Assembly: GCF_014692875.1 (NCBI RefSeq)
Contig: NZ_CP061171.1
Span: forward strand, 5,270,001-5,334,000
Length of the DNA stretch: 64,000 bases
Reading direction: 5' to 3'
Source of the DNA: Pedobacter riviphilus
GTDB taxonomy: Bacteria; Bacteroidota; Bacteroidia; Sphingobacteriales; Sphingobacteriaceae
Part shown: positions 1 to 64,000 of the stretch, in pieces
Layout: every line of letters begins with the position of its first letter
Numbering within the stretch: the first letter of the stretch is position 1
Position numbers and translations under genes: made by a program
The notes under the pieces: model-generated
Databases searched by the model: none
What the model was told of the DNA's origin: nothing
The model's input: the letters and a program-made list of their open reading frames with translations, nothing else

Positions 1-1776
1 ACCATTTTTATTCATTAATTCGTTGTGGTTTCCACTTTCTACAACTTCGCCTTTATCAATCACCACAATTTTATCAGCGTGTTGTATGGTGCTTAAGCGA
101 TGTGCTATAACGATTGAAGTACGGTTTTTCATTAAATTATTTAAAGCTTCCTGTACCAATTTTTCAGATTCTGTATCCAGCGCTGATGTGGCTTCATCTA
201 AAAGCATAATTGGGGGGTTGGCTAAAACCGCCCGGGCAATACAAACCCGTTGTTTCTGTCCACCAGATAATTTATTACCCCTATCGCCGACATTAGTTTG
301 ATAACCATTTTCCGTATTGAGGATAAAATCGTGCGCATTGGCAATTTTCGCTGCTGCAATTACTTCTTCCGCTGTAGCATCAGGTTTAGCAAAGGCGATG
401 TTATTAAAAATGCTGTCGTTAAATAGAAAAGATTCCTGGTTAACAATCCCCATTTGCGAACGGATACTTTCTACGGTAAGGTCTCTGTAATCATGGCCGT
501 CGATTTTGATTGCTCCCGATTTTGGATCATGAAAACGTGGTAGCAGGTCCATTAATGTACTTTTACCTCCTCCTGAAGGGCCAACCAAGGCTATCGTTTT
601 TCCTTTTTCAATATCGATGCTGATGTTTTTTAAAACCTGTTTATCTCCGTATGAGAATGAAACATCTTTTAAAATTAATGCGTTATTGAAATCAGTCAGT
701 ACTTCAGCGCCAGCTTTATTTTTAAGTGCTGGTTCAGTATCAATGAGGTCTAGTACGCGTTCGCCGGCTGCAATACCTGAGTGGATGCCGCTAAAAGAGT
801 CAGCAAGCGCTTTTACAGGCTGCAGTACCTGAGAAAAGGTAGCTAAATAAACTACAAATTCTGCAGCTTCCAAATCGCCTTTTCCACTTAATATTAACGT
901 ACCGCCATACAAAAGGATAAATACAACAACTAAAACGCCTAAAGTTTGCGATACTGGAGAGGCTAATTGCTGCCTCCTGGCCATTTTTCTGTTTAAAAAT
1001 GAGTAAAACTTGTTTTCAGAATCAAATCTTTCCTTTGCCCGTTCAGTAGCGTTAAAAGCTTTAATAATTTTTATTCCACTTAGCGATTCATCTAAAAAAC
1101 CAATCATTTTTGCAAAAGATTCATGTGACTGAGTGGCTTGTTGTTTTAGTCTTTTTACAATTTTACTGATAATAAAACCAGAAACAGGGATAACTAATAA
1201 TGAAAATAAGGTTAGTTTGGCAGAGATAGAAATCAACACGCCAATAAAGAACAGCAATTGTAACGGTTCTTTAAATACAACCTGCAATGTGTTTGTTACG
1301 GTAAACTGAACAACCTGTACATCGGATGCGACCTTTGAGATAATATCGCCTTTGCGCTCGTTATTAAAGTAGCCAACATGTAAATTCATTACATTGTTAA
1401 AAACGGTTTTACGTATGTTTAATAGGGTGTGTACACGTAAATCTTCCATAAAACGCTGCGAAAAATAACGGAAAAAGTTGGCGAGAAATACCGTTGCAAT
1501 AATTATTATGCAGATTACTTTTAGTGCCAGAATTTTATCATCGGCAATAATTCCATTGATATATTCATTAAAGCGGCCTAATAAATCCCAGCTACTTTTC
1601 TGTTCTGCAACTTTAGCCGGATCACATTTTCCTAAAAAAAGTGCCTGCATTAGCGGGCCAAGTAATGTAAAAAGGAATGTATTAAAAAAAATCGCAAATA
1701 ATGTCGTGATCAGATAAGGTATTGCAAATTTTTCAATCGGCTTCGCAAATGATAATAAACGAAAATAAGTTTTCAT
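1..1776 (-). CDS. ABC exporter, fused permease-ATPase (MsbA-like), 3' end cut by window
   Basis: Half-size ABC exporter with membrane and ATPase domains in one chain, probably moving a lipid or hydrophobic compound across the inner membrane. 592 codons are visible from an ATG at 1776; the C-terminus lies beyond the window edge. The first ~330 residues hold the transmembrane helices. The ATPase domain follows with Walker A GPSGGGKST (bases ~550-580), signature LSGGQ, Walker B IMLLDEATSALD and the H-loop IAHRLST. This is the family's full core order, so only a few tail residues should be missing. The MsbA assignment rests on general layout; multidrug or other lipid exporters of the same family are equally possible. 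The gene stands alone, with a promoter-like box upstream. Confidence 0.9.
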   Translation of the reverse strand, partial: MKTYFRLLSFAKPIEKFAIPYLITTLFAIFFNTFLFTLLGPLMQALFLGKCDPAKVAEQKSSWDLLGRFNEYINGIIADDKILALKVICIIIIATVFLANFFRYFSQRFMEDLRVHTLLNIRKTVFNNVMNLHVGYFNNERKGDIISKVASDVQVVQFTVTNTLQVVFKEPLQLLFFIGVLISISAKLTLFSLLVIPVSGFIISKIVKRLKQQATQSHESFAKMIGFLDESLSGIKIIKAFNATERAKERFDSENKFYSFLNRKMARRQQLASPVSQTLGVLVVVFILLYGGTLILSGKGDLEAAEFVVYLATFSQVLQPVKALADSFSGIHSGIAAGERVLDLIDTEPALKNKAGAEVLTDFNNALILKDVSFSYGDKQVLKNISIDIEKGKTIALVGPSGGGKSTLMDLLPRFHDPKSGAIKIDGHDYRDLTVESIRSQMGIVNQESFLFNDSIFNNIAFAKPDATAEEVIAAAKIANAHDFILNTENGYQTNVGDRGNKLSGGQKQRVCIARAVLANPPIMLLDEATSALDTESEKLVQEALNNLMKNRTSIVIAHRLSTIQHADKIVVIDKGEVVESGNHNELMNKNG

Positions 1777-1840
1777 TAAGTATGGTATATAACGGAACTT
1801 AGGGAGTACCCAGCCGTAAAAAATTAAAATAAAGTTCAGG

Positions 1841-1848
1841 CAAATGTA
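1841..1848 (-). promoter_or_regulatory. putative -7 promoter box for the ABC exporter
   Basis: Read on the minus strand this is TACATTTG, an exact match to the Bacteroidota -7 element TAnnTTTG, about 65 bases before the ATG at 1776. No clear -33 TTG is seen at 17-23 bases, so the assignment is tentative. Confidence 0.4.
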
Positions 1849-2033
1849 CGGTTTTTCAGATATATGAATAAGGACTCAGAGCTTTACCCAATTAAAATTA
1901 CAATTATCTAATTTTAAAAGGAGCGTGCCGTATAATAAAATGATACATCAATGGAGACAAATTGATATTCATTGGACTGATGAATTTGTTATTCTGAAGT
2001 GATATAAAAAGTAACAAGGAAAAAACGCTATTT

Positions 2034-3095
2034 TTATCTATTATTCAAGCATTCCTGATATAAATTCAAATACTGCTTGGCTGCTATTTCCCACGAAAAT
2101 TTTTCTGCCTGGGCAATTGCTTCTTTGAAGCGGTTATTTTGAACAAAATCTTTCATCCCATCTCTAAATACATCTTGCATGTGTTCAGGTTCGAAATTAT
2201 CAAAGTAATAGGCAACATCGCCACCAACTTCGGGGAGTGAAGTGAATTTTGATAGAAAAACAGGTTTCCCAAAATGCATTGCTTCAATAATTGGCAAGCC
2301 AAAGCCTTCGGCAACAGATGGGAACAAAAAAGCATCACAATTTTTGTAATACCATGTTTTATCTTCATCAGAGATTGGCCCCGTGATGTGTACCCTGTCT
2401 AAACAATCATATTTTTCAGCTTCTTCTAAAATCCTTTGTTTATGCGGGGTTTCTTTACCCGAAATAACGAGATGAAAGTCATTCCCTTTTAATAAAGCAG
2501 GCAGCAGATGAAATCCTTTCTGTACCGATAATAATCCTATAGTAAATAAGAAAGGTTTTGGTGGAACAAAGCTCGGGTTATGTTTTTCATCTGCAATCAA
2601 CTTATCTGCACCATTATAAATAACACTAACTTTTTCTTTGGCTTCAGGGAAGTAGTTAACAACATCATTCGCAACAAACTGCGATATGCATACAATTTTA
2701 TCACATTGCGATACCAGTCTACCAAGTTTTTTTAAATAAACCTGGATTCTGTGCGGTTTGCTAAATTTTAAATGCACCTTGTTCATGTCGTGAACAGTCA
2801 TTATTTTTTTTGCATTTACCCTGCTTGGTCTTAATCTGCAGGTTTGATCAGAGAGATGAACAACGTCAAAGTCATTTTTTCCCTTAAAGAATAGCCGATC
2901 TAACCTGGATAGATAAATGATATCAACCAAACCATTAAAAAGATATTGAGTGTGTTTAAAAAGATAAAATTTGAGCTTAAATTTCCCTTTGTTTTCTTGG
3001 ATCAATGCATCGCCCAGCCCTTTTCCGAAGGAAAAATAACCACAATTGGCATCTTTCATCGAATCGAAGGTTACTAAGACATTGGGCTTTTTCAT
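2034..3095 (-). CDS. glycosyltransferase family 4 (GT-B fold)
   Basis: 353-residue retaining GT-B glycosyltransferase, likely adding a sugar to LPS core, capsule or exopolysaccharide on the cytoplasmic face. The N-terminal half is the variable acceptor domain (MTVHDMN near residue 95, IVCISQFVANDV near 135). The C-terminal half carries the GT4 donor-site signature, with EGFGLPIIEAM at about residues 265-275 giving the E-x7-E pair. FTIGLLSVQKGFHLL marks the start of the nucleotide-sugar domain. The length is normal and there is no signal peptide or membrane segment. A second glycosyltransferase lies 48 bases upstream on the same strand, so the two may act on one glycan. Donor and acceptor cannot be read from sequence. 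Confidence 0.88.
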   Translation of the reverse strand: MKKPNVLVTFDSMKDANCGYFSFGKGLGDALIQENKGKFKLKFYLFKHTQYLFNGLVDIIYLSRLDRLFFKGKNDFDVVHLSDQTCRLRPSRVNAKKIMTVHDMNKVHLKFSKPHRIQVYLKKLGRLVSQCDKIVCISQFVANDVVNYFPEAKEKVSVIYNGADKLIADEKHNPSFVPPKPFLFTIGLLSVQKGFHLLPALLKGNDFHLVISGKETPHKQRILEEAEKYDCLDRVHITGPISDEDKTWYYKNCDAFLFPSVAEGFGLPIIEAMHFGKPVFLSKFTSLPEVGGDVAYYFDNFEPEHMQDVFRDGMKDFVQNNRFKEAIAQAEKFSWEIAAKQYLNLYQECLNNR

Positions 3096-3116
3096 TAATA
3101 ATGTAATTTAATGGTG

Positions 3117-3124
3117 CAAATATA
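3117..3124 (-). promoter_or_regulatory. putative -7 promoter box for the GT4 gene
   Basis: On the minus strand the sequence is TATATTTG, matching TAnnTTTG, about 22 bases before the ATG at 3095 and just outside the upstream GT2 gene. It suggests the GT4 gene can be transcribed on its own. No good -33 element is visible. Confidence 0.38.
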
Positions 3125-3143
3125 GGCAGATTTAAATTGAAGC

Positions 3144-4019
3144 TTATTTTACAATTTTATAATTTCGGTATTCAAACAAGCGTAACCCGGTTAAATCTTC
3201 AATTTTTTGCAAAACGCTCCTTCGGAAATTCATTTTTGGCGTTTCCTTGGTTAAATCTTTTTCAAATTTCCAGTTTGCGGCTGCAATTCTTGTCTGCATT
3301 ACTTTTGGATGGCTACCTTTAAAATGAACCAAACGATCGGCATTGTGCATATCGTAGGTTTCCTGTATGGGGTAGTTTTCTTCAATCCACTCTTCTGTTT
3401 GATAAAATTGGTTAAAATTTCGAACCTTGCCTTGCAATCCTTTAGGTGGTTTTACCCACCCGTAATGATAAATGTATGCATCAATTAATTTAACCCTGAG
3501 TTTTCTATCATTAATCCTAAAGCCTTGCGCATCGCGGTAGGAGTGTACGCCCGGCAGGTTTTTGATAATTCTAACTTCTCTTCTGTACCAGCGCCTTGAT
3601 TCAGCGAGATAATCGTACGAAGCGTAAAAATGTTTATACTTTAGCAAGAGGGCCTCCACATTCGGATTGTTAAGCTCCTGCTCCATTTCTTTTTTAATCA
3701 GCGGAAGATAATCTTCATGGATGGCTTCATCACCTTGAATGTAGATCATCCAATCAGTATCCGATGGTATTTGAGCCAGGGCTTTGTTGGTTTCGTCGGC
3801 AAAAACACGGCCCCCTTCCCTCATGTTGTCATCCCAAACGGTATCAATTGTTCTGATTTTAGGATCGATGCTTTTAACCATTTCAGAAGTTTTATCTGTA
3901 GAGTTCCCCAACGCGACAATAAAATCGTCGCATAATGGAAGCACAGAAAGTATCGCTTCTTTTGCCGGATAATCGTTTACAATTGCATTTCTTAAAAAGG
4001 TAAAACCGGTAACTTTCAT
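3144..4019 (-). CDS. glycosyltransferase family 2-like protein
   Basis: 291 residues with a GT-A type N-terminus: VTGFTFLRNAI at the start, then DDFIVALGNSTDKTSEMV near residues 31-48. The acidic motif IQGDEAIHEDYL near residue 95 stands where family 2 enzymes carry the metal/nucleotide-sugar DxD-type motif. The C-terminal third is basic and ends without membrane segments, so the enzyme is probably cytoplasmic or membrane-peripheral. It is divergent from meaB and upstream of the GT4 gene. The likely role is sugar transfer in surface polysaccharide or LPS synthesis; the specific sugar is unknown. Confidence 0.8.
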   Translation of the reverse strand: MKVTGFTFLRNAIVNDYPAKEAILSVLPLCDDFIVALGNSTDKTSEMVKSIDPKIRTIDTVWDDNMREGGRVFADETNKALAQIPSDTDWMIYIQGDEAIHEDYLPLIKKEMEQELNNPNVEALLLKYKHFYASYDYLAESRRWYRREVRIIKNLPGVHSYRDAQGFRINDRKLRVKLIDAYIYHYGWVKPPKGLQGKVRNFNQFYQTEEWIEENYPIQETYDMHNADRLVHFKGSHPKVMQTRIAAANWKFEKDLTKETPKMNFRRSVLQKIEDLTGLRLFEYRNYKIVK

Positions 4020-4060
4020 TATGGGGGCGCTTTGTAGCTAATAATTTTTGTTAATTTGTA

Positions 4061-4068
4061 CAAAGATA
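4061..4068 (-). promoter_or_regulatory. putative -7 promoter box for the GT2 gene
   Basis: Minus-strand TATCTTTG matches TAnnTTTG exactly, 41 bases before the GT2 start at 4019. It lies within the short divergent spacer shared with meaB. No convincing -33 partner was found. Confidence 0.4.
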
Positions 4069-4077
4069 GTTTTATTG

Positions 4078-4977
4078 ATGAATACGCATCTATCCATTTT
4101 AAGCGAAGTAAAGGCGGGCAATTATAAGGTTTTGGCAAGAACATTAACACTTGTTGAAAATGATATTAAACCAGCCGATTCGATTTTAAGAGATTTAGAT
4201 AGTCGGGTTAATGTGCCAGTTTTAGGTATTACCGGACCGCCTGGAGCAGGTAAAAGTACTTTGGTAAATGCCATAACCAATTACTTTACTTCTAAGGGGA
4301 AGCGCATCGCCATATTGGCTATTGATCCAACTTCTCCTTTTAATTTCGGTTCGTTATTGGGCGATCGAATCCGCATGGCTGGTCAGTTTAATAATCCAAA
4401 CGTTTTTATCAGATCGTTAGCAACGCGAGGTGCTTTGGGCGGTATTTCTGCAAAAACCATTGAGATGGTTGATGTTTTAAAAGCAGCTAATTTTGATCTG
4501 ATTATTGTGGAAACCGTTGGTGTTGGGCAATCGGAAGTAGAAATTGCGGGACTGGCTGACAAAACTGTTGTTGTTTTGGTCCCCGAATCTGGGGATGAGG
4601 TTCAGAATATCAAATCTGGTTTGATGGAGATTGCTGATTGTTTTGTTATCAACAAGGCAGATAGGGAAGGTGCAGATGTTTTTGCCAATAATTTAAAGAA
4701 AGTTGTTCATCAAGGCCCGAAGACTATCCCGATATTAAAAACAGTGGCCGATAAAAATACAGGTATTGATGAACTTTGTACATGGATAATCAAGCCGTCT
4801 GCTTTTGATCATAACCGAAAAGCTTTTCTGTTTGCAGAGAAAGCATGGAGACTCATTCAGCATGAGAAAATGAGGGGTATAGATAAAAAAAGGCTGCTAG
4901 AAAAAATTCAGGCAGCCTTAAAACAAGATGATTTTAATATTTATCGTTTTGCAGACGAGTTTATTCGTAATGGTTAA
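4078..4977 (+). CDS. meaB: methylmalonyl-CoA mutase-associated GTPase MeaB
   Basis: G3E-family GTPase of the MeaB/ArgK group, the chaperone that loads and protects adenosylcobalamin-dependent methylmalonyl-CoA mutase. From the ATG at 4078 the protein is 299 residues. Walker A GPPGAGKST is at residues 53-61, followed by AIDPTSPF, the conserved switch ETVGVGQSE and the base-specificity motif NKAD. The reading frame extends upstream to a TTG at 4048, but the extra residues (LICTKIVL) are not family-like and ATG 4078 gives the standard N-terminus. The mutase subunits, often adjacent, are not in this window. Confidence in the family is high. Confidence 0.95.
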   Translation: MNTHLSILSEVKAGNYKVLARTLTLVENDIKPADSILRDLDSRVNVPVLGITGPPGAGKSTLVNAITNYFTSKGKRIAILAIDPTSPFNFGSLLGDRIRMAGQFNNPNVFIRSLATRGALGGISAKTIEMVDVLKAANFDLIIVETVGVGQSEVEIAGLADKTVVVLVPESGDEVQNIKSGLMEIADCFVINKADREGADVFANNLKKVVHQGPKTIPILKTVADKNTGIDELCTWIIKPSAFDHNRKAFLFAEKAWRLIQHEKMRGIDKKRLLEKIQAALKQDDFNIYRFADEFIRNG

Positions 4978-5020
4978 TTGTTTGAAACGATTAATTGGGA
5001 ACCGCTCACTGAAAACTGAA

Positions 5021-6309
5021 CTAACTGTTCATAATCTCCTCAATTTCTTCCGCTTCTAGTGGTATATCGGCCATTAGATCTATATTTCCCTTTGCGGTGA
5101 TAAGGATATTGTTTTCTAAACGGATGCCTAAGCCTTCTTCCGGAATATAGATACCTGGTTCAACCGTAAGAATGTTTCCGTTAGCAAATGGCGTATATCT
5201 TCCTGCAAAGTCATGTACATCTATACCCAGGTGATGCGAATTGCCATGCATAAAATATTTTTTATAAGCTGGCCACGCTGCGGTTTGGTTCTTTACGTCT
5301 ACTGTAGAGATGAGCCCAAGATTAATCAGTTGTTCAGTCATAATTTCACCAACCTGTTCATGGTAGGTATTCCATATGGTCCCTTCGCCAATTAATTTAA
5401 TCGATTCTCTCATTACATGCAGTACTGCATTGTACACATCTTTTTGTCTTTGCGTAAATCTGCCATTAACGGGGATGGAGCGGCTCATATCGGCATTATA
5501 ATTGGCATATTCTGCACCAAAATCGAAAAGTATTACATCCCCATCTTTACATTCTTGGTTATTATCGTTGTAATGAAGGATATTAGCATTATGCCCTGAA
5601 GCAATGATAGGCGTGTAGGCATGGCCGGTTCCTCCTTGACGGATAAATTCGTGTATAATCTCCGCTTCAATCTCATATTCTTTAACACCAGGCTTGGTAA
5701 ATTTTAATACCCTAATAAAAGCATCTCGGGTTATTGCCGACGCTTTTTTTGTTAGTTCAATCTCAACATCTGATTTAACTGCACGCAAATTTCGCATAAT
5801 TGGTGCAGAGCGTTCATAATGATGCAATGGATATTTTGCTCTCATTTTCTCAATAAATCGGATATCACGATAAGGAACTTCATGGGCATACCTGTCATTT
5901 TCATTTGTATTTAAATAAATATGATCAGCATAGTTCACAATGCTATGCAAAATGTTATCAAAATCCTCTAACCAGTATACAGCTTGAATCCCGAGGCCAC
6001 TTTAGCTTGCTCCTTAGTATACTTATATCCCTCCCAAACTTTAATATAATCATTAGTCTGTCTTAAAAACAGGACTTCTCTGTACAATGGATTAGGACAA
6101 TCAGGAAATAATAACAAAATTGTTTGTTCTTGATCAATTCCAGATAAATAAAATAAATCAGGATTTTGCTTAAAAACGAAGTTCTGATCGCCACTTCTAG
6201 GAAATTCATCACTTGAATTGAATATAGATAAAGAGTTGTTTTTTAGGTATTTAGTGAAGTTTTTTCTGTTTAAAATAAATAATGACTGATTGATGGTAGG
6301 ATATTTCAT
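5021..6309 (-). pseudogene. pepP: Xaa-Pro aminopeptidase (aminopeptidase P), split by a frameshift near 5990
   Basis: Two frames together make one ~430-residue aminopeptidase P. The N-terminal domain (ATG at 6309) runs to a stop at 5968-5970. The M24 catalytic domain continues in the -1 frame from the same point, where that frame gives GIQAVYWLEDFDNILHS, running straight into the rest of the enzyme. The switch falls at a GGG run (5990-5992): one extra G would give ...VASGIQAVYW... without a break. The metal ligands all look intact: DFGAEY and DMSRS, HHLGIDVHD, EPGIYIPEEG and RLENN. The gene is therefore recently broken, or the base is missing through sequencing error. The catalytic part might start separately at the TTG at 5950, but would lack the N-terminal domain. 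Confidence 0.85.
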
Positions 6310-6338
6310 GAAAATGGTATTTTTATAAGGGTAATGGC

Positions 6339-6346
6339 CAAATGTA
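6339..6346 (-). promoter_or_regulatory. putative -7 promoter box for the aminopeptidase P gene
   Basis: Minus-strand TACATTTG matches TAnnTTTG and lies 30 bases upstream of the ATG at 6309. No -33 TTG at the expected distance. Confidence 0.38.
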
Positions 6347-6394
6347 ATAAAATGATTAATTACTGTGAAGTTTGGAACGGAGTTTGTATAAAAG

Positions 6395-6424
6395 TTTGAA
6401 AATTTAAAATTTTGTTTAATTTTG
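6395..6424 (+). promoter_or_regulatory. promoter of the OmpA-family gene
   Basis: TTTG (6395-6398), 18-base spacer, then TAATTTTG (6417-6424): a full match to the Bacteroidota promoter consensus. It gives a leader of about 50 A/T-rich bases before the ATG at 6481. One of the three best promoter matches in the window, in front of a gene with strongly biased codon use. Confidence 0.7.
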
Positions 6425-6480
6425 CGATTACTAAAAAATTAATCAATTAAATTGTTTAACCCTTAAAAAAGAAAAAGATT

Positions 6481-7824
6481 ATGAATTATTCTACTTTAAA
6501 GAAAAGTGTTGCGCTTTCTTTAGTGGCATTAACAGGAGTTGCTTCTCTTGCTGTCGCTCAGGATGCACCTGCAACCACTTCTGCTGTCAAGGTATTTGGC
6601 GGTAGAGGACAGTACAGAACTTGGTCTATCGGTGTACATGGTGGTGTTTTAATGCCAGTTGTGGCTATCGGTGGTTCAAACGATTTCAACAAATGGGATG
6701 CTAACTTAGGTTACGGTTTAAACATCCGTAAACAATTAGGTCACTCATTCGGTTTAGAATTAAACGGAACTCGTGGTAAACTTTCAGGTAATAACGAAGG
6801 TATTACTTCATCAGTTAAAGATTTCGAAACTGAATTGCAATATGCTGTAGATTTACGTGGTGTTGTTAACGTAGGTTCTATCGATTTCTTACGTCGTGAG
6901 AACTCAGTAGGTTTCTTCTTAACTGCTGGTGCTGGTTACATGGCTTATGCTCCAAAAGTGAATTTATCTAATGGAACACAAATTGACTGGAAAGGTAAAG
7001 CTGTAGGTCCTGCTGATGACAGACATGATGCTAAAGATTACGTAAAAGGTTTCTACATTCCAGTTGGTGCTGGTGTTAAATTCAAAGTTTCTGAGCGTGT
7101 TAACTTTAACTTAGGTTACACAATGAACTTTGTTGATGCTGATAACTTAGATGGAGTTTATGCAAAAGGTCAAACTAAAGATAAATTCTCTTACGGTTAT
7201 GCTGGTTTAGAATTCTCTTTAGGTTCTTCTGCTAAACCAACTTTAGAGTGGACTAACCCATTAGCTACTATGTACGATGAGTTAAAAGATCCAACTTTAC
7301 GTCAAGAAGTTGAAGCATTGAAAAATCGTGTTTCTGCTGTTGAGAAATCTGTTGAAGATTTGAAAAAAGATACTGATGGTGACGGTGTTGCTGATCAATT
7401 CGATAAATGCCCAGGAACTCCTGCTGGTACTGCTGTTGATGGTTCAGGTTGTCCTCTTCCAAAAGTTGAGGCTCCTACTACTGCTCCAAGCACTGTAACA
7501 GGTTTCGAAAAAATCGGTTTCGATTTCAACTCTTCAGTTTTAAAAACTGAGTCTTACCCTACTTTAGATAAATTATCTTCAGTGTTACGTGAAAACGGTG
7601 GTAAAGTAACTGTAAACGGTTACGCTTCAAGCGAAGGTACTGCTGCATATAACTTGAAATTATCTAAAGACAGAGCTAACTCTGTTAAAACTTACTTAGT
7701 AAACTCTGGCGTTAACGCTAGTCAAGTTGCTACTAAAGGTAATGGCGAAGCTAATCCAATTGCTTCTAACGATACTGAAGAAGGTCGTATCCAAAACCGT
7801 CGTGTTGAAACTGCTAGAAACTAG
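6481..7824 (+). CDS. OmpA family outer-membrane porin with TSP3 repeats
   Basis: 447-residue major outer-membrane protein that anchors the outer membrane to peptidoglycan. A signal peptide (MNYSTLKKSVALSLV..., cleaved near AVAQ/D) is followed by a ~220-residue beta-barrel with alternating hydrophobic strands. Next come a short coiled helix (EVEALKNRVSAVEKSVEDL, ~275-300) and a calcium-binding TSP3-like segment (DTDGDGVADQFDKCPGT). The OmpA C-terminal domain (~340-447) carries the family motif region NGYASSEG...YNLKLSKDRANSV and ends RIQNRRVE. Codon use is narrow (GGT, GCT, ACT, TTA, CGT dominate), unlike the neighbours, as expected of a very highly expressed gene. It is a single-gene unit between a strong promoter and a strong terminator. 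Confidence 0.95.
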   Translation: MNYSTLKKSVALSLVALTGVASLAVAQDAPATTSAVKVFGGRGQYRTWSIGVHGGVLMPVVAIGGSNDFNKWDANLGYGLNIRKQLGHSFGLELNGTRGKLSGNNEGITSSVKDFETELQYAVDLRGVVNVGSIDFLRRENSVGFFLTAGAGYMAYAPKVNLSNGTQIDWKGKAVGPADDRHDAKDYVKGFYIPVGAGVKFKVSERVNFNLGYTMNFVDADNLDGVYAKGQTKDKFSYGYAGLEFSLGSSAKPTLEWTNPLATMYDELKDPTLRQEVEALKNRVSAVEKSVEDLKKDTDGDGVADQFDKCPGTPAGTAVDGSGCPLPKVEAPTTAPSTVTGFEKIGFDFNSSVLKTESYPTLDKLSSVLRENGGKVTVNGYASSEGTAAYNLKLSKDRANSVKTYLVNSGVNASQVATKGNGEANPIASNDTEEGRIQNRRVETARN

Positions 7825-7842
7825 TATTTCAATATAAGATTT

Positions 7843-7875
7843 AAAAAAGTCCCGATGAAAATCGGGACTTTTTTT
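7843..7875 (+). terminator. rho-independent terminator after the OmpA-family gene
   Basis: A 14-bp perfect stem whose core is GTCCCGAT/ATCGGGAC closes a GAAA loop and runs into seven T. It is A-rich on the other side and could also act on the minus strand. The same core recurs after the cold-shock gene at 61528-61558. Confidence 0.9.
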
Positions 7876-7909
7876 ATGCCTTTTAATTTTCTGTATTAAG
7901 CTTTTTAGC

Positions 7910-7917
7910 TAAGTTTG
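7910..7917 (+). promoter_or_regulatory. putative -7 promoter box for the 45-residue gene
   Basis: TAAGTTTG matches TAnnTTTG and ends only five bases before the ATG at 7922. The transcript would begin at or next to the start codon, so the message would be nearly leaderless. Confidence 0.42.
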
Positions 7918-7921
7918 TATT

Positions 7922-8059
7922 ATGTACTTCTTTAGAAAAAAGGATCCCAACAGGCCAAATAACATCAACCTTAGAATTATGCATTTTATCAATGCATTGG
8001 CCATCTTAATTTTTCTGGCAGGTATCATCTACAAGCTTATTCAGTGGCTTGCTAAATAA
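7922..8059 (+). CDS. small single-pass membrane protein, function unknown
   Basis: 45-codon frame from ATG 7922 to TAA 8057. The N-terminus is polar and basic (MYFFRKKDPNRPNNINLR), followed by one hydrophobic helix (HFINALAILIFLAGIIYKLI) and a short QWLAK tail. This is the typical charge pattern of a small inner-membrane protein with its N-terminus inside. Support comes from an exact -7 box just upstream, the isolated position after a terminator, and the close spacing (11 bases) to ridA, with which it may be co-transcribed. I do not recognise a family. A chance frame is possible, but the clean membrane topology argues against it. Confidence 0.55.
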   Translation: MYFFRKKDPNRPNNINLRIMHFINALAILIFLAGIIYKLIQWLAK

Positions 8060-8070
8060 CCCCAAATTGT

Positions 8071-8451
8071 ATGAAAAAAATTATTAAAACAACCAATGCT
8101 CCAGCTCCAATTGGACCATATAGCCAAGCTGTACAAGCTGGGAACTTTTTATTCGTATCAGGCCAGGTGGCCATTAATCCAGAAAGCGGAGAATTAAATA
8201 TTAGTAATATTGAAGAAGAAACACACCAGGTAATGCGTAACCTTAAAGCCGTTTTGCTTGAAGCAGGTTTAACCTTCGATAATGTAGTAAAGTCTACTAT
8301 CTTCTTAAGTGATATGGGCACTTTTGCTCAGGTAAACGAAGTTTATGGACAATACTTTACTGCTGATTTTCCAGCTCGCGAAACCGTTCAAGTTTCGGTG
8401 TTACCTAAAAATGTTAATGTAGAAATCTCTGTAATTGCCATTGTAGGCTAA
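8071..8451 (+). CDS. ridA: RidA family reactive enamine/imine deaminase
   Basis: 126-residue RidA (YjgF/YER057c/UK114) protein, a trimeric cytoplasmic enzyme that hydrolyses reactive 2-aminoacrylate and related imines released by PLP enzymes. Family features: TTNAPAPIGPYSQAVQAGNFLFVSGQ-type N-terminus, NLKAVLLEAGLTFDNVVKSTIFLSDM in the middle, and the C-terminal active-site region with the conserved Arg (PARETVQVSVLP) and the glutamate of NVEISVIAI. Length is normal. The stop codon is followed two bases later by the TTG of rarD, so the two genes are probably translationally coupled. Confidence 0.96.
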   Translation: MKKIIKTTNAPAPIGPYSQAVQAGNFLFVSGQVAINPESGELNISNIEEETHQVMRNLKAVLLEAGLTFDNVVKSTIFLSDMGTFAQVNEVYGQYFTADFPARETVQVSVLPKNVNVEISVIAIVG

Positions 8452-8453
8452 TT

Positions 8454-9356
8454 TTGAGAGAAAGCAAAAGCAAATATTTTATATCTGGCATTGTTCCTTA
8501 CATCATCTGGGGAACAATGTCTATACCTTTGCGTAACATAAAAGGTTTTCCACCTCACGAAATTTTATACTACAGGATATTTGTTTCCATAATCGTAGTT
8601 TGGGCTACCATTCTTTTATTCAGAAGAGAAGCATTAAAAAATGATTTGAATTTCTTAAAATCATTAAGCACCCGCAAGAAAACCAGACTATTACTGCTTA
8701 CTGTAATATCATCATTTCTGATTACAGGAAACTGGTTTACCTACATTTATGCTGTAAATAGTGTGAGTTTAAAGGCCGCAGCCTTTGCCTATATGGTTTG
8801 CCCGCTGTTAACTGCACTCTGCGGATTTATCATTTTAAAAGAGCAATTAACGAAGGCTAAAGTTATTGCCCTGATCATTGCATTTATAAGCATTATCCTA
8901 TTGGCAACAGGCTCTTTACATGAAGTTATGTGGGCTATTATCATCGCCTCTTTTTATGCCATATATGTTATTGTGCTAAAAGTGATTAAAGATGTAGATA
9001 AATTTAATTTTTTAGGCGTTCAGTTAATTTTATCAGGATTAATGATGCTGCCTTTGTATTCTTTTAACGCAGCACCTTTTCCCACTGAAACCTTCTTTTG
9101 GTTACATATATTTTTGATTGCCATTGTATTTACCATTATTCCGCTCTTTTTAAATTCGTATGCGCTATTAGGTATGCCTTCATCAGCCCTGGGTATTTTG
9201 ATTTATCTTAACCCGATAGTTGCTTTTACCGTTGCATTTTTCTACTTTAAGGAGAAAATAGATCTGCACCAACTTTTTGCTTATTTGCTTTTGCTGCTAT
9301 CGATCGTTATTTTTAATGCACAATTGCTAAAGAGTGTTGTTTACAAGAAACAGTAA
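8454..9356 (+). CDS. rarD: RarD-type EamA transporter
   Basis: 300-residue inner-membrane protein with about ten hydrophobic helices in two EamA repeats (drug/metabolite transporter superfamily). The opening YFISGIVPYIIWGTMSIPLRNIKGFPPHEILYYR is the hallmark of RarD; the last helices contain GILIYLNPIVAFTVAFFYFKE. I take the TTG at 8454, directly after the ridA stop. The next ATG (8518) would cut the first helix. Substrate is unknown; E. coli RarD was named for chloramphenicol sensitivity. It lies in a tight ridA-rarD-recG run. Confidence 0.9.
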   Translation: MRESKSKYFISGIVPYIIWGTMSIPLRNIKGFPPHEILYYRIFVSIIVVWATILLFRREALKNDLNFLKSLSTRKKTRLLLLTVISSFLITGNWFTYIYAVNSVSLKAAAFAYMVCPLLTALCGFIILKEQLTKAKVIALIIAFISIILLATGSLHEVMWAIIIASFYAIYVIVLKVIKDVDKFNFLGVQLILSGLMMLPLYSFNAAPFPTETFFWLHIFLIAIVFTIIPLFLNSYALLGMPSSALGILIYLNPIVAFTVAFFYFKEKIDLHQLFAYLLLLLSIVIFNAQLLKSVVYKKQ

Positions 9357-9362
9357 AATATT

Positions 9363-11468
9363 TTGTTTAATTCGGTATTAGATACACCTGTTGAATTTTT
9401 GAAAGGCGTTGGGCCTAGCCGTGCCGATGTTTTGAAAAAGGATCTCGGCCTGTTCACTTATCAGGATATGCTTGCCCACTATCCTTTCAGGTATATCGAC
9501 CGTACGAAATATTTCAAGATTAACCAGATCAATCCCGATACGCAGTATATCCAGATTATCGGGCGTGTAATCAGCAAAAAAGTAATAGGCGATAAAAGAG
9601 CGAAACGTATTATCGCTGTTTTTAAAGATGAAACCGGAATCATGGAATTGGTCTGGTTCCAGAGCCTAAAATGGGTTGACGATAATATTACTGTCGGTAC
9701 CGCTTATGTGGCCTTTGGGAAACCAAGCATCTTTAACGGAACATTCAGTATTTCACATCCAGAAATGGAACTTTATCAGCGTAAACAGGTTGGACGAGGG
9801 AATTTAACCTTGCAGCCGGTATATAACTCCACTGAAAAGCTTAAAAAATTTAATCTCGATTCAAAGGGTTTACAGCGTTTAATCGCAGGTTTGTTAGATC
9901 AGATTATTCCTCAGGTTCCGGAAAATTTACCACAATACATCATTGATAAGTATCAGCTGCCAGATAAAAGATTGGCCTTGCTGAATATTCACTTTCCTAA
10001 AAATCAGAAAGATTTAAGTGCCGCTGAAAGACGCCTTAAATTTGAAGAACTATTCTTCATCCAGTTACAGCTTCTACATAATAAACATTTACGCCAGTTA
10101 AAATTTAAAGGGGTAACTTTTGAAAAGGTTGGCGAAAAAGTGAACCGATTTTATAACGAATTTTTGCCCTTTGAATTAACCAATGCCCAAAAAAGGGTAG
10201 TTAAGGAAATCAGAATCGATACACAACGTGGCGTGCAAATGAACCGGCTTGTTCAAGGCGACGTAGGGAGCGGTAAAACTGCGGTAGCGTTGATGAGTAT
10301 GCTTTTGGCAAATGATAACGGCTATCAAGCTTGTATGATGGCTCCAACGGAAATTTTGGCCCGTCAGCACTATGCATCTATTACGGCGCTTGTAACCGAC
10401 GATTTGGTGCGCGTTGCCATTCTTACTGGAAATACCAAAAAGAAGGAGCGTAACATTTTGCATGAGCAATTGGAGAACGGAGAAATCGACATTCTGATTG
10501 GAACGCATGCCTTGATTGAAGATAAGGTTCGGTTTAAGAACTTAGGATTGGTTGTGATTGATGAACAACACCGTTTTGGCGTAGAGCAGCGTGCTAAGCT
10601 TTGGCGGAAAAATATTATTCCACCACATATCCTTGTGATGACCGCTACGCCAATTCCGCGTACTTTGGCCATGACCTTATATGGCGATCTTGATGTTTCG
10701 ATTATTGATGAACTACCTGCGGGCAGAAAACCTATAGAAACCAAACACCTTTTTGAAGGCCAACGCCTCAGGATGTTCGGTTTTATGAAGCAGGAAATCG
10801 CCAAAGGTAGGCAGGTTTATATTGTTTATCCTTTAATTAAAGAAAGCGAAAAATTAGATCTTTTGCACCTCGAAGCTGGAATTGAGCAGCTGAGCTATCA
10901 GTTTCCTAGGCCCGAGTATCAAATGAGTATTGTACATGGAAAAATGCCAAATGCTGATAAACAGTTCGAAATGCAACAGTTTATTGATGGCAAAAGCCAA
11001 ATTATGGTAGCTACTACTGTAATAGAGGTGGGCGTAAACGTACCTAACGCTTCGGTAATGGTAATTGAAAATGCCGAACGTTTTGGACTTTCGCAACTAC
11101 ACCAGTTGCGTGGCAGGGTAGGCCGTGGCGCAGAGCAGTCTTTCTGCATATTAATGAGTGGGAATAAATTGAGTAGGGAAGGCAAAATTCGTTTAGAAAC
11201 AATGGTAAGGACAAACAACGGCTTCGAAATCTCTGAGATCGATCTACAGCTTCGCGGTCCTGGCGATATTACCGGAACACAGCAAAGTGGTGTATTGGAT
11301 TTGAAACTGGCCGACCTGGCCAAAGATCAGGTTATTTTGTCTGAAGCACGTAATACCGTAATTGAACTTTTTGAGAACGATCCACAATTGTTAAAACCCG
11401 AAAACGCAACCTTAAAAGCTTATCTGCAAAAATTAGAGAGAGGCATTTCTTTCGATAAGATAAGTTAG
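9363..11468 (+). CDS. recG: ATP-dependent DNA helicase RecG
   Basis: 701-residue helicase that remodels stalled replication forks and branch-migrates Holliday junctions. The N-terminal wedge domain carries an OB fold (TQYIQIIGRVISKKVIG...). Helicase core: Walker A GDVGSGKTAVA near residue 300, DEQHRFGVEQR (DExH) near 400, TATPIPRTLAMT, and the C-terminal RecG signature with GRVGRG and ELQLRGPGD-type DLQLRGPGDITGTQQSG. The length fits the family. The start is a TTG at 9363, giving MFNSVLDTPVEFLKGVGP, the normal RecG N-terminus; no ATG fits as well. Last gene of the ridA-rarD-recG run. Confidence 0.97.
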   Translation: MFNSVLDTPVEFLKGVGPSRADVLKKDLGLFTYQDMLAHYPFRYIDRTKYFKINQINPDTQYIQIIGRVISKKVIGDKRAKRIIAVFKDETGIMELVWFQSLKWVDDNITVGTAYVAFGKPSIFNGTFSISHPEMELYQRKQVGRGNLTLQPVYNSTEKLKKFNLDSKGLQRLIAGLLDQIIPQVPENLPQYIIDKYQLPDKRLALLNIHFPKNQKDLSAAERRLKFEELFFIQLQLLHNKHLRQLKFKGVTFEKVGEKVNRFYNEFLPFELTNAQKRVVKEIRIDTQRGVQMNRLVQGDVGSGKTAVALMSMLLANDNGYQACMMAPTEILARQHYASITALVTDDLVRVAILTGNTKKKERNILHEQLENGEIDILIGTHALIEDKVRFKNLGLVVIDEQHRFGVEQRAKLWRKNIIPPHILVMTATPIPRTLAMTLYGDLDVSIIDELPAGRKPIETKHLFEGQRLRMFGFMKQEIAKGRQVYIVYPLIKESEKLDLLHLEAGIEQLSYQFPRPEYQMSIVHGKMPNADKQFEMQQFIDGKSQIMVATTVIEVGVNVPNASVMVIENAERFGLSQLHQLRGRVGRGAEQSFCILMSGNKLSREGKIRLETMVRTNNGFEISEIDLQLRGPGDITGTQQSGVLDLKLADLAKDQVILSEARNTVIELFENDPQLLKPENATLKAYLQKLERGISFDKIS

Positions 11469-11911
11469 CTCATCAACCCCTCAAATTTTTCTAATTTTAC
11501 AATAATATTTAACAATGTATTATTTATTCTACTTTGTGTAGTTTTGTAATTGTTTTTTTACGAGTCAACCCCTTATAATTATTATTTTACCCCCTTTTTT
11601 TACCCCCTAATATCCCTATCTTGCGTGTAACCAAGTATGAACTGTTAAGTCGACAAGTCTAAATAAGGGTACGTCTTATTGAGTAGTTTTTATTAACCTT
11701 AAGTAGTTTGTTTATCAGATAAGGGATTCATAATGGTTAACAGCGATTTATTGATCAATAAAGTAGAAGACTCTAATTTTCTTAGAGTGATTGATATCTG
11801 TAATTGACTCAATAGATCAAGTTTTAATAATGCAAATATTGACAGTTCATGATTACTCATGAGTATTAAATTGTATTACAATCAATATCTAACCAAAATA
11901 AATTGAAAACT
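11469..11911 (+). other. 443-base non-coding region upstream of susC
   Basis: No convincing gene. The visible structure is a pair of direct repeats TTTTACCCCCT at 11585-11595 and 11598-11608 (13-base period), followed by TATCTTGCG near 11617-11626, which resembles a -7 box with one T missing. This would leave a leader of nearly 290 bases before susC. The direct repeat could be a regulator site; this is inference only. Confidence 0.4.
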
Positions 11912-14900
11912 ATGAAAAAAAATCTATTGAGGACTTTTGCCAGAAGTAGCATGTTTCTTGTTTGCGGTGGTTGTCTCGTTTTTTCTCCACTTGCCGGCAT
12001 GTCTGCCAAAGCATCATTACATGAAAAGGAACCTTTTGATTTTTACAAACTACCCCTCCAGGATATTATTGTGAAGGGGAAAGTTACAGATGCCAAAGGC
12101 CCAATTCCAGGTGTAAGTGTGAAGTTGAAAGGGGGCACAGCAACTACGGTTACCGATGGTTCCGGAAATTTTAGTATCAAGGTGCCTGAAGATGCAACGC
12201 TGGTGTTTACCTATGTGGGCTACGTAGATCAGGAAGTTCAGGTAAAGAACCAAACCAACATTAATGTCCAGTTAGTAGAGAATAACCAAAATCTTTCGGA
12301 AGTAGTTGTAGTAGGTTATGGAACACAAAAGAAAGCGGTTGTATCTGGTGCTGTTGCTTCGGTTAAAGGTACCGAACTGGCTAAATCTTCATCTGTAAAC
12401 TTAACCAACTCTTTAGCGGGGCGTTTACCGGGTGTAACGGCATTACAGAGCAGTGGAGAACCGGGTTACGATGGCTCTACTATCAGAATCCGTGGTACAA
12501 ACTCGCTTGGAAACAATAATGCACTGATAGTAATTGATGGTATTCCTAATCGTGCAGGTGGTATCGAAAGGTTAAATCCAAACGATATCGAAAGTGTATC
12601 GGTTTTAAAGGATGCTTCTGCTGCCATTTATGGTTCGCAGGCTGCCAACGGGGTAATTTTAATTACTACCAAATTAGGTAAATCAGGCAAGCCTCAGTTT
12701 TCTTACGATTTTAGTTATGGTTTACAACAGCCTACGCGGATACCTAAAATGGCCAATTCGGTGCAGTACGCTGAAATTTTGAATGAGCTGAATATCTTTG
12801 GTTCCGATATTAATCCAAATGAATGGTCGGCGGCATGGAATAGCTTTAAAACAACTGGTTCTTATCTTTCAACAGGTGGAAAAACGATTAATGCGGCCTA
12901 TAAACCAGATGAAATGAGAAAATTAGGTGATGGATCAGATCCATTGCGATATCCTAATACAGACTGGTTTAAAACCACTTTTCAAAATTGGTCGCCTCAG
13001 CAAAGGCATAATGTTCAGATTAACGGGGGTAGTGAAAACGTAAAATACTTGGTTTCTTTGGGCTATCTGGATCAAGACGGATACTATAAAAATTCTGCTA
13101 CGGGATATAAGCAATATGATATGCGTTTTAACCTGGAAGCAAAATTGAGCAAATATATTACCACAACTTTAGGGGTATCAGCCAGAGAAGAAGACCGTAA
13201 TTTTCCAACAGTTGGAGCCGGTGATATCTTCAGGTTTTTAATGAGGGGAAGACCGACTGAAATCGCAATATGGCCAAATGGTCAGCCGGGAAGGGATATT
13301 GAATATGGTTATAACCCGGTAGTATCTACTACAGATTTAACCGGTTACAATAAAGATGTCAGAGATTATTTCCAAACTACAGGTAAGGTTGAAATTAAAA
13401 TTCCTGGTGTTGAAGGATTAAAAGTAACGGGAACTGCTGCGATAGATAAATATTCTGGCAGACAGAAAAACTGGCAATTACCCTGGACACTTTACGATTG
13501 GGATAAAAAAACCTTTCAGGCCGATGGTGTAACGCCAGTATTAACGGGTACGATAAGGTCGCAATATACCGATCCAAGGCTTAGGGAAACTGCTGGTGGG
13601 CAATTGGCTATCAACCTGACTGGAATGATCAATTACGATAAAAAAATTAACGATCATACCATTGGTTTAATGGCTGGGGTAACCCGAGAAAAAGTAACCA
13701 ACGACGGTTTTACTGCTTTTAGGAGATATTTTCTTTCATCAGCGATCGAGCAATTATTGGCAGGCGATGAAAAAGAACAATCTTTAGGAAATAACCCCGG
13801 TGATCCTAACAATTTATTTAATAGAGCCCGCTTAAGCTATTTTGGAAGGGCTGGTTACAACTATAAAGAAAAATACCTCGCCGAATTTTTATGGCGGGTA
13901 GATGGTTCATACATTTTCCCAACAGCCAGACGTTTTGGTTTCTTTCCAGGTGTGTCTGTGGGTTGGCGCTTATCAGAGGAACAGTTTTTTAAAGAAAATG
14001 TTAAGTTCGTAGATAATTTAAAATTAAGGGCCTCGTATGGCCAGATGGGTGCTGAAGCATACTTTGGAGATGCACTGCAAGAATACCAATACCTCAGCTT
14101 AATGAATTTTGGAACATATACGTTTAATGATCTTGTTACTAAAACGCTAACAGAAGGCAAAGTACCTAATTTAGATTTTGGATGGGAAGTAGCCAATAAT
14201 ATGAACATAGGTTTAGATGCATCCTTTCTAAAAAGCAGACTATCACTTGAGTTAGATTATTTTTATAACAAGAGAACAAACATCCTGATCAGTAGAGGAA
14301 GTTCCGTACCTGAAAGTTCGGGTATTGTAGACCGCTTACCGCCTGTTAACTTAGGAAAAGTAAACAATAAAGGATTCGAGTTTAAATTAAGTTATAACGA
14401 TAGGGTTGGCGATTTAAATTTTGGTGTGAGTGTAAACGGTGGGTATGCAAAAAACAAAATTGTTTTTTGGGATGAAACCCCTGGAGCTCCAGAGTGGCAA
14501 CGCTCAACAGGCCGGATAACCAATTCCTGGTTGGTATACGACTATGATGGTGTTTTTAAAGACCAAGCAGAAATTAGTGCCAATACATTAAATTATAGTG
14601 CGCTAACCAGCACCTTACGCCCTGGTGATATGAAGTTTAAGGATATTAATGGTGATGGCAAAATCAATGCCGATGATAAAATTCGCCTGGATAAAAACGG
14701 TACACCAACCTTTACCGGAGGTTTCAATTTAAACTTGCAATATAAAGGGTTCGATTTGTCGGTACTCGTTCAGGGGGCAACCGGCGGGATGCAGATTGTA
14801 GGTATAACCGAATCTGGCGATATTGGCAATTTCCTGGAGTGGTCATACTTAAACCGTTGGAGTATTGATAATCCAAGTTCGGTAAATCCGCGTTTATCTA

Positions 14901-15184
14901 ACCGTGGAGCTACTTATTATACCGATAGCAACAATGCGCTAAATAATACCTATTGGTTGCGGAGCAATAATTACATCAGACTTAAAAACGTAGAGTTGGG
15001 CTATACATTACCAAATACCCTGGTAGAAAAAGTGGGACTGAACAGTGTAAGGGTATATACAAATGGATTGAACCTGGCTACCCTAGATAAAATTAAAATT
15101 TGGGATCCAGAATCAACCAATTCAAGTGGTCAGTACTACCCGCAGGCCAGGGTAATCAATTTTGGCATTAAAGCCGCGTTTTAA
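11912..15184 (+). CDS. SusC/RagA family TonB-linked outer-membrane transporter
   Basis: 1090-residue outer-membrane barrel that imports a ligand captured by its SusD partner, powered by TonB-ExbBD. N-terminal signal peptide (KKNLLRTFARSSMFLVCGG..., about 34 residues). Then a CarboxypepD_reg-like domain (VKGKVTDAKGPIPGVSVKLK), the SEVVVVGYGTQKK linker typical of SusC, the plug (GRLPGV, IRIRGTNSLGNNNALIVIDG, SVLKDASAAIYGSQAANGVILITTK) and a long barrel ending KAAF. There is no STN domain, so direct signalling to an anti-sigma factor is unlikely. The ATG at 11912 is preferred over the in-frame TTG at 11903. No glycoside hydrolase or peptidase is adjacent, so the substrate is unknown. Confidence 0.95.
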   Translation: MKKNLLRTFARSSMFLVCGGCLVFSPLAGMSAKASLHEKEPFDFYKLPLQDIIVKGKVTDAKGPIPGVSVKLKGGTATTVTDGSGNFSIKVPEDATLVFTYVGYVDQEVQVKNQTNINVQLVENNQNLSEVVVVGYGTQKKAVVSGAVASVKGTELAKSSSVNLTNSLAGRLPGVTALQSSGEPGYDGSTIRIRGTNSLGNNNALIVIDGIPNRAGGIERLNPNDIESVSVLKDASAAIYGSQAANGVILITTKLGKSGKPQFSYDFSYGLQQPTRIPKMANSVQYAEILNELNIFGSDINPNEWSAAWNSFKTTGSYLSTGGKTINAAYKPDEMRKLGDGSDPLRYPNTDWFKTTFQNWSPQQRHNVQINGGSENVKYLVSLGYLDQDGYYKNSATGYKQYDMRFNLEAKLSKYITTTLGVSAREEDRNFPTVGAGDIFRFLMRGRPTEIAIWPNGQPGRDIEYGYNPVVSTTDLTGYNKDVRDYFQTTGKVEIKIPGVEGLKVTGTAAIDKYSGRQKNWQLPWTLYDWDKKTFQADGVTPVLTGTIRSQYTDPRLRETAGGQLAINLTGMINYDKKINDHTIGLMAGVTREKVTNDGFTAFRRYFLSSAIEQLLAGDEKEQSLGNNPGDPNNLFNRARLSYFGRAGYNYKEKYLAEFLWRVDGSYIFPTARRFGFFPGVSVGWRLSEEQFFKENVKFVDNLKLRASYGQMGAEAYFGDALQEYQYLSLMNFGTYTFNDLVTKTLTEGKVPNLDFGWEVANNMNIGLDASFLKSRLSLELDYFYNKRTNILISRGSSVPESSGIVDRLPPVNLGKVNNKGFEFKLSYNDRVGDLNFGVSVNGGYAKNKIVFWDETPGAPEWQRSTGRITNSWLVYDYDGVFKDQAEISANTLNYSALTSTLRPGDMKFKDINGDGKINADDKIRLDKNGTPTFTGGFNLNLQYKGFDLSVLVQGATGGMQIVGITESGDIGNFLEWSYLNRWSIDNPSSVNPRLSNRGATYYTDSNNALNNTYWLRSNNYIRLKNVELGYTLPNTLVEKVGLNSVRVYTNGLNLATLDKIKIWDPESTNSSGQYYPQARVINFGIKAAF

Positions 15185-15217
15185 ATGTATAGCTATTTAT
15201 CAATTACAATCAAGAAT

Positions 15218-17092
15218 ATGAAAGCAATAAATAAAAATATAAAGCTCTATATATTAGTTTCGATTACTTTTCTTACAGTTTCTTGTAAGAAAGATTTCAT
15301 GGATGTAAATCCGCCCGATAAAATATCTTCGGAATTGGTATGGAAAGATCCTGCACTTGCACAGGCCTTTGTAAACGATATTTACAATGGGTTGGGAAAT
15401 GGGGGATTTTCAGAACAGATGCTGGCTTCAGTTTCTGACGAAGCCCTATTTACACATCCAACACGCGGTATCGATCTGATCAATAATGGAACCATTAACC
15501 CTTCTACCTTGGGGTGGATAGATGATACCTGGGCTTACAAACAAATGTATAACCGTATCAGGGCCTGCAACACTACTGTTGAAAGAATTGTAGGTGGCGA
15601 TAATGGCCTGAGCAGCCAATCGTTAAAAGATCAGTTGTTAGGTGAGGCTTATTTCTTACGTGCTTATTTCTATCAGCAATTATTGCGTTATTATGGTGCT
15701 GTACCTATTATTACCAAAACCTATGCACTAACTGATGATTTTAAAATCAAACGTAATACTTATGAGGAATGCGTAAACTTCATCATTAAAGATTGCGATG
15801 AGGCCAATAGGTTGTTAACCGGCAAAACGCTAGATAAAGGACGTACCACAGCGCTTGCTGCTTTGGCCTTAAAATCAAGGGTATTAATTTATGCCGCAAG
15901 CGACCTGCATGACAGAGCAAAACTTACTTCTAAAATTACGGGTATTGCTGCCCAAAAACTAGATTTTTTAAGTTATGCGAGTGGCAGCCAGCCAGACCGT
16001 TACCGATTGGCACAAACAGCTGCTAAAGCCGTCATGGATTTGGGTACAGGTTATAAATTAAATCTTTCTGCTCCCACTACGGTAACAGATGGGCAATTAA
16101 ATTATAAAAGCATTGCCATGGGCGGAGCAAGTAAGGCACCGGGTATAGATGCTACTGCAGCGTCAGAACTCATTTTTGCCCGTTATTTTATCATCCAGAA
16201 CAATATTAAACATGCGCAGCAGAATGGTCCGAATGGTTACCATAATTGGGCCGGAAATACACCTATTGGCTTATTGGTTGATGATTATGAGATGAAAGAT
16301 GGCAGTAAATTTAGCTGGGCAAATGCCACACAAAAAGCTAATCCTTATCAGGACAGAGACCCTCGTTTTTATGCAACCATTTTATATGATGGTGCAGGAT
16401 GGAAACCACGCGATAAAGCTTCGGGTAATGTTGATCCGGCTAGCCAGATTCAGACCGGTATTTATGATTTAATGGACAACTCTGGTAGAATTGATTTTAA
16501 AGGTTTAGATACCCGTGGAAGTTCAATTGAAAATTGGAATGGCAGCTGGACAGGTTACTATTATCATAAATTTATCGATCCGGATCCAACTATTGTTGAT
16601 GCTTCTATGTCGCAGAATGTACCGTGGCCATTCTTCAGGTATACCGAAGCCGTGTTTAATTTCATTGAGGCCAGTATTGAGCTTGGTGAATTAAATAAAG
16701 CGACAGAGTGGCTAAATAAAATCCGTTTCAGAGCAGGTATGCCAGCTGTAACCGCTACAGATCAGGATGGACTTAGAGAGGTTTACCGTCACGAACGCCG
16801 TATCGAAATGGCTTACGAAGAACAACGTTATCATGATACCCGCAGGTGGTTAATCGCTGGTGAAACATTGGGCAGAAAAACCACTTATATTAAGGTTACC
16901 GGTAAGTTTAAACCTGGCAAAACGATGTCTGCCCCTTATCATTACGACAATACCATTTATGATTATACCTATACCCCAGTTGTAGAAAATGCACAGGAAA
17001 ATAGGAGTTGGAACGATAAACTTTATTTTAGGCCGTTTAGCCGCGATGAAGTAAATAAGAATAATTTGCTCGAGCAAAACCCTGGCTACTAA
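15218..17092 (+). CDS. SusD/RagB family nutrient-binding lipoprotein
   Basis: Surface lipoprotein that captures ligand above the SusC barrel. From the ATG at 15218 the protein has 624 residues and a clear lipoprotein signal (KLYILVSITFLTVSC, lipid-accepting Cys23). An in-frame ATG at 15185, directly after the susC stop, would add 11 residues before the signal and is less likely. Family features: DKISSELVWKDPALAQAFVNDIYNG, the helical repeat block with LLGEAYFLRAYFYQQLLRYYGAVPII, and the C-terminal NKIRFRAGMPAV...YRHERRIEMAYEEQRYHDTRRW. The pair is co-transcribed and is followed by a strong terminator. Confidence 0.94.
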   Translation: MKAINKNIKLYILVSITFLTVSCKKDFMDVNPPDKISSELVWKDPALAQAFVNDIYNGLGNGGFSEQMLASVSDEALFTHPTRGIDLINNGTINPSTLGWIDDTWAYKQMYNRIRACNTTVERIVGGDNGLSSQSLKDQLLGEAYFLRAYFYQQLLRYYGAVPIITKTYALTDDFKIKRNTYEECVNFIIKDCDEANRLLTGKTLDKGRTTALAALALKSRVLIYAASDLHDRAKLTSKITGIAAQKLDFLSYASGSQPDRYRLAQTAAKAVMDLGTGYKLNLSAPTTVTDGQLNYKSIAMGGASKAPGIDATAASELIFARYFIIQNNIKHAQQNGPNGYHNWAGNTPIGLLVDDYEMKDGSKFSWANATQKANPYQDRDPRFYATILYDGAGWKPRDKASGNVDPASQIQTGIYDLMDNSGRIDFKGLDTRGSSIENWNGSWTGYYYHKFIDPDPTIVDASMSQNVPWPFFRYTEAVFNFIEASIELGELNKATEWLNKIRFRAGMPAVTATDQDGLREVYRHERRIEMAYEEQRYHDTRRWLIAGETLGRKTTYIKVTGKFKPGKTMSAPYHYDNTIYDYTYTPVVENAQENRSWNDKLYFRPFSRDEVNKNNLLEQNPGY

Positions 17093-17106
17093 AAATTGCG
17101 CTTAAT

Positions 17107-17147
17107 AACCCGATGGATATGTACAATCATATTCATCGGGTTTTTTA
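17107..17147 (+). terminator. terminator after the SusC/SusD operon
   Basis: 15-base arms AACCCGATGgATATG and CATATtCATCGGGTT with one mismatch and a six-base loop, followed by a T-run. It lies 15 bases after the susD stop. Confidence 0.88.
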
Positions 17148-17248
17148 TGTAATAGAATTTGAGATTTCTGATCTCAAATTTTTACTTTTCAATAGAAAAA
17201 CAAGCAATCTTGGGTCTTTGTATATTCCTGTATTTAATTTTCAAAGCT

Positions 17249-17256
17249 TAGTTTTG
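17249..17256 (+). promoter_or_regulatory. putative -7 promoter box for the MFS gene
   Basis: TAGTTTTG matches TAnnTTTG and ends 16 bases before the GTG start at 17273, implying a very short leader. A TTTG at 17217-17220 is 28 bases upstream, too far for a standard -33. Confidence 0.4.
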
Positions 17257-17272
17257 CATATATTTTTTTCCT

Positions 17273-18559
17273 GTGGCAGATTCAGACCCCAACACCATTA
17301 TTGCAAAACCAGATCCATTCGCAGCCTTGCGATATAAAGAATTTAGATCATTCCTGGGTATGCGGTTCTTTTTTACGCTCGCTTATCAAATGCAGGCTGT
17401 TGTTATCGGTTATCATATTTACGATTTAACACACGATCCATTAAAACTCGGTTTAGTTGGATTATGCGAAGCCATTCCGGCTATTGGGATTGCACTGTAT
17501 GGCGGCTACATTGCCGATAAAAGTGAAAAACGTGGGTTGTTAATCAAGATATTTTCAGGTGTTTGGCTGGCTTCGGTTTTAATGCTGATCATTACCAGTA
17601 AATATCTTCACCTCCAGGAAGACCTCATTGTACTCATCATGTACGGATTGGTTTTCTGCATCGGCTTAGCCAGAGGATTTTTTGGCCCGGCAACATTTTC
17701 TTTAATGGCCAAAATTGTACCGAAAGAGTTGTACCCAAATTCGAGTACCTGGAACAGTAGCAGCTGGCAACTGGCCACCATTATTGGCCCATTAGTTGGG
17801 GGGCTGGTAAATTGGTTATGGGGAATAACAGCAGCATATAGTGTAATTGTAGGGCTTGTTACCATATCATTGATCTGCATATTTACTTTCAAAAAGCATC
17901 CAGCCACATATGTGCCTACTCAAAATATATTTCATAGTTTAAAAGAAGGAATCCAGTTTGTTTTTAAAACAAAGATGATGGTATGGGCAATGAGCCTAGA
18001 TCTGTTTTCTGTCTTTTTTGGTGGGGCAGTAGCCTTGTTGCCCATGTTTGCCAAAGATGTTTTTCATTTAGGCTCATTTGGATTAGGTATGATGCGCGGT
18101 GCAGCATCTTCGGGCGCCGTAATTACCATGTTGGCCATGACCCGCTTTTCACCGATGGGAAAACCTTGGCGCAACCTATTAATCGCAGTAACCGGATTTG
18201 GCCTCAGCATTATTTGCTATGGTTTATCTAAAAATTTCTATTTAACATTATTCTTTTTGTTCCTGGAAGGGTCATTTGATAGCGTAAGTGTAATCATCAG
18301 ACAAACAATTATGCAATTGCTTACCCCCGATGAAATGCGAGGACGGGTTTCGGCGGTAAACAGTATGTTTATTGGTTCATCAAATGAGATTGGCGAATTC
18401 GAGTCGGGTTTAACTGCTAAGCTGATGAAGCTAGTCCCTGCAGTTGTGTTTGGAGGAAGTATGACGATAGCTATAGCAGGTATTACCTGGTTTAAAACAC
18501 GATCTTTAACCAAGTTGAGTTTGCAGGATATTAATGAACAGACTACTAAAGTTGCTTAG
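17273..18559 (+). CDS. MFS transporter (EntS-like MFS_3 group)
   Basis: 428-residue inner-membrane protein with about 12 hydrophobic helices. Motifs include the MFS loop 2-3 signature variant YGGYIADKSEKRGLLI and the EntS-like stretches GLARGFFGPATFSLMAKIVPKE and SSWQLATIIGPLVGGLV. The last loop, LTPDEMRGRVSAVNSMFIGSSNEIGEFESG, is characteristic of this exporter subgroup. Start is a GTG at 17273, chosen because the frame upstream gives no MFS-like sequence and this start gives a short polar N-terminus (ADSDPNTIIAKPDPFAALRYKEFR). Probable drug, siderophore or metabolite exporter; substrate not readable. Confidence 0.9.
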   Translation: MADSDPNTIIAKPDPFAALRYKEFRSFLGMRFFFTLAYQMQAVVIGYHIYDLTHDPLKLGLVGLCEAIPAIGIALYGGYIADKSEKRGLLIKIFSGVWLASVLMLIITSKYLHLQEDLIVLIMYGLVFCIGLARGFFGPATFSLMAKIVPKELYPNSSTWNSSSWQLATIIGPLVGGLVNWLWGITAAYSVIVGLVTISLICIFTFKKHPATYVPTQNIFHSLKEGIQFVFKTKMMVWAMSLDLFSVFFGGAVALLPMFAKDVFHLGSFGLGMMRGAASSGAVITMLAMTRFSPMGKPWRNLLIAVTGFGLSIICYGLSKNFYLTLFFLFLEGSFDSVSVIIRQTIMQLLTPDEMRGRVSAVNSMFIGSSNEIGEFESGLTAKLMKLVPAVVFGGSMTIAIAGITWFKTRSLTKLSLQDINEQTTKVA

Positions 18560-18841
18560 TTGCTAAAAAGCTCTCAACTTTAATAGTGAGTTTGCCTGAA
18601 AGTTGACAGTTCTCAAATTTAATCAACCGGGATCATCATGCAGAATTTATTTTTCAGCTATTTTTATTGCAATAATTAGGGCATGCCCCTAATCCCGATG
18701 AATCGGGAAAGGGTCGGGCTATCCGTTACAATCTTTTTTTGAAGAAAATTAAAAAAGGATTTCCACTGCTATCAGTCATGCGAACCCATCGCATTCCTTT
18801 CATGTGCTTAATTTTTGTGGTGTCTTTGTTTCTTCTTGATT
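18560..18841. repeat. intergenic region with a hairpin-rich dispersed-repeat-like segment
   Basis: No gene in this gap. Around 18690-18705 there is a short hairpin CCCGATgaATCGGG. Then at about 18731-18771 come near-complementary arms (AATCTTTTTTT and AAAAAAGGATT) on either side of a short A-rich centre, flanked by CTATCCGTTAC and CCACTGCTATC. From memory similar sequences recur between genes in Pedobacter and relatives, but I cannot verify copy number from one window. Confidence 0.45.
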
Positions 18842-18878
18842 AAAAACAAACATGGTTCATGCGGACACGGACCATGTT
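18842..18878 (-). terminator. terminator-like hairpin after the PLDc_N gene
   Basis: Arms AACATGGT (18849-18856) and ACCATGTT (18871-18878) with a 14-base loop; on the minus strand the hairpin is followed by TTGTTTTTA. It lies five bases beyond the stop of the PLDc_N gene. Confidence 0.55.
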
Positions 18879-18882
18879 GAAA

Positions 18883-19098
18883 TCAAAACTTTTTATTCTT
18901 ACCCCACATCAGGTAAATAATCGAACCCAAAAATGGAGCAAGCAAGATAATGATGAACCACAATACTTTTACACTGAAGGCCATGGAGCTGTTTCTGGAA
19001 ATGTGGTAAAGGGCTATCAAGATTAAAACCAACCATAAAACGGCAGGTATAATCACGAAAAGTGCCACCTGATTGCTGTTAATTTCTGCTAATAACAT
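18883..19098 (-). CDS. PLDc_N domain small membrane protein
   Basis: 71-residue protein made of two hydrophobic helices: VALFVIIPAVLWLVLILIALYHI and VLWFIIILLAPFLGSIIYLMWG. The second, ending PFLGSIIYLMWGKNKK, is the signature of the phospholipase D N-terminal domain (PLDc_N) found as a stand-alone small protein in many Bacteroidota. There is no catalytic HKD motif, so it is not an enzyme by itself. It starts 19 bases after the end of the ABC exporter gene on the same strand and is probably co-transcribed with it. Confidence 0.8.
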   Translation of the reverse strand: MLLAEINSNQVALFVIIPAVLWLVLILIALYHISRNSSMAFSVKVLWFIIILLAPFLGSIIYLMWGKNKKF

Positions 19099-19117
19099 TT
19101 AAATAAATTTTAATTAC

Positions 19118-20869
19118 TTAAACTTCAACAACTCTTTCACCAATTTGTTGGCGCCACATGGCTTGATATAAACCATTTTGTGCAATTAGTTCTTCATGTC
19201 TTCCCTGTTCAATAATATGGCCTTTTTCTAACACATAAATTTTATCAGCATGTTTTATGGTCGATAAACGGTGGGCAATCAAAATGGTAATGTGATCGGT
19301 TAAATCAGAAACCGAACGGATGGTTTTGGTAATTTCTTCTTCTGTAATCGAATCTAATGATGAGGTAGCTTCATCAAAAACCAAAATATCTGGCTGACGG
19401 AGCAGTGCCCTTGCAATCGATAAACGTTGTTTCTCTCCTCCTGAAACCTTAACACCACCCTCGCCAATTAACGAATCTAAACCCTTATCGGCACGGGCTA
19501 AAAGTGTTTGGCAAGCAGCCTGGTTTAATACTTTATAACACTCCTCATCGGTGGCGTTAGGGTTAACAAATAAGAGGTTTTCTCTTATCGTACCCGAGAA
19601 TAACTGGGTATCTTGTGTTACGAAACCGATTTTCTCGCGGAGCGCATCCAGATCGATATGGTTGCTTGGAATGCCATTATATAAAATTTCACCGTCTTTT
19701 GGCTGATATAAGCCAACCAATAACTTCACTAATGTGGTTTTCCCAGAGCCTGACGGGCCAACAAAAGCGATAGTTTGTCCGTTATAGGTTTTGAAGGAAA
19801 TATTTTCTAATGCATTTCTATTAGCCGTTAAGTGCTTAAAACCAACATTGCTAAAGGTTAAATCTTTAATTTTTGCGATCGAAGTTGGATTCTCTGGTTT
19901 TTTATCAATAGGTGTACTTAAAATCTTTTTGAAATTACCTAACGAAACTTCTGCCTCACGCCAGGTTAAAATTACATTGCCCAGCTCCTGTAGTGGTCCG
20001 AAAAGGAAGAACGAGTAAAAAAGAAAAGAAAAATACTGTCCGGCCGAAATGGTATTGTCGAAAATAAGCAAAAGCAAAACCAGCACCATTGTACTGCGGA
20101 CCAGGTTAACTGTAGTACCCTGAACAAAACTCATGCTGCGTACATACTTCACTTTTTTAAGCTCTAAGCCTAGGATTTTATAAGTAGTTTTATTTAATCG
20201 ATCAATTTCCTGGTCGGCCAAACCTAAACTCTTAACCAGTTCGATATTTCTTAATGATTCGGTTGTAGAACCTGCCAAAGCAGTAGTTTCGCCAACAATA
20301 GAGCGTTGTATGGTTTTAATTTTGCGACTTAAAAACCAGCTCACAAAACTGATGATCGGAATGGCTGAGAAATAAACTAAAGTAACTTTGTAGCTTACTG
20401 AAACTGAATATACGATCACGAAGATCATTCCGATTAAACTTACAAAAAGGATGCTGATAAAGGCAGTGATAAACTTCTCTGAATCTAATCGTACTTTTTG
20501 TAAAATACCCAAAGTTTCGCCACTGCGCTGATCTTCGAAAACCTGATATGGCAATTTTAAAGAATGCTGCAAACCATCGGCATACATTTTTGCCCCAACC
20601 TTTTGAACGATTACACTAGTGAAATAGTCCTGAAAGTTTTTAGCAATACGCGAAACCATTGCGGCGCCGATAGCCAGGCCTATTAAACCCAGCGAACCCC
20701 AAAGATATTGGCTATAGGTTAACGAATCTTTTTTGTTGATAAAACGGTCTAAAATCCGACCAGTGATATATGGATCTAAAAGCGAAAAACCAATATTTAT
20801 GCCTGCCAGCAATAACGCTAAGGCCACAATCCACTTGTGGTGCTTCAGGTAGTTAAGTAATAATCCCAT
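19118..20869 (-). CDS. ABC exporter, fused permease-ATPase
   Basis: 583-residue half-transporter. The first ~310 residues hold six hydrophobic helices (MGLLLNYLKHHKWIVALALLLAGINIGFSLL...). The ATPase domain has Walker A GPSGSGKTT, Q-loop FVTQDTQLFSG, signature VSGGEKQRLS, Walker B ILVFDEATSSLD and H-loop IAHRLSTI. The signature is VSGGE rather than the usual LSGGQ, a tolerated variant. It lies between the Oar-like receptor, whose terminator isolates it, and the PLDc_N gene. Likely a lipid, peptide or drug exporter working as a homodimer; it differs clearly in sequence from the exporter at 1-1776. Confidence 0.92.
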   Translation of the reverse strand: MGLLLNYLKHHKWIVALALLLAGINIGFSLLDPYITGRILDRFINKKDSLTYSQYLWGSLGLIGLAIGAAMVSRIAKNFQDYFTSVIVQKVGAKMYADGLQHSLKLPYQVFEDQRSGETLGILQKVRLDSEKFITAFISILFVSLIGMIFVIVYSVSVSYKVTLVYFSAIPIISFVSWFLSRKIKTIQRSIVGETTALAGSTTESLRNIELVKSLGLADQEIDRLNKTTYKILGLELKKVKYVRSMSFVQGTTVNLVRSTMVLVLLLLIFDNTISAGQYFSFLFYSFFLFGPLQELGNVILTWREAEVSLGNFKKILSTPIDKKPENPTSIAKIKDLTFSNVGFKHLTANRNALENISFKTYNGQTIAFVGPSGSGKTTLVKLLVGLYQPKDGEILYNGIPSNHIDLDALREKIGFVTQDTQLFSGTIRENLLFVNPNATDEECYKVLNQAACQTLLARADKGLDSLIGEGGVKVSGGEKQRLSIARALLRQPDILVFDEATSSLDSITEEEITKTIRSVSDLTDHITILIAHRLSTIKHADKIYVLEKGHIIEQGRHEELIAQNGLYQAMWRQQIGERVVEV

Positions 20870-20895
20870 TAAGTTTTGTTGTTTATATTACAAAC

Positions 20896-20936
20896 ATAAA
20901 AAAAGGGAACGGATAAAAATCCATTCCCTTTTTTTA
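20896..20936 (-). terminator. terminator between the Oar-like receptor and the ABC exporter
   Basis: Stem GGGAAcGGAT/ATCCaTTCCC with a short A-rich loop, bounded by A- and T-runs on both sides so it can work in either direction. It lies 34 bases after the receptor stop (minus strand). Confidence 0.85.
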
Positions 20937-20969
20937 TGACTTTAAGCTAAGAAAGTTAGCTAAACGTTA

Positions 20970-23900
20970 TTAAAAACCGTAACGTAAACCGATTTGTATC
21001 TGCCAAGGGTTACCCGATGGAGTAACGATACCAGTATTGTTTACACGATAAGTATAAGCTTTGTTTGTAGCATCGAATGCGCTAACTGCATATAAAGCCT
21101 GGTTGCCCAAAGTTTCATTTACACCCCATTTTTTGTTAAGTAGGTTTGCAAAATTAAACACATCTCCAGAGAATTCAATACTATGCTTTTTATTTAATTG
21201 TAGTTGATAGCTTAACTTTAAATCAACAATACCAAAAAAATCATTCACGCCACCATTTCGCTCTGCTAGCTGACCAGAATATTTATTAATATAATCTTTT
21301 AAACTTTGGCTTGCATCTGGATTATCCAATAATGTCTGTAAGCCTGTACGGATATTTGCAGGAATATTTTGATTGTTTCTATCGAATACAAAAGCTAAAT
21401 CATTTGTAGCCACAAAATCTCCATTAATATTGCCGCCAGCCAATAAGCTATAGCGTGTTCCACCAATACCAGAGTAACGAACACCTAATCTAAAGCCATA
21501 AAAACTTGGAGACGTTCCATAAATAACAACCTTATTACGGAATTGATTATCTGAATAAGACATTTTGCTCAAATCTCTTGGATCATCTTTAACAGGTAGA
21601 GATAAAGTAGCAGAGTTTGCCACGTTGCCATTATACGATGTATTATCTTTTGTATCGTTATAAGTATAACTCGCAGATATTTCTCCATCTTTAAAATAAT
21701 TCCAGGTCGCATCTAAAACTATAGCGAATTGATTTACTTTACCTTTACTATTTAATTCTAACACACGGCCAAACTGATTCGTTAAACGACCGCCTTTCCA
21801 ATCGGCAACACCATTACTTGCTGTAATACTTGACGTTGGTACAAATACGCCACGGTTACCTTCATTAGGTAAGGTAAAAAATGGATTTGCTGCCATATTT
21901 CTATCCACATACATATAGTTGTTACGGCCTAATGTTGCGTAACCCGTAATCCCAACCTTAAATTTATCGGTAATTAATTTACTGTATGATAAGTTGGCTT
22001 TATAAACCACTGGGATTTTTGCATCTTCTGCATAAGTATTGATAGTTGGTACCTGTAAAGTACTTAATGAAGGTGTAGCAACGGTACCATTTCTATAACC
22101 GATAAAGTTTGGTTTTGGTACATCAGCACCAAAAACATCAACTGTTGCTAAGTGTTTACCATCAAAAGTTAAGTTATTAATGGTTACATAATTATTAATA
22201 TCCGATCCGAAAATACCCGCGCCAAATCGAACAAAGTCTGTTCGGTTTTCATTAATGTCCCAGTTGAATTGAATTCTTGGCTGAATTAAAAATTGCTTTA
22301 ACGCATTGTCTGTTCTCACGCCAATAGCATCAAATAGTTGCTGATTAAGTGGCGATTTTGGATAAGCGCTATAATCGAGACGTAAACCACCTATAAAATC
22401 TAAACCTTTTGCTAATTTGGTTTGCATCTGGCCGTAAACAGCTGCATTCCAAATACCAGCTTTAACCGTTGGGTCTGCAACTAAAGGTACTTCACGATAA
22501 AATCTGTTTGGAGCAAGGTTATTAAAGTTTGTAATCGCCGGAACTTCGATCTTTTTTGTAGGGTCATTTGGAAAAGCGGGATCTTGAATCTGAGAAGTTG
22601 AATATTCGAAACGGCCATTAACTTCACTACCATAAAGAGATTTTGCATTAGTATACATCACATCAACACCAAATGTATATTTAACTTTATCGGTATTATA
22701 ATAAAAATTATCTACCAATTGAAAAACATTATTGGTGAAACCTTCTTGTCCAAAACGGTGGCCGCCAATTTGTATTGCAGTAGAGATGCCTTTGGTACCG
22801 TCAGCAAGGTCAGATTTTATATTTCCTACAATTGCTCTTGGAATGGCGCCTGTTAATTCATCATTTTGCGTACTCGCCTGGAAAGTATATAAATGTTGTA
22901 TTTTTAATTCGTTAGTGATTTTGCTGCTTATGGTTGAACGTAAAGTTGCCAATAAATTATTGTCAACATTTTTATCGTTACCGTAACTTTCGTAGAAATT
23001 TATCGCTGTGTTATCTGCTAAGCCTAATGGATTTCTATCGTTTGTGTAATTATCACGGATGGTTAATAAATTTCTATCATTAATTTGCCAATCTAAGCGG
23101 GCAAATGCAGCATCCGAACCACGCTTTTTATCGAAAGAACCATATTGGGGGGTATTTGCTACTCCATATTTAGTACGGGCAACATCCAAAAACTGCGCTA
23201 AAGTACTATTAGTGATTCTGAAACGGGCTTCATCAGCAGGGCCGTTAACATCGGCAATAATTAATGGGCGAGCATCTTTCTGATGATCTAAACCAACGAA
23301 ATAATGTAATTTATCTTTAATAATTGGGCCACCTAAAGTAAAACCATATTGGTAGGTAGAGAAATCATTATTACGCTTTATCCCTCTAATATCATAACGG
23401 CTGGCTAACCAATCTGCACGGCCATAACCAAAAACACTACCACTTACTGTATTTGTACCAGATTTAGTTACAGCAGTTACTGTACCGCCACCAGCTCTGC
23501 CTAAAGTAACGTCGTATTGATTGGTTACTACCTTAAACTCGCGAACAGCCTCAATAGAAATTGAATATGGCGCACCGCTGCGGCTGGTTGTACTTCCTGC
23601 CGATGTTGGATTCTTTGCATTCATTCCATCAATGGTATAATTGGTTGATGAGCCTAACTGCCCCGAAATATTCCCACCCCGGCTTAAAGGAGATAAATCC
23701 ATTAAGTTAGAAAAATTACGCCCGTTTACAGGTAATTGGTTCATTGTTTTGGCCGAAATCTCTGTAGAAGCGCCAAAGTTTTGAACTTTGTTCCTCAAAC
23801 CCGAAGCCACAACTTGTACCGCGTCTAAATCCTGCGAAGCTTCCTGCATGGTAACGTTTACCCTAACCACATCGCCAAGGTTTAACATATAACCATTTCT

Positions 23901-24173
23901 GGTCTGCTCGCCAAAACCTACATAAAGGGCTTTGACCGAGTAAGGGCCACCCAATGGAAGCTCTTTAAAAGTGTACTCGCCCTGGGCGTTGGTAGATGTT
24001 TTAGTAGTGAAACCTGTTGAGTTGTTTTTGATCTGTACGGAAACACCAGGGATGGGTTTCTTTTGCTGATCGGTAATAACACCTGAAATAGATGCCTGGG
24101 TTGTTTGTGCTATTGCTGTATTATGGATACAGCAAAACAGCAGCAATACTGCAATAAGTAAATTTTTCATCAT
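20970..24173 (-). CDS. Oar-like TonB-dependent outer-membrane receptor
   Basis: 1067-residue TonB-dependent transporter. Signal peptide MMKNLLIAVLLLFCCIHNTAIAQ, then a carboxypeptidase-regulatory-like domain (ASISGVITDQQKKPIPGVSVQI...). The plug has QLPVNGRNFSNLMDLSPLSRGG and FKVVTNQYDVTLGRAGGGTVTAVTKSGTN, the hallmark of the Oar/adhesin subgroup. The barrel ends with an aromatic residue (IQIGLRYGF). Oar of Myxococcus and Bacteroidota relatives are implicated in protein export or adhesion; no SusD partner is present. It forms a single-gene unit with its own terminator, and a strong hairpin lies 24 bases upstream of the ATG. Confidence 0.92.
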   Translation of the reverse strand: MMKNLLIAVLLLFCCIHNTAIAQTTQASISGVITDQQKKPIPGVSVQIKNNSTGFTTKTSTNAQGEYTFKELPLGGPYSVKALYVGFGEQTRNGYMLNLGDVVRVNVTMQEASQDLDAVQVVASGLRNKVQNFGASTEISAKTMNQLPVNGRNFSNLMDLSPLSRGGNISGQLGSSTNYTIDGMNAKNPTSAGSTTSRSGAPYSISIEAVREFKVVTNQYDVTLGRAGGGTVTAVTKSGTNTVSGSVFGYGRADWLASRYDIRGIKRNNDFSTYQYGFTLGGPIIKDKLHYFVGLDHQKDARPLIIADVNGPADEARFRITNSTLAQFLDVARTKYGVANTPQYGSFDKKRGSDAAFARLDWQINDRNLLTIRDNYTNDRNPLGLADNTAINFYESYGNDKNVDNNLLATLRSTISSKITNELKIQHLYTFQASTQNDELTGAIPRAIVGNIKSDLADGTKGISTAIQIGGHRFGQEGFTNNVFQLVDNFYYNTDKVKYTFGVDVMYTNAKSLYGSEVNGRFEYSTSQIQDPAFPNDPTKKIEVPAITNFNNLAPNRFYREVPLVADPTVKAGIWNAAVYGQMQTKLAKGLDFIGGLRLDYSAYPKSPLNQQLFDAIGVRTDNALKQFLIQPRIQFNWDINENRTDFVRFGAGIFGSDINNYVTINNLTFDGKHLATVDVFGADVPKPNFIGYRNGTVATPSLSTLQVPTINTYAEDAKIPVVYKANLSYSKLITDKFKVGITGYATLGRNNYMYVDRNMAANPFFTLPNEGNRGVFVPTSSITASNGVADWKGGRLTNQFGRVLELNSKGKVNQFAIVLDATWNYFKDGEISASYTYNDTKDNTSYNGNVANSATLSLPVKDDPRDLSKMSYSDNQFRNKVVIYGTSPSFYGFRLGVRYSGIGGTRYSLLAGGNINGDFVATNDLAFVFDRNNQNIPANIRTGLQTLLDNPDASQSLKDYINKYSGQLAERNGGVNDFFGIVDLKLSYQLQLNKKHSIEFSGDVFNFANLLNKKWGVNETLGNQALYAVSAFDATNKAYTYRVNNTGIVTPSGNPWQIQIGLRYGF

Positions 24174-24196
24174 CTTTCGATTTTTTTAGCTGTTAT

Positions 24197-24241
24197 GAAG
24201 CTTGCTTGAGCATGTTTGTTGTCGCAGCTCAAGCAGGTTTC
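24197..24241 (-). promoter_or_regulatory. hairpin in the 5' leader of the Oar-like receptor gene
   Basis: 15-base arms (24197-24211 and 24227-24241) pair at 13 of 15 positions, with GCTTGAGC/GCTCAAGC as the perfect inner part, around a 15-base loop. There is no T-run after it on the minus strand, so it is not a simple terminator. It sits 24 bases before the receptor start, where an RNA structure or bound protein could control expression. Function is inferred from position only. Confidence 0.5.
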
Positions 24242-24612
24242 ATCATGATTAGTTTCTGATTTTTTATGATGACAAAGATGTTAATGTGCTGTTAACTGAA
24301 TTCTGATTTAATATTAAGAATAGGTTTAGTACTTGATCGTTTTTATGGCTGATGTTAAAATAAAATGCGGCCGATAAATTAATATCGACCGTTAATGTTA
24401 AGGTAAGGTTAATTTCTTTCGCTTGATATTGATGTTAAAATTCTTTATTCTCGTTTTAGCAATAATGATTAAATTAGTGATATAGTTGCTCTGAAAATGG
24501 AATCTGTTTATCTTACATTTTCTGATTACATCAAATACAGAACGAATCTATTTCCCAGTTAAAATTATACCAAATAGTACTCATCAATTGCCGTTTATAA
24601 AATAATTTAAAG
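24242..24612. other. 371-base non-coding divergent region
   Basis: This lies between the divergent Oar-like receptor and the unknown gene at 24613. It is A/T-rich and must hold both promoters. CATCTTTG on the minus strand at 24275-24268 is one base off the -7 consensus. I see no frame with gene-like features and no terminator. Confidence 0.5.
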
Positions 24613-25776
24613 ATGCCGACCAGTAATATAATAGCAGAAAAATATCCTAACCTTTATTTGGTTTATTTACAGCATTTGGAATTATATTACGCTACATCAG
24701 CTAACCAGCAAGAATATATAATCAATACAGATGGCGATATTATATATGAATTGCCCAAAAGCAGCCATTCAGCAAATTATTGGACTCATTTTTCTGGTAG
24801 ATCTCTGGATAAATTAGAGATAGAGTTTAATAATAAAATTAACTACTGGATTGAAACTAAATTTGCTGGATCAGGAGCTTCCGCCAAGATTTTTAGTTAT
24901 AAAAATGCTCAACTCGTTTGCTTGTTGGAAAACGATCTGATCTTAAATGCTACTCCCCTAAGTCCTGTAAAGTTGCTACTGCATATAGCCATTGATAAAA
25001 GTGCTCCTTTTTCTTTAACTCGAATATGCATTTATGATACGCAAAAGAATGAGTGTAAAGAGATACTCACAACAAATTACAAAGAAGACCCTTTTTTTGT
25101 TCATCGCGTTTTTGGATTAAATTATCTTTTTTCTGTATTTATCGAAAAAGTAAACGATAAAACAGGAGATTATGACCATGAAATATTCTGGTTGTATAGC
25201 CATGAGGGAGAGCGTTTGGTAAATTTTGATACCACAATAGGTCAAAATGGAGAAAAGACTTGGTTTGAACCAGGAAAAAGAGGTTTAGGGATCACTTATA
25301 AGGTGTTAGATAAACCTTTTAAGCTGTCGTCCTCTTGGTATCATAGTAATTACGACGTATGTAATGTATTACTAGATTGTGCGGGTAACTGCTTTGGCGA
25401 TTTTTATCATATTGCAGGTCAGTTTCCTTCAGTCATCGGGAAATCCTCAACAAGGTACCCTAAATATCTTGATAAAAGGCTCCTGTGCCTTGGATTGCCA
25501 GACCATGAAACTTCTCTGCCTTATCTGGTTATCATAGATGAAAATAATAATCAAATACGAACCAAGTATCAATATCCCTGGATTTTTGCCTTTTCTTCTA
25601 ACGCTATAATAAAGGATAAAAAGATATTTGGGAAAACATGTCTTGCGGTAATCAACAATGATAATGATGTAAAACTTATTGATTTAGATGGAAATGAAAT
25701 AAAAAATGTCAGGCCAATAAAATTTAAATCAATGACAGTTAACTACGCCAAATTGTTTACCCTTCAGGTAAAATAA
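24613..25776 (+). CDS. unrecognised protein, 387 residues
   Basis: I do not recognise this protein. It has no signal peptide or membrane segment, so it is probably cytoplasmic. It is rich in Asp, Asn, Tyr and Phe and contains several short stretches of one type: NTDGDIIYELPKSS, SHEGERLVNFDTT, DCAGNCFGDFYHI, IDENNNQIRTKY, IDLDGNEIKNVRPI. These alternate with predicted strands and hint at a repeat or beta-propeller-like fold, similar in style to WG-repeat proteins, though the W-G pair itself is not regular. The ATG at 24613 follows an A-rich leader. A second unknown gene starts 17 bases after the stop, so the two probably form an operon. Confidence 0.75.
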   Translation: MPTSNIIAEKYPNLYLVYLQHLELYYATSANQQEYIINTDGDIIYELPKSSHSANYWTHFSGRSLDKLEIEFNNKINYWIETKFAGSGASAKIFSYKNAQLVCLLENDLILNATPLSPVKLLLHIAIDKSAPFSLTRICIYDTQKNECKEILTTNYKEDPFFVHRVFGLNYLFSVFIEKVNDKTGDYDHEIFWLYSHEGERLVNFDTTIGQNGEKTWFEPGKRGLGITYKVLDKPFKLSSSWYHSNYDVCNVLLDCAGNCFGDFYHIAGQFPSVIGKSSTRYPKYLDKRLLCLGLPDHETSLPYLVIIDENNNQIRTKYQYPWIFAFSSNAIIKDKKIFGKTCLAVINNDNDVKLIDLDGNEIKNVRPIKFKSMTVNYAKLFTLQVK

Positions 25777-25793
25777 TATTAACCTATGCATCA

Positions 25794-26429
25794 ATGGAAA
25801 TAATTTTGATCACAATAATAGCAATAGTAGTTATACTGGGATTTTTATACTATTCTCAAAATAAAGGTGTTAAAGATGGTGTTGAGAAGATGATCAATCA
25901 GGTTGAACGGATGTCGGATACAGAATGGGCAAGGCAGGTGAATGAAAAACAGATGCAACTTGAAAAAACCGTATTTAAAAATGTAGTAACCAAGGAATCT
26001 TTTGTTTATTTCGAGCAGGGTAATTTTATACGGTCGGGAAGTGATATCGCTCAGGCTAAATTTTTAAAAATTGTTGAAAACCAAACTTATATAGAAGAAT
26101 TTTACACCGAACCTCGCTATTCAGTTGCAGGAAGATATAATACCGATTACTACATTATATATTATGATGGAAAAGCCTATGTATCATTGTCGCTGCTGCA
26201 AACTTTGTACCTTTTTGATGAATCGAAGTGGCGAAAAATATTGTATCCGGTGGAATTTATCGATGGATATGGCTATAATTTTTCTGAATTTTTAAAACTT
26301 TCTTTACCTGGGCGGCATCCAAATGAAAAATGGTTGGAAGATACCAGTACTGAAACCTGTAATAGACTATACTTTAAAGATTTGACTGTTGAAGAAATTT
26401 TAAGTGTACCAGCTAAAAATCCTCATTAG
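25794..26429 (+). CDS. unrecognised membrane-anchored protein, 211 residues
   Basis: Not recognised. The first 19 residues are hydrophobic (MEIILITIIAIVVILGFLY), a likely membrane anchor with the remainder on one side. Next comes a basic/charged helix (VKDGVEKMINQVERMSDTEWARQVNEKQMQLEKTV) and a C-terminal domain with many aromatic residues (TDYYIIYYDGKAYVSLSLLQTLYLF). It follows the 387-residue unknown gene by 17 bases on the same strand. The two could act together at the membrane; nothing in the sequence states the role. The stop is followed by a palindrome and a terminator belonging to the convergent operon. Confidence 0.75.
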   Translation: MEIILITIIAIVVILGFLYYSQNKGVKDGVEKMINQVERMSDTEWARQVNEKQMQLEKTVFKNVVTKESFVYFEQGNFIRSGSDIAQAKFLKIVENQTYIEEFYTEPRYSVAGRYNTDYYIIYYDGKAYVSLSLLQTLYLFDESKWRKILYPVEFIDGYGYNFSEFLKLSLPGRHPNEKWLEDTSTETCNRLYFKDLTVEEILSVPAKNPH

Positions 26430-26457
26430 CGCATGCGTGCCGCTTATACTTACAAAC

Positions 26458-26479
26458 TCCGTGTTTGGTGCACCAAACA
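26458..26479. repeat. 18-bp perfect palindrome with a 13-base motif shared elsewhere
   Basis: TGTTTGGTGCACCAAACA (26462-26479) is a perfect palindrome between convergent genes. The overlapping 13-mer TCCGTGTTTGGTG (26458-26470) recurs in reverse complement at 41282-41294, in another non-coding gap. This suggests a dispersed intergenic repeat. Confidence 0.55.
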
Positions 26480-26494
26480 AATAAAGTAATCTGC

Positions 26495-26531
26495 TAAACA
26501 AAAAACGGCCGGTAAATCAATACCTGCCGTT
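26495..26531 (-). terminator. terminator of the amidohydrolase operon
   Basis: Arms AACGGCcGGTA (26504-26514) and TACCtGCCGTT (26521-26531), six-base loop. On the minus strand the stem is followed by TTTTTTGTTT, which fits the two minus-strand genes ending at 26593. Confidence 0.82.
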
Positions 26532-26592
26532 CTCATTTTAGGTTTTAACAATTAACCGATTTGAACAATTAACCAGTTAACCTTCTAAAAAA

Positions 26593-27915
26593 CTACTTCT
26601 TCTCAGCAGTGTATTTATCGCTGAACTTCTTATCCAACTGTTTATGTAAATTGTCCAGGTTGATATCTCTGCCTTGAATAAAAGCCTGCTCCACTTTGTT
26701 GGTGCGCATATCTAAAGCATCGCCTGCAGAAATAAAGAAAGTAGCATCTTTGCCAATCTCAATACTGCCTGTAGTTTTATCAACACCCATCGCTTTGGCC
26801 GCATTTAAGGTAATGGTTGATAATGCTTTTTCTTTATCTAAGCCCCAGGCCGTAACTGTACCCGCCATAAAAGGCAGGTTACGTTGTTGCCAGTAACCAT
26901 CAATACTTAATACCACATTTAAGCCTGCATTGGCCAATACCGCCGCATTTTTGTAAGGCATATTCACGTCATCATCATTATTATTGGGTAAAGCATGAGG
27001 CTGTTTCACCACCAGGGTAATGTTGTTTTCTTTTAAGAAATCGATAATCAGGTAAGCTTCATCAGCACCTGTGATTACCGGAGTGATCCCGAATTTCTTA
27101 GCGAAATTAACTGCCGCCACGATATCCTTCTGGCTATCGGCCGCGATAAATAATTTTTCGCTGCCGGCAAATACTTTCTTCATCGCCTCGAAACGGGTAT
27201 TAATTACTTCTGGTTTACCCATTTCCGAATAGGCTTTTGCCTCGGCAAAGAAAGAAGTTAACTGTGCAATGGCTGCTTGCGTTCTTTCGGCTAAGCTTTC
27301 TGGCGATTGTTGTGGTCTGCCGAAACCACCAAATCCGCCCCTGAAACGTGGAGTAACGGGCCAGGTCATGTGCATGGCATCGTCGGTTTTAAGGGCAGCA
27401 TCTTCCCAGTTCCAGGCATCAAGCTGAACTACCGATGAACTGCCCGAAACAGTACCGCCCTGTGGTGTTGGCTGCGCGATTAAAATTCCATTGCTGCGTA
27501 AAGTAGCCGGAACTTTCGAATCGGTATTGTAAGCCACTATAGAACGAATGTGCGAATTAAAATCGCCAATCTCCTGAAAATCCAATGTTGCTTTCACCGC
27601 TTCAATTTCTGTTAAACCTAAATTGGTGGTTGCAGCAATAAAGCCAGGGTAAATGTGTTTGCCTGTAGCCACAATGCGTATTACATCATCTTGCGGCACC
27701 TGTCCGTTAGCGGTAACAGAGATAATTTTTCCGTTGCCAAAAAGGATGGTTCCGTTTTCGATCACCGTTCCATTGCCTATATGTACGGTAGCACCCGTAA
27801 TGGCGATGGTTTTGCTTTGTTTTTTAGCTGGCGATATGTTTGCCTGCGCAAAACACATCAGGCTTGTTGCTGATAAAGCCAGACTGAGTATATATTTTTT
27901 AGTGTTAGTGTGCAT
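26593..27915 (-). CDS. exported amidohydrolase-family protein lacking the HxH metal motif
   Basis: 440 residues with a signal peptide (KKYILSLALSATSLMCFAQ). The composite beta-sandwich of amidohydrolases is visible at the N-terminus (IAITGATVHIGNGTVIENGTILFGNGKIISV). Its C-terminal partner is also present (ALSTITLNAAKAMGVDKTTGSIEIGKDATFFIS). Where active members have G-[LFM]-[IV]-D-x-H-x-H after strand one, this protein reads YPGFIAATTNLGLTEIE, so the first two metal ligands are absent. No other obvious metal His set was found. It is likely a non-hydrolytic homologue, perhaps a partner of the upstream 1006-residue protein, whose gene overlaps it by 11 bases (translational coupling). Confidence 0.85.
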   Translation of the reverse strand: MHTNTKKYILSLALSATSLMCFAQANISPAKKQSKTIAITGATVHIGNGTVIENGTILFGNGKIISVTANGQVPQDDVIRIVATGKHIYPGFIAATTNLGLTEIEAVKATLDFQEIGDFNSHIRSIVAYNTDSKVPATLRSNGILIAQPTPQGGTVSGSSSVVQLDAWNWEDAALKTDDAMHMTWPVTPRFRGGFGGFGRPQQSPESLAERTQAAIAQLTSFFAEAKAYSEMGKPEVINTRFEAMKKVFAGSEKLFIAADSQKDIVAAVNFAKKFGITPVITGADEAYLIIDFLKENNITLVVKQPHALPNNNDDDVNMPYKNAAVLANAGLNVVLSIDGYWQQRNLPFMAGTVTAWGLDKEKALSTITLNAAKAMGVDKTTGSIEIGKDATFFISAGDALDMRTNKVEQAFIQGRDINLDNLHKQLDKKFSDKYTAEKK

Positions 27916-30900
27916 GTTCTTTCTCGGTTAATTCTGCTGAATAGTTTTCTAAAGTTTCGCAATTGTACAGGCGTGGTGCATCACCCAACGGGCGTTGTGT
28001 ACGGCTGCCTTTACTTTTGCTCTCTAACATCTTTTGGATCAAGCGTGCTTTTTCTGTCTGTTGGGCTTTGATTACCTGAGCATCTTTCTCAATATCCCAG
28101 TAGGCAATACCATCTACAAAAGTTTTTTCTGCCCTGGCATAAATAGAAAGTGGATTGGCAGTCCAGATTACCACATCGGCATCTTTACCCGCTTTTAAAC
28201 TGCCCACCTTATCGTCAATGTGCAGCATTTTTGCCGGGTTTAAGGTTACAAACTTAAAAGCATCTTCTTCCGGAACGTTACCGTATAAAACTGATTTTCC
28301 TGCTTCCTGGTTTAAGTGGCGGGCCATTTCGGCATCATCAGAGTTGAAAGCAGTTGTTACGCCAACATTATGCATGATTTTTCCGTTGTAAGGGATGGCT
28401 TCGGCCACTTCGTTTTTATAAGCCCACCAATCAGAAAAGGTAGAACCCGCAATGCCGTGTGCTTTCATTTTATCGGCCACTTTATAGCCTTCTAAAATGT
28501 GCGTAAAGGTATTGATCTTGAAGCCTAAGCTATCAGCCACATGAATTAACATATTAATTTCGCTCTGCACATAAGAGTGGCAGGTAATGAAACGTTTGTT
28601 GTTCAAAATTTCCACAATAGCATCCAATTCTAAATCTTTACGTACACTGTTGCCTTTAACCGATAGTGCTTTTTCGTATTCTTTTGCACGGGTAAATTCA
28701 TCCACAAAAGTTTGCTCAACACCCATCCGTGTAACCGGGAAACGGGCACCTGTGCCAAAATTACTTTGTTTCACGTTTTCGCCCAAAGCAAATTTGATGA
28801 AACCATCGGCACCTGCAAATTTCAATTCCTCTGGCGATTTACCCCAACGCAGTTTAATCAATTGCGATTGGCCACCGATCGGATTGGCCGACCCGTGCAA
28901 AATTTGCGAAGTGGTTACACCCCCAGCCAACTGACGGTAAATGTTTACATCTTCGGAGTTGAGAATGTCGGCAACGCGTACTTCAGCAGAAACCGATTGT
29001 GCACCTTCGTTAATACCGCCTGCACCTGCAATATGCGAGTGCTCATCAATAATACCAGCGGTTACGTGCTTACCAGTAGCATCAATCACTTTAGCACCGC
29101 TTGCCGAAAGGTTTTTACCAACAGCTTTAATTTTTCCGTTTTCTAAAAGTACATCGGCATTTTGGAGGATTCCGTCTTTTTCGTTCGTCCAAACGGTGCC
29201 GTTTTTAATTAAAACCGTTTCTTGTTTAGGCAGTTCAGCATTTCCAAAGGCTGAGAAAGGATAAATTACCGGACCCATGGCCAAAGCGCTTTTTGGCTCT
29301 TCTTTTTTAGGTGTTTCTTTTGCGGCTTCTTTATAAGTTGCTGTAAACTTTCCCGTAGTACCATCAGCCAGAGCCGATTCGCCTTTGATGGTAACCGGAT
29401 TTGCCGAAGTAATGTAACCGCTTAAACGGATATCACCCTTAGGATTTTTCTTTAAGTTGAAATTGATGCTTACCCAATCGCCATTCCTGGTAAAGGTTGC
29501 TGTGGTTTTAACACTATCTACACCAATTCTTTCTATTGCAGCTATAGATCCGCCACCCGTTCCGGTAATTTTTAGGGTTAAAGCACCAATACCGTCAACG
29601 TTTAAGTTGTAAGTGCCACGCACATCGCTCACATCCATTTTATTTACAATAAAACGTTTACCCTGTACCCAGTTTTCGAAAATAATGTTTCCGTTTTTGA
29701 ACAGGTTATCAGATGAGATTAAAAAGTTGGCTACTTTTCCTTTTTCTAATGAGCCAACTTTATCGCTGATGCCCAGAAGTGAAGCAGGGATTTCGGTAAC
29801 CGATTGTAAAGCTTGTTTTTCGGTTAAGCCATTTTCTATCGCGGTGCGGAGATTAGCCCAAAAATCGCGACTGTTTTCTAAGCCAAATGCCGTTAGGGCA
29901 AATTTAATGCCTGCTTTCTCCAAGCTGGCCGGATTGGTTGGTGCCAGTTCCCAGCCTTTCATTTGTGATAAACTTACATTTCTGGCTTCTGCAGGATCTT
30001 CAACATCATATGCTTTAGGGAAAGTTAAAGGGATGATTAAACTTGCGCCTGTAGCTTTAACCTCATTTATGCGTTGGTATTCATCGCCGGTAGATTTAAT
30101 GATGTATTTCTTGCCAAATTCTTTTCCGATTTTATCAGCACGCAGAATGTTCTGCCACCCATCTACCTCAAAAATCTGCGGCATGGTTTGTTGCTTGCCA
30201 AATTCGTCTAGCGAGATGTTGTACTCATCTTTTTGTTTGCCATACCATTGTGCATCGTAATAGGTTTGGCGCAATAAAGCAATCGAACCCATTAATGAGG
30301 TTGGGTAATCGTTTGATGAAGTTCCTTTATTAAACGAATAATTTGCTGCGGTCTGGTCCTTTAAAAATACACTGTTGTCTGCACCTTCGTTTAAAGTTAC
30401 TGCGGCCGAAACGCCACGCGCTATACCATCGCGATTAATTACGTTCACACTGCCAAAGCCTACTTTACGCAGTTCATCAGCTTTTTTGCTATCAGTAGAA
30501 AAAATGCTTTTTACATAAGTTTCAGGCCTGATTGATTCGTTCCAGCCGTAAGCACCTTTTTTGGTTGATACGAAAATAGATTGGCGCTGACCACCGAAAC
30601 CACGTTGTTGCACAGGTACTTCGGTAAGTCCATAGTTGCTAAAGGCATCAACTAGTGATGGATAAACAAATTTTCCTTTAAGGTCGATTACTACATAACC
30701 TTTAGGTACGGCTAAGCCGGCACCAACACCTTGTATAGTTTGTCCTTTGATTAAAAGTGTGGCATTTGTTAAGGTTTGATTGGCATTAACTACTATAGTT
30801 GCATTGGTAAAGGCAAACATTCCTGGTCTGGTATCAAAAGAACCGTTAACAGGAAAGGAGCTTTGCTGTGCAAACAGAAATGTAGTAGAAAATACCAGCC

Positions 30901-30925
30901 CAATGGCGAGTAAAATTTTCTTCAT
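27905..30925 (-). CDS. exported two-module amidohydrolase; only the C-terminal module looks active
   Basis: 1006 residues with signal peptide KKILLAIGLVFSTTFLFAQ. Two amidohydrolase-like modules lie in tandem. The first (~25-440) starts FAFTNATIVVNANQTLTNATLLI but reads YPSLVDAFSNYGLTEVP where the metal HxH should be, so it appears degenerate. A spacer domain (~440-560) with beta-rich text follows. The second module (~570-980) has VTAGIIDEHSHIAGAGG (HxH), ITCHSYVQ, FTHILEGYK and NSDDAEM, matching the remaining metal ligands of imidazolonepropionase/prolidase-type members. It ends LNPAKMLHIDDKVGSLKAGKDADVVIW. Probably a periplasmic hydrolase of cyclic amides or peptides; substrate unknown. It heads a two-gene operon. 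Confidence 0.9.
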   Translation of the reverse strand: MKKILLAIGLVFSTTFLFAQQSSFPVNGSFDTRPGMFAFTNATIVVNANQTLTNATLLIKGQTIQGVGAGLAVPKGYVVIDLKGKFVYPSLVDAFSNYGLTEVPVQQRGFGGQRQSIFVSTKKGAYGWNESIRPETYVKSIFSTDSKKADELRKVGFGSVNVINRDGIARGVSAAVTLNEGADNSVFLKDQTAANYSFNKGTSSNDYPTSLMGSIALLRQTYYDAQWYGKQKDEYNISLDEFGKQQTMPQIFEVDGWQNILRADKIGKEFGKKYIIKSTGDEYQRINEVKATGASLIIPLTFPKAYDVEDPAEARNVSLSQMKGWELAPTNPASLEKAGIKFALTAFGLENSRDFWANLRTAIENGLTEKQALQSVTEIPASLLGISDKVGSLEKGKVANFLISSDNLFKNGNIIFENWVQGKRFIVNKMDVSDVRGTYNLNVDGIGALTLKITGTGGGSIAAIERIGVDSVKTTATFTRNGDWVSINFNLKKNPKGDIRLSGYITSANPVTIKGESALADGTTGKFTATYKEAAKETPKKEEPKSALAMGPVIYPFSAFGNAELPKQETVLIKNGTVWTNEKDGILQNADVLLENGKIKAVGKNLSASGAKVIDATGKHVTAGIIDEHSHIAGAGGINEGAQSVSAEVRVADILNSEDVNIYRQLAGGVTTSQILHGSANPIGGQSQLIKLRWGKSPEELKFAGADGFIKFALGENVKQSNFGTGARFPVTRMGVEQTFVDEFTRAKEYEKALSVKGNSVRKDLELDAIVEILNNKRFITCHSYVQSEINMLIHVADSLGFKINTFTHILEGYKVADKMKAHGIAGSTFSDWWAYKNEVAEAIPYNGKIMHNVGVTTAFNSDDAEMARHLNQEAGKSVLYGNVPEEDAFKFVTLNPAKMLHIDDKVGSLKAGKDADVVIWTANPLSIYARAEKTFVDGIAYWDIEKDAQVIKAQQTEKARLIQKMLESKSKGSRTQRPLGDAPRLYNCETLENYSAELTEKEHAH

Positions 30926-31009
30926 AATAAGTTTAGGGTTTAATTTGTTTAAAACTAATATAAATAAGCGTTCAATCTATTGAATATCCTATTTTTTACA
31001 ATTAATGTC

Positions 31010-31017
31010 TATTTTTG
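31010..31017 (+). promoter_or_regulatory. putative -7 promoter box for the 148-residue membrane protein
   Basis: TATTTTTG matches TAnnTTTG, 20 bases before the ATG at 31038. The nearest upstream TTG is 27 bases away, slightly beyond the usual spacing. Confidence 0.4.
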
Positions 31018-31037
31018 AATCATAGAAATTTATTGAT

Positions 31038-31484
31038 ATGAACGATATTTTAAAAAGTGCTCACTCTGGATGGCGCTATGTGGTTTTTCTTTTGCTAATT
31101 ATTGCCGTTGTTAAGGCTTTGTCTGGTTGGTTTGGTAGTAAAACCTATACTGAAGGCGATAGAAAGTTAAATGTTTTCACGCTTATTAGCGCACACATTC
31201 AGTTATTGATTGGTTTGGTGCTATATTTTAGCGAAGGCTGGTATAAGTTAAGCAGTGCAGGTGCACCTGCAGTACGTTATTTTAAAATGGAGCACATCAG
31301 TATGATGATAATCGCCATTATTTTAATTACAGTGGGTAATGCTAAATCGAAAAAAGTTGCTGATGCAGTTGCAAAACACCGGACCATTTCGGTTTTCTTT
31401 GGCTTAGCGCTGATTTTGATCATCATAACTATACTGTTAATGGTAAAAGAAGTTCCAGGTAGATCGTTCTTTGGGGTTTCATAG
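31038..31484 (+). CDS. four-helix membrane protein, cytochrome-b-like in style
   Basis: 148 residues with four hydrophobic helices: YVVFLLLIIAVVKALSG, VFTLISAHIQLLIGLVLYFS, ISMMIIAIILITVG and ISVFFGLALILIIITILLM. His9 (SAHSGWR), the His of SAHIQLL, and the His of MEHISMM and AKHRTIS sit at helix ends or within helices, in a pattern that could bind haem. Homologues in Bacteroidota are sometimes labelled cytochrome B, but this is not proven here. The stop overlaps the first base of an inverted-repeat element; the gene is separate from the trp operon that follows. Confidence 0.75.
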   Translation: MNDILKSAHSGWRYVVFLLLIIAVVKALSGWFGSKTYTEGDRKLNVFTLISAHIQLLIGLVLYFSEGWYKLSSAGAPAVRYFKMEHISMMIIAIILITVGNAKSKKVADAVAKHRTISVFFGLALILIIITILLMVKEVPGRSFFGVS

Positions 31485-31593
31485 TTAACCGCAAAGCACG
31501 CAAAGTTTTTCGCAAAGAGGCGCAGAGCCATTTATTTTTTGATCTTAGTCTTGGTGTACTTTGCGTTTTCACTCTGTATACTTTGCAGTTAAC
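31484..31593. repeat. fold-back intergenic element, CGCAAAG type
   Basis: Outer arms GTTAACCGCAAAG (31484-31496) and CTTTGCAGTTAAC (31581-31593) pair at 12 of 13 positions. Inside them ACGCAAAG (31498-31505) and CTTTGCGT (31559-31566) also pair. The ~110-base unit could form a long hairpin. A second element with the same TTAACCGCAAAG end bounds the gap at 37859-38102, so this is a repeat family. Confidence 0.65.
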
Positions 31594-31637
31594 AGATATT
31601 TATTTTCATATTTATTTCCATTTTTCAAAATTCTTTA

Positions 31638-31645
31638 TATTTTTG
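31638..31645 (+). promoter_or_regulatory. putative -7 promoter box for the trp leader
   Basis: TATTTTTG matches TAnnTTTG and ends six bases before the leader-peptide ATG at 31652. It places the transcript start at or just before that ATG. No -33 TTG at standard spacing. Confidence 0.42.
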
Positions 31646-31651
31646 TTGCTC

Positions 31652-31729
31652 ATGATCAACAATATACATACATGGCTTTGGCAAAGTAATTCGAACGAAT
31701 TGCGCTGGCTGCGTATGAACAAAATATAG
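31652..31729 (+). CDS. trpL: trp operon leader peptide with three Trp codons
   Basis: 25-codon frame from ATG 31652 to TAG 31727. It begins MINNIHTWLWQ and has Trp at codons 8, 10 and 19, that is 12% Trp, where a random frame of this size would rarely have more than one. It precedes a strong terminator by 32 bases and trpE by 127. This is the layout of ribosome-mediated attenuation: when charged tRNA-Trp is scarce the ribosome stalls on the paired codons 8 and 10 (31673-31681). That would leave 31701-31710 free to pair with the terminator's 5' arm. The symbol is used by analogy with the enteric leader; the mechanism is inferred. Confidence 0.7.
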   Translation: MINNIHTWLWQSNSNELRWLRMNKI

Positions 31730-31761
31730 TTTATCAACCTAAACCTTATTAAAGAACCATT

Positions 31762-31797
31762 AAAGCCCGGCGTAGAACCACACGCCGGGCTTTTTAT
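31762..31797 (+). terminator. trp attenuator terminator
   Basis: Perfect 12-bp stem AAAGCCCGGCGT/ACGCCGGGCTTT (31762-31773 and 31782-31793), eight-base loop, then a U-rich tail. It lies between the leader peptide and trpE. UGCGCUGGCU (31701-31710), which contains Trp codon 19, can pair with AGCCCGGCGUA (31764-31774) over about ten pairs with one bulge, forming a competing antiterminator. Confidence 0.8.
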
Positions 31798-31856
31798 TGT
31801 TAAAAAATACGAAATGCAAACCTTAAGCCCTATAGCTTACACCATTTACCTTTATC

Positions 31857-33254
31857 ATGTATAAAATTAATACGACTTACAAAAAAATGCTTGCTGATAC
31901 CACAACACCAGTGAGCATTTATTTACGCTTACGTGATGTGTATCCCAACAGTATCCTGTTAGAAAGTTCTGATTACCACAGTCGCGAAAACTCTATGAGT
32001 TTTGTGTGTGCCGATCCGGTTGCCGGAATTATTTTAAAGGGATCGAGATTGGAGACTTATTTCCCGGATGGCGCTGTAGAGATTACCGAAAGTGAAAACC
32101 TGATTGAAGAAATTGCCGATTTTAAGGATAAATTCAGAGAAACTGAACTACCCGAGATCAAATTTATTTCGAGCGGCCTGTTTGGCTATTTTACCTGGAA
32201 TGCAGTACAACATTTTGAAGATATAAAGTTTACTTCTGAAACTCCTGAGGGTGAAGAAATTCCAGAGATGCAGTACCATTTGTATCGCTATATTATCGCC
32301 ATCGATCACTTCAAAAATGAAATTACTTTATTCAAAAATACTTTTGAAGGAGAAGAAGAGGGTGGGCTTGAAAAAATGGAATACCTGATCCAGAATAAAA
32401 ATTATCCTGAATATAAGTTTCAACTTCGTGGTGAGGAAAGTTCAAACCTAACCGATCAGGGTTTTATGGACTTGGTAGAGAAACTGCAAAAGCATATTTA
32501 TCGTGGAGATGTTTTTCAGATTGTACCATCAAGAGCATTTAAGCAAGCATTTTCTGGTGATGAATTTAATGTATACCGTTGCCTGCGTTCGATAAACCCA
32601 TCACCTTACCTCTTTTATTTTGATTACGGGAATTTTAAATTGTTCGGTTCTTCTCCAGAGGCGCAGATTACGATCAAAAACAATTCGGCCAATATTTTTC
32701 CAATTGCCGGAACATTTAAGCGCAGCGGAAACGACATTGAAGATGCTGAACAGGCCCGTAAATTAGAACAAGACCCAAAAGAAAGTGCAGAACATGTAAT
32801 GCTGGTAGATTTGGCCAGAAACGATTTAAGCAGGCACTGTAACCGCGTTGAAGTAAAATCTTTTAAAGAAGTGCAGTACTATTCGCACCTGATCCACCTG
32901 GTAAGTAAGGTGAGTGGCCATTTGCAGGAAAACGTAAGTGCTTTTAAAGTAGTTGCCGATACCTATCCGGCGGGTACCTTAAGCGGTGCACCAAAATACA
33001 AAGCCATGCAGTTGATTGATGAAAACGAAAAGCTGGGCAGAAATTTTTATGCGGGTGCAATTGGTTTTATGGGCTTCAATGAAGATTTTAATCATGCCAT
33101 TATGATCAGAACTTTTATGAGCAAGAACAACGAACTGCATTATCGTGCAGGCGCAGGTATTGTGGCCGATTCTGTTCCCGAAACTGAAATGCAGGAGGTG
33201 AACAATAAAATTGCAGCCTTGCGTAAAGCGGTGAAAATGGCAGAGCAAATCTAG
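31857..33254 (+). CDS. trpE: anthranilate synthase component I
   Basis: 465-residue chorismate-binding subunit that, with TrpG, converts chorismate and glutamine to anthranilate, the first committed step of tryptophan synthesis. The feedback-inhibition motif LLES is at residues 34-37. The catalytic domain has FQIVPSRAF, LFGSSPEAQ, FPIAGTFKR, DLARNDLSRHCNRV, TYPAGTLSGAPKYKAMQLI and YAGAIGFMGF, all standard. Length is normal. It is first in the run trpE-trpG-trpC and preceded by the attenuator. Distinguished from PabB and isochorismate synthase by the LLES motif and the trp context. Confidence 0.97.
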   Translation: MYKINTTYKKMLADTTTPVSIYLRLRDVYPNSILLESSDYHSRENSMSFVCADPVAGIILKGSRLETYFPDGAVEITESENLIEEIADFKDKFRETELPEIKFISSGLFGYFTWNAVQHFEDIKFTSETPEGEEIPEMQYHLYRYIIAIDHFKNEITLFKNTFEGEEEGGLEKMEYLIQNKNYPEYKFQLRGEESSNLTDQGFMDLVEKLQKHIYRGDVFQIVPSRAFKQAFSGDEFNVYRCLRSINPSPYLFYFDYGNFKLFGSSPEAQITIKNNSANIFPIAGTFKRSGNDIEDAEQARKLEQDPKESAEHVMLVDLARNDLSRHCNRVEVKSFKEVQYYSHLIHLVSKVSGHLQENVSAFKVVADTYPAGTLSGAPKYKAMQLIDENEKLGRNFYAGAIGFMGFNEDFNHAIMIRTFMSKNNELHYRAGAGIVADSVPETEMQEVNNKIAALRKAVKMAEQI

Positions 33255-33306
33255 TTTGGAGTTGAGGGTTTTTAGTTTGGAGTAAAATCCACTAGTAAGA
33301 AATATA

Positions 33307-33897
33307 ATGGAAAATATAAATAAGAAAACGGTATTAGTAATTGATAACTACGATAGTTTTACCTACAACCTGGTGCATTTAATTAACGAGGTAGGTTACG
33401 AAGCAGAAGTTTGGAGAAATGATAAATTTGATCTGGCCGACGTAGAAAAGTATGATAAAATTTTACTTTCTCCAGGCCCGGGCATACCGGAAGAGGCTGG
33501 TTTGTTATTGGATGTAATTAAAACCTATGCGGCAACGAAGAGTATCTTTGGCGTATGTTTAGGCCAGCAGGCCATAGCCGAAGTTTTTGGTGGCACTTTA
33601 TTGAACTTGGGCAGACCAATGCACGGAATTGCTACACCGGTAACGGTAGTAGATGGCGACGAGCCTTTGTTCTGGGAATGCCCGCAAACCATCAATGTTG
33701 GCCGCTACCACAGTTGGGTGGTGAGTAAAGATAATTTCCCTACCTGTTTAAAAATTACAGCCAGAGATCATAAGAATGAGATCATGGCGTTAAGACATGA
33801 AACATTGGATGTGCGCGGCGTACAGTTTCATCCTGAAAGTGTGCTAACAGAGTATGGCAAACAGATGATGGAGAATTGGTTGACGTCGACCCCTTAA
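33307..33897 (+). CDS. trpG: anthranilate synthase component II, glutamine amidotransferase
   Basis: 196-residue class I glutamine amidotransferase that supplies ammonia to TrpE. The oxyanion motif SPGPGIPEEAG is at 55-65. The nucleophile Cys84 lies in FGVCLGQQAIAE and the catalytic His175/Glu177 in VQFHPESVLTEYG, so the triad is complete. It starts 52 bases after trpE. It might also serve PabB for folate synthesis, as a shared subunit does in some bacteria. The gene normally found next in the pathway order, trpD, is not downstream. Confidence 0.96.
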   Translation: MENINKKTVLVIDNYDSFTYNLVHLINEVGYEAEVWRNDKFDLADVEKYDKILLSPGPGIPEEAGLLLDVIKTYAATKSIFGVCLGQQAIAEVFGGTLLNLGRPMHGIATPVTVVDGDEPLFWECPQTINVGRYHSWVVSKDNFPTCLKITARDHKNEIMALRHETLDVRGVQFHPESVLTEYGKQMMENWLTSTP

Positions 33898-33918
33898 CAC
33901 TTTATTCATCTGGTCGTC

Positions 33919-33994
33919 ATCCTGAACTTAATTCAGGATCTTACTGGGATTAGTTAACTTTTAGATGCTGAAACAAATCCGATAGCTATCGGAT
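33919..33994. repeat. two palindromes in the trpG-trpC gap
   Basis: ATCCTGAA (33919-33926) and TTCAGGAT (33932-33939) form a hairpin with a five-base loop. ATCCGATAGCTATCGGAT (33977-33994) is an 18-bp perfect palindrome. Together they fill most of the 118-base spacer where trpD is often found. The first resembles the TCATCCTGA and TCATGCTGA hairpins at 42254 and 37953. Confidence 0.65.
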
Positions 33995-34015
33995 CTGCAT
34001 GATGGATTAGTAAAA

Positions 34016-34798
34016 ATGAACATATTAGATAAAATCGTATTACGCAAAAAAGAAGAAGTTGCCGCTGCAAAAGCCTTGGTTTCTGTTCAGGATTTAGAAA
34101 ATTCGGTACATTTTAACCGAACGCCTTATTCTTTTAAAGAGTTTCTATTGGCCAAAGACCGTACCGGCATTATTGCAGAGTTTAAACGCCGCTCGCCATC
34201 TAAAGGTTTAATTAACGGTATTGCTGATGTTGCGGAGGTAACGCAGGCTTATAATGCAGCCGGCGCATCTGCACTTTCGGTATTAACGGATGTAGATTTC
34301 TTTGGCGGTAAAACCGACGATATCCTGGCGGCACGGGCTACAAATCATATTCCGATCTTGAGAAAAGATTTTATGATTGATGAGTATCAGATTCTGGAAG
34401 CAAAGGCCTGGGGTGCTGATATTATTCTGTTGATTGCCTCGATATTAACACCTCAACAGATTAACGATTTCGGAAAGTTTGCCAAAGGTTTAGGGTTAAA
34501 TGTACTGTTAGAAGTGCATAACCTGGAAGAGCTGGAGCGAAGCATCTGCCCGAATTTGGATGCCATTGGTGTAAACAATAGAAACCTGGGCGATTTTACG
34601 GTAGATATCCAGACTTCGTTCGATTTAGTAAATAAAATTCCAAATGAATTTTTAAAGATTTCGGAAAGCGCGATCAGTAATCCACAAACGATTAAGGAGC
34701 TAAAAGTAGCAGGTTTTAACGGGTTTTTAATTGGCGAGAATTTTATGAAGACTGATAATCCAGGAACTGCTATTAGAGAATTTGTAACGCAGCTATAG
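34016..34798 (+). CDS. trpC: indole-3-glycerol phosphate synthase
   Basis: 260-residue TIM-barrel enzyme that closes the indole ring in tryptophan synthesis. Family motifs: GIIAEFKRRSPSKGLIN (catalytic Lys), ALSVLTDVDFFGG, ILRKDFMIDEYQILEAKAWGADIILLI, VLLEVHN, DAIGVNNRNLGDF, ISESAISNP and FLIGENFMK near the phosphate site. It is monofunctional, with no TrpF domain fused. Start is ATG 34016. Third gene of the trp run; trpD, trpF, trpB and trpA are not in the window. Confidence 0.97.
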   Translation: MNILDKIVLRKKEEVAAAKALVSVQDLENSVHFNRTPYSFKEFLLAKDRTGIIAEFKRRSPSKGLINGIADVAEVTQAYNAAGASALSVLTDVDFFGGKTDDILAARATNHIPILRKDFMIDEYQILEAKAWGADIILLIASILTPQQINDFGKFAKGLGLNVLLEVHNLEELERSICPNLDAIGVNNRNLGDFTVDIQTSFDLVNKIPNEFLKISESAISNPQTIKELKVAGFNGFLIGENFMKTDNPGTAIREFVTQL

Positions 34799-34806
34799 CT
34801 ATTTAT

Positions 34807-34839
34807 AAACCTCGGAGGTTTTAAAAAACTGCGAGGTTT
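34807..34839. repeat. 33-base hairpin, AACCT-AGGTTTT family (copy 1)
   Basis: Left arm AAACCTCGGAGGTTTT and right arm AAAACTGCGAGGTTT pair with one deletion and one mismatch. It sits just after the trpC stop and could serve as a terminator. Same design as the copies at 36096-36128 and 57166-57198. Confidence 0.7.
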
Positions 34840-34865
34840 GGTTGGGCGCAAATTTCGTATCTTTG
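34837..34865 (+). promoter_or_regulatory. promoter of hflX
   Basis: TTTG (34837-34840), 17-base spacer, TATCTTTG (34858-34865): a complete consensus match. The -7 box ends 10 bases before the hflX ATG, implying a very short leader. The -33 overlaps the end of the hairpin repeat. Confidence 0.68.
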
Positions 34866-34875
34866 TATTAATTAC

Positions 34876-36066
34876 ATGGGAAAACAAAAATTTTATGATA
34901 CTGCCATTGTGCAGGAACGGGCAATTTTAGTTGGAGTGGTTACACCAGGCGAAAAAGAAGCCCAAACAAAAGAATATTTAGATGAGCTGGCCTTTTTGGT
35001 AGATACAGCAGGAGGGAAGGTAGAGCAAGTTTTTACACAAAAAATGCTTAAACCAGAGCGTGCTACATTTGTGGGTACGGGAAAGCTGGAAGAGATAAAA
35101 GCTTATGTAAAATCAGAAGAAATTGATGTGGTAGTTTTCGACGATGAACTATCGCCATCACAACTACGTAATATCGATCGTGAGCTTGGAGTTAAGGTTT
35201 TGGATAGAAGCAATCTGATCCTGGATATTTTTGCCAACAGGGCCCAAACTGCACAGGCAAAAACACAGGTTGAACTGGCACAACTACAATATGTTCTACC
35301 ACGTTTGACCGGTATGTGGACACACTTGGAACGCCAGAAAGGTGGTATCGGGATGCGCGGTCCGGGTGAAACGCAGATTGAGAGCGATAGACGGATCATT
35401 TTAAATAAAATCTCTTTGCTAAAAGAGCGTTTAAGGAATATAGACCGGCAGAACGAAACACAGCGTAAAAACCGTGGTCAGTTAATTCGGGTAGCTTTGG
35501 TTGGTTATACCAATGTTGGTAAATCTACCATCATGAATATGCTGTCGAAATCGGAAGTATTTGCCGAGAATAAACTATTTGCAACTTTAGATACGACTGT
35601 TCGTAAAGTGGTGATCGAAAATTTACCTTTTTTGCTTTCAGATACCGTTGGGTTTATCCGCAAACTGCCTCACCACTTGGTAGAATGTTTTAAATCTACT
35701 TTAGATGAAGTACGTGAAGCTGATTTATTGATCCACGTGGTAGATGTTTCGCATCCTAATTTCGAAGATCAGATTAATACGGTTAACGAAACGCTGAAAG
35801 ATATTGGTGCGATTGATAAGGATATGATTTTAGTTTTTAATAAAATTGATGCCTATGTTTCGCCTGAAGTTGACGATGAAGAGGATGATGGCAAGCTTAC
35901 TTTAGAAGATTTTAAGAAAAGCTGGATGAGCCACGATAAAGTACCTGTATTATTTATATCGGCAACAGAAAAAGAAAACTTAGAAGAGTTTAAAACATTA
36001 CTGTACGATAAGGTTAAAGCTGCACACGTGGCAAGATACCCGTATGATAGTAATTTATTATATTAG
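34876..36066 (+). CDS. hflX: ribosome-associated GTPase HflX
   Basis: 396-residue GTPase that splits stalled 70S ribosomes and has been linked to stress recovery. The N-terminal HflX domain (residues 1-200) has KPERATFVGTGKLEEI, FDDELSPSQLRNI, DRSNLILDIFANRAQT and GIGMRGPGETQIESDRR, then a coiled segment. The G domain follows: P-loop GYTNVGKST at 210-218, G3 DTVGFIRKLPHHLVE, G4 NKID and G5 ISA. All elements are present and length is normal. It starts its own transcript and is followed by rbfA after 90 bases, which hold a hairpin repeat. Confidence 0.96.
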   Translation: MGKQKFYDTAIVQERAILVGVVTPGEKEAQTKEYLDELAFLVDTAGGKVEQVFTQKMLKPERATFVGTGKLEEIKAYVKSEEIDVVVFDDELSPSQLRNIDRELGVKVLDRSNLILDIFANRAQTAQAKTQVELAQLQYVLPRLTGMWTHLERQKGGIGMRGPGETQIESDRRIILNKISLLKERLRNIDRQNETQRKNRGQLIRVALVGYTNVGKSTIMNMLSKSEVFAENKLFATLDTTVRKVVIENLPFLLSDTVGFIRKLPHHLVECFKSTLDEVREADLLIHVVDVSHPNFEDQINTVNETLKDIGAIDKDMILVFNKIDAYVSPEVDDEEDDGKLTLEDFKKSWMSHDKVPVLFISATEKENLEEFKTLLYDKVKAAHVARYPYDSNLLY

Positions 36067-36095
36067 ATTAAATTCCGTCATTGCGGTGCGAAAAT

Positions 36096-36128
36096 AAACC
36101 TTGTAGGTTTTTAAAACCGATAAGGTTT
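36096..36128. repeat. 33-base hairpin, AACCT-AGGTTTT family (copy 2)
   Basis: AAACCTTGTAGGTTTT and AAAACCGATAAGGTTT, 16 bases each with one T between, pair at 14 of 16 positions. It fills the hflX-rbfA gap. Confidence 0.72.
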
Positions 36129-36156
36129 CATCATAAAGGCGATAGATAAATACATT

Positions 36157-36534
36157 ATGGAAAGTAAACGTCAGCAGAAATTTGCAGGAGTATTACAAGA
36201 GGAGTTAGCACAGGTTTTTCAGCGGGAAGGTGCTGCGTTTTTGCCTAATACATTGGTAACCATTACGCGTGTTCGGGTTTCTCCCGATTTGGCAGTGGCC
36301 AAAGTTTACCTAAGCTTTTTAAACACCAATAACACCACGCTTTCTATTAACACTGTTAATGCACATTCAGGCGAAATCAGGTATAAATTGGGAAGCAGAA
36401 TCCGTCATCAGGTAAGAGTGGTACCAGAGCTTACCTTTTTTGTAGATGATACTAATGAATACGTAGAACGTATGGACCATCTTTTCGATAAGATTGCTAA
36501 AGAACCAAGACAGAAGGACGAAGACAGTGAATAA
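36157..36534 (+). CDS. rbfA: 30S ribosome-binding factor A
   Basis: 125-residue KH-fold protein needed for late 30S maturation and 16S rRNA 5'-end processing. Features: KRQQKFAGVLQEELAQVFQR at the N-terminus, VTITRVRVSPDLAVAKVYLSFL, and IRYKLGSRIRHQVRVVPELTFFVDDT, a standard RbfA C-terminal half with the conserved ELTFFVD. Length is normal. Its stop is six bases before the GTG of the hemolysin III-type gene, so they share a transcript; the functional link to HflX (ribosome biology) fits the order. Confidence 0.95.
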   Translation: MESKRQQKFAGVLQEELAQVFQREGAAFLPNTLVTITRVRVSPDLAVAKVYLSFLNTNNTTLSINTVNAHSGEIRYKLGSRIRHQVRVVPELTFFVDDTNEYVERMDHLFDKIAKEPRQKDEDSE

Positions 36535-36539
36535 TCTTT

Positions 36540-37169
36540 GTGAGGAAGCTAAGGGAACCCGTTAATTTCTTCACTCATTTTATACCGGCATTAATTGCAA
36601 TTCCGGCAGGCTATATATTGCTTCAAAAATGCAATACGCCTATTGAATATACTGCCGCATGGATTTATAGTATTGGCACTTTTATCCTTTTTGGCGTAAG
36701 TGCCATGTATCATGGTTATCCGGCTACCGATTATGGTGTACGCTTTTGGCAAAAATTCGATCATTGCTGCATCTACCTGATGATAGCAGGCTCTTACTCA
36801 CCAACTGCTTTGCTGGTTTTTGATGGCTGGTTAAGGTGGAGTTTATTTGCCATTGTATGGATGATCGCTATAATAGGTTGCCTGCTTAAAATCTTTAACC
36901 GATTAAAGAGCACCGCTATATCTTTGGCTATTTATATTCTAATGGGCTGCTTAATTGTGCCTTTGTTGCAGAAAATGCTAGGTACACTACCTATTGGCGC
37001 AATTTTCTGGTTACTGTTTGGGGGCGTTTTTTACATCGGTGGAACTTATTATTATGCAAAAGATAAACAGCTGTTTAGTTGGATGCATAGCCATGAGCTT
37101 TGGCACTTGTTTGTAATTGGCGGAGCTTTAGCGCACTACATTTATAATTTCGTATACATCTTTAAATAG
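36540..37169 (+). CDS. trhA: hemolysin III / TrhA family membrane protein
   Basis: 209-residue PAQR-superfamily protein with seven hydrophobic helices. The conserved zinc-site motifs are present: SAMYHGYP near residue 60, FDHCCIYLMIAGSYSP near 78, and HSHELWHLFVIGGALAHY near the end. These give the Ser/His/Asp/His/His pattern of the CREST hydrolase group. Bacterial TrhA members affect membrane energetics and lipid homeostasis; true hemolysis is doubtful. Start is GTG 36540, five bases after the rbfA stop and giving REPVNFFTHFIPALIAIPAG, the family's usual N-terminus. Confidence 0.9.
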   Translation: MRKLREPVNFFTHFIPALIAIPAGYILLQKCNTPIEYTAAWIYSIGTFILFGVSAMYHGYPATDYGVRFWQKFDHCCIYLMIAGSYSPTALLVFDGWLRWSLFAIVWMIAIIGCLLKIFNRLKSTAISLAIYILMGCLIVPLLQKMLGTLPIGAIFWLLFGGVFYIGGTYYYAKDKQLFSWMHSHELWHLFVIGGALAHYIYNFVYIFK

Positions 37170-37175
37170 CTACAG

Positions 37176-37862
37176 ATGCAAACTTTCGATCAGGTTATTC
37201 AATCAAATGCTGCTTTGATCCAAAAAGTTGTCGATTTTGATGTAAAACACGATCGGCTTTTGCCTTTGGATTTTACAGTGGCGAATACGGAATTAACAGA
37301 TGAAATTTTAGATAATACTGATCTGTTTTCAAACTGGGTTAACGAAAAGCTAGCTAAAAACAATGCCCGTTACGGAATTGGCGGATATAATGAACACCGC
37401 ACCATTTATTCGCGAAGCGTACATTTTGATACGGAAGAAGAACCGCGCAGGCTACATTTAGGTGTAGATATCTGGGGACCAGTTGGAACACCTATCTACA
37501 ATTTTTACGATGCTACTGTTCAAAGTTTTGCCAATAACAACAATTTTGGTGATTATGGCGCAACAATCATCCTGGCCTACGAAATAGATGGATTTAAGTT
37601 TAATGCATTATACGGGCATTTAAGTCTGGCATCGTTAAATGGCTTGAAAGAAGGTGAATTTATTCCTGCCGGGGCTAAAATTGCAGTATTGGGAGCAAAG
37701 GAAGAGAACGGTAACTGGCCGCCACATCTTCATTTCCAATTGATCAAAAATATGGAAGGATTAAAAGGCGATTACCCCGGGGTTTGCAGGTTAAGTGAGC
37801 GCGAAAAATATCTGGTCAATTGTCCCAACCCGAATTTGATTTTAAAAACTACATTCTTTTAA
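37176..37862 (+). CDS. M23 family metallopeptidase without a signal peptide
   Basis: 228-residue LytM/M23 endopeptidase-type protein. All zinc and catalytic residues are present: His94 and Asp98 in RLHLGVDIW, His148 in ALYGHLS, and His184/His186 in PPHLHFQLI. M23 enzymes normally cut peptidoglycan cross-bridges and are exported, but this protein begins MQTFDQVIQSNAALIQKVVDF with no hydrophobic segment anywhere. It may be cytoplasmic, leave by another route, or act on a different substrate. It follows trhA by six bases at the end of the hflX-rbfA-trhA run, and its stop lies inside the end of an inverted-repeat element. Confidence 0.88.
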   Translation: MQTFDQVIQSNAALIQKVVDFDVKHDRLLPLDFTVANTELTDEILDNTDLFSNWVNEKLAKNNARYGIGGYNEHRTIYSRSVHFDTEEEPRRLHLGVDIWGPVGTPIYNFYDATVQSFANNNNFGDYGATIILAYEIDGFKFNALYGHLSLASLNGLKEGEFIPAGAKIAVLGAKEENGNWPPHLHFQLIKNMEGLKGDYPGVCRLSEREKYLVNCPNPNLILKTTFF

Positions 37863-38102
37863 CCGCAAAGAAAATAAGGAATGCGCAAAGTTTATCAACC
37901 TAACTTACGGATCGTAATACTTGTTTTTGGCGCTATGTTTTATATGATCGTCATGCTGAATTTATTTCAGCATCTTTCCTGTTATTAAGACCCTGAAATA
38001 AATTACCTTCGGTGAGCTCGCTGAGGCTCGGTTCAGGGTGATGGCATTAAACTAAAAATCGCTCTCTTTCTCTGCGAAAAACTTTGCGTTCTTTGCGGTT
38101 AA
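37859..38102. repeat. 244-base composite inverted-repeat element, CGCAAAG ends
   Basis: Outer arms TTAACCGCAAAG (37859-37870) and CTTTGCGGTTAA (38091-38102) are perfect inverted repeats; inner GCGCAAAG (37883-37890) and CTTTGCGT (38082-38089) also pair over seven bases. Between them sit a hairpin ATGCTGAAtttaTTCAGCAT (~37953-37972) and a CCCTGAA...TTCAGGG pair (~37990-38039). The ends match the element at 31484-31593. It carries no gene and reads like a small mobile or structural repeat with another repeat inserted in it. Confidence 0.65.
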
Positions 38103-38128
38103 ACCTGAATAAACCGTAAATTAGTACA

Positions 38129-38782
38129 ATGAAAAACCTGCTCACCTTTTGTTTGCTTTTTTGCTACTCCTTGGTCATGGGGCAGGTTCAGTTTAAATCG
38201 GGTAAAAGTGGTTTTACCAATTTCTTAAGGGAAAATACCATCTATCCCCAGTTTTCGAAAGATAATTGTATCCAGGGAACCGTAAACGTGAGTTTTAAGC
38301 TCAATAGCCAGGGTAAGGTTTATTTTTCGAAAATTAGTAAAGGAATATTGTCTGACCTGGATGAAGAAGCTTTGCGATTGGTACGTTTAAGCAGCGGTAA
38401 ATGGCAGATTCCTGCGGGTTACGATACAACAGTTTCGATTGTGGCTCCGGTTAATTTTAAACTTTCGGGCTATAATTGTGAAGGCAAATCAAGTGAGGCC
38501 ATTCAAGAAGCGATCCGTACCTATCTGGCTGAAGAAGGCTTGACCAACTCTGTCATTAATTTTTATAAAAACATCGATCAGGCTAAACCCGGACAGGAAG
38601 TTCAGATTATAGCCATTAAAAACCAACTGGGAATTGATGATGAATATTTGGACGACCGAATCAAAATGGGTTTAAAAAAAATAAAACAGGGCGATAAACA
38701 AGGTGCCTGTGAGGATTTTTTATTTGTTAAATATATGGGCAGTAAAAAGGCTGATGATTATTTAGCAAAGTATTGTAAGTAA
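38129..38782 (+). CDS. secreted protein with TonB-C-like domain
   Basis: 217 residues with signal peptide MKNLLTFCLLFCYSLVMGQ. Residues ~20-120 resemble the energy-transducer TonB C-terminal domain: GFTNFLRENTIYPQF, CIQGTVNVSFKLNSQGKVYFSKISKGI, and DLDEEALRLVRLSSGKWQIPAG. The usual N-terminal anchor helix and proline-rich spacer of TonB are missing, so this is a stand-alone periplasmic domain, common in Bacteroidota. The C-terminal ~90 residues (IRTYLAEEGL... DKQGACEDFLFVKYMGSKKADDYLAKYC) look like a short TPR-type helical tail. It is followed without any gap by the 129-residue membrane gene. Confidence 0.8.
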   Translation: MKNLLTFCLLFCYSLVMGQVQFKSGKSGFTNFLRENTIYPQFSKDNCIQGTVNVSFKLNSQGKVYFSKISKGILSDLDEEALRLVRLSSGKWQIPAGYDTTVSIVAPVNFKLSGYNCEGKSSEAIQEAIRTYLAEEGLTNSVINFYKNIDQAKPGQEVQIIAIKNQLGIDDEYLDDRIKMGLKKIKQGDKQGACEDFLFVKYMGSKKADDYLAKYCK

Positions 38783-39172
38783 ATGAAGAATACCACCCGA
38801 TTTTTTGCCTTATTAGATATTATCAGTATCGTTTTGTTAGCCAAACAATTTTGGCAGATTTTAACGCATTTAAACGAAATTCCCGATCAGGTACTTTCGC
38901 AGGCCAAAGTGGTATTACTATTGCCGTTATTCGTTTCGCTGTTTATCTCAGCAGCTGGTTTATTACTGAACAAGAAATTTGGATTTATCACCTATTATAT
39001 TCAATTTCCGTTCCGTTTGGTGGTATGGGTATTTTCTATTGGCTTTATTACCTATTTACCAGAAGCGTTAAACCTCGGCGAACGGTGGTTCGATATTTTA
39101 TTCCGCATCTGTTTTATTGCCGAGTTTTTCAGGCTGTATTTTACAATTAAAATTCATCGTTCATCCTTCTAG
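38783..39172 (+). CDS. small multi-pass membrane protein, function unknown
   Basis: 129 residues with three or four hydrophobic helices: FFALLDIISIVLLAKQFW, VVLLLPLFVSLFISAAGLLL, FGFITYYIQFPFRLVVWVFSIGFITYLP and FDILFRICFIAEFFRLYFTI. I do not recognise a domain. The ATG follows the stop of the TonB-C-like gene directly, so the two are co-translated. Its last 12 bases overlap the 3' end of the convergent lipid-kinase gene (39161-39172). Confidence 0.75.
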   Translation: MKNTTRFFALLDIISIVLLAKQFWQILTHLNEIPDQVLSQAKVVLLLPLFVSLFISAAGLLLNKKFGFITYYIQFPFRLVVWVFSIGFITYLPEALNLGERWFDILFRICFIAEFFRLYFTIKIHRSSF

Positions 39173-40033
39173 TACATCAGGTAAAACTACTGTTATGGCG
39201 GCAGGAAGAATTTTTGCTTCAACAGTGTTCACCCTGCCAATGTATTCCCCATCAATCTGGAAGTGCGCTTTATGTTTCGAAGAAATCTTAACCTCAGCGG
39301 TTTGAAATACTTCTATTTTTTTAGGGTTGAAGGGAAGTTTGGTGACCCATATCTTTAATATTTCAAGGTAGGAGTAATCTTTTACTAAAACCACTTCGAA
39401 CAGATCGTCGTCTAATTTCCCGTCTGGATTTATCTTTAGCCCAGAGCCATACATGGTTGCATTGGCAATGGCCACCATGGCTGCTTTAGAGGTGATTATT
39501 TCGTTTTTAAGTTTCAGTTGTACTTCCATTCTACTATGGTTCCATAAGGCATGCCAGGTGGCCTTTGCATAGCCCAACATACCGCGTTGGGGTTGGGCAT
39601 CAAATTTCTTTACCAGATAGGCATTAAAACCCAGATCAGATAAGTGGATACAGATCTCATTGTTAAGTTTAACCACATGAATTTTTTGCAAACGGCCTTC
39701 ATCCAAAATGGCTAAAGCCTGTTTAATATCGGTGGGTATGCCTAATTCTTTCGCCATTCCATTGGCCGATCCGGCAGGGATTATGCCAATAGGGGTTTCG
39801 GTATGCAACAAACACTCGGCAACCAGTTTTAAGGTCCCATCGCCCCCAACGGCTACCACGCGATCTGCTTTTGCATTTTTAATCCTTTCTTTTATCTGCT
39901 CTAAAGAGCAGTCTTCTGGTAATTCGAAAAGATCGATCTCTGTTTCTTTTGTATCGAAATGGGTGGAAATTACTTCCTTCAAGTTAATATCATGACTGCC
40001 TGAGCCTGGATTGATGATGAATAATAATTTCAT
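39161..40033 (-). CDS. diacylglycerol kinase family lipid kinase (YegS/DagK type)
   Basis: 290-residue lipid kinase with the catalytic DAGK domain at the N-terminus: NPGSGSHD at 8-15, the nucleotide-binding GGDGT at 63-67, and GIIPAGSANGMAKELGIP just after. The C-terminal domain includes GSGLKINPDGKLDDDLFEVVLVKD and a closing QIDGEYIG, both typical. It phosphorylates diacylglycerol or a similar lipid, producing phosphatidic acid-type products. It is divergent from the App1-type phosphatase gene, which could act on the same kind of phospholipid. Confidence 0.92.
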   Translation of the reverse strand: MKLLFIINPGSGSHDINLKEVISTHFDTKETEIDLFELPEDCSLEQIKERIKNAKADRVVAVGGDGTLKLVAECLLHTETPIGIIPAGSANGMAKELGIPTDIKQALAILDEGRLQKIHVVKLNNEICIHLSDLGFNAYLVKKFDAQPQRGMLGYAKATWHALWNHSRMEVQLKLKNEIITSKAAMVAIANATMYGSGLKINPDGKLDDDLFEVVLVKDYSYLEILKIWVTKLPFNPKKIEVFQTAEVKISSKHKAHFQIDGEYIGRVNTVEAKILPAAITVVLPDVLEG

Positions 40034-40090
40034 GTGTTACCTTATGGTTTACATCACAAACAACTTTTAATAAACTCTGTTTTAATACAG

Positions 40091-41062
40091 ATGAATAAAT
40101 CTGTTAGTGTTAAGGTATATCATGGCTATGGCCACGCGCATAATTTGGTCGTTTATGGCCATGTTTTTAAACGCAAGGCAAAAACACAGCAGGTTTACAG
40201 CAATAATCTGTTTGTTAATATCGTACATCTTTTAAAACTCTTTATCTTAAAACCTTATGCTTTTGTTGAGGTGCGTTTGCAATTTTTTGATCAGACGATT
40301 TACAATAAAACGGAAGGAGATGGCTTTTTTAAGTTCGAATGGAAAGCCGAAAATGATGTGCCTGCAGGCTGGCATTTTGTTAAAGTAGAAGCTATTGATA
40401 AGAACGGAAAAGTTTTAAGTGCAGGTGAGGGTAAGGTATATGTACCACATATTACACAATATGCTTTTATTTCGGATGTGGATGATACCGTGATGATTTC
40501 TCATTCGGCAACTATTGGACGGCGGTTAAGAGAGCTGTTTATCAAGAATCCACATACCCGCAAAACCTTTCCTGATGCAGCTAGTCATTATCAGCAATTG
40601 GCCATGTCGCATACCGAAGCAAATCAGCCCAATCCTTTTTTTTATGTAAGCAGCAGCGAATGGAATCTCTACGATTACTTGGTGGAGACTTTTAGGTTTA
40701 ACAAGTTGCCTGACGGTGCTTTTCTTTTAAATACATTAAAACGGTGGAAAGATTTAGCCAGAACAGGTAAAACAGGGCATGAGGGGAAATTATTGCGGGT
40801 AATGCGAATTTTGGATGCTTTTCCCAACCAGAAATTTGTTTTCTTTGGCGACAACTCGCAGCATGACCCTGAAATTTATTCAACAATAGTGGAGAAGTAT
40901 CCCGAAAATATTGAAGCGGTGTATATCCGTAATATTCGTCCTGAAAAAGAAGTAGAAACAAGACAATGGCTTAAAAAAGTTGAATATAAAGGGGTGAGGG
41001 CGTGTTTATTTAATAATAGCGCGGAAGCGATTGAACATTCTAAATCAATAGGATTGATCTAA
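40091..41062 (+). CDS. App1-type phosphatidate phosphatase (DUF2183)
   Basis: 323 residues from ATG 40091. An in-frame GTG at 40034 would add 19 residues (LPYGLHHKQLL...) that overlap the divergent promoter region, so I prefer the ATG. The HAD-type nucleophile motif DVDDT is at 129-133, followed by FFYVSSSEWNLYDYL, GKTGHEGKLLRVMRILDAFPNQKFVFFGDNSQHDPEIY and AVYIRNI. These are the App1/DUF2183 signature blocks; yeast App1 is a Mg-dependent phosphatidate phosphatase. An Ig-like N-terminal half precedes the catalytic part. The neighbour is a lipid kinase, giving an opposed kinase/phosphatase pair. Confidence 0.88.
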   Translation: MNKSVSVKVYHGYGHAHNLVVYGHVFKRKAKTQQVYSNNLFVNIVHLLKLFILKPYAFVEVRLQFFDQTIYNKTEGDGFFKFEWKAENDVPAGWHFVKVEAIDKNGKVLSAGEGKVYVPHITQYAFISDVDDTVMISHSATIGRRLRELFIKNPHTRKTFPDAASHYQQLAMSHTEANQPNPFFYVSSSEWNLYDYLVETFRFNKLPDGAFLLNTLKRWKDLARTGKTGHEGKLLRVMRILDAFPNQKFVFFGDNSQHDPEIYSTIVEKYPENIEAVYIRNIRPEKEVETRQWLKKVEYKGVRACLFNNSAEAIEHSKSIGLI

Positions 41063-41375
41063 TAGTTTTTGGAGCGCAGTTGCTGTGCTCATCGGGTTCA
41101 ATTGTCCCGCTTTTCTTCCTGCCCCGATGTAATATCGTGGGCATCCATTCAATCGGGGCTAGGTATAATGTTTTTTGCTAATGGGAACAGGCCACAGTTC
41201 AATAAACCTGCCATTCGGAGCCCATAAACACAGAACCCTGCTTTTCAAAAAAATTGCCTCGTTTTTTATGTTTTGGTAAGCCACCAAACACGGATGGGCA
41301 AGTGGAAGAACATTACGACCACTTTAAGATTCCCAATCAAGTTGGGAATGACGGAACTATGTAGATTTATCTAAA
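41063..41375. repeat. 313-base intergenic region with repeat-like fragments
   Basis: No gene seen. It contains CCACCAAACACGGATGGGC near 41281, whose first part is the reverse complement of the motif at 26458-26470. It also holds several CCCGAT/ATCGGG-type segments (about 41130-41160) like those at 18690. This reads as decayed or composite dispersed repeat between convergent genes. Confidence 0.45.
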
Positions 41376-41744
41376 TCAGGAAATCGATTTCCCGAATGGC
41401 GTAAAGGCCAAATTCATTAACTTAAAATGCTGGCGCCCGAATGGAATACCTATAATGGTAATGCAAAGTAAGATACCAAAAAACAAATGGGTTAAAGCAA
41501 TCCAGAAACCACCACAGAAAATCCAGATCAGGTTCATGATGGTAGAAAGACAGCCTGTGTTTGATGAGGTATCGGTTATTTTGACCCCAAAAGGAGCTAG
41601 GCCCACAATTGCGAATTTAAAACATTGGATACCAAAAGGAACCCCCACAATGGTTAGGCAAAGGATTAATCCTCCAATAATATATTCGAAAAAAATAAAG
41701 ATACCGCCAAAAATAATCCAGATTATATTGCCTAAAAAGTTCAT
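41376..41744 (-). CDS. yccF: YccF family membrane protein
   Basis: 122-residue inner-membrane protein with two YccF (DUF307) repeats, each of the form NxxWxxxGGxxxx...GxxxCxTIxGIPFGxQxFK: GNIIWIIFGGIFIFFEY...GLILCLTIVGVPFGIQCFK and NLIWIFCGGFWIALTHLFFGILLCITIIGIPFGRQHFK. Both end with a LAPFG or FTPFG motif. Four hydrophobic helices in total; length fits the family. Function is not known. Transcribed alone on the minus strand. Confidence 0.93.
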   Translation of the reverse strand: MNFLGNIIWIIFGGIFIFFEYIIGGLILCLTIVGVPFGIQCFKFAIVGLAPFGVKITDTSSNTGCLSTIMNLIWIFCGGFWIALTHLFFGILLCITIIGIPFGRQHFKLMNLAFTPFGKSIS

Positions 41745-41850
41745 TGTGTTTTTTAGTTTAAGATTTAATAACAGGAATTTTGTTACAGATTGTTAATGTA
41801 TTCTACTTGGATTCTTCGTAATTTAGAATTACACACAAAAGAAACACAAC

Positions 41851-42204
41851 ATGAAAAAATTAATTCTTGCAGCGGCATTCGTCGCTTGCTTTGGGGTATC
41901 GCGCGCCATAGCCCAAAATGTAAATGGCGTAAAGCTAACCGATATCCACGTAGATTATATTCAAATTCGTGCAGTAAGAAGTTTTTTAGCCGATAAACAA
42001 TGGATTGCGCTCGAATATGGACAAAAGGTAAGTGATTATAGCGAATTGTATATCAGAGATGATAATGCTAAAAAACTCGAGTTTAATTCGGCAATTGATG
42101 CCGTAAATAAAATGAAAGCGTATGGTTATGAGTTGTTTAGTGTTTACACAGAGCAGGTAGACCAATCTTCAAACAAGCCGGTATATGTGTTAAAGCGGAA
42201 ATAA
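41851..42204 (+). CDS. small secreted protein, function unknown
   Basis: 117 residues with a clear signal peptide (MKKLILAAAFVACFGVSRAIAQ, cleavage after IAQ). The mature part (VNGVKLTDIHVDYIQIRAVRSFLADKQWIALEYGQ...) has alternating strand-like and helical stretches and no cysteine, so it is probably a compact periplasmic or outer-membrane-associated protein. YGYELFSVYTEQ and the closing KPVYVLKRK suggest a single alpha-beta domain. No known family recognised. Single gene; the following gap holds a repeat hairpin. Confidence 0.8.
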   Translation: MKKLILAAAFVACFGVSRAIAQNVNGVKLTDIHVDYIQIRAVRSFLADKQWIALEYGQKVSDYSELYIRDDNAKKLEFNSAIDAVNKMKAYGYELFSVYTEQVDQSSNKPVYVLKRK

Positions 42205-42253
42205 GAATTATTTTCGTGATAAATAAGAAGAGGCTATATTATTAATATCAATT

Positions 42254-42323
42254 TGTCATCCTGAGCCTGTCGAAGGACTTACTAAATGTATAGCAAGGCG
42301 TTTCGACAAGCTCAACGTGACAG
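42254..42323. repeat. dispersed intergenic hairpin, TGTCATCCTGAG type
   Basis: Left arm TGTCATCCTGAGCCTGTCGAA (from 42254) and right arm TTTCGACAAGCTCAACGTGACAG (42301-42323) pair with a few mismatches over about 20 bases, around a ~25-base loop. From general experience very similar sequences recur between genes in many Bacteroidota. It lies between convergent genes and may also help termination. Confidence 0.7.
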
Positions 42324-42359
42324 ATTCGTATAAGATAGCTTCTTCTTTTTAGTCTCAAC

Positions 42360-43559
42360 TTATATAAAATCCAACGTATTAAACTTTTTATTCAGGATAT
42401 CAGCATTGTTTACATCCAGCCACTTATCTAAAATGGTACCATAAACCTGCCTGAAATCCAATTGGTATTTTAAATCGCCGGTATCTAAGTCGCTTAAATT
42501 AGGTGCTGCATTAAAGATCCCTTGTTTCTTCAATTTCCCACCAAAAACAAACATATTATTTGCCGTTCCATGGTCGGTGCCGTTACTGGCATTTTGTTCT
42601 ACCCTGCGGCCAAATTCTGAGAAGGTAATCACCAAAGTATCTTCAAGCTTATTGTTCGATTTTAGGTCTTTCAAAAAAGCAGCCATTCCTTCACTATATT
42701 GTTTAAGCAGATTACCTTGTTGGCCGGTTTGATTCACATGTGTATCGAAACCACTTAACGATACATAATAAACCCTGGTTTTTAATCCTGAAGAAATAAA
42801 TTTAGAAACTGTTTTCAATTGGTTCGCAAAACCCGAAGTAGGGTAAGTAGATTTAGACTGATAAATTTTGGAAGTATTCTGTATATAACTGGCAGAGGAT
42901 GAAGTTTCAATCATAGTTTTATACAAATAGCCTAAATTATCTTCGTCTAAATGTTCCTTATCATTCTGCAACATAGCCTTAAAAAATGGATCATTTGTAT
43001 TGCGGAACAAAGTTGCAGGATCTTTTAATGCAATTCCTTTTTTAGTCTGGCCTTTCATTGCTAGAGAAAGTGAGTCATCAACTTCTATCGCGGTATAAGG
43101 GAATTTACAGGTTTGGCAATTGCTATCTAAATAACGACCAATCCATCCGGTTGATAAAAATTGATTACTATCGCTACCGGTTTGCCAGATATCCATCGAA
43201 CGGAAATGCGAACGGTCGGGGTTTGGGTAGCCAACATCGTTAATAATGGTCATCCAGCCTTGATCGTAAATTTCTTGCAGGGCAGCCATGTTCGGATTTA
43301 ATCCCTGCATATTGTTCAGTTTGATTACCTCTTCGGGTTTAATGGCAATACTATTTCTTTTTTGGTAGTAAATGTCGTTTCCGAAGGGAATAACCGTGTT
43401 TAAGCCATCATTTCCGCCAGAAAGCTGTACCACAACCAGGTTTTTATAGAGGCTCAATTCATCAAGTGCCATGGCCTCAAGTGGTTTCATAAAAGCCGGA
43501 ACGAATAGCGAACCTGCTGCAACAAATCCTGTATTTCTTAAAAAATTTCTTCTGTTCAT
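42360..43559 (-). CDS. DUF1501 family protein, Tat-exported
   Basis: 399 residues. The N-terminus MNRRNFLRNTGFVAAGSLFVP carries a twin-arginine export motif. Family blocks: VVVQLSGGNDGLNTVIPFGND, GLNPNMAALQEIYDQGWMTIINDVGYPNPDRSHFRSMDIW, YYVSLSGFDTHVNQTGQQGNLLKQYSEGMAAFLKDLK and VITFSEFGRRVEQNASNGTDHGTANNMFVFG. These place it in the alkaline-phosphatase-like DUF1501 group, with Asp, His and Glu residues that look like a metal site. Biochemical role unknown. It follows the DUF1800 gene by 136 bases on the same strand; the two families are routinely paired. Confidence 0.9.
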   Translation of the reverse strand: MNRRNFLRNTGFVAAGSLFVPAFMKPLEAMALDELSLYKNLVVVQLSGGNDGLNTVIPFGNDIYYQKRNSIAIKPEEVIKLNNMQGLNPNMAALQEIYDQGWMTIINDVGYPNPDRSHFRSMDIWQTGSDSNQFLSTGWIGRYLDSNCQTCKFPYTAIEVDDSLSLAMKGQTKKGIALKDPATLFRNTNDPFFKAMLQNDKEHLDEDNLGYLYKTMIETSSSASYIQNTSKIYQSKSTYPTSGFANQLKTVSKFISSGLKTRVYYVSLSGFDTHVNQTGQQGNLLKQYSEGMAAFLKDLKSNNKLEDTLVITFSEFGRRVEQNASNGTDHGTANNMFVFGGKLKKQGIFNAAPNLSDLDTGDLKYQLDFRQVYGTILDKWLDVNNADILNKKFNTLDFI

Positions 43560-43695
43560 CTTGTTAGTGGTTAAGGGTGTTTTGGGTTTAGTGGTTCATG
43601 GTTTTATCAAACTATCAATCCCATTTACTTTAATAGCTTAGGTATTTAGCTTTTTGGCTATCAACCATGAACCATTAAACTATTATCCTAATCTT

Positions 43696-45138
43696 TTAGC
43701 ACAACTGATACTCAGGCATACTTGTAATTTCTACTGCAGTACTTCGCAGTCCTTTATTATCGCTTACCATTGTTGTTATTTTGGTATTTAATTTCGGTTG
43801 CAATAAAAACTCAGTAAGCTCTAAAGGCGTTAATCCTTTTGGTAAGGTGTTTAAAAATTTGGGCCAATCTGCATTTGCGTTTACATAAGATTTTGGTTTC
43901 ATATTGGCATTTGCATTGGTGGTAGCTGTCCGGCTTAAGGCAATTACGGCTTCATCTTCAGGATCAGCTTTACCACTAAAATCGATTTCACCATCATTTA
44001 AAACAAGCGAAGGAATCCGCATTCTTAACATTAACGATGAACTATCAATCCAACTTTGCCCGCCAGGCCAACCTGCAACATTAGGTGGGTTAAATAAATA
44101 TTGCCCTAAACTGCTTTGTAGCTGTATTAAAACCTGTGGTTTATTATAGGTAACATAAAACTCACGGCTTAAACCCACCAAAAATTCGGCAGGTGATTTA
44201 ATTTTTGTGCCTACATTCTCCGGACTATAAAACCAATCAGATGTAAACAGTTTTTTCATCATTGAGGCGATATCGTATTTCGAGTTGTAAAAATGGGTGG
44301 CAAGCTCTTTAATATGATCCTCATTTGGGTTGTCATTTACGAAGAATTTATATACTTTCCTGGCGATAAACTGTGCGGTTTCTGGTTTTTCGAGAATAAT
44401 ATCGATAATGTTTTCGCCTTCAAAATTCCCGATTTTACCGAAAAAGGTTTTTGTTCCCGCATCGTGCAGGTTTTGCCTGAAAATAAATGAACCATCTTTG
44501 TCGTACATCCAGCCGGTAAATGAGCGGGCAGATTCTTTAATGTCTTGCTCGGTATAATTTCCCCTCCCCAGGGTAAAGAGTTCCATGAGCTCGCGCGCGA
44601 AATTCTCATTTGGTTTACCTTTTCTGTTCTGCTGGTTATTTAGATATTGAAGCATTGCAGGCGACTTAGAAACCTCAACCAATAAGGTTTTAAAGCTGCC
44701 AAGGGCATTTGTTCTTTGGATGTTATTTAATTGTTGAGCAAAAAACGGGTTGTTGCTGCGGCAAGCAAAGTGGCCATGCCAAAAAAGCGTCATTTTTTCC
44801 TTTAACGGGGCATCGGTATTGATCATTTTTGTAATGAAGGCAATGTTCAGATCGCGGCTCACTTCGTTTTGTTCACGTATAATCTCCTGACGCATTTTCT
44901 TTTCTTCATCAGTCAATTCTTTTTTTGAGTATAAACCTGCCTGGACCAAAAGCTGTCGTCTCGATTCGTAATCGTTCACTAAATTAATAGGATCGTTTTT
45001 TTGAGAATCTTTAAGCAGATTGTCTACCACCTTCGTGAGGTTTTTCTTGCTTAATTTTTCTAGGTCTGCATAAGATATGCCGAAGCCTGCCCGGTTGTAA
45101 AGATGTTTTACTTTTATGAAATTATCTTTTGCGCTCAT
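43696..45138 (-). CDS. DUF1800 family protein
   Basis: 480 residues, largely helical. Family blocks: VKHLYNRAGFGISYADLEKL at the N-terminus, KEKMTLFWHGHFACRSNNPFFAQQLNNIQR, NENFARELMELFTLGRGNYTEQDIKESARSFTGW, and LFNPPNVAGWPGGQSWIDSSSLMLRM. No signal peptide is evident, although its partner DUF1501 protein has a Tat signal; the pair could be exported as a complex or the two may act apart. Divergent from aat. Function unknown. Confidence 0.9.
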   Translation of the reverse strand: MSAKDNFIKVKHLYNRAGFGISYADLEKLSKKNLTKVVDNLLKDSQKNDPINLVNDYESRRQLLVQAGLYSKKELTDEEKKMRQEIIREQNEVSRDLNIAFITKMINTDAPLKEKMTLFWHGHFACRSNNPFFAQQLNNIQRTNALGSFKTLLVEVSKSPAMLQYLNNQQNRKGKPNENFARELMELFTLGRGNYTEQDIKESARSFTGWMYDKDGSFIFRQNLHDAGTKTFFGKIGNFEGENIIDIILEKPETAQFIARKVYKFFVNDNPNEDHIKELATHFYNSKYDIASMMKKLFTSDWFYSPENVGTKIKSPAEFLVGLSREFYVTYNKPQVLIQLQSSLGQYLFNPPNVAGWPGGQSWIDSSSLMLRMRIPSLVLNDGEIDFSGKADPEDEAVIALSRTATTNANANMKPKSYVNANADWPKFLNTLPKGLTPLELTEFLLQPKLNTKITTMVSDNKGLRSTAVEITSMPEYQLC

Positions 45139-45211
45139 AATGAACTGTTTTACAGTATGACATATTTAAAACGCCAGGGTTTAATCTTTGTTTTCTTTCT
45201 TATTTTTGTTT

Positions 45212-45844
45212 ATGTTTTTTCAGTTATTAGATGATAATCCAGGCTTTCCAGATCCGGCTTTGGCAGAAGAGGATGGTTTACTGGCCATTGGAGGAGATTT
45301 AAGTACGGAGCGACTGTTAATTGCCTATTCGAATGGTATATTTCCATGGTTTAGCGAAGGCGAGCCAATTCTCTGGTATTCGCCACACGAACGTTGTGTG
45401 ATTTATCCTGATAAGATCAAAATCAGTAAAAGCATGCAGAAGGTTTTAAATCAGCAAGTTTTCAAGATCACCTTTGATCAAGCTTTTGCCGAAGTGATCC
45501 GCAATTGTGCAACTACTGAAAGGAAAGGGCAGGATGGCACCTGGATTACCAACGAAATGCAAGAGGCTTACATTAGCCTTCACCAGCAGGGCTATGCGCA
45601 CAGTGTAGAGGTTTGGCTAGAGGATAAATTGGTTGGAGGCTTATATGGCTTAAAAGTAAACCGTGTTTTTTGTGGCGAAAGTATGTTTAGCCATGTAAGT
45701 AATGCCTCAAAAGCAGCATTGATTTTTTTAAGTAAAATGAATATCGATTTAATTGATTGTCAGCTGCCGAACGATCATTTAATGAGCTTAGGTGCCGAAA
45801 TGATCGTTCGGGAATTGTATATGGAACTGCTTCAGGCTCCTTAA
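45212..45844 (+). CDS. aat: leucyl/phenylalanyl-tRNA--protein transferase
   Basis: 210 residues from ATG 45212. It adds Leu or Phe to N-terminal Lys/Arg of proteins, marking them for ClpAP (N-degron pathway). Motifs: LDDNPGFPDPALAEEDGLLAIGGDLSTERLLIAYSNGIFPWF, EPILWYSPHERCVIYPDKIKISKSM, GTWITNEMQEAYISLHQQGYAHSVEVW, and GGLYGLKVNRVFCGESMFSHVSNASKAALI. All are standard. The in-frame TTG at 45188 would add FSFLFLF, which is not family-like. A TATTTTTG box at 45201-45208 lies just before the ATG but without a proper -33. Confidence 0.96.
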   Translation: MFFQLLDDNPGFPDPALAEEDGLLAIGGDLSTERLLIAYSNGIFPWFSEGEPILWYSPHERCVIYPDKIKISKSMQKVLNQQVFKITFDQAFAEVIRNCATTERKGQDGTWITNEMQEAYISLHQQGYAHSVEVWLEDKLVGGLYGLKVNRVFCGESMFSHVSNASKAALIFLSKMNIDLIDCQLPNDHLMSLGAEMIVRELYMELLQAP

Positions 45845-45846
45845 TA

Positions 45847-46449
45847 CTAGCGTTCGTTATCAATTAAACCTTGCTCGCGCATTGCATTTTCTATCCGTTT
45901 ATCCGGAATAAACCAGATGCAGGCTACAATGAAATAAAGTGCAACGCCAATCCATGGGTTTATAAAACTTAGTGCAATGCCTCCGATATAAAAAAGTAAT
46001 GAGAATTTCCCTTTCGCATCATTCCCAATGGCATGTACCACAAGCGAATGCTGACCTTCTGTTCTTTTGATTACGATTACCAACAGGGTGTAAGAAACAG
46101 CGGCAAGCAGGAGCACGGCACCATAAACCACCACCGGCCATAAGGCAAAATGATGCTCACCCATCCATCCGGCTGCAACTGGGAATAATGAGAGCCAGAA
46201 TAAAAAATTAAGATTTGTCCAAAGCATTGATCCGTTTACTTTTTTAACTGCATGCAGTAAATGGTGGTGATTGTTCCAGTAAATACCTACGTAGATAAAA
46301 CTTAAAACATAGCTGATGAATTTTGGAATAAGCGGTTTTAAACTGGCTAAAGTTTCGCCATGCTCAGGTACCTTGATTTCTAAAACCATAATGGTAATGA
46401 TAATTGCAATTACCCCATCACTAAATGCTTCTAATCTGCCTTTGTTCAT
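45847..46449 (-). CDS. TMEM175 family potassium-channel-like protein (DUF1211)
   Basis: 200 residues from ATG 46449 (an in-frame TTG at 46479 would add ten residues). The first helix carries the family motif RLEAFSDGVIAIIITIMVLEI, the selectivity and gate segment of TMEM175. Six hydrophobic helices in all, including FISYVLSFIYVGIYWNNHHHLLHAV and LWTNLNFLFWLSLFPVAAGWMG. Bacterial members are K+-permeable tetramers with one six-helix unit per chain. It ends three bases from the convergent aat stop. Confidence 0.88.
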   Translation of the reverse strand: MNKGRLEAFSDGVIAIIITIMVLEIKVPEHGETLASLKPLIPKFISYVLSFIYVGIYWNNHHHLLHAVKKVNGSMLWTNLNFLFWLSLFPVAAGWMGEHHFALWPVVVYGAVLLLAAVSYTLLVIVIKRTEGQHSLVVHAIGNDAKGKFSLLFYIGGIALSFINPWIGVALYFIVACIWFIPDKRIENAMREQGLIDNER

Positions 46450-46499
46450 AAAAAAATCACCGTTACTAATCTGGTACAATTATCAATGAAATTATCTTA

Positions 46500-46534
46500 T
46501 AAAACAAAACCTGCAAGCTTTTGGCCTGCAGGTT
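46500..46534 (-). terminator. terminator after the DUF1080 gene
   Basis: AACCTGCAaGC (46508-46518) and GCcTGCAGGTT (46524-46534) pair with one mismatch around a short loop. On the minus strand it is followed by TTGTTTT. It lies 23 bases beyond the DUF1080 stop. Confidence 0.75.
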
Positions 46535-46556
46535 CTTTATTGTTGTTTTGTTGAAA

Positions 46557-47339
46557 TTATAATTCTCTTACCCAGATGTTCCTGTAACTGATTGCAGGAC
46601 TTGGATCGCCGTGATCTTGTAATTTGATTGAGGAAGGGCCATGTTTTTTATATTCAGGAGCACCGATATACCTAGTTGTACCCTTTAATACAAATCCGTT
46701 CTGTAAAAGCACACCGTTTAAAAATACGGTAACACTTGCTGGTTTTTGTACTGTTCCATCTTCGTTAAAACGTGGCGCATTCCAAATGATATCGTAATAT
46801 TGCCATTCGCCTGGCTTTTTGTTCGCATTAGCTAGAGGAATTGCTTGTTTATAAACACTGCCTGTTTGTCCGTTCACATAAGTTTTGTTGTTATAAATAT
46901 CTAAAATCTGGATTTCATAACCATCATCGCCTCCGCCAGTTGAGGCTAAAAACACCCCACTGTTCCCACGTCCCTGACCCTCGCCTGATATGTTTTCAGG
47001 AATTTTCCATTCTAGATGTAACTGGTAATCGGTAAACTTTTTATTTGTTTCAATGTTTCCAGTCCCTTTTTTTACAGTGAAAAACCCATCGTCTATAGTC
47101 CATGCTGCTGGTTTCGAAGGATCTTTAACCGAATGCCATGCGTCCAGATTTCTTCCATTAAAAAGAATTGTCGCATCAGATGGTGCATCTTGAGGTAATT
47201 TACCTGGCGTGACAATTTTAGGAACGGGCTCCCAAACCTCGGTTGTTTTTGGGTCATTGGCAGGATCTGGTTTTTTATCTTGTGCCATAGCTTGCCCTGC
47301 AAAAAATGCAGGAATAAATAATAGTGTATACTTGTTCAT
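46557..47339 (-). CDS. DUF1080 (3-keto-disaccharide hydrolase-like) exported protein
   Basis: 260 residues with a signal peptide (MNKYTLLFIPAFFAGQAMAQ). The mature protein is a concanavalin-like beta-sandwich: ATILFNGRNLDAWHSVKDPSKPAAWTIDDGFFTVKKG, FTDYQLHLEWKIPENISGEGQGRGNSGVFLAS, GYEIQILDIYNNKTYVNGQTGSVYKQ, and the ending LQDHGDPSPAISYRNIWVREL. These are the DUF1080 signatures; some members hydrolyse 3-keto-glucosides. No 3-keto-forming dehydrogenase is adjacent, so the substrate is open. A short TTAACTTTctAAAGTTAA dyad lies just before its start. Confidence 0.9.
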   Translation of the reverse strand: MNKYTLLFIPAFFAGQAMAQDKKPDPANDPKTTEVWEPVPKIVTPGKLPQDAPSDATILFNGRNLDAWHSVKDPSKPAAWTIDDGFFTVKKGTGNIETNKKFTDYQLHLEWKIPENISGEGQGRGNSGVFLASTGGGDDGYEIQILDIYNNKTYVNGQTGSVYKQAIPLANANKKPGEWQYYDIIWNAPRFNEDGTVQKPASVTVFLNGVLLQNGFVLKGTTRYIGAPEYKKHGPSSIKLQDHGDPSPAISYRNIWVREL

Positions 47340-47403
47340 AATTGTGGTTTAACTTTCTAAAGTTAACCAGTTTATTAAGAAATGGAAACTGGTATTTAAA
47401 ATT

Positions 47404-47721
47404 TTACCCTAAATCATCCACAACATACGTTTCACTTATAATCACTTCATCAGGAGCAATGTCTTCTTTTCGTTGTTCAGCTAAATCGCGCATAGGGCAA
47501 TAGCCCGTAATACCACGGTACAGTAAGCCTGCACCAATTGCTGCACCGGTTAGGCCAATTACAGGATGCGAAAAAATACTGGTGATGCCTTTAAAAAGTA
47601 AATATGTTCCTGCAGCGCCAGATAACCAGCGTTCTGATTTCGAAACGTTTTCGAATAATTCTGGGTACTTCCAGGCTTCTTTAACATTGTTTATCGCGGT
47701 ATTAAAATCTTGATTTGTCAT
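47404..47721 (-). CDS. DUF2892/YgaP-like membrane protein
   Basis: 105 residues. The central ~45 residues contain two glycine-rich hydrophobic helices (SGAAGTYLLFKGI and VIGLTGAAIGAGLLYRGITGYCPM), as in the DUF2892 transmembrane domain found alone or fused to rhodanese. The polar N-terminus (TNQDFNTAINNVKEAWKYPELFENVSKSERW) and the C-terminal acidic tail (EDIAPDEVIISETYVVDDLG) are likely cytoplasmic. Cys and the GYCPM motif at the end of helix two are conserved in this group. Function unknown. Confidence 0.78.
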   Translation of the reverse strand: MTNQDFNTAINNVKEAWKYPELFENVSKSERWLSGAAGTYLLFKGITSIFSHPVIGLTGAAIGAGLLYRGITGYCPMRDLAEQRKEDIAPDEVIISETYVVDDLG

Positions 47722-47855
47722 GATGGTAAAATTTATGTTCTACAGTATAACAAGTTAAGTGGGAATGAGTTTTGAAAAGAAAATTAAATGTGGCCCATAA
47801 GATTTCTCCATTCCACTTCGTTTCAGTCAGGAGATGACGAGTTAATATTGATTGC

Positions 47856-50747
47856 CTAATTTAATATATCGCGTATATCTTCTTTGCTTAACGATTTAAA
47901 GAAACTTTCTTCAGTTGTAATTAGAGCGTTTGCGAGCGATTTTTTACGGTTTTGTAAAGCCAATATTTTCTCTTCAACAGTGTCTTTTGCAATAAATTTA
48001 TAGATGAAAACCTTTTTATCCTGACCAATGCGGTGTGTTCTATCAATAGCTTGTTGCTCTACCGCAGGGTTCCACCAAGGGTCGAGGATAAAAACATAGT
48101 CGGCCTGGGTTAGGTTTAAACCCACACCACCAGCTTTTATTGAGATTAAGAAAACCTTCAGCTCGGTATTCTGCTGAAATTCAGAAACGATCTCGCCGCG
48201 GTTACGGGTTGCACCATCCAAATAAGCAAATGGAATATTCTCCTCTTCAAAATGTTTTTTAAAGATATCCAGGTGTTTTACAAACTGAGAAAATACCAAA
48301 ACCTTATGCCCTCCTTTAAGTACATTATCCAGTGTATGAATGACGTTTTCGAACTTTCCAGAATCTGAAACATAGGTGCCATCAATCATTACGGGATGGT
48401 TGGCTAGTTGGCGTAAAGCGGTTAATCCTTGTAAGAGCTGCACTTGTTTCTGTGCGAAAGTTCCATCGTCCATGCTTTGCAATAAATCGTTGCGGTAGGC
48501 CGATTTTGTTTTTTCGTAATAAGCGGCCTGATCTTCACTCATGTCGCAATATATTACCTGTTCCGTTTTAGGTGGTAATTCTGCCGCCACTTGCTCTTTT
48601 GTTCTACGGAGTACAAAGGGCTTGATAATAGATTGAAGTTTACGCGCTTTTTCTTCGTCTTTTTTCTTTTCTATCGCTTGCACGTATTCTTCATAGAAAA
48701 ATGCTTGCGTACCTAATAAACCAGGGTTTAAAAAAGTTAACTGTGACCATAAATCACTCACCGAATTTTCTACAGGTGTACCGCTCAAGATCAGTTTGTG
48801 TTTCGATTTTAAGCTTCTAACGGCTTTGAACGATTTGGAAGCAGGGTTTTTAATGTTCTGACTTTCATCCAGAATAATGTAATTGAAATAAAAGTTTTTC
48901 AGTTCATCTACATCTACCCTGGTTACGCCATAAGTGGTAATGATAATATCGTAATTGGCAAAATTGGCAACATCTTTATTTCGGTTGGTACCTGTATGTG
49001 CCAGTATTTTGAGCTTTGGTGTAAACTTTTTAGCCTCCGTTAACCAGTTGTAAATTAAAGAGGTAGGCATGATGATCAGCGAGGTTGTCTGCGTTTCAAG
49101 CAATTGGTCATCTTCTTTCACCTTTTGAAGCATGGCCAATGTTTGGATGGTTTTACCCAAACCCATATCGTCGGCTAAGCAACCGCCGAAATTGTATTCG
49201 CGTAAAAAGCTGAACCAGTTATAACCGGCTTTCTGGTAATCGCGTAAACTGCCTTTAAAATGAACAGGCATCTGAGTATCGGCGATATCCTCAAAGTCTG
49301 ATAATCGCTGTAACTTGCGCTCAAGCGTAACATTAGCCAGGCTGTCTTCGGCCAAATCGTTAATGAGACCGATATGGTGTTTCTTTAATTTTAGCGTTTT
49401 TCCGGCCTCCGCCAAACTGAACAAACTGCCATATTGCGTAAACCATTTATCGGGAATAATGGCCACTTCGCCATCAGGCAATAAAAACTCGCGCTTTTTG
49501 TGTAGAATATGTTGCTTTAGTGAAAGAAAAGGAATCTGGTATTTCCCGAACCATACTACGGCATGGATATCGAACCAATCGTTTCCTTCTTTAACTTCAA
49601 GATCTATTTTACTGGCACCGAAAACGAATTTTTTCTGGCCCGTCGCCTGTTCAATTTCGTAACCTGCCGCTTCTAAAAGTTCAATGTGTTCATTTACCCA
49701 ATTAATTGCCGCATAGCTTGGGTTTTCATCAGCTGAAATTACTTCCAGGTTGCTGAATAAAGAACTCGTTTTTTTTAGCCCTAATGATAACAGTAAATTG
49801 AACTGTTTTTTCTCCCACTCTGCAGAACGTTTGATGCGGTGGAAAATATAATTATCGGCTGTTTTTTCTAAACGTACAGTTACTTTATGTGCGTTTTCTA
49901 CAGGGAAAGTGTATTCGCCGTATTTAAAGTACAACTGAATCTGAGAAAGTCCGCCATCCACATACAGCACTTTAATTACGGGTATAGCTTCAAATTGTTC
50001 GGTTCTAATTTCGAAACCTTCGGCATACACATGGTGTTTCTCTATTAAAGGGGCAACAAACTTTTCGAAATAAGTGGCTTCAGTTGTTTTGGGTATGGCA
50101 ATAAAACGTTTATTTAAAAAGGGCTGCAGTTTTTTTCCTTCAATATCCTGATCAAAAAAGTATAATACATCGTTAAGCAGTAACCAGGCAGGTTTGTTGC
50201 TGATAATTTGCGCTTCTTTAAACATAAATTCGATGCGCAGGTTCTGATATTTGATGGTAGGAAAATAACGTGTTTCAGTTTCGTTCCTTCTGAAATGAAA
50301 AAGGATAGATGCGGGCTCTTCAGCCAGTTCGATTTTGCGCTCTACAGGCCAGCCATCTTTATCCATCACATAAAGTTCGTTTTTTACCTTTAAAAGCTCT
50401 AAAGCTTCTGCAAGTTTTTTCTCGATTTTAGGACGAACATTTTCGTAAAATTTATTGTCGAAAATTTTGGTGAAAAACTCAGTTGGCCTGATTAGTTTTT
50501 TATAATATTTTTTAATCAGCGAGTCTTGCTCAATGTCGTCTAAAATCTTGATCAGCTTATAATCAATATCACTTAAACAGGCATCAAATTCTTCTGCGGT
50601 ATGCGTAAAAATCCGTTGGTAAGTAAAAGAAAAATCACCCTGTGGGTTGAGCTGAACAACGTGAGGCTCAATTAAATAGCCCAGGTACTCATGCTTGCAC
50701 AAAGAGTACACTACTTTACAGGCTTTTGAACTATCGACACGTAACAT
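47856..50747 (-). CDS. SNF2-family DEAD/DEAH-box helicase
   Basis: 963-residue Swi2/Snf2 ATPase. The C-terminal ~460 residues are the motor: YQKAGYNWFSFLREYNFGGCLADDMGLGKTIQTL (motif I near 530), DESQNIKNPASKSFKAV (motif II, DESQ, near 630), LSGTPVENSVSDLWSQLTFLNPGLLG, and the second lobe with KVLVFSQFVKHLDIF, YLDGATRNRGEIV, LISIKAGGVGLNLTQADYVFILDPWWNPAVEQQAIDRTHRIGQ. Motif II is DESQ, a usual variant for bacterial SNF2. The N-terminal ~500 residues have many paired strands and no motif I know; they may be the bacterial SNF2 N-terminal domain that binds nucleic acid or a partner. Possible roles include transcription recycling and repair. Confidence 0.92.
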   Translation of the reverse strand: MLRVDSSKACKVVYSLCKHEYLGYLIEPHVVQLNPQGDFSFTYQRIFTHTAEEFDACLSDIDYKLIKILDDIEQDSLIKKYYKKLIRPTEFFTKIFDNKFYENVRPKIEKKLAEALELLKVKNELYVMDKDGWPVERKIELAEEPASILFHFRRNETETRYFPTIKYQNLRIEFMFKEAQIISNKPAWLLLNDVLYFFDQDIEGKKLQPFLNKRFIAIPKTTEATYFEKFVAPLIEKHHVYAEGFEIRTEQFEAIPVIKVLYVDGGLSQIQLYFKYGEYTFPVENAHKVTVRLEKTADNYIFHRIKRSAEWEKKQFNLLLSLGLKKTSSLFSNLEVISADENPSYAAINWVNEHIELLEAAGYEIEQATGQKKFVFGASKIDLEVKEGNDWFDIHAVVWFGKYQIPFLSLKQHILHKKREFLLPDGEVAIIPDKWFTQYGSLFSLAEAGKTLKLKKHHIGLINDLAEDSLANVTLERKLQRLSDFEDIADTQMPVHFKGSLRDYQKAGYNWFSFLREYNFGGCLADDMGLGKTIQTLAMLQKVKEDDQLLETQTTSLIIMPTSLIYNWLTEAKKFTPKLKILAHTGTNRNKDVANFANYDIIITTYGVTRVDVDELKNFYFNYIILDESQNIKNPASKSFKAVRSLKSKHKLILSGTPVENSVSDLWSQLTFLNPGLLGTQAFFYEEYVQAIEKKKDEEKARKLQSIIKPFVLRRTKEQVAAELPPKTEQVIYCDMSEDQAAYYEKTKSAYRNDLLQSMDDGTFAQKQVQLLQGLTALRQLANHPVMIDGTYVSDSGKFENVIHTLDNVLKGGHKVLVFSQFVKHLDIFKKHFEEENIPFAYLDGATRNRGEIVSEFQQNTELKVFLISIKAGGVGLNLTQADYVFILDPWWNPAVEQQAIDRTHRIGQDKKVFIYKFIAKDTVEEKILALQNRKKSLANALITTEESFFKSLSKEDIRDILN

Positions 50748-50818
50748 TGATGGAGATAAAAATTTTTCTAAGCTAAGCGCTTAAAAAACTTTAAACTTAC
50801 AATATTTTGCTGTTACAT

Positions 50819-50826
50819 CAAAAATA
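50819..50826 (-). promoter_or_regulatory. putative -7 promoter box for the SNF2 gene
   Basis: Minus-strand TATTTTTG matches TAnnTTTG, 72 bases before the ATG at 50747. No -33 TTG in range; the region is very A/T-rich, so a chance match is possible. Confidence 0.3.
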
Positions 50827-50934
50827 AGTAACTGTTTTTGAGATAAAAATTATCAGTTTTTTTATCGGAATTTAAAAGAACGGTTAATTGCCTTGATTGT
50901 ATTAGTTAGAAATGGGGCTAGCACACCAACATAA

Positions 50935-50967
50935 AACAAAAAAGGCATCCTGAAATCAGAATGCCTT
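50935..50967 (-). terminator. terminator of the RND efflux operon
   Basis: AAGGCATcCTGA and TCAGaATGCCTT (50942-50967) with a short loop; on the minus strand a TTTTTTGTTTT run follows. It lies 21 bases after the stop of the outer-membrane lipoprotein gene. Confidence 0.88.
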
Positions 50968-50987
50968 AAAAACTTGTTAATTATTGT

Positions 50988-52388
50988 TTATTTCCAGCCA
51001 CCGCCTAATGCACGGTATAGGTTTACCACCGACTGTAATTTTTGTAACCGATCATTAATGCCGCTTAATTGAGCCGTTAACAAACTTTGTTCTGAAGTTA
51101 AAACGTCAGTATAGTTTGTTGCCGAACTGTAGCGCAATAATTCTTTGGTAAAATCTACCGCTTTAGTTAGCGAGGCGATTTGTTTTGCTCTTGTTGCTTC
51201 TTTTTCTGAAGCCGTTTGGTAAGCGTACAAAGCATTCGATACTTCCTGTCCGCCGGTTAACAGCGTTTGTTGAAAGTTGTAAAAAGCAATCTGTTGATTG
51301 GCTTCAGCTGTTTTTAAACGTGCTTTGTTTGCGCCTTTTGCAAAAATGGGCTGCGTTAAACCGCCCACTAAATTATAGAAGATAGATTTGCTAAAGAAAT
51401 CCTGTAATTGCAAGCTTGATAAGCCACCTGCTGCGGTAATGGTTAAAGCAGGATAAAAATAAGCTTTAGCTACGTTGGTGTTTTCGAAAGCGGATCTGAA
51501 ACCAAATTCAGCAGCTATCACATCCGGACGGTTTTTTAACAGTTGTGCAGAAACCCCGGTTTGCAAATTCGCATAAGGAGCCTGTTGATCTAAGGTAGTA
51601 CGGTTAATTGTATTTGGTGCTTTAGCAACCAAAATACTTAATGCATTTTCGGCCTCTTTAATGCTTCTTCTTAAATCAGGCAAGGTTACCTGGGCTGCAT
51701 ATAAATTGGCTTCACTCTGTACAACCGCTGCACCATTAACTACAGCGCCTTGTTTAAGCTCTTTCATGGTTTCTACATCTTTGGTCCTCACCTTAATGGT
51801 TTCTTCGGTAATGGCCAGCTGCTTATCCAGTGCCAACAAAGCATAATAATTATTAGCAATGGTCGCAATTAACTGGGTTTGAACAGCACGTTTTGCTGCA
51901 TCGCTTTGCAATAATGTAGCATAAGCACCGCGTTTTGCGCTACTTAGTTTCCCCCAAATGTCAGCTTCCCAACTGGTGCTCAACTGTGCTTTGTAAGTTT
52001 GGGTTTCCAGGTTGATGTTAATCCCTGCTGGGAAATTCTGTGCTGCCGCAGAAGCTTTATTGTTGGTTACATTTACATCGGCCTGTAAGCTTGGTAATAA
52101 TGCACCACGGCTTTGTATTAAAGTAGCTTCTGCAATTTTAATGCGTTCAATCGCTTGTTTCAAGTCTAAATTTTCATTTATCCCCTGCTGAATCAGCGAC
52201 TGTAAAGTGGTATCTGAGAACAACGTTTTCCATTGCAGATCGGCAATGGTTGTTGTATCTGTTGTATTGTTATCACGGTATAAACCTTCGCTCTTAAGTT
52301 GCGGGCGCTCGTATTTTTTAGTTACGCAGGCACTTAAACTGAGGATGGCTAAACCGATTAAAATGGAATGCTTATATCTAAATTTCAT
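50988..52388 (-). CDS. RND efflux outer-membrane lipoprotein (TolC/NodT family)
   Basis: 466-residue outer-membrane channel component. Lipoprotein signal KHSILIGLAILSLSAC with lipid-accepting Cys21. Two TolC-type repeats follow: LQWKTLFSDTTLQSLIQQGINENLDLKQAIERIKIAEATL and KNRPDVIAAEFGFRSAFENTNVAKAYFYPALTITAAGG. The C-terminal half contains LTGGQEVSNALYAYQTASEKEATR and YTDVLTSEQSLLTAQLSGINDRLQKLQSVVNLYRALGGGW. All are typical of NodT/OprM lipoproteins. Last gene of the efflux operon, ten bases after the permease gene. Confidence 0.95.
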   Translation of the reverse strand: MKFRYKHSILIGLAILSLSACVTKKYERPQLKSEGLYRDNNTTDTTTIADLQWKTLFSDTTLQSLIQQGINENLDLKQAIERIKIAEATLIQSRGALLPSLQADVNVTNNKASAAAQNFPAGININLETQTYKAQLSTSWEADIWGKLSSAKRGAYATLLQSDAAKRAVQTQLIATIANNYYALLALDKQLAITEETIKVRTKDVETMKELKQGAVVNGAAVVQSEANLYAAQVTLPDLRRSIKEAENALSILVAKAPNTINRTTLDQQAPYANLQTGVSAQLLKNRPDVIAAEFGFRSAFENTNVAKAYFYPALTITAAGGLSSLQLQDFFSKSIFYNLVGGLTQPIFAKGANKARLKTAEANQQIAFYNFQQTLLTGGQEVSNALYAYQTASEKEATRAKQIASLTKAVDFTKELLRYSSATNYTDVLTSEQSLLTAQLSGINDRLQKLQSVVNLYRALGGGWK

Positions 52389-52398
52389 GGTTTTAAAA

Positions 52399-55300
52399 TT
52401 AATGTGGACGGTTAACCGCTAGCTCATACTCTTCTTCTGTTTGTTCGCGATCAATGCCTTCCTCAAAAGGAGATTTGTTACTTATTTTCTCCTGTAAGGT
52501 TTGGAAAACAATGAATAAGGCGGGAATTACAAATACTCCGAATATCGTACCGATTAACATACCGCCTACAGCTCCAGTACCAATTGAGGTATTACCTGCT
52601 GCTCCAACACCTGATGACAACATTAATGGCAGTAAACCCAGGATAAAAGCAAAAGAGGTCATCAAGATCGGACGTAAACGGGCAGTTGCACCATCAATGG
52701 CCGCGTTAACAATGCTCATTCCCTTTCGTCGTCTGTCTACCGCGTACTCTACAATCAGAATGGCATTTTTTGCGAGCAAACCCACCAACATAATCAAGGT
52801 AATCTGTGTGTAAATGTTATTGTCTACACCAAATATTTTATCAAAGATAAATACGCCGGCCAAACCGATTGGCAATGAAAATAATACAGCTAATGGCAAT
52901 ATATAACTTTCGTACTGCGCCGAAAGAAGAAAGTATACGAAGATTACGCAAAGCAGGAAGATAAAAATCGTTTGACTGCCACTGCTTACTTCTTCACGCG
53001 ATAAACCCGAGAACTCATATCCGTAACCTGTTGGAAGGTGAATTGCGGCTTCTTCCTGAATGGCCTTAATGGCATCACCAGAACTAAAGCCTGCATTGGG
53101 GTTCCCAGTAACCGCAATTGAGGTATACAAGTTAAAACGTGAAATAGCCTGTGGTCCGTAAACTTTTTCTAAAGTAATAAACTCAGAAATAGGGGCCATT
53201 GTACCGCTCGAATTACGCACGTAAATGCTGGTTAAACTTTGTTGGTTGGCGCGGTACTTGGCATCTGCCTGATACATTACCCTGTACTGTTTACCAAATT
53301 TATTAAAGTTTGAGGCATAAACACCACCATAATAACCTTGTAAAACGCCCAATACATCGCTAACGGTTAGGCCAGCTTGTTTTACTTTTGCCACATTCAC
53401 ATCAATCTGATATTGTGGGAAATTCGGATTGAACGAGGTTGATGCATACTGAATTTCTGGACGTTTACTTAAAGCTCCTAAAAATGCATTACCCACTTCG
53501 TTGAATTTTTTAATGTCTCCACCGGTTTTATCCTGTAACTGGAATTCGAAACCACCACCAGTACCAAAACCCTGGATGGTTGGTGGAGCAAAGAAAATTA
53601 TCTTCGCACCTTTAATACTAGCTGCTTTTGCAAATAATTCGCCAATAATGGCTTTAACATCGCGTTTGCGTTTATCCCATGGTTTAAGCCTTGCGATAAC
53701 CATACCATAGGAACTACCCGAACCACTGATCAAACTTCGGCCAACAACCCTAAATGTAGCCTCTACTTCTGGTACCTTACTTACAATATCATTGATTTTT
53801 ACAATAATTTTATCGGTTTCTTCCTGTGAAGTAGAAGGTGGCAAAGAAATGTCAGAGAAAATCGTCCCTAAATCTTCGTTTGGTACAAAACCTTTAGGCG
53901 TCGTATTCATAATCCACACTAACACCACTGCGAAAACAGCGATTCCTAACCCTGCCAGCCATCTTTTTTTACCCAGGAAGCCAACAGAACGTTTATATTT
54001 TTGCGTTACAGCATCAAATGAAGTATTGAAAGCAGTATAAAAACGCTGTAAGAAATTTTTACTTTTTTCGTGATCTTCTGCGTGTGGTTTTAAGAACATC
54101 GCACACAGTGCCGGACTTAATGTTAAGGCGTTAATTGCTGATAAAATAATCGCGATAGCCAGTGTTAAACCGAATTGTTTATAAAATACACCAGATGAAC
54201 CTTGGATAAAACTTACCGGGATAAATACCGCTGCCATTACCAGTGTAATCGAAATAATCGCACCACTAATGTCGTCCATCGCATCTTTCGTCGCCTTTTT
54301 AGGGTCTTTGTAACCGGCATCGAGCTTGGCATGTACAGCCTCAACCACTACAATGGCATCATCTACCACAATACCGATGGCCAGTACCAATGCAAATAAG
54401 GTTAACAGGTTAATGGTAAAACCGAACAAACTCAGGAAGAAGAAGGTACCGATAATAGCCACCGGAACACTGATTGCCGGAATTAAAGTTGACCGGAAAT
54501 CCTGTAAAAAGATAAATACCACCAGGAACACCAAAATAAATGCTTCGATCAAGGTGTGGATTACCTTTTCGATTGAGGCATCCAGGAAGTTATTTACGTT
54601 AACAACCGTTTCGTAATGAATGCCTTTGGGGAAAGAAGTTGCTGCTTTATCTAAAGTTTTAATCGAATTTTCGATTACTTCTTTCGCATTCGAACCTGCT
54701 GTTTGACTAATGGCAATACCTAGGGCTGGTTTACCATTAAACTTTACATAGCTGGCATAACTTTGCGCACCAAGCTCTATTCTGGCCACATCTTTTAGGC
54801 GAAGAATTTGTCCGTTTGCATTTGCCTTAATAATAATGTTGCTAAACTCAGTTTCCGTTTTTAAACGGCCGCTGTATTTTAACGTGTATTGAAAAGCCTG
54901 ATTTCCCTGCTCGCCAAACTGACCTGGTGCAGCTTCGATGTTTTGCTCAGCAAGGGCTACGCTCACATCGTTTGGCACCAGGCCATAAACGGCCATTACT
55001 TCTGGCTTGAGCCAGATACGCATGGTATAATCTAAAGTACCAAATGCACTTGCATCACCCACACCACTAATCCGTTTAATTTCGGGTATGATGTTAATGT
55101 TGGCATAATTCTGTAAAAACTTCTGATCATATGATGGATCATCACTGTAAATAGCGAAAATAAGCAAATTACTCGCCTGTCTTTTTGCCGTGATTACACC
55201 CGATCTGGTTACCTCTGCGGGTAATAAACTGGTAGCCCTGGCTACACGGTTCTGCACGTTTACTGCTGCTAAATCGGCATTTGTGCCTAATTTAAAGTTG

Positions 55301-55575
55301 ACTGTAATGGTTGCAGTACCATCATTACTGGCGCTAGATGTCATGTAGGTCATGTCTTCCACACCATTTATCTGCTCTTCCAGCGGAACAACAACACTAC
55401 TCATTACCACATCGGCATTTGCCCCCTGGTACGAAGCCGATACCTGAACGGTTGGCGGTGCAATTTCGGGGTATTGCGAGATGGGTAAAGTTACGAGGCC
55501 TAATACACCTAATATTACAATTATAATGGATATAACTGTCGATAAAACGGGCCTATCTATAAATTTCTTAAACAT
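52399..55575 (-). CDS. RND efflux permease, HAE1 (AcrB) family
   Basis: 1058-residue proton-driven efflux pump of the inner membrane. N-terminus MFKKFIDRPVLSTVISIIIVILGVLGLVTLPISQYPEIAPPTVQVSASYQGA is standard. TM4 has LALVLAIGIVVDDAIVVVEAVHAKL, giving the two Asp of the proton relay. TM10-12 include QITLIMLVGLLAKNAILIVEYAVD and GATARLRPILMTSFAFILGLLPLM. The periplasmic pore and docking domains lie between. Length is normal. Together with its adaptor and outer-membrane channel it makes a tripartite drug/solvent efflux system; specificity is unknown. Confidence 0.96.
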   Translation of the reverse strand: MFKKFIDRPVLSTVISIIIVILGVLGLVTLPISQYPEIAPPTVQVSASYQGANADVVMSSVVVPLEEQINGVEDMTYMTSSASNDGTATITVNFKLGTNADLAAVNVQNRVARATSLLPAEVTRSGVITAKRQASNLLIFAIYSDDPSYDQKFLQNYANINIIPEIKRISGVGDASAFGTLDYTMRIWLKPEVMAVYGLVPNDVSVALAEQNIEAAPGQFGEQGNQAFQYTLKYSGRLKTETEFSNIIIKANANGQILRLKDVARIELGAQSYASYVKFNGKPALGIAISQTAGSNAKEVIENSIKTLDKAATSFPKGIHYETVVNVNNFLDASIEKVIHTLIEAFILVFLVVFIFLQDFRSTLIPAISVPVAIIGTFFFLSLFGFTINLLTLFALVLAIGIVVDDAIVVVEAVHAKLDAGYKDPKKATKDAMDDISGAIISITLVMAAVFIPVSFIQGSSGVFYKQFGLTLAIAIILSAINALTLSPALCAMFLKPHAEDHEKSKNFLQRFYTAFNTSFDAVTQKYKRSVGFLGKKRWLAGLGIAVFAVVLVWIMNTTPKGFVPNEDLGTIFSDISLPPSTSQEETDKIIVKINDIVSKVPEVEATFRVVGRSLISGSGSSYGMVIARLKPWDKRKRDVKAIIGELFAKAASIKGAKIIFFAPPTIQGFGTGGGFEFQLQDKTGGDIKKFNEVGNAFLGALSKRPEIQYASTSFNPNFPQYQIDVNVAKVKQAGLTVSDVLGVLQGYYGGVYASNFNKFGKQYRVMYQADAKYRANQQSLTSIYVRNSSGTMAPISEFITLEKVYGPQAISRFNLYTSIAVTGNPNAGFSSGDAIKAIQEEAAIHLPTGYGYEFSGLSREEVSSGSQTIFIFLLCVIFVYFLLSAQYESYILPLAVLFSLPIGLAGVFIFDKIFGVDNNIYTQITLIMLVGLLAKNAILIVEYAVDRRRKGMSIVNAAIDGATARLRPILMTSFAFILGLLPLMLSSGVGAAGNTSIGTGAVGGMLIGTIFGVFVIPALFIVFQTLQEKISNKSPFEEGIDREQTEEEYELAVNRPH

Positions 55576-55623
55576 AATTAATATTGATTACACTGCTAGA
55601 GTGTGATTTCACTGACTATATTG

Positions 55624-56793
55624 TTATTTTTTTATTTCAGCATAAACTGAATCGGTGTTTTTTACTTCAGGTTTAATTTTAGTCCCGTCTTTTAAAGATT
55701 GAAAGCCTTCTAAAATAACTTTATCGCCTACTTTAAGCCCTTTGGTAACTACGTAGAAATTACCTTTGGCCAATTCCATCACCTCAATTTGAGTATTAAT
55801 CACCTTGGCCGAATCACCTAAAATGTAAACGAATTTTTTACCCTGTAAATCGATCGTCGATTTTTGAGGGATCAGAATTGCATTTTCAACATGTTGAGGA
55901 ATTCTAACGGATGCACTTGCACCATTTTTTAATAAGAAAGCCGGATTAGGGAATGTTGCCCTTAAACTTGCCGAACCAGTACTGGTGTTAATCTGTCCGT
56001 TGATGGATTCGATTTTGCCGTTTTGTGCATAGATTGTTCCATCGGCAAGAACTAAACTTACCGGAGGAATGTTTTTCATTTGCTGTGCAAGTGTGTTGCC
56101 TTTGTAGGTGTTAGAAAAATCTAAAAGCTGCTTCTCGTTTAAAGAAAAATATGCATAAACCTTAGAAGTGTTAGAAACAGTAGTTAATGGTTGTGTGCTG
56201 CTACTGCTCACTAAACTTCCATTTCTGAAAGGGATACTGCCAACAACACCATCAACTGGGCTTTTAACCGAAGTATACCCCAAATTAACCTGTGCATTTA
56301 CCAATTCGGCTTTTGCCTGTGCCAATGCCGCTTTTCTGCTTTGGAGTGTTAATTGAGCAGCATCAAGATCATACTTGCTGATGATGTCTTTTTCTACCAA
56401 AGGCCTGGTTTTATTTACTGTTAACTGGGCTGCATTAACATCTGCTTCTGCACTGCTAATGGCAGCTCTTGCTGTGCGTACCTGCTGTTCGTACTGTGGT
56501 GCATTAATGGTAAAAAGTAACTGACCTTTTTTAACTACCGCACCTTCATCCACTAATATTTTTTCGATAAAACCATCAACTTTCGGACGGATATCGATGT
56601 TTTGAATACCCTCAATTGTTGCTGGATAATCAGAATCTAAGGTTGTGTTTTGTGTGTTTACTGTAAATACAGGGTAAGCCTGTGGACCGGCTGCTGCTGC
56701 AGCGGCAGCTTTTTTAGCTGCATCGTTATTTCCGCAGGATGCCAAAAGCATACCAATGCTCATGCTAAAAAAGAGAGTTGTTACTTTTCTCAT
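55624..56793 (-). CDS. RND efflux periplasmic adaptor (membrane fusion protein)
   Basis: 389 residues from ATG 56793, where a lipoprotein signal begins (RKVTTLFFSMSIGMLLASC, Cys20). The frame is open for another 44 codons upstream to an ATG at 56925, but that stretch lacks any signal-like sequence and runs over the promoter region, so I reject that start. Adaptor features: biotinyl-lipoyl half motifs (IDIRPKVDGFIEKILVDEGAVVKKGQLLFTIN and LGYTSVKSPVDGVVGSIPFRNGSLV) around a helical hairpin (AAISSAEADVNAAQLTVNKTRPLVEKDIISKYDLDAAQLTLQ). A beta-barrel and membrane-proximal domain follow. First gene of the operon, 48 bases before the permease. Confidence 0.94.
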   Translation of the reverse strand: MRKVTTLFFSMSIGMLLASCGNNDAAKKAAAAAAAGPQAYPVFTVNTQNTTLDSDYPATIEGIQNIDIRPKVDGFIEKILVDEGAVVKKGQLLFTINAPQYEQQVRTARAAISSAEADVNAAQLTVNKTRPLVEKDIISKYDLDAAQLTLQSRKAALAQAKAELVNAQVNLGYTSVKSPVDGVVGSIPFRNGSLVSSSSTQPLTTVSNTSKVYAYFSLNEKQLLDFSNTYKGNTLAQQMKNIPPVSLVLADGTIYAQNGKIESINGQINTSTGSASLRATFPNPAFLLKNGASASVRIPQHVENAILIPQKSTIDLQGKKFVYILGDSAKVINTQIEVMELAKGNFYVVTKGLKVGDKVILEGFQSLKDGTKIKPEVKNTDSVYAEIKK

Positions 56794-56879
56794 GGGTATT
56801 TTTGTGTGTTTAAATTTAAATTCCGGAATTAAGGGCGTTATCGAAATATTAGGACTTCGATTATTCGCCGATAAGTGCC

Positions 56880-56887
56880 CAAAAATA
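56880..56887 (-). promoter_or_regulatory. putative -7 promoter box of the efflux operon
   Basis: Minus-strand TATTTTTG matches TAnnTTTG, 87 bases before the adaptor ATG at 56793. No standard -33. The nearby palindrome at 56928-56943 is about 40 bases further upstream. Confidence 0.38.
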
Positions 56888-56927
56888 GAGCCTAAAAAAA
56901 AATAAATCTGTCCGAATTCTGTCATTT

Positions 56928-56943
56928 AATCAATCGATTGATT
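56928..56943. promoter_or_regulatory. 16-bp perfect palindrome, candidate TetR-type operator
   Basis: AATCAATCGATTGATT is a perfect inverted repeat without spacer, in the 416-base gap between dapF and the efflux operon. It lies 135 bases before the adaptor start and close to the putative promoter. TetR-family repressors of RND pumps commonly bind such sites, but no regulator gene is adjacent here. The rest of the gap holds the putative -7 box at 56880 and the hairpin repeat at 57166; I see no other gene. Confidence 0.5.
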
Positions 56944-57165
56944 TATTTTGCGATTAAAAACATGTCGAACTTCCTTTAAAATGCTGTTATATATTGTATT
57001 ATCGTATTTTTTGGCATGAAAAACAGTGTGTAAATATCTTGCGACAGATGTTAAAAGCTGTTAAATTCAAAGGAAATATACGATTTTATTGGAATAAATG
57101 TGGAGTATTTGAGGCAACAAATACATTGATGGTGTTTGTTTTACACGAGATATTCAGGGAGCGTT

Positions 57166-57198
57166 AAACCTATCAGGTTTTTAAAACCTGATAGGTTT
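57166..57198. repeat. 33-base perfect hairpin, AACCT-AGGTTTT family (copy 3)
   Basis: AAACCTATCAGGTTTT and AAAACCTGATAGGTTT, 16 bases each, pair perfectly with one T between. It lies 12 bases after the dapF stop on the minus strand and may act as its terminator. Same design as 34807-34839 and 36096-36128. Confidence 0.78.
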
Positions 57199-57209
57199 GA
57201 GAAAGAAAA

Positions 57210-57992
57210 CTATTCCACTTCTCCCTCAAAAACCAATTTGGCCGGGCCACATAAAAAAACATTGGTAAATGCCTTACCATCGTAATCGAATTCTATTTTA
57301 ATATCGCCACCCAAAACTTTAATGGCTGTTTTAACATGGCCAGTTTGGTTTTTATGTTTTGCCATGGCCATGGCTACTGCTGTTACTCCGGTGCCACAGG
57401 CATAAGTTTCATCTTCAACACCGCGCTCGTAGGTGCGCACAAATAAATGGTCGCCTTTATCTTCAACAAAGTTTACGTTTATGCCTTTTTCTGCATAAGT
57501 TCCATTATAACGAATGTTTTTTCCTTCGGTAAAAACATCAAAGTCTTTTAAATCGCTTTGTAAAGCAACATAATGCGGCGAGCCGGTGTTTAATACATAA
57601 GCATCGCCATCTTTGGTAATGGTATCTACATCAATCATTTGTAAATCAACCCATTCGCCATTCTCTGAAATTCTGGCATAATGTGGTCCATCTACTGCCA
57701 AAAAGTTTGTTTCGCGGTCGATAATTCCAAGCTGTTTGGCAAAGGCAACAATACATCTGCCGCCATTTCCGCACATGCTACCCAGCTTACCATCTGCGTT
57801 AAAATAGTGCATCTCAAAATCATAATCCTCGTGTTTGGTAATAAACATTAATCCATCGGCACCAATGCCAAATCTTCTATGGCATAGTTGTTCAACTAAT
57901 TGATTGTCAATATTTTTCAACGGACTCATGGTGTGGTCTATTAAAATAAAATCGTTGCCTGCGCCTTGGTATTTAAAGAAATTAATTTTCAT
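57210..57992 (-). CDS. dapF: diaminopimelate epimerase
   Basis: 260-residue cofactor-independent epimerase converting LL- to meso-diaminopimelate for lysine and peptidoglycan synthesis. The two catalytic cysteines are present: Cys74 in SMCGNGGRCIVAFA and Cys199 in ETYACGTGVTAVAMA. The N-terminus INFFKYQGAGNDFILIDH is standard. Length is normal (about 260-275). Single gene; a hairpin repeat follows its stop. Confidence 0.97.
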   Translation of the reverse strand: MKINFFKYQGAGNDFILIDHTMSPLKNIDNQLVEQLCHRRFGIGADGLMFITKHEDYDFEMHYFNADGKLGSMCGNGGRCIVAFAKQLGIIDRETNFLAVDGPHYARISENGEWVDLQMIDVDTITKDGDAYVLNTGSPHYVALQSDLKDFDVFTEGKNIRYNGTYAEKGINVNFVEDKGDHLFVRTYERGVEDETYACGTGVTAVAMAMAKHKNQTGHVKTAIKVLGGDIKIEFDYDGKAFTNVFLCGPAKLVFEGEVE

Positions 57993-58307
57993 GAAAGCTT
58001 CATTTTTTAATGCAATATTTGAGTTGCAAAAGGTAATTCGGGGTTTGTGTTTTTTAATTTAACATTTTTTAACACAAAACTAAGTGCTTTGAGGATACAA
58101 ATATCGTTTATATGGTATTAAATTTGAATAAACTTACGAAAGAAAATTTGAGCAGATAAAAACTGCCTGAGCATTCTGCTTAAATCAAAGTGAAAATGCT
58201 CTCGCAAATAATAACATTTAACAAATGAATATTATAAGCTAACCAAACAATTAGCTAGCAAATCAGCTTATAATAAATCATGGCTTTAAAAAACACAATA
58301 TAGAAAC
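57993..58307. other. 315-base divergent non-coding region between dapF and the HtrA gene
   Basis: It must hold both promoters. A TAAATTTG at 58119-58126 matches the -7 consensus on the plus strand, 182 bases before the protease ATG, with a TTTG 27 bases upstream of it; spacing is long. No gene-like frame, terminator or palindrome stands out. Confidence 0.4.
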
Positions 58308-59858
58308 ATGAAAAAAATATTAGGAATTACCGTGTTGGCCGCTTTTATAGGTGGGGCGGCAGCAATTGGAGGTTACAAACTATTTGAGCGTAACCAAACT
58401 GGCAGTACGATTACTGAAAAGCAGAACTTATACTTTGCCAATAATCCACTTAAGGTATCATCAGCAGGAACAGCAGATTTTACGCAGGCTGCAGCAGCAG
58501 TTGCACCTGGAGTGGTTCACATTAAAACTACATATGCGGCACAAAGCGGCGGTGGTAGAAGTTCTTCTCCGTTTGATATGATGGAAGATTTCTTTGGTGG
58601 CGGTGGCCGTCAGATGCAGCGTCAGCCTAGAGCAGCATCGGGTTCTGGTGTAATTATAAGTCAGGATGGTTATATCGTAACCAATAACCACGTGGTAGAA
58701 AATGCAGAGAAGGTAGAGGTGGTTTTAACAGACAGACGTAAAGTAGAGGCAAAAGTAATTGGCCGCGATCCAAATACCGATTTAGCATTAATTAAAGTAA
58801 ATGCAACTGGTTTACCGGTAGTAAAAATGGGTAATTCGGATAATGTGCAGGTTGGAGAGTGGGTTTTAGCAGTTGGTTTCCCATTAGATTTAAATACAAC
58901 AGTAACAGCTGGTATTGTAAGTGCAAAAAACCGTAGTATTGGTATTATTGGTCGCGAGCAACAAGGCAATGAAATTACAGAAGAGGAATATCGCGAATAC
59001 CAACGTACTGGTAAAAGACCAGATCGTCCGGCCAATACCAGTATCGAATCGTTTATCCAAACCGATGCTGCTATTAATCCTGGTAACAGCGGCGGTGCTC
59101 TTGTAAATGCAAGCGGCGAATTGGTAGGTATTAACTCGGCAATAGCATCGCAGAGTGGATACAATCAAGGTTATGGATTTGCAATTCCGGTTAACCTGGC
59201 CCGTAAAATTGTAGATGATTTTATGAAATATGGTTCGGTTAAACGTGGTTACATTGGTGTTAACTTTGTACCATTAAGCGGTGAGGAAAAACCAGAAGGA
59301 ATTAAAACCAACGAGATAAGTGGTTTGTATGTGAATGATGTGGTTGCTGGTGGCGGTGCTGCTGCTGCGGGTATTAAATCAGGCGACGTAATTAAAAAAG
59401 TTGACGGAGTAGTGATCAACGATTCGCCTGATCTTCAGGAAAGAGTTGGCCGTTTAAATCCAGGTGATAAAGTTAAATTAACCGTGTTGAGAGATGGGGC
59501 ACTTAAAGATTACACCGTAACTTTAAAAGGAGAGGCTAGCGTAGGCCTTACAGCCAAAAATGCTACAGGTAAAGGTGTAGAAGTTTCGAAACTGGGTGCA
59601 ACTTTTGCTCCGGCAACTCAGGCTCAGAAATCGAAATACGGTATCAATAGTGGAGTGGTGGTAACATCTGTTACTACAGGCAAGGCTTTTGATAATATCG
59701 GTGTTGAAAAAGGTTTAATTATTACTAAAGTTAACGGACAACCTGTAAATTCTGTAGCTGATGTACAAAAAGCATTACCTTTAGGCAGAAACAACATGGT
59801 GAGTATTTCTGGAGTTGGCGAGCAAGGTTCGTATAACTATAGTTTCCCTGCACAGTAA
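58308..59858 (+). CDS. HtrA/DegP-type periplasmic serine protease
   Basis: 516-residue trypsin-like protease with an N-terminal membrane anchor or signal helix (ILGITVLAAFIGGAAAIGG). The catalytic triad is complete: His128 in TNNHVVENA, Asp158 in DPNTDLALIK and Ser261 in INPGNSGGALVN. Two PDZ domains follow (~305-400 and ~420-510). A Gly-rich region (SGGGRSS...FFGGGGRQMQRQPR, 80-108) forms the LA-loop position. An extra charged stretch (QGNEITEEEYREYQRTGKRPDRP, ~219-241) sits just before the SFIQTDAAINPGNSGG block. It degrades or refolds misfolded envelope proteins. Single gene, bounded by a strong terminator. Confidence 0.95.
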   Translation: MKKILGITVLAAFIGGAAAIGGYKLFERNQTGSTITEKQNLYFANNPLKVSSAGTADFTQAAAAVAPGVVHIKTTYAAQSGGGRSSSPFDMMEDFFGGGGRQMQRQPRAASGSGVIISQDGYIVTNNHVVENAEKVEVVLTDRRKVEAKVIGRDPNTDLALIKVNATGLPVVKMGNSDNVQVGEWVLAVGFPLDLNTTVTAGIVSAKNRSIGIIGREQQGNEITEEEYREYQRTGKRPDRPANTSIESFIQTDAAINPGNSGGALVNASGELVGINSAIASQSGYNQGYGFAIPVNLARKIVDDFMKYGSVKRGYIGVNFVPLSGEEKPEGIKTNEISGLYVNDVVAGGGAAAAGIKSGDVIKKVDGVVINDSPDLQERVGRLNPGDKVKLTVLRDGALKDYTVTLKGEASVGLTAKNATGKGVEVSKLGATFAPATQAQKSKYGINSGVVVTSVTTGKAFDNIGVEKGLIITKVNGQPVNSVADVQKALPLGRNNMVSISGVGEQGSYNYSFPAQ

Positions 59859-59878
59859 TTAATTGTAATAAATAGTTT

Positions 59879-59914
59879 AAAAGGCTTCCCGAGTTTAACT
59901 TGGGAAGCCTTTTT
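59879..59914 (+). terminator. bidirectional terminator between the HtrA gene and the Cys-rich gene
   Basis: AAAAGGCTTCCCgAGT and ACTTGGGAAGCCTTTT pair almost perfectly, closing a short loop, with a T-run after and an A-run before. It serves the convergent genes ending at 59858 and 59918. Confidence 0.88.
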
Positions 59915-59917
59915 ATT

Positions 59918-60262
59918 TTAGTCTTGGTTGATAGGTTCGTGGTTGGCATGACAAGCATCTGCACATTCTTCGCAGGCCACCGCACATTGTCTGCAGTGTT
60001 CATGATCATGTTTGCCACACTCGGCCGCACAAAGCCCGCATATTTCTTCACAGAGCAATAAATATTGATGGCCAATAATTGAATCTCTTTGCAATAACCT
60101 GGCTGCCTGGGTACAGATATCTGCGCAATCCCTATCTAGTTTAATGCAGTCAATCATCATGTTGATGTCTTCTTCTTTTAAGCATGACGATGCACAATGT
60201 TCGCAAGCTAACGCGCAATCTAGTAAAGTTTGGATTAAACCATGGTTGTTCCTCGTTTCCAT
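59918..60262 (-). CDS. four-helix-bundle copper-binding-type Cys-rich protein
   Basis: 114 residues with 16 cysteines arranged mainly as CxxxC and CxxC along predicted helices: LDCALACEHCASSC, MIDCIKLDRDCADICTQA, LLCEEICGLCAAECGKHDHEHCRQC and ACEECADAC. The pattern matches the DUF326/Csp-type four-helix bundles, in which cysteines line the core and bind many Cu(I) ions. Several His residues (HDHEH, NHEP) lie near the C-terminus. There is no signal peptide, so it would be cytosolic, as for Csp3. Copper storage or buffering is inferred from the family pattern. Single gene; no copper regulator or exporter is adjacent. Confidence 0.85.
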   Translation of the reverse strand: METRNNHGLIQTLLDCALACEHCASSCLKEEDINMMIDCIKLDRDCADICTQAARLLQRDSIIGHQYLLLCEEICGLCAAECGKHDHEHCRQCAVACEECADACHANHEPINQD

Positions 60263-60527
60263 ATCGTAAAAGTTTTGGTTATACCTGTTTTGTATATTAA
60301 TAACCTGTTGGAAATTAAACTGTTTTAAAAAAATGAGATTTCGAAATGTTAAAATATCTTAAATAAGGAGCTGTTCAGCCAAATCTTCGTACTCAAACCA
60401 ATATTCATCCGTTTTTCATAATCAAGACTTAGTTTCGCTATTTATCGATTGATAATCAGTCTTTACTGATACTTTGTAATTATTTTTTTATTGTTCCATA
60501 TTAGAATCAGAACAAAAACCGAATATT

Positions 60528-61031
60528 ATGGCTTTAGCTAGTATTAACCTCAGTGTAAAACAATATTTCAATTTCATGTGCAGAACTGATTTTGAAAGAC
60601 GGATCTTTCATGATACTTATAAAGAATTTCAAAAAAGATCAAAAATATATAGCTTGGATCAACACCTGCATACCTTTTCTCAGATGCAACAAGCCAACGA
60701 AAAGGCAAACACGCTAAATCAAAAACTTCAATATTCAGTAATGAATAGTATTGCTGCCTTAGCACAGAAAATGCCTGTTCTAAATGATCTTGAGGATCGT
60801 CCGATTCTTTTCGATTGGGCCGAATTACATATTTATGATTCAGACCTGTTAAATAAGGCAGCGCATGTGGTTTCGATCACCTATACCAGTCCGAAATTAA
60901 TTTTACACGAAATAGTTGGTGATTTATTAATCTTAAGCTATAATGGCAAAGAACACGAAACATTGGTAGTAAAAATTACCGAAAATCTGATAGTAAATTA
61001 TGAGCAGCACGAAAGCCTGGTTTATAGCTAA
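60528..61031 (+). CDS. unrecognised soluble protein, 167 residues
   Basis: No family recognised. It has no signal peptide or membrane helix. The first ~75 residues look helical and charged (FERRIFHDTYKEFQKRSKIYSLDQHLHTFSQMQQANEKANTLNQKL). The rest is more strand-like (AELHIYDSDLL, AAHVVSITYTSPKLILHEIVGDLLILSYNGKEHETLVVKITENLIVNY). The start ATG follows a 265-base A/T-rich gap in which I see no clear promoter. The frame is clean and codon use is like its neighbours, so I regard it as a real gene. Confidence 0.72.
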   Translation: MALASINLSVKQYFNFMCRTDFERRIFHDTYKEFQKRSKIYSLDQHLHTFSQMQQANEKANTLNQKLQYSVMNSIAALAQKMPVLNDLEDRPILFDWAELHIYDSDLLNKAAHVVSITYTSPKLILHEIVGDLLILSYNGKEHETLVVKITENLIVNYEQHESLVYS

Positions 61032-61260
61032 ATTTAAATCCCGATAGCCAGTATCGATTGCGATAGCAATTTATAGGTTGGGTTGGTCTTTGCTTTTTTC
61101 AGGTAGAAAAGCGGAGGCATAGGCCTGTTTTGAACGTGCCTTATTGATAAAACCAGGCAATATATGGAGTGGTGATGGATTAAATCAGGCCGCCAAATGA
61201 GGCTTAAAGGGCAAATTATCAATATATTTAGCAATTATTTATATAATAAAAAATAAAAAA

Positions 61261-61290
61261 TTGATTTATAGGGATTTAACTCTATCTTTG
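61261..61290 (+). promoter_or_regulatory. promoter of the cold-shock gene
   Basis: TTG (61261-61263), 19-base spacer, TATCTTTG (61283-61290): full consensus match, giving a leader of roughly 15-20 bases before the ATG at 61313. Confidence 0.68.
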
Positions 61291-61312
61291 GTGCAAATTA
61301 AAATACAATATA

Positions 61313-61504
61313 ATGCAACAAGGAACAGTAAAATTTTTTAATGAAACTAAAGGTTTCGGATTTATCACTCCATCTAATGGCGATGCCGAAATTTTTGTTC
61401 ATGCTTCAGGCTTAATCGATAACATTCGCGAGAATGATACCGTAAACTACGATGTAGAAGAAGGTAGAAAAGGCCTAAACGCGGTAAATGTTAAAGTAGC
61501 TTAA
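61313..61504 (+). CDS. cold-shock domain protein
   Basis: 63-residue single-domain OB-fold RNA chaperone. Both RNA-binding motifs are present: RNP1 KGFGFIT (residues ~14-20) and RNP2-like EIFVHAS. It begins MQQGTVKFFNETKG and ends KGLNAVNVKVA, the usual Csp frame. The leader is short, so it lacks the long thermosensing 5' UTR of E. coli cspA and may be expressed constitutively. It has its own promoter and terminator. Confidence 0.96.
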   Translation: MQQGTVKFFNETKGFGFITPSNGDAEIFVHASGLIDNIRENDTVNYDVEEGRKGLNAVNVKVA

Positions 61505-61527
61505 GAAAACTCAAACACATAAATCGT

Positions 61528-61558
61528 AAAAAGTCCCGATGCAAATCGGGACTTTTTT
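61528..61558 (+). terminator. terminator after the cold-shock gene
   Basis: AAAAAGTCCCGAT and ATCGGGACTTTTT pair perfectly (13 bp) around a GCAA loop, then a T-run. The core stem is the same as that after the OmpA-family gene at 7843. Confidence 0.92.
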
Positions 61559-61593
61559 TATGGAATCAACTTTTGGATTGTCGATCCTCATAT

Positions 61594-62715
61594 TTATCTG
61601 CCTGCCAAATTTTTGCTGATTTCACTGTCAACAAAATCTAAAGAAAGATCATTGTTGGTTAATACAGTACCATTTTTATCTACTAAAAAGAAGTAGGTAA
61701 CGTTGTAATTGCTTAAATTTTTTGCATTTGGCGATTTCGCTCCCTGAAGATCTGAATATTGTGGCCAGGTAAGGTGATCATCCTTGATCACATTTACCCA
61801 CCAGTCTCTTTTCTTATCGAACGATACCCCGATAAATTCTACATCTTTATTTTTATACTTTTCGTAGAGTTTAACTAATACCTGGTTGTTTTTTCTGCTT
61901 TTTCCACTGTAAGAAGTCCAGCATATAACCAGGTTTACCCTTTTAAGTATACTTAGGTCGAACTTTTTTCCATCTGGATTTTCTCCTTCAATATTAGGCA
62001 TTTTACTTCCCGCCATCATCTGGTTAGCTTGTTTAATCTCTTCTAAAAGACTTTTGCCCTTTTTACTTTCCTGAATTTCCTTATCTAAACTGTTAAAAAT
62101 CGATAAATAATTTTTGGGTTCCGAATCTGCCCTGCCTAGTTGTTCCAATAAAAAGAGGGTGTGCGCAGAACGGGGATACTTTTTGGCAAAGGCCTTTATG
62201 ATATCCAATTGGAACAAGATTTTTTTCTCTCTCCAACGGTCTGCATTTTTAGCCTTTTCCATAATATTGCTTTGCGTGGCTTGGTCAAATTCCGATTCAA
62301 CAATATCCAAACTGTCGAGCAGGTTTTTGCTCATATTATCTTTTAGTCTATAGAAGTCTATAAATTGTTCACCCTCTTTGTTTGGAACACTTTTTAAAGG
62401 ATATGAATTAATGTTTTTTCCATCAAGAACGCCTTTGAAGCTGCCTTTGTCAAGATAGAAGTAATATTCTCCTTTGTGATCGCCATCCTCGGTTTTTAAA
62501 ATGGCATAACCTTTTACCGGGATGTTGATTTTGAAGGTCTGGTTGGCGTTGGTAATGTTTTCAACTTTCAGTGTTTCTCCGTTTTCAGGACTTTGAATGA
62601 TCATTACTGCATTTGGACCAAAGTTTTTGGTTTCGAAATTAAATGTAGCAGGAACTGGGTCGCAAGCAGAGAATAGACTGGCTAATAAAATAAGTAAATA
62701 GAGCTGTTTTTTCAT
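61594..62715 (-). CDS. TlpA/thioredoxin-fold lipoprotein lacking the CxxC motif
   Basis: 373 residues from ATG 62715 (a TTG or ATG upstream adds MLYQIIN and is not needed). Lipoprotein signal KKQLYLLILLASLFSAC, Cys18. The N-terminal ~200 residues follow the layout of Bacteroidota TlpA-like lipoproteins: strands, then helices. The C-terminal ~140 residues are a thioredoxin fold: MPNIEGENPDGKKFDLSILKRVNLVICWTSYSG, FIGVSFDKKRDWWVNVIKDDHLTWPQYSDL and NYNVTYFFLVDKNGTVLTNN. At the site normally reading W-C-x-x-C this protein has Y-S-G-K-S near residue 265, so both redox cysteines are absent. It cannot act as a thiol oxidoreductase in the usual way. Confidence 0.85.
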   Translation of the reverse strand: MKKQLYLLILLASLFSACDPVPATFNFETKNFGPNAVMIIQSPENGETLKVENITNANQTFKINIPVKGYAILKTEDGDHKGEYYFYLDKGSFKGVLDGKNINSYPLKSVPNKEGEQFIDFYRLKDNMSKNLLDSLDIVESEFDQATQSNIMEKAKNADRWREKKILFQLDIIKAFAKKYPRSAHTLFLLEQLGRADSEPKNYLSIFNSLDKEIQESKKGKSLLEEIKQANQMMAGSKMPNIEGENPDGKKFDLSILKRVNLVICWTSYSGKSRKNNQVLVKLYEKYKNKDVEFIGVSFDKKRDWWVNVIKDDHLTWPQYSDLQGAKSPNAKNLSNYNVTYFFLVDKNGTVLTNNDLSLDFVDSEISKNLAGR

Positions 62716-62915
62716 GTTAATAATTTGATAGAGCAATATAACGAAAAACTTAGTTGAATTTCGGTGAAAATAAACTCATCTTCATTTTTTTATCATTAAG
62801 AAATAAATATTCCCATATTCTTTCACTTTCTTCCGAATATGCTTTAGAATGTTTCTAAATAAAAGTTTTATCGTTGTTTTGTCATATTCGTTTATAAATT
62901 AAACTCATAATTAGA

Positions 62916-62923
62916 TACTTTTG
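62916..62923 (+). promoter_or_regulatory. putative -7 promoter box of the sdh operon
   Basis: TACTTTTG matches TAnnTTTG, 29 bases before the sdhC ATG at 62953. The nearest TTTG upstream is 34 bases away, beyond normal spacing. Confidence 0.45.
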
Positions 62924-62952
62924 CAAGAAATTTAGATATAAATCCTAATCAA

Positions 62953-63633
62953 ATGAGTGGTTTCGGAAATGCATTTTCTTCATCAATAGGGAAGAAATTC
63001 ATCATGGGTATTACAGGTTTGTTCCTGATACTTTTTTTAATTGTACACTGCGGTATTAATGCTTTAATATTTATTAACGACGGTGGTTTAACATTTAACG
63101 TAGGCGCACATTTTATGGCCACTAACTGGATTATCCGGGCTGGCGAGATTGTGTTGTTTATTGGTTTGCTTGCGCACATTTTTCAGGCGTTACGTTTAAC
63201 GTTGCAAAATCAGAAAGCACGCCCGGTTAAATATGTCGTAAACGATGGTAAGGCAAACAGTAAATGGTATAGCCGTTCTATGGGCTTGTTGGGTACGCTT
63301 TTGCTGATCTTCCTGGTTGTCCACCTGAAAGATTTTTGGGTAGTTTCTCGCTTTACAGGAATCCCAACGGTTGATGCCAACGGACATGAAGATCTTTTTG
63401 CGGTAATGAAAGAAAAATTTCAGGATCCGGTAAGAGTTGCCGTATATATTTTGGCTATGTTTTCTTTATGCTACCACTTATTGCATGGTTTTGCTTCGGC
63501 ATTCCAAACATTAGGATGGAACCACTCAAAATATAATGGTATAATTAAAGGAGCTGGCGTTTGGTATTCGGTTATTATTTCGATCCTTTTCACAGCCATG
63601 CCGATTGCAGTTTATTTCGGTCTTATTCAATAA
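62953..63633 (+). CDS. sdhC: succinate dehydrogenase cytochrome b subunit
   Basis: 226-residue membrane anchor of succinate dehydrogenase/fumarate reductase, of the single-subunit (type B) kind with five helices that binds two haems b and quinone. Helices include [94 protein letters not shown] and [23 protein letters not shown]. His residues in VHCG, AHIFQ, VHLKD and YHLLHG are candidates for haem ligands. It is followed after 17 bases by sdhA. Confidence 0.95.
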
Positions 63634-63650
63634 TTTTTAGCACAAAAGAT

Positions 63651-64000
63651 ATGTCAGATATTAATTCAAATATTCCAGAAGGCGAATTAACCAGCAAATG
63701 GACAAAATATAAGTCTTCTGTGCCTTTGGTTAACCCATCGAACAAAAGAACTATTGAAGTAATCATAGTAGGTTCGGGTTTAGCAGGTGCTTCGGCAGCG
63801 GCTACGTTGGCCGAGATGGGTTACAAGGTAAAATGTTTCTGTTTTCAGGATTCACCACGTAGAGCACACTCAATTGCTGCTCAGGGTGGTATCAATGCAG
63901 CAAAAAACTATCAGAATGATGGTGATAGCGTTTATCGCCTTTTCTACGATACAATTAAGGGTGGCGATTATCGTGCCCGCGAAGCTAACGTACACCGTTT
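63651..64000 (+). CDS. sdhA: succinate dehydrogenase flavoprotein subunit, 3' end cut by window
   Basis: First 116 codons of the FAD subunit. The dinucleotide-binding motif [21 protein letters not shown] is at about 38-58. [21 protein letters not shown], which includes the His that carries covalent FAD in this family, follows at about 82-102, then [11 protein letters not shown]. The order sdhC-sdhA is the usual start of the Bacteroidota sdhCAB operon; sdhB should follow outside the window. Confidence 0.96.

Follow-up and report, generated by a model that had tools for sequence, protein, structure and literature searches.

In the textbook case of E. coli, the trpL leader combines Trp codons, 1:2, 2:3 and 3:4 pairings and a terminator before trpE, and the locus described here follows the same logic. 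Leaderless Trp leaders are reported from outside Bacteroidota. In Sinorhizobium meliloti, according to the sections of the report available to us, the trpL RNA starts at the ATG of the Trp leader and carries an attenuator before trpE(G), trpDC forms a separate mRNA, and both this leaderless RNA and the peptide encoded by it act in trans (PMC7298713). For Streptomyces lividans, the accessible text reports TrpL1 (MFAHSTRNWWWTAHPAAH) as transcribed leaderless before trpE and places a second Trp leader at trpS (PMC8079986). Within Bacteroidota, clues for leader-peptide attenuation before amino-acid operons, with mapped transcription starts, come from Flavobacterium psychrophilum; the words tryptophan and trp are absent from the main text of that report (PMC9723704). 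Moreover, the Bacteroid-trp RNA (RF01692; Weinberg et al. 2010) is described, in the extract of the report at hand, as a cis-regulatory RNA of Bacteroidetes (PMC2864571). In view of RF01692 and the clues from F. psychrophilum, leader-peptide attenuation in Bacteroidota is not new.

We analysed a 64-kb stretch of DNA, hereafter the window (64,000 nt at its full length), in which a Trp attenuator stands in front of trpE. The observation itself is confirmed: the attenuator is real, it is conserved, and it has all the parts that an earlier note on this DNA had ascribed to it. Judging from its sequence and its relatives, it is very probably a ribosome-mediated attenuator of a trpEGC half-operon, with transcription predicted to start about 0-2 nt before the leader ATG. 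Among the named loci, those with a 99% identical TrpE are Pedobacter in every case, and in the open-licence literature, mostly the top-ranked papers, we came across no Trp leader described for Pedobacter or any other member of the Sphingobacteriaceae. The mechanism is known; this group, and this layout within the group, we did not find described in the literature searched.

Compared with the enterobacterial trp leader, the present one has another sequence, two Trp codons one apart and a Bacteroidota-type promoter and, if transcription starts as predicted, has no room for a Shine-Dalgarno site. RF00513 (Trp_leader) gives the leader 16.6 bits, below its gathering score of 41, and membership of that family was rejected on this score. 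The trpL of S. meliloti belongs to a different phylum and differs in sequence, and the action in trans known there has no sign here in pairing with the trpD leader. S. lividans is one of the Actinobacteria and has its second leader at trpS, whereas the second leader here is at trpD. F. psychrophilum shares both the phylum and the promoter box of the present locus.

RF01692 matched 17 of 198 genomes of the phylum, 15 of them above the cut-off and all in one family (f26). In the three matched genomes for which match and leader were both read, the match lies just upstream of trpE, where it overlaps a WWW leader (G221, G225 and G229, the last under the cut-off); G221 and G225 differ in having the box 18 nt before the ATG, with a predicted UTR of ~14 nt. 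RF01692 had no match in the genome of the window under strict filters, nor in the leader up to E = 10, and membership was rejected since there was no match at gathering score; RF01692 is the counterpart in another family. The box-to-ATG gap in f26 (L162, L165, L195) is 18 nt in two loci and 7 nt in one of another genus (G229). The earlier note had called a leaderless Trp leader an unusual version; it is indeed uncommon, yet precedents exist outside Bacteroidota, as far as the accessible parts of those reports go (PMC7298713, PMC8079986).

The leader region in front of trpE

The features of the leader and of the genes behind it are, in window coordinates:

31615-31618, + strand: TTTC, a weak -33-like element, 19 nt ahead of the -7 box
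31638-31645, + strand: -7 promoter box TAnnTTTG of Bacteroidota type, here TATTTTTG, six bases ahead of the leader ATG
31650-31652, + strand: predicted transcription start, 0-2 nt ahead of the leader ATG, placed from the box position
31652-31729, + strand: leader peptide frame of 25 codons, MINNIHTWLWQSNSNELRWLRMNKI*, with Trp at codons 8, 10 and 19
31667-31717, + strand: 1:2 (anti-antiterminator) hairpin spanning the Trp codons and region 2, from fold and pair counts
31673-31675, + strand: Trp codon 8, conserved in the genus and family comparison
31679-31681, + strand: Trp codon 10, conserved in the same comparison
31701-31710, + strand: region 2, the 5' strand of the antiterminator, from its duplex with region 3 and covariation
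31706-31708, + strand: Trp codon 19, within region 2, lineage-specific in the clade-A alignment
31762-31793, + strand: intrinsic terminator hairpin (3:4), a perfect 12-bp stem with a T-rich tail at 31794-31798
31764-31774, + strand: region 3, common to the antiterminator (with region 2) and the terminator (with region 4)
31857-33254, + strand: trpE, anthranilate synthase component I (best match NCBIfam TIGR00564)
33307-33897, + strand: trpG, anthranilate synthase component II (NCBIfam TIGR00566, above cut-off)
34016-34798, + strand: trpC, indole-3-glycerol phosphate synthase (NCBIfam NF001377, above cut-off), the last trp gene of the half-operon

The match of trpE to TIGR00564 reaches 413.9 bits, below the curated NCBIfam cut-off of 517.7, and an HflX-type GTPase gene lies 3' of trpC. 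The leader frame with its three Trp codons, the perfect 12-bp stem with a T-rich tail behind it, and the -7 box ending six bases ahead of the leader ATG had all been claimed from the letters of the window, and each was found in its place. Upstream of the promoter, at 31480-31590, the window holds GCAAAG...GCGCAGAG-type repeats that are apparently absent from the aligned close relatives.

The RNA of 31652-31800 folds with a z of -4.75 against 200 shuffles. Taken by itself, 31652-31717 forms the 1:2 hairpin (-17.2 kcal/mol), with the Trp codons and region 2 inside, and the terminator stretch by itself reaches -22.4 kcal/mol. When a ribosome was modelled on codon 10, placed according to its generally known footprint, and region 4 was absent (31694-31780), the fold was the 2:3 pairing at -17.1 kcal/mol; in the window this duplex has 10 pairs and one bulge, bearing out the claimed pairing of 31701-31710 with the 5' arm of the terminator. 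The small hairpin AATTC/GAATT at 31688-31701, which had been singled out as well, is present, but as an independent element it was dropped because by fold and pair counts it forms the tip of the larger 1:2 hairpin.

These parts suggest how the leader would work. RNA polymerase would start about 0-2 nt before the leader ATG, so that the leader peptide would be translated from a transcript that is leaderless or almost so. Under a shortage of charged tRNA-Trp, a ribosome would stall at Trp codons 8/10 and mask region 1; region 2, just past the expected ribosome footprint, would pair with region 3, the terminator would not form, and trpEGC would be transcribed. When tryptophan is plentiful, the ribosome would run on, and either the 1:2 hairpin or the ribosome itself would hold region 2 off region 3; the 3:4 terminator would then form and transcription would end just past 31793. 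Both the ribosome stalling and the tryptophan response at the trpE leader are thus what we infer.

Conservation of the leader and coupled changes in its RNA

A first search took in 59 genomes, namely that of the window, 35 of the same genus and 23 of the same class. One genome of the genus (G006, 84% complete) gave a distant TrpE-like match only; the leader is present in all the other 35 genus genomes of this search, that of the window included, and in 13 of 13 further genomes of the genus, giving 48 distinct genomes (L057 repeats L035). The Trp-x-Trp pair occurs in 49 of 49 genus loci from these 48 genomes. The codon 8/10 pair among the three proposed Trp codons is therefore kept, but codon 19 is lineage-specific, being found among 23 aligned clade-A sequences in L001-L005 only, and was rejected as a functional part. 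The remaining 18 clade-A sequences carry a 2-nt length difference (1 nt in L015) between the Trp codons and codon 19, which shifts the frame, and the RNA of region 2 is largely retained in them (L052 is more divergent). Since the C-terminal frame changes and the RNA is kept, the N-terminal half looks constrained as peptide and the remainder as RNA. Within clade B, length differences 5' of the Trp codons are multiples of three, and L023 has an extra Trp at another place. Variable columns in 11 distinct clade-A leaders number 4, 4 and 6 at codon positions 1, 2 and 3, which is not decisive.

For the family, 151 genomes were searched; trpE was found at E <= 1e-100 in 134, of which 90 were read. 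Together with the genus sample of the first search these make up 119 upstream regions from 118 distinct genomes and 21 genera. Here a WW or WxW leader was present at 115 of the 119 loci and a weaker one at four (L089, L090, L091 and L107, with one Trp only in the cluster, L091 being judged by hand). An ATG frame with WW or WxW precedes trpE at 113 of the 119; two loci from other genera of the family (L109, L138) have GTG frames with WWW, and boxes 6 and 5 nt before them. Such ATG frames turned up in only 56 of 2380 first-order Markov re-draws and at none of 38 other window genes (ORFs of at least 150 aa: 41, less 2 overlapping, giving 39, less trpE). Aligning the trpE upstream regions of relatives had been set beforehand as a test, and the Trp codons are not lost (49/49 in the genus, 115/119 in the family). 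A looser script returned 116 leaders, which are the basis of the family counts given below for duplexes, box spacing and footprint, and a terminator-like hairpin lies downstream in 116 of 116. The trpE attenuator is the rule among the family members read.

The RNA pairings change together as well. In L011 and L049, one base is altered in each of regions 2, 3 and 4 and both alternative helices are still paired; L016 and L046 resemble half-way states of this triple change. The clade-A terminator (19 distinct rows) has 100% of its cells paired and both-side changes at two pairs, with a covariation score reached by 0 of 500 shuffles. Covariation of the clade-A antiterminator by itself is weak: it is 96.3% paired and mispaired at the variable pair in 3 of 19 distinct rows, with 33 of 500 shuffles reaching its score and 43 of 500 its percentage paired. 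Across the family, native 2:3 duplexes (107 distinct pairs from 116 loci) have a mean of -11.55 kcal/mol; permuting the partners gives -9.44 (sd 0.20), and none of 10,000 permutations did as well. When each of 19 genera was represented by a single sequence, 0.17% of permutations matched the native duplexes. Taken singly, 65 of the 107 native duplexes are within the best 5% of their own shuffles, and 30 do not surpass the average of the same sequences paired with partners from other genera. The clade-B helix is often only ~5 bp long, mostly at -5.5 to -8 kcal/mol, and L144 has no clear 2:3 helix. Hence the predicted alternative pairing with compensatory changes in relatives is upheld by the family-wide co-variation of regions 2 and 3 and by that of the terminator, the clade-A antiterminator adding little on its own.

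In 104 of the 116 leaders, region 2 starts 8-22 nt past the last Trp codon of the cluster, near the expected end of a ribosome stalled there. In 69 of 116 the stop codon starts at most 15 nt past the end of region 2; in many species, though not in all, region 2 could thus be covered by a ribosome that has reached the stop. We thus find a Trp-rich frame before the gene, a terminator between leader and trpE and a covarying alternative antiterminator, and the reading of the locus as a complete E. coli-style attenuator is supported by its parts, by their conservation and by the way regions 2, 3 and 4 change together. Comparison thus supports extending a textbook device to a large family from the environment that is unmatched by the Rfam models tried.

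The promoter box and the predicted transcript start

At the mapped starts of F. psychrophilum, the sigma-A TAnnTTTG box lies at -12 to -5, as given in the part of the report available (PMC9723704), which would set +1 at ~31650 here and predicts a 5' UTR of ~2 nt. Of the 116 scripted leaders, 99 have an exact box 4-9 nt ahead of the ATG. Among the other 17, L125 has it at 10 nt and 13 have TTTG at 4-8 nt; L058, L106 and L144 have neither at these distances. Where there were several in-frame ATGs (18 loci) the leader script favoured the start near the box, a preference that matters little: the count is 97 of 116 with the first in-frame ATG and 89 with the last. Before other ATGs of the same regions, the box is found at 4-9 nt in 1 of 1177 cases when those within 12 nt of the leader are excluded, and in 1 of 1157 with no exclusion rule, this one being itself the L091 leader start; among 39 window genes there is none. 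Farther 5', TTTG precedes the box by 18 nt in 58, and by 19 nt in 7, of 100 family promoters with a box at most 10 nt before the leader, and the copy of this -33 element in the window is degenerate.

This spacing, held family-wide, backs the near-leaderless transcript proposed in the earlier note, the start itself being a prediction. From the position of the box, the trpE leader transcript is probably near-leaderless, and a start 0-2 nt before the ATG would leave a Shine-Dalgarno site without room. An A/T-rich region and the poor -33 element of the window would also suit a Trp attenuator whose transcript starts further upstream, with an ordinary 5' UTR and a box near the ATG that is a chance A/T-rich match. 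We consider this unlikely, given that the position of the box is held relative to the leader ATG (99/116) and that the box is almost never found so close to other ATGs (1/1157), that 65 of 100 promoters have TTTG 18-19 nt ahead of the box, and that the sequence farther upstream diverges between close relatives.

A predicted start 0-2 nt before the ATG would place the leader in a small class of transcripts, with 5.5% of mRNAs reported as leaderless in F. psychrophilum (PMC9723704) and ~3.7% of 5' UTRs under 10 nt in Bacteroides thetaiotaomicron (PMC7366714), both figures being taken from extracts of the reports. The locus would therefore offer a testable case of leader peptides whose translation begins on nearly leaderless RNA, in a phylum where such mRNAs make up ~4-6% on those figures.

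In other families of the class, a short WW/WxW frame is found in 34 of 45 trpE upstream regions (three under 200 nt). By reading, a possible start in 15 of these 34 is preceded at 4-8 nt by the box (12 regions) or by a variant with TTTG (3 regions), and others have the box at 10-32 nt or none. The near-leaderless layout thus appears to recur in the class and to be general only nearer home. One locus of another family (L174) looks like a TTG start, 7 nt from the box. The scripted leader pick at L182 was discarded as an artefact, the likely leader there being MKIQNNQTWWWHTNSFGVL.

The split trp operon and other leaders of the genome

The genes trpD, trpF, trpB and trpA lie at ~1.26-1.27 Mb in the same genome (trpF and trpB recognised by eye), and trpD is preceded by another Trp leader, MIIKNLNNNWWWHNEIR*, which also has a terminator (contig C1, ~1264271; L280:1036 onward). 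A WWW leader before trpD was found at 28 of 28 loci of the genus, 27 of them whole and one (L308) with its start cut by the contig end; this count covers the genus only and leaves out a second trpD match of G020. The TTTG-to-ATG gap of the trpD leaders is 12-13 nt in clade A but shorter, at 5-8 nt, in clade B. By tblastn in the trpE flanks, trpC is downstream at 43 of 44 genus loci and trpD never downstream of trpE in the family loci, against 18 of 25 loci of other families in which trpD was found with trpE; among 80 named loci trpD was found in one, the distant MAG L278. The paired leaders on a split trp operon make a natural test, with two attenuators, different predicted starts and one signal.

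The attenuator RNA and peptide of S. meliloti, which act in trans in the text available (PMC7298713), raise the idea that the terminator here is not controlled by translation and that a small peptide or the terminated small RNA acts in trans, which would be an added role and not a replacement. This is very improbable. The C-terminal half of the peptide shifts frame between close relatives and the RNA is kept; region 2 is mostly at ribosome-footprint distance from the Trp codons (104/116); and the terminated trpE RNA is predicted to pair with the trpD leader region of the same genome no better than expected by chance, 261 of 300 re-drawn targets pairing as well, for which reason trans pairing was rejected. 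The same operons are controlled in Firmicutes by T-box or TRAP-like leaders, yet a protein- or tRNA-sensing leader controlling the terminator, with incidental Trp codons, is hardly credible here, as a T-box has no match at gathering score in the window and none up to E = 10 in the leader, and Trp-rich short frames recur before trpE family-wide, far above chance.

If the locus is a ribosome-mediated attenuator starting at its own ATG, one may ask what the start at the 5' end does. Speculatively, and we regard it as possible rather than likely, the 5'-end start of the leader peptide may have been selected as a functional component of Trp attenuation in Bacteroidia. A ribosome on the emerging 5' AUG would then set the timing between polymerase and ribosome, trpEGC and trpDFBA each having their own leader in this genus. 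Were this true, the leader ribosome would be loaded directly on a 5' AUG in a phylum that hardly uses Shine-Dalgarno sites and has few leaderless mRNAs, and the split trpEGC/trpDFBA leaders of this genus would be two tuned copies of one sensor per cell.

Scanning the whole genome with a pattern for further near-leaderless Trp leaders told us little, since it gave 122 matches and its reversed control 106. Leaders for other amino acids stand before other genes of the genome. On the reverse strand, hisG (L175) is preceded by a His-rich leader, MNLTLNHHLHLHHRR, and a thrA-like gene (L197) by a leader rich in Thr and Ile, MNFNTSIITTIIITTGINQRG, behind which lies a strong terminator-like hairpin. 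An Ile-rich leader, MNINTNIISNLIIVISQKRGGNRCV, lies before ilvD (L176:1214-1291) and a Tyr/Phe-rich one, MQITNTYYFGYFYYFSESRG, before a prephenate dehydratase gene (L179:1338-1400), each with a terminator-like hairpin behind it and with box gaps of 12 and 17 nt, respectively; the gaps of the his and thr leaders were judged longer by eye. The trpE leader stands out against these gaps. Elsewhere in the window, at 18708-18781 on the - strand, there is a Flavo-1 RNA (RF01705) with 51.3 bits, above the gathering score.
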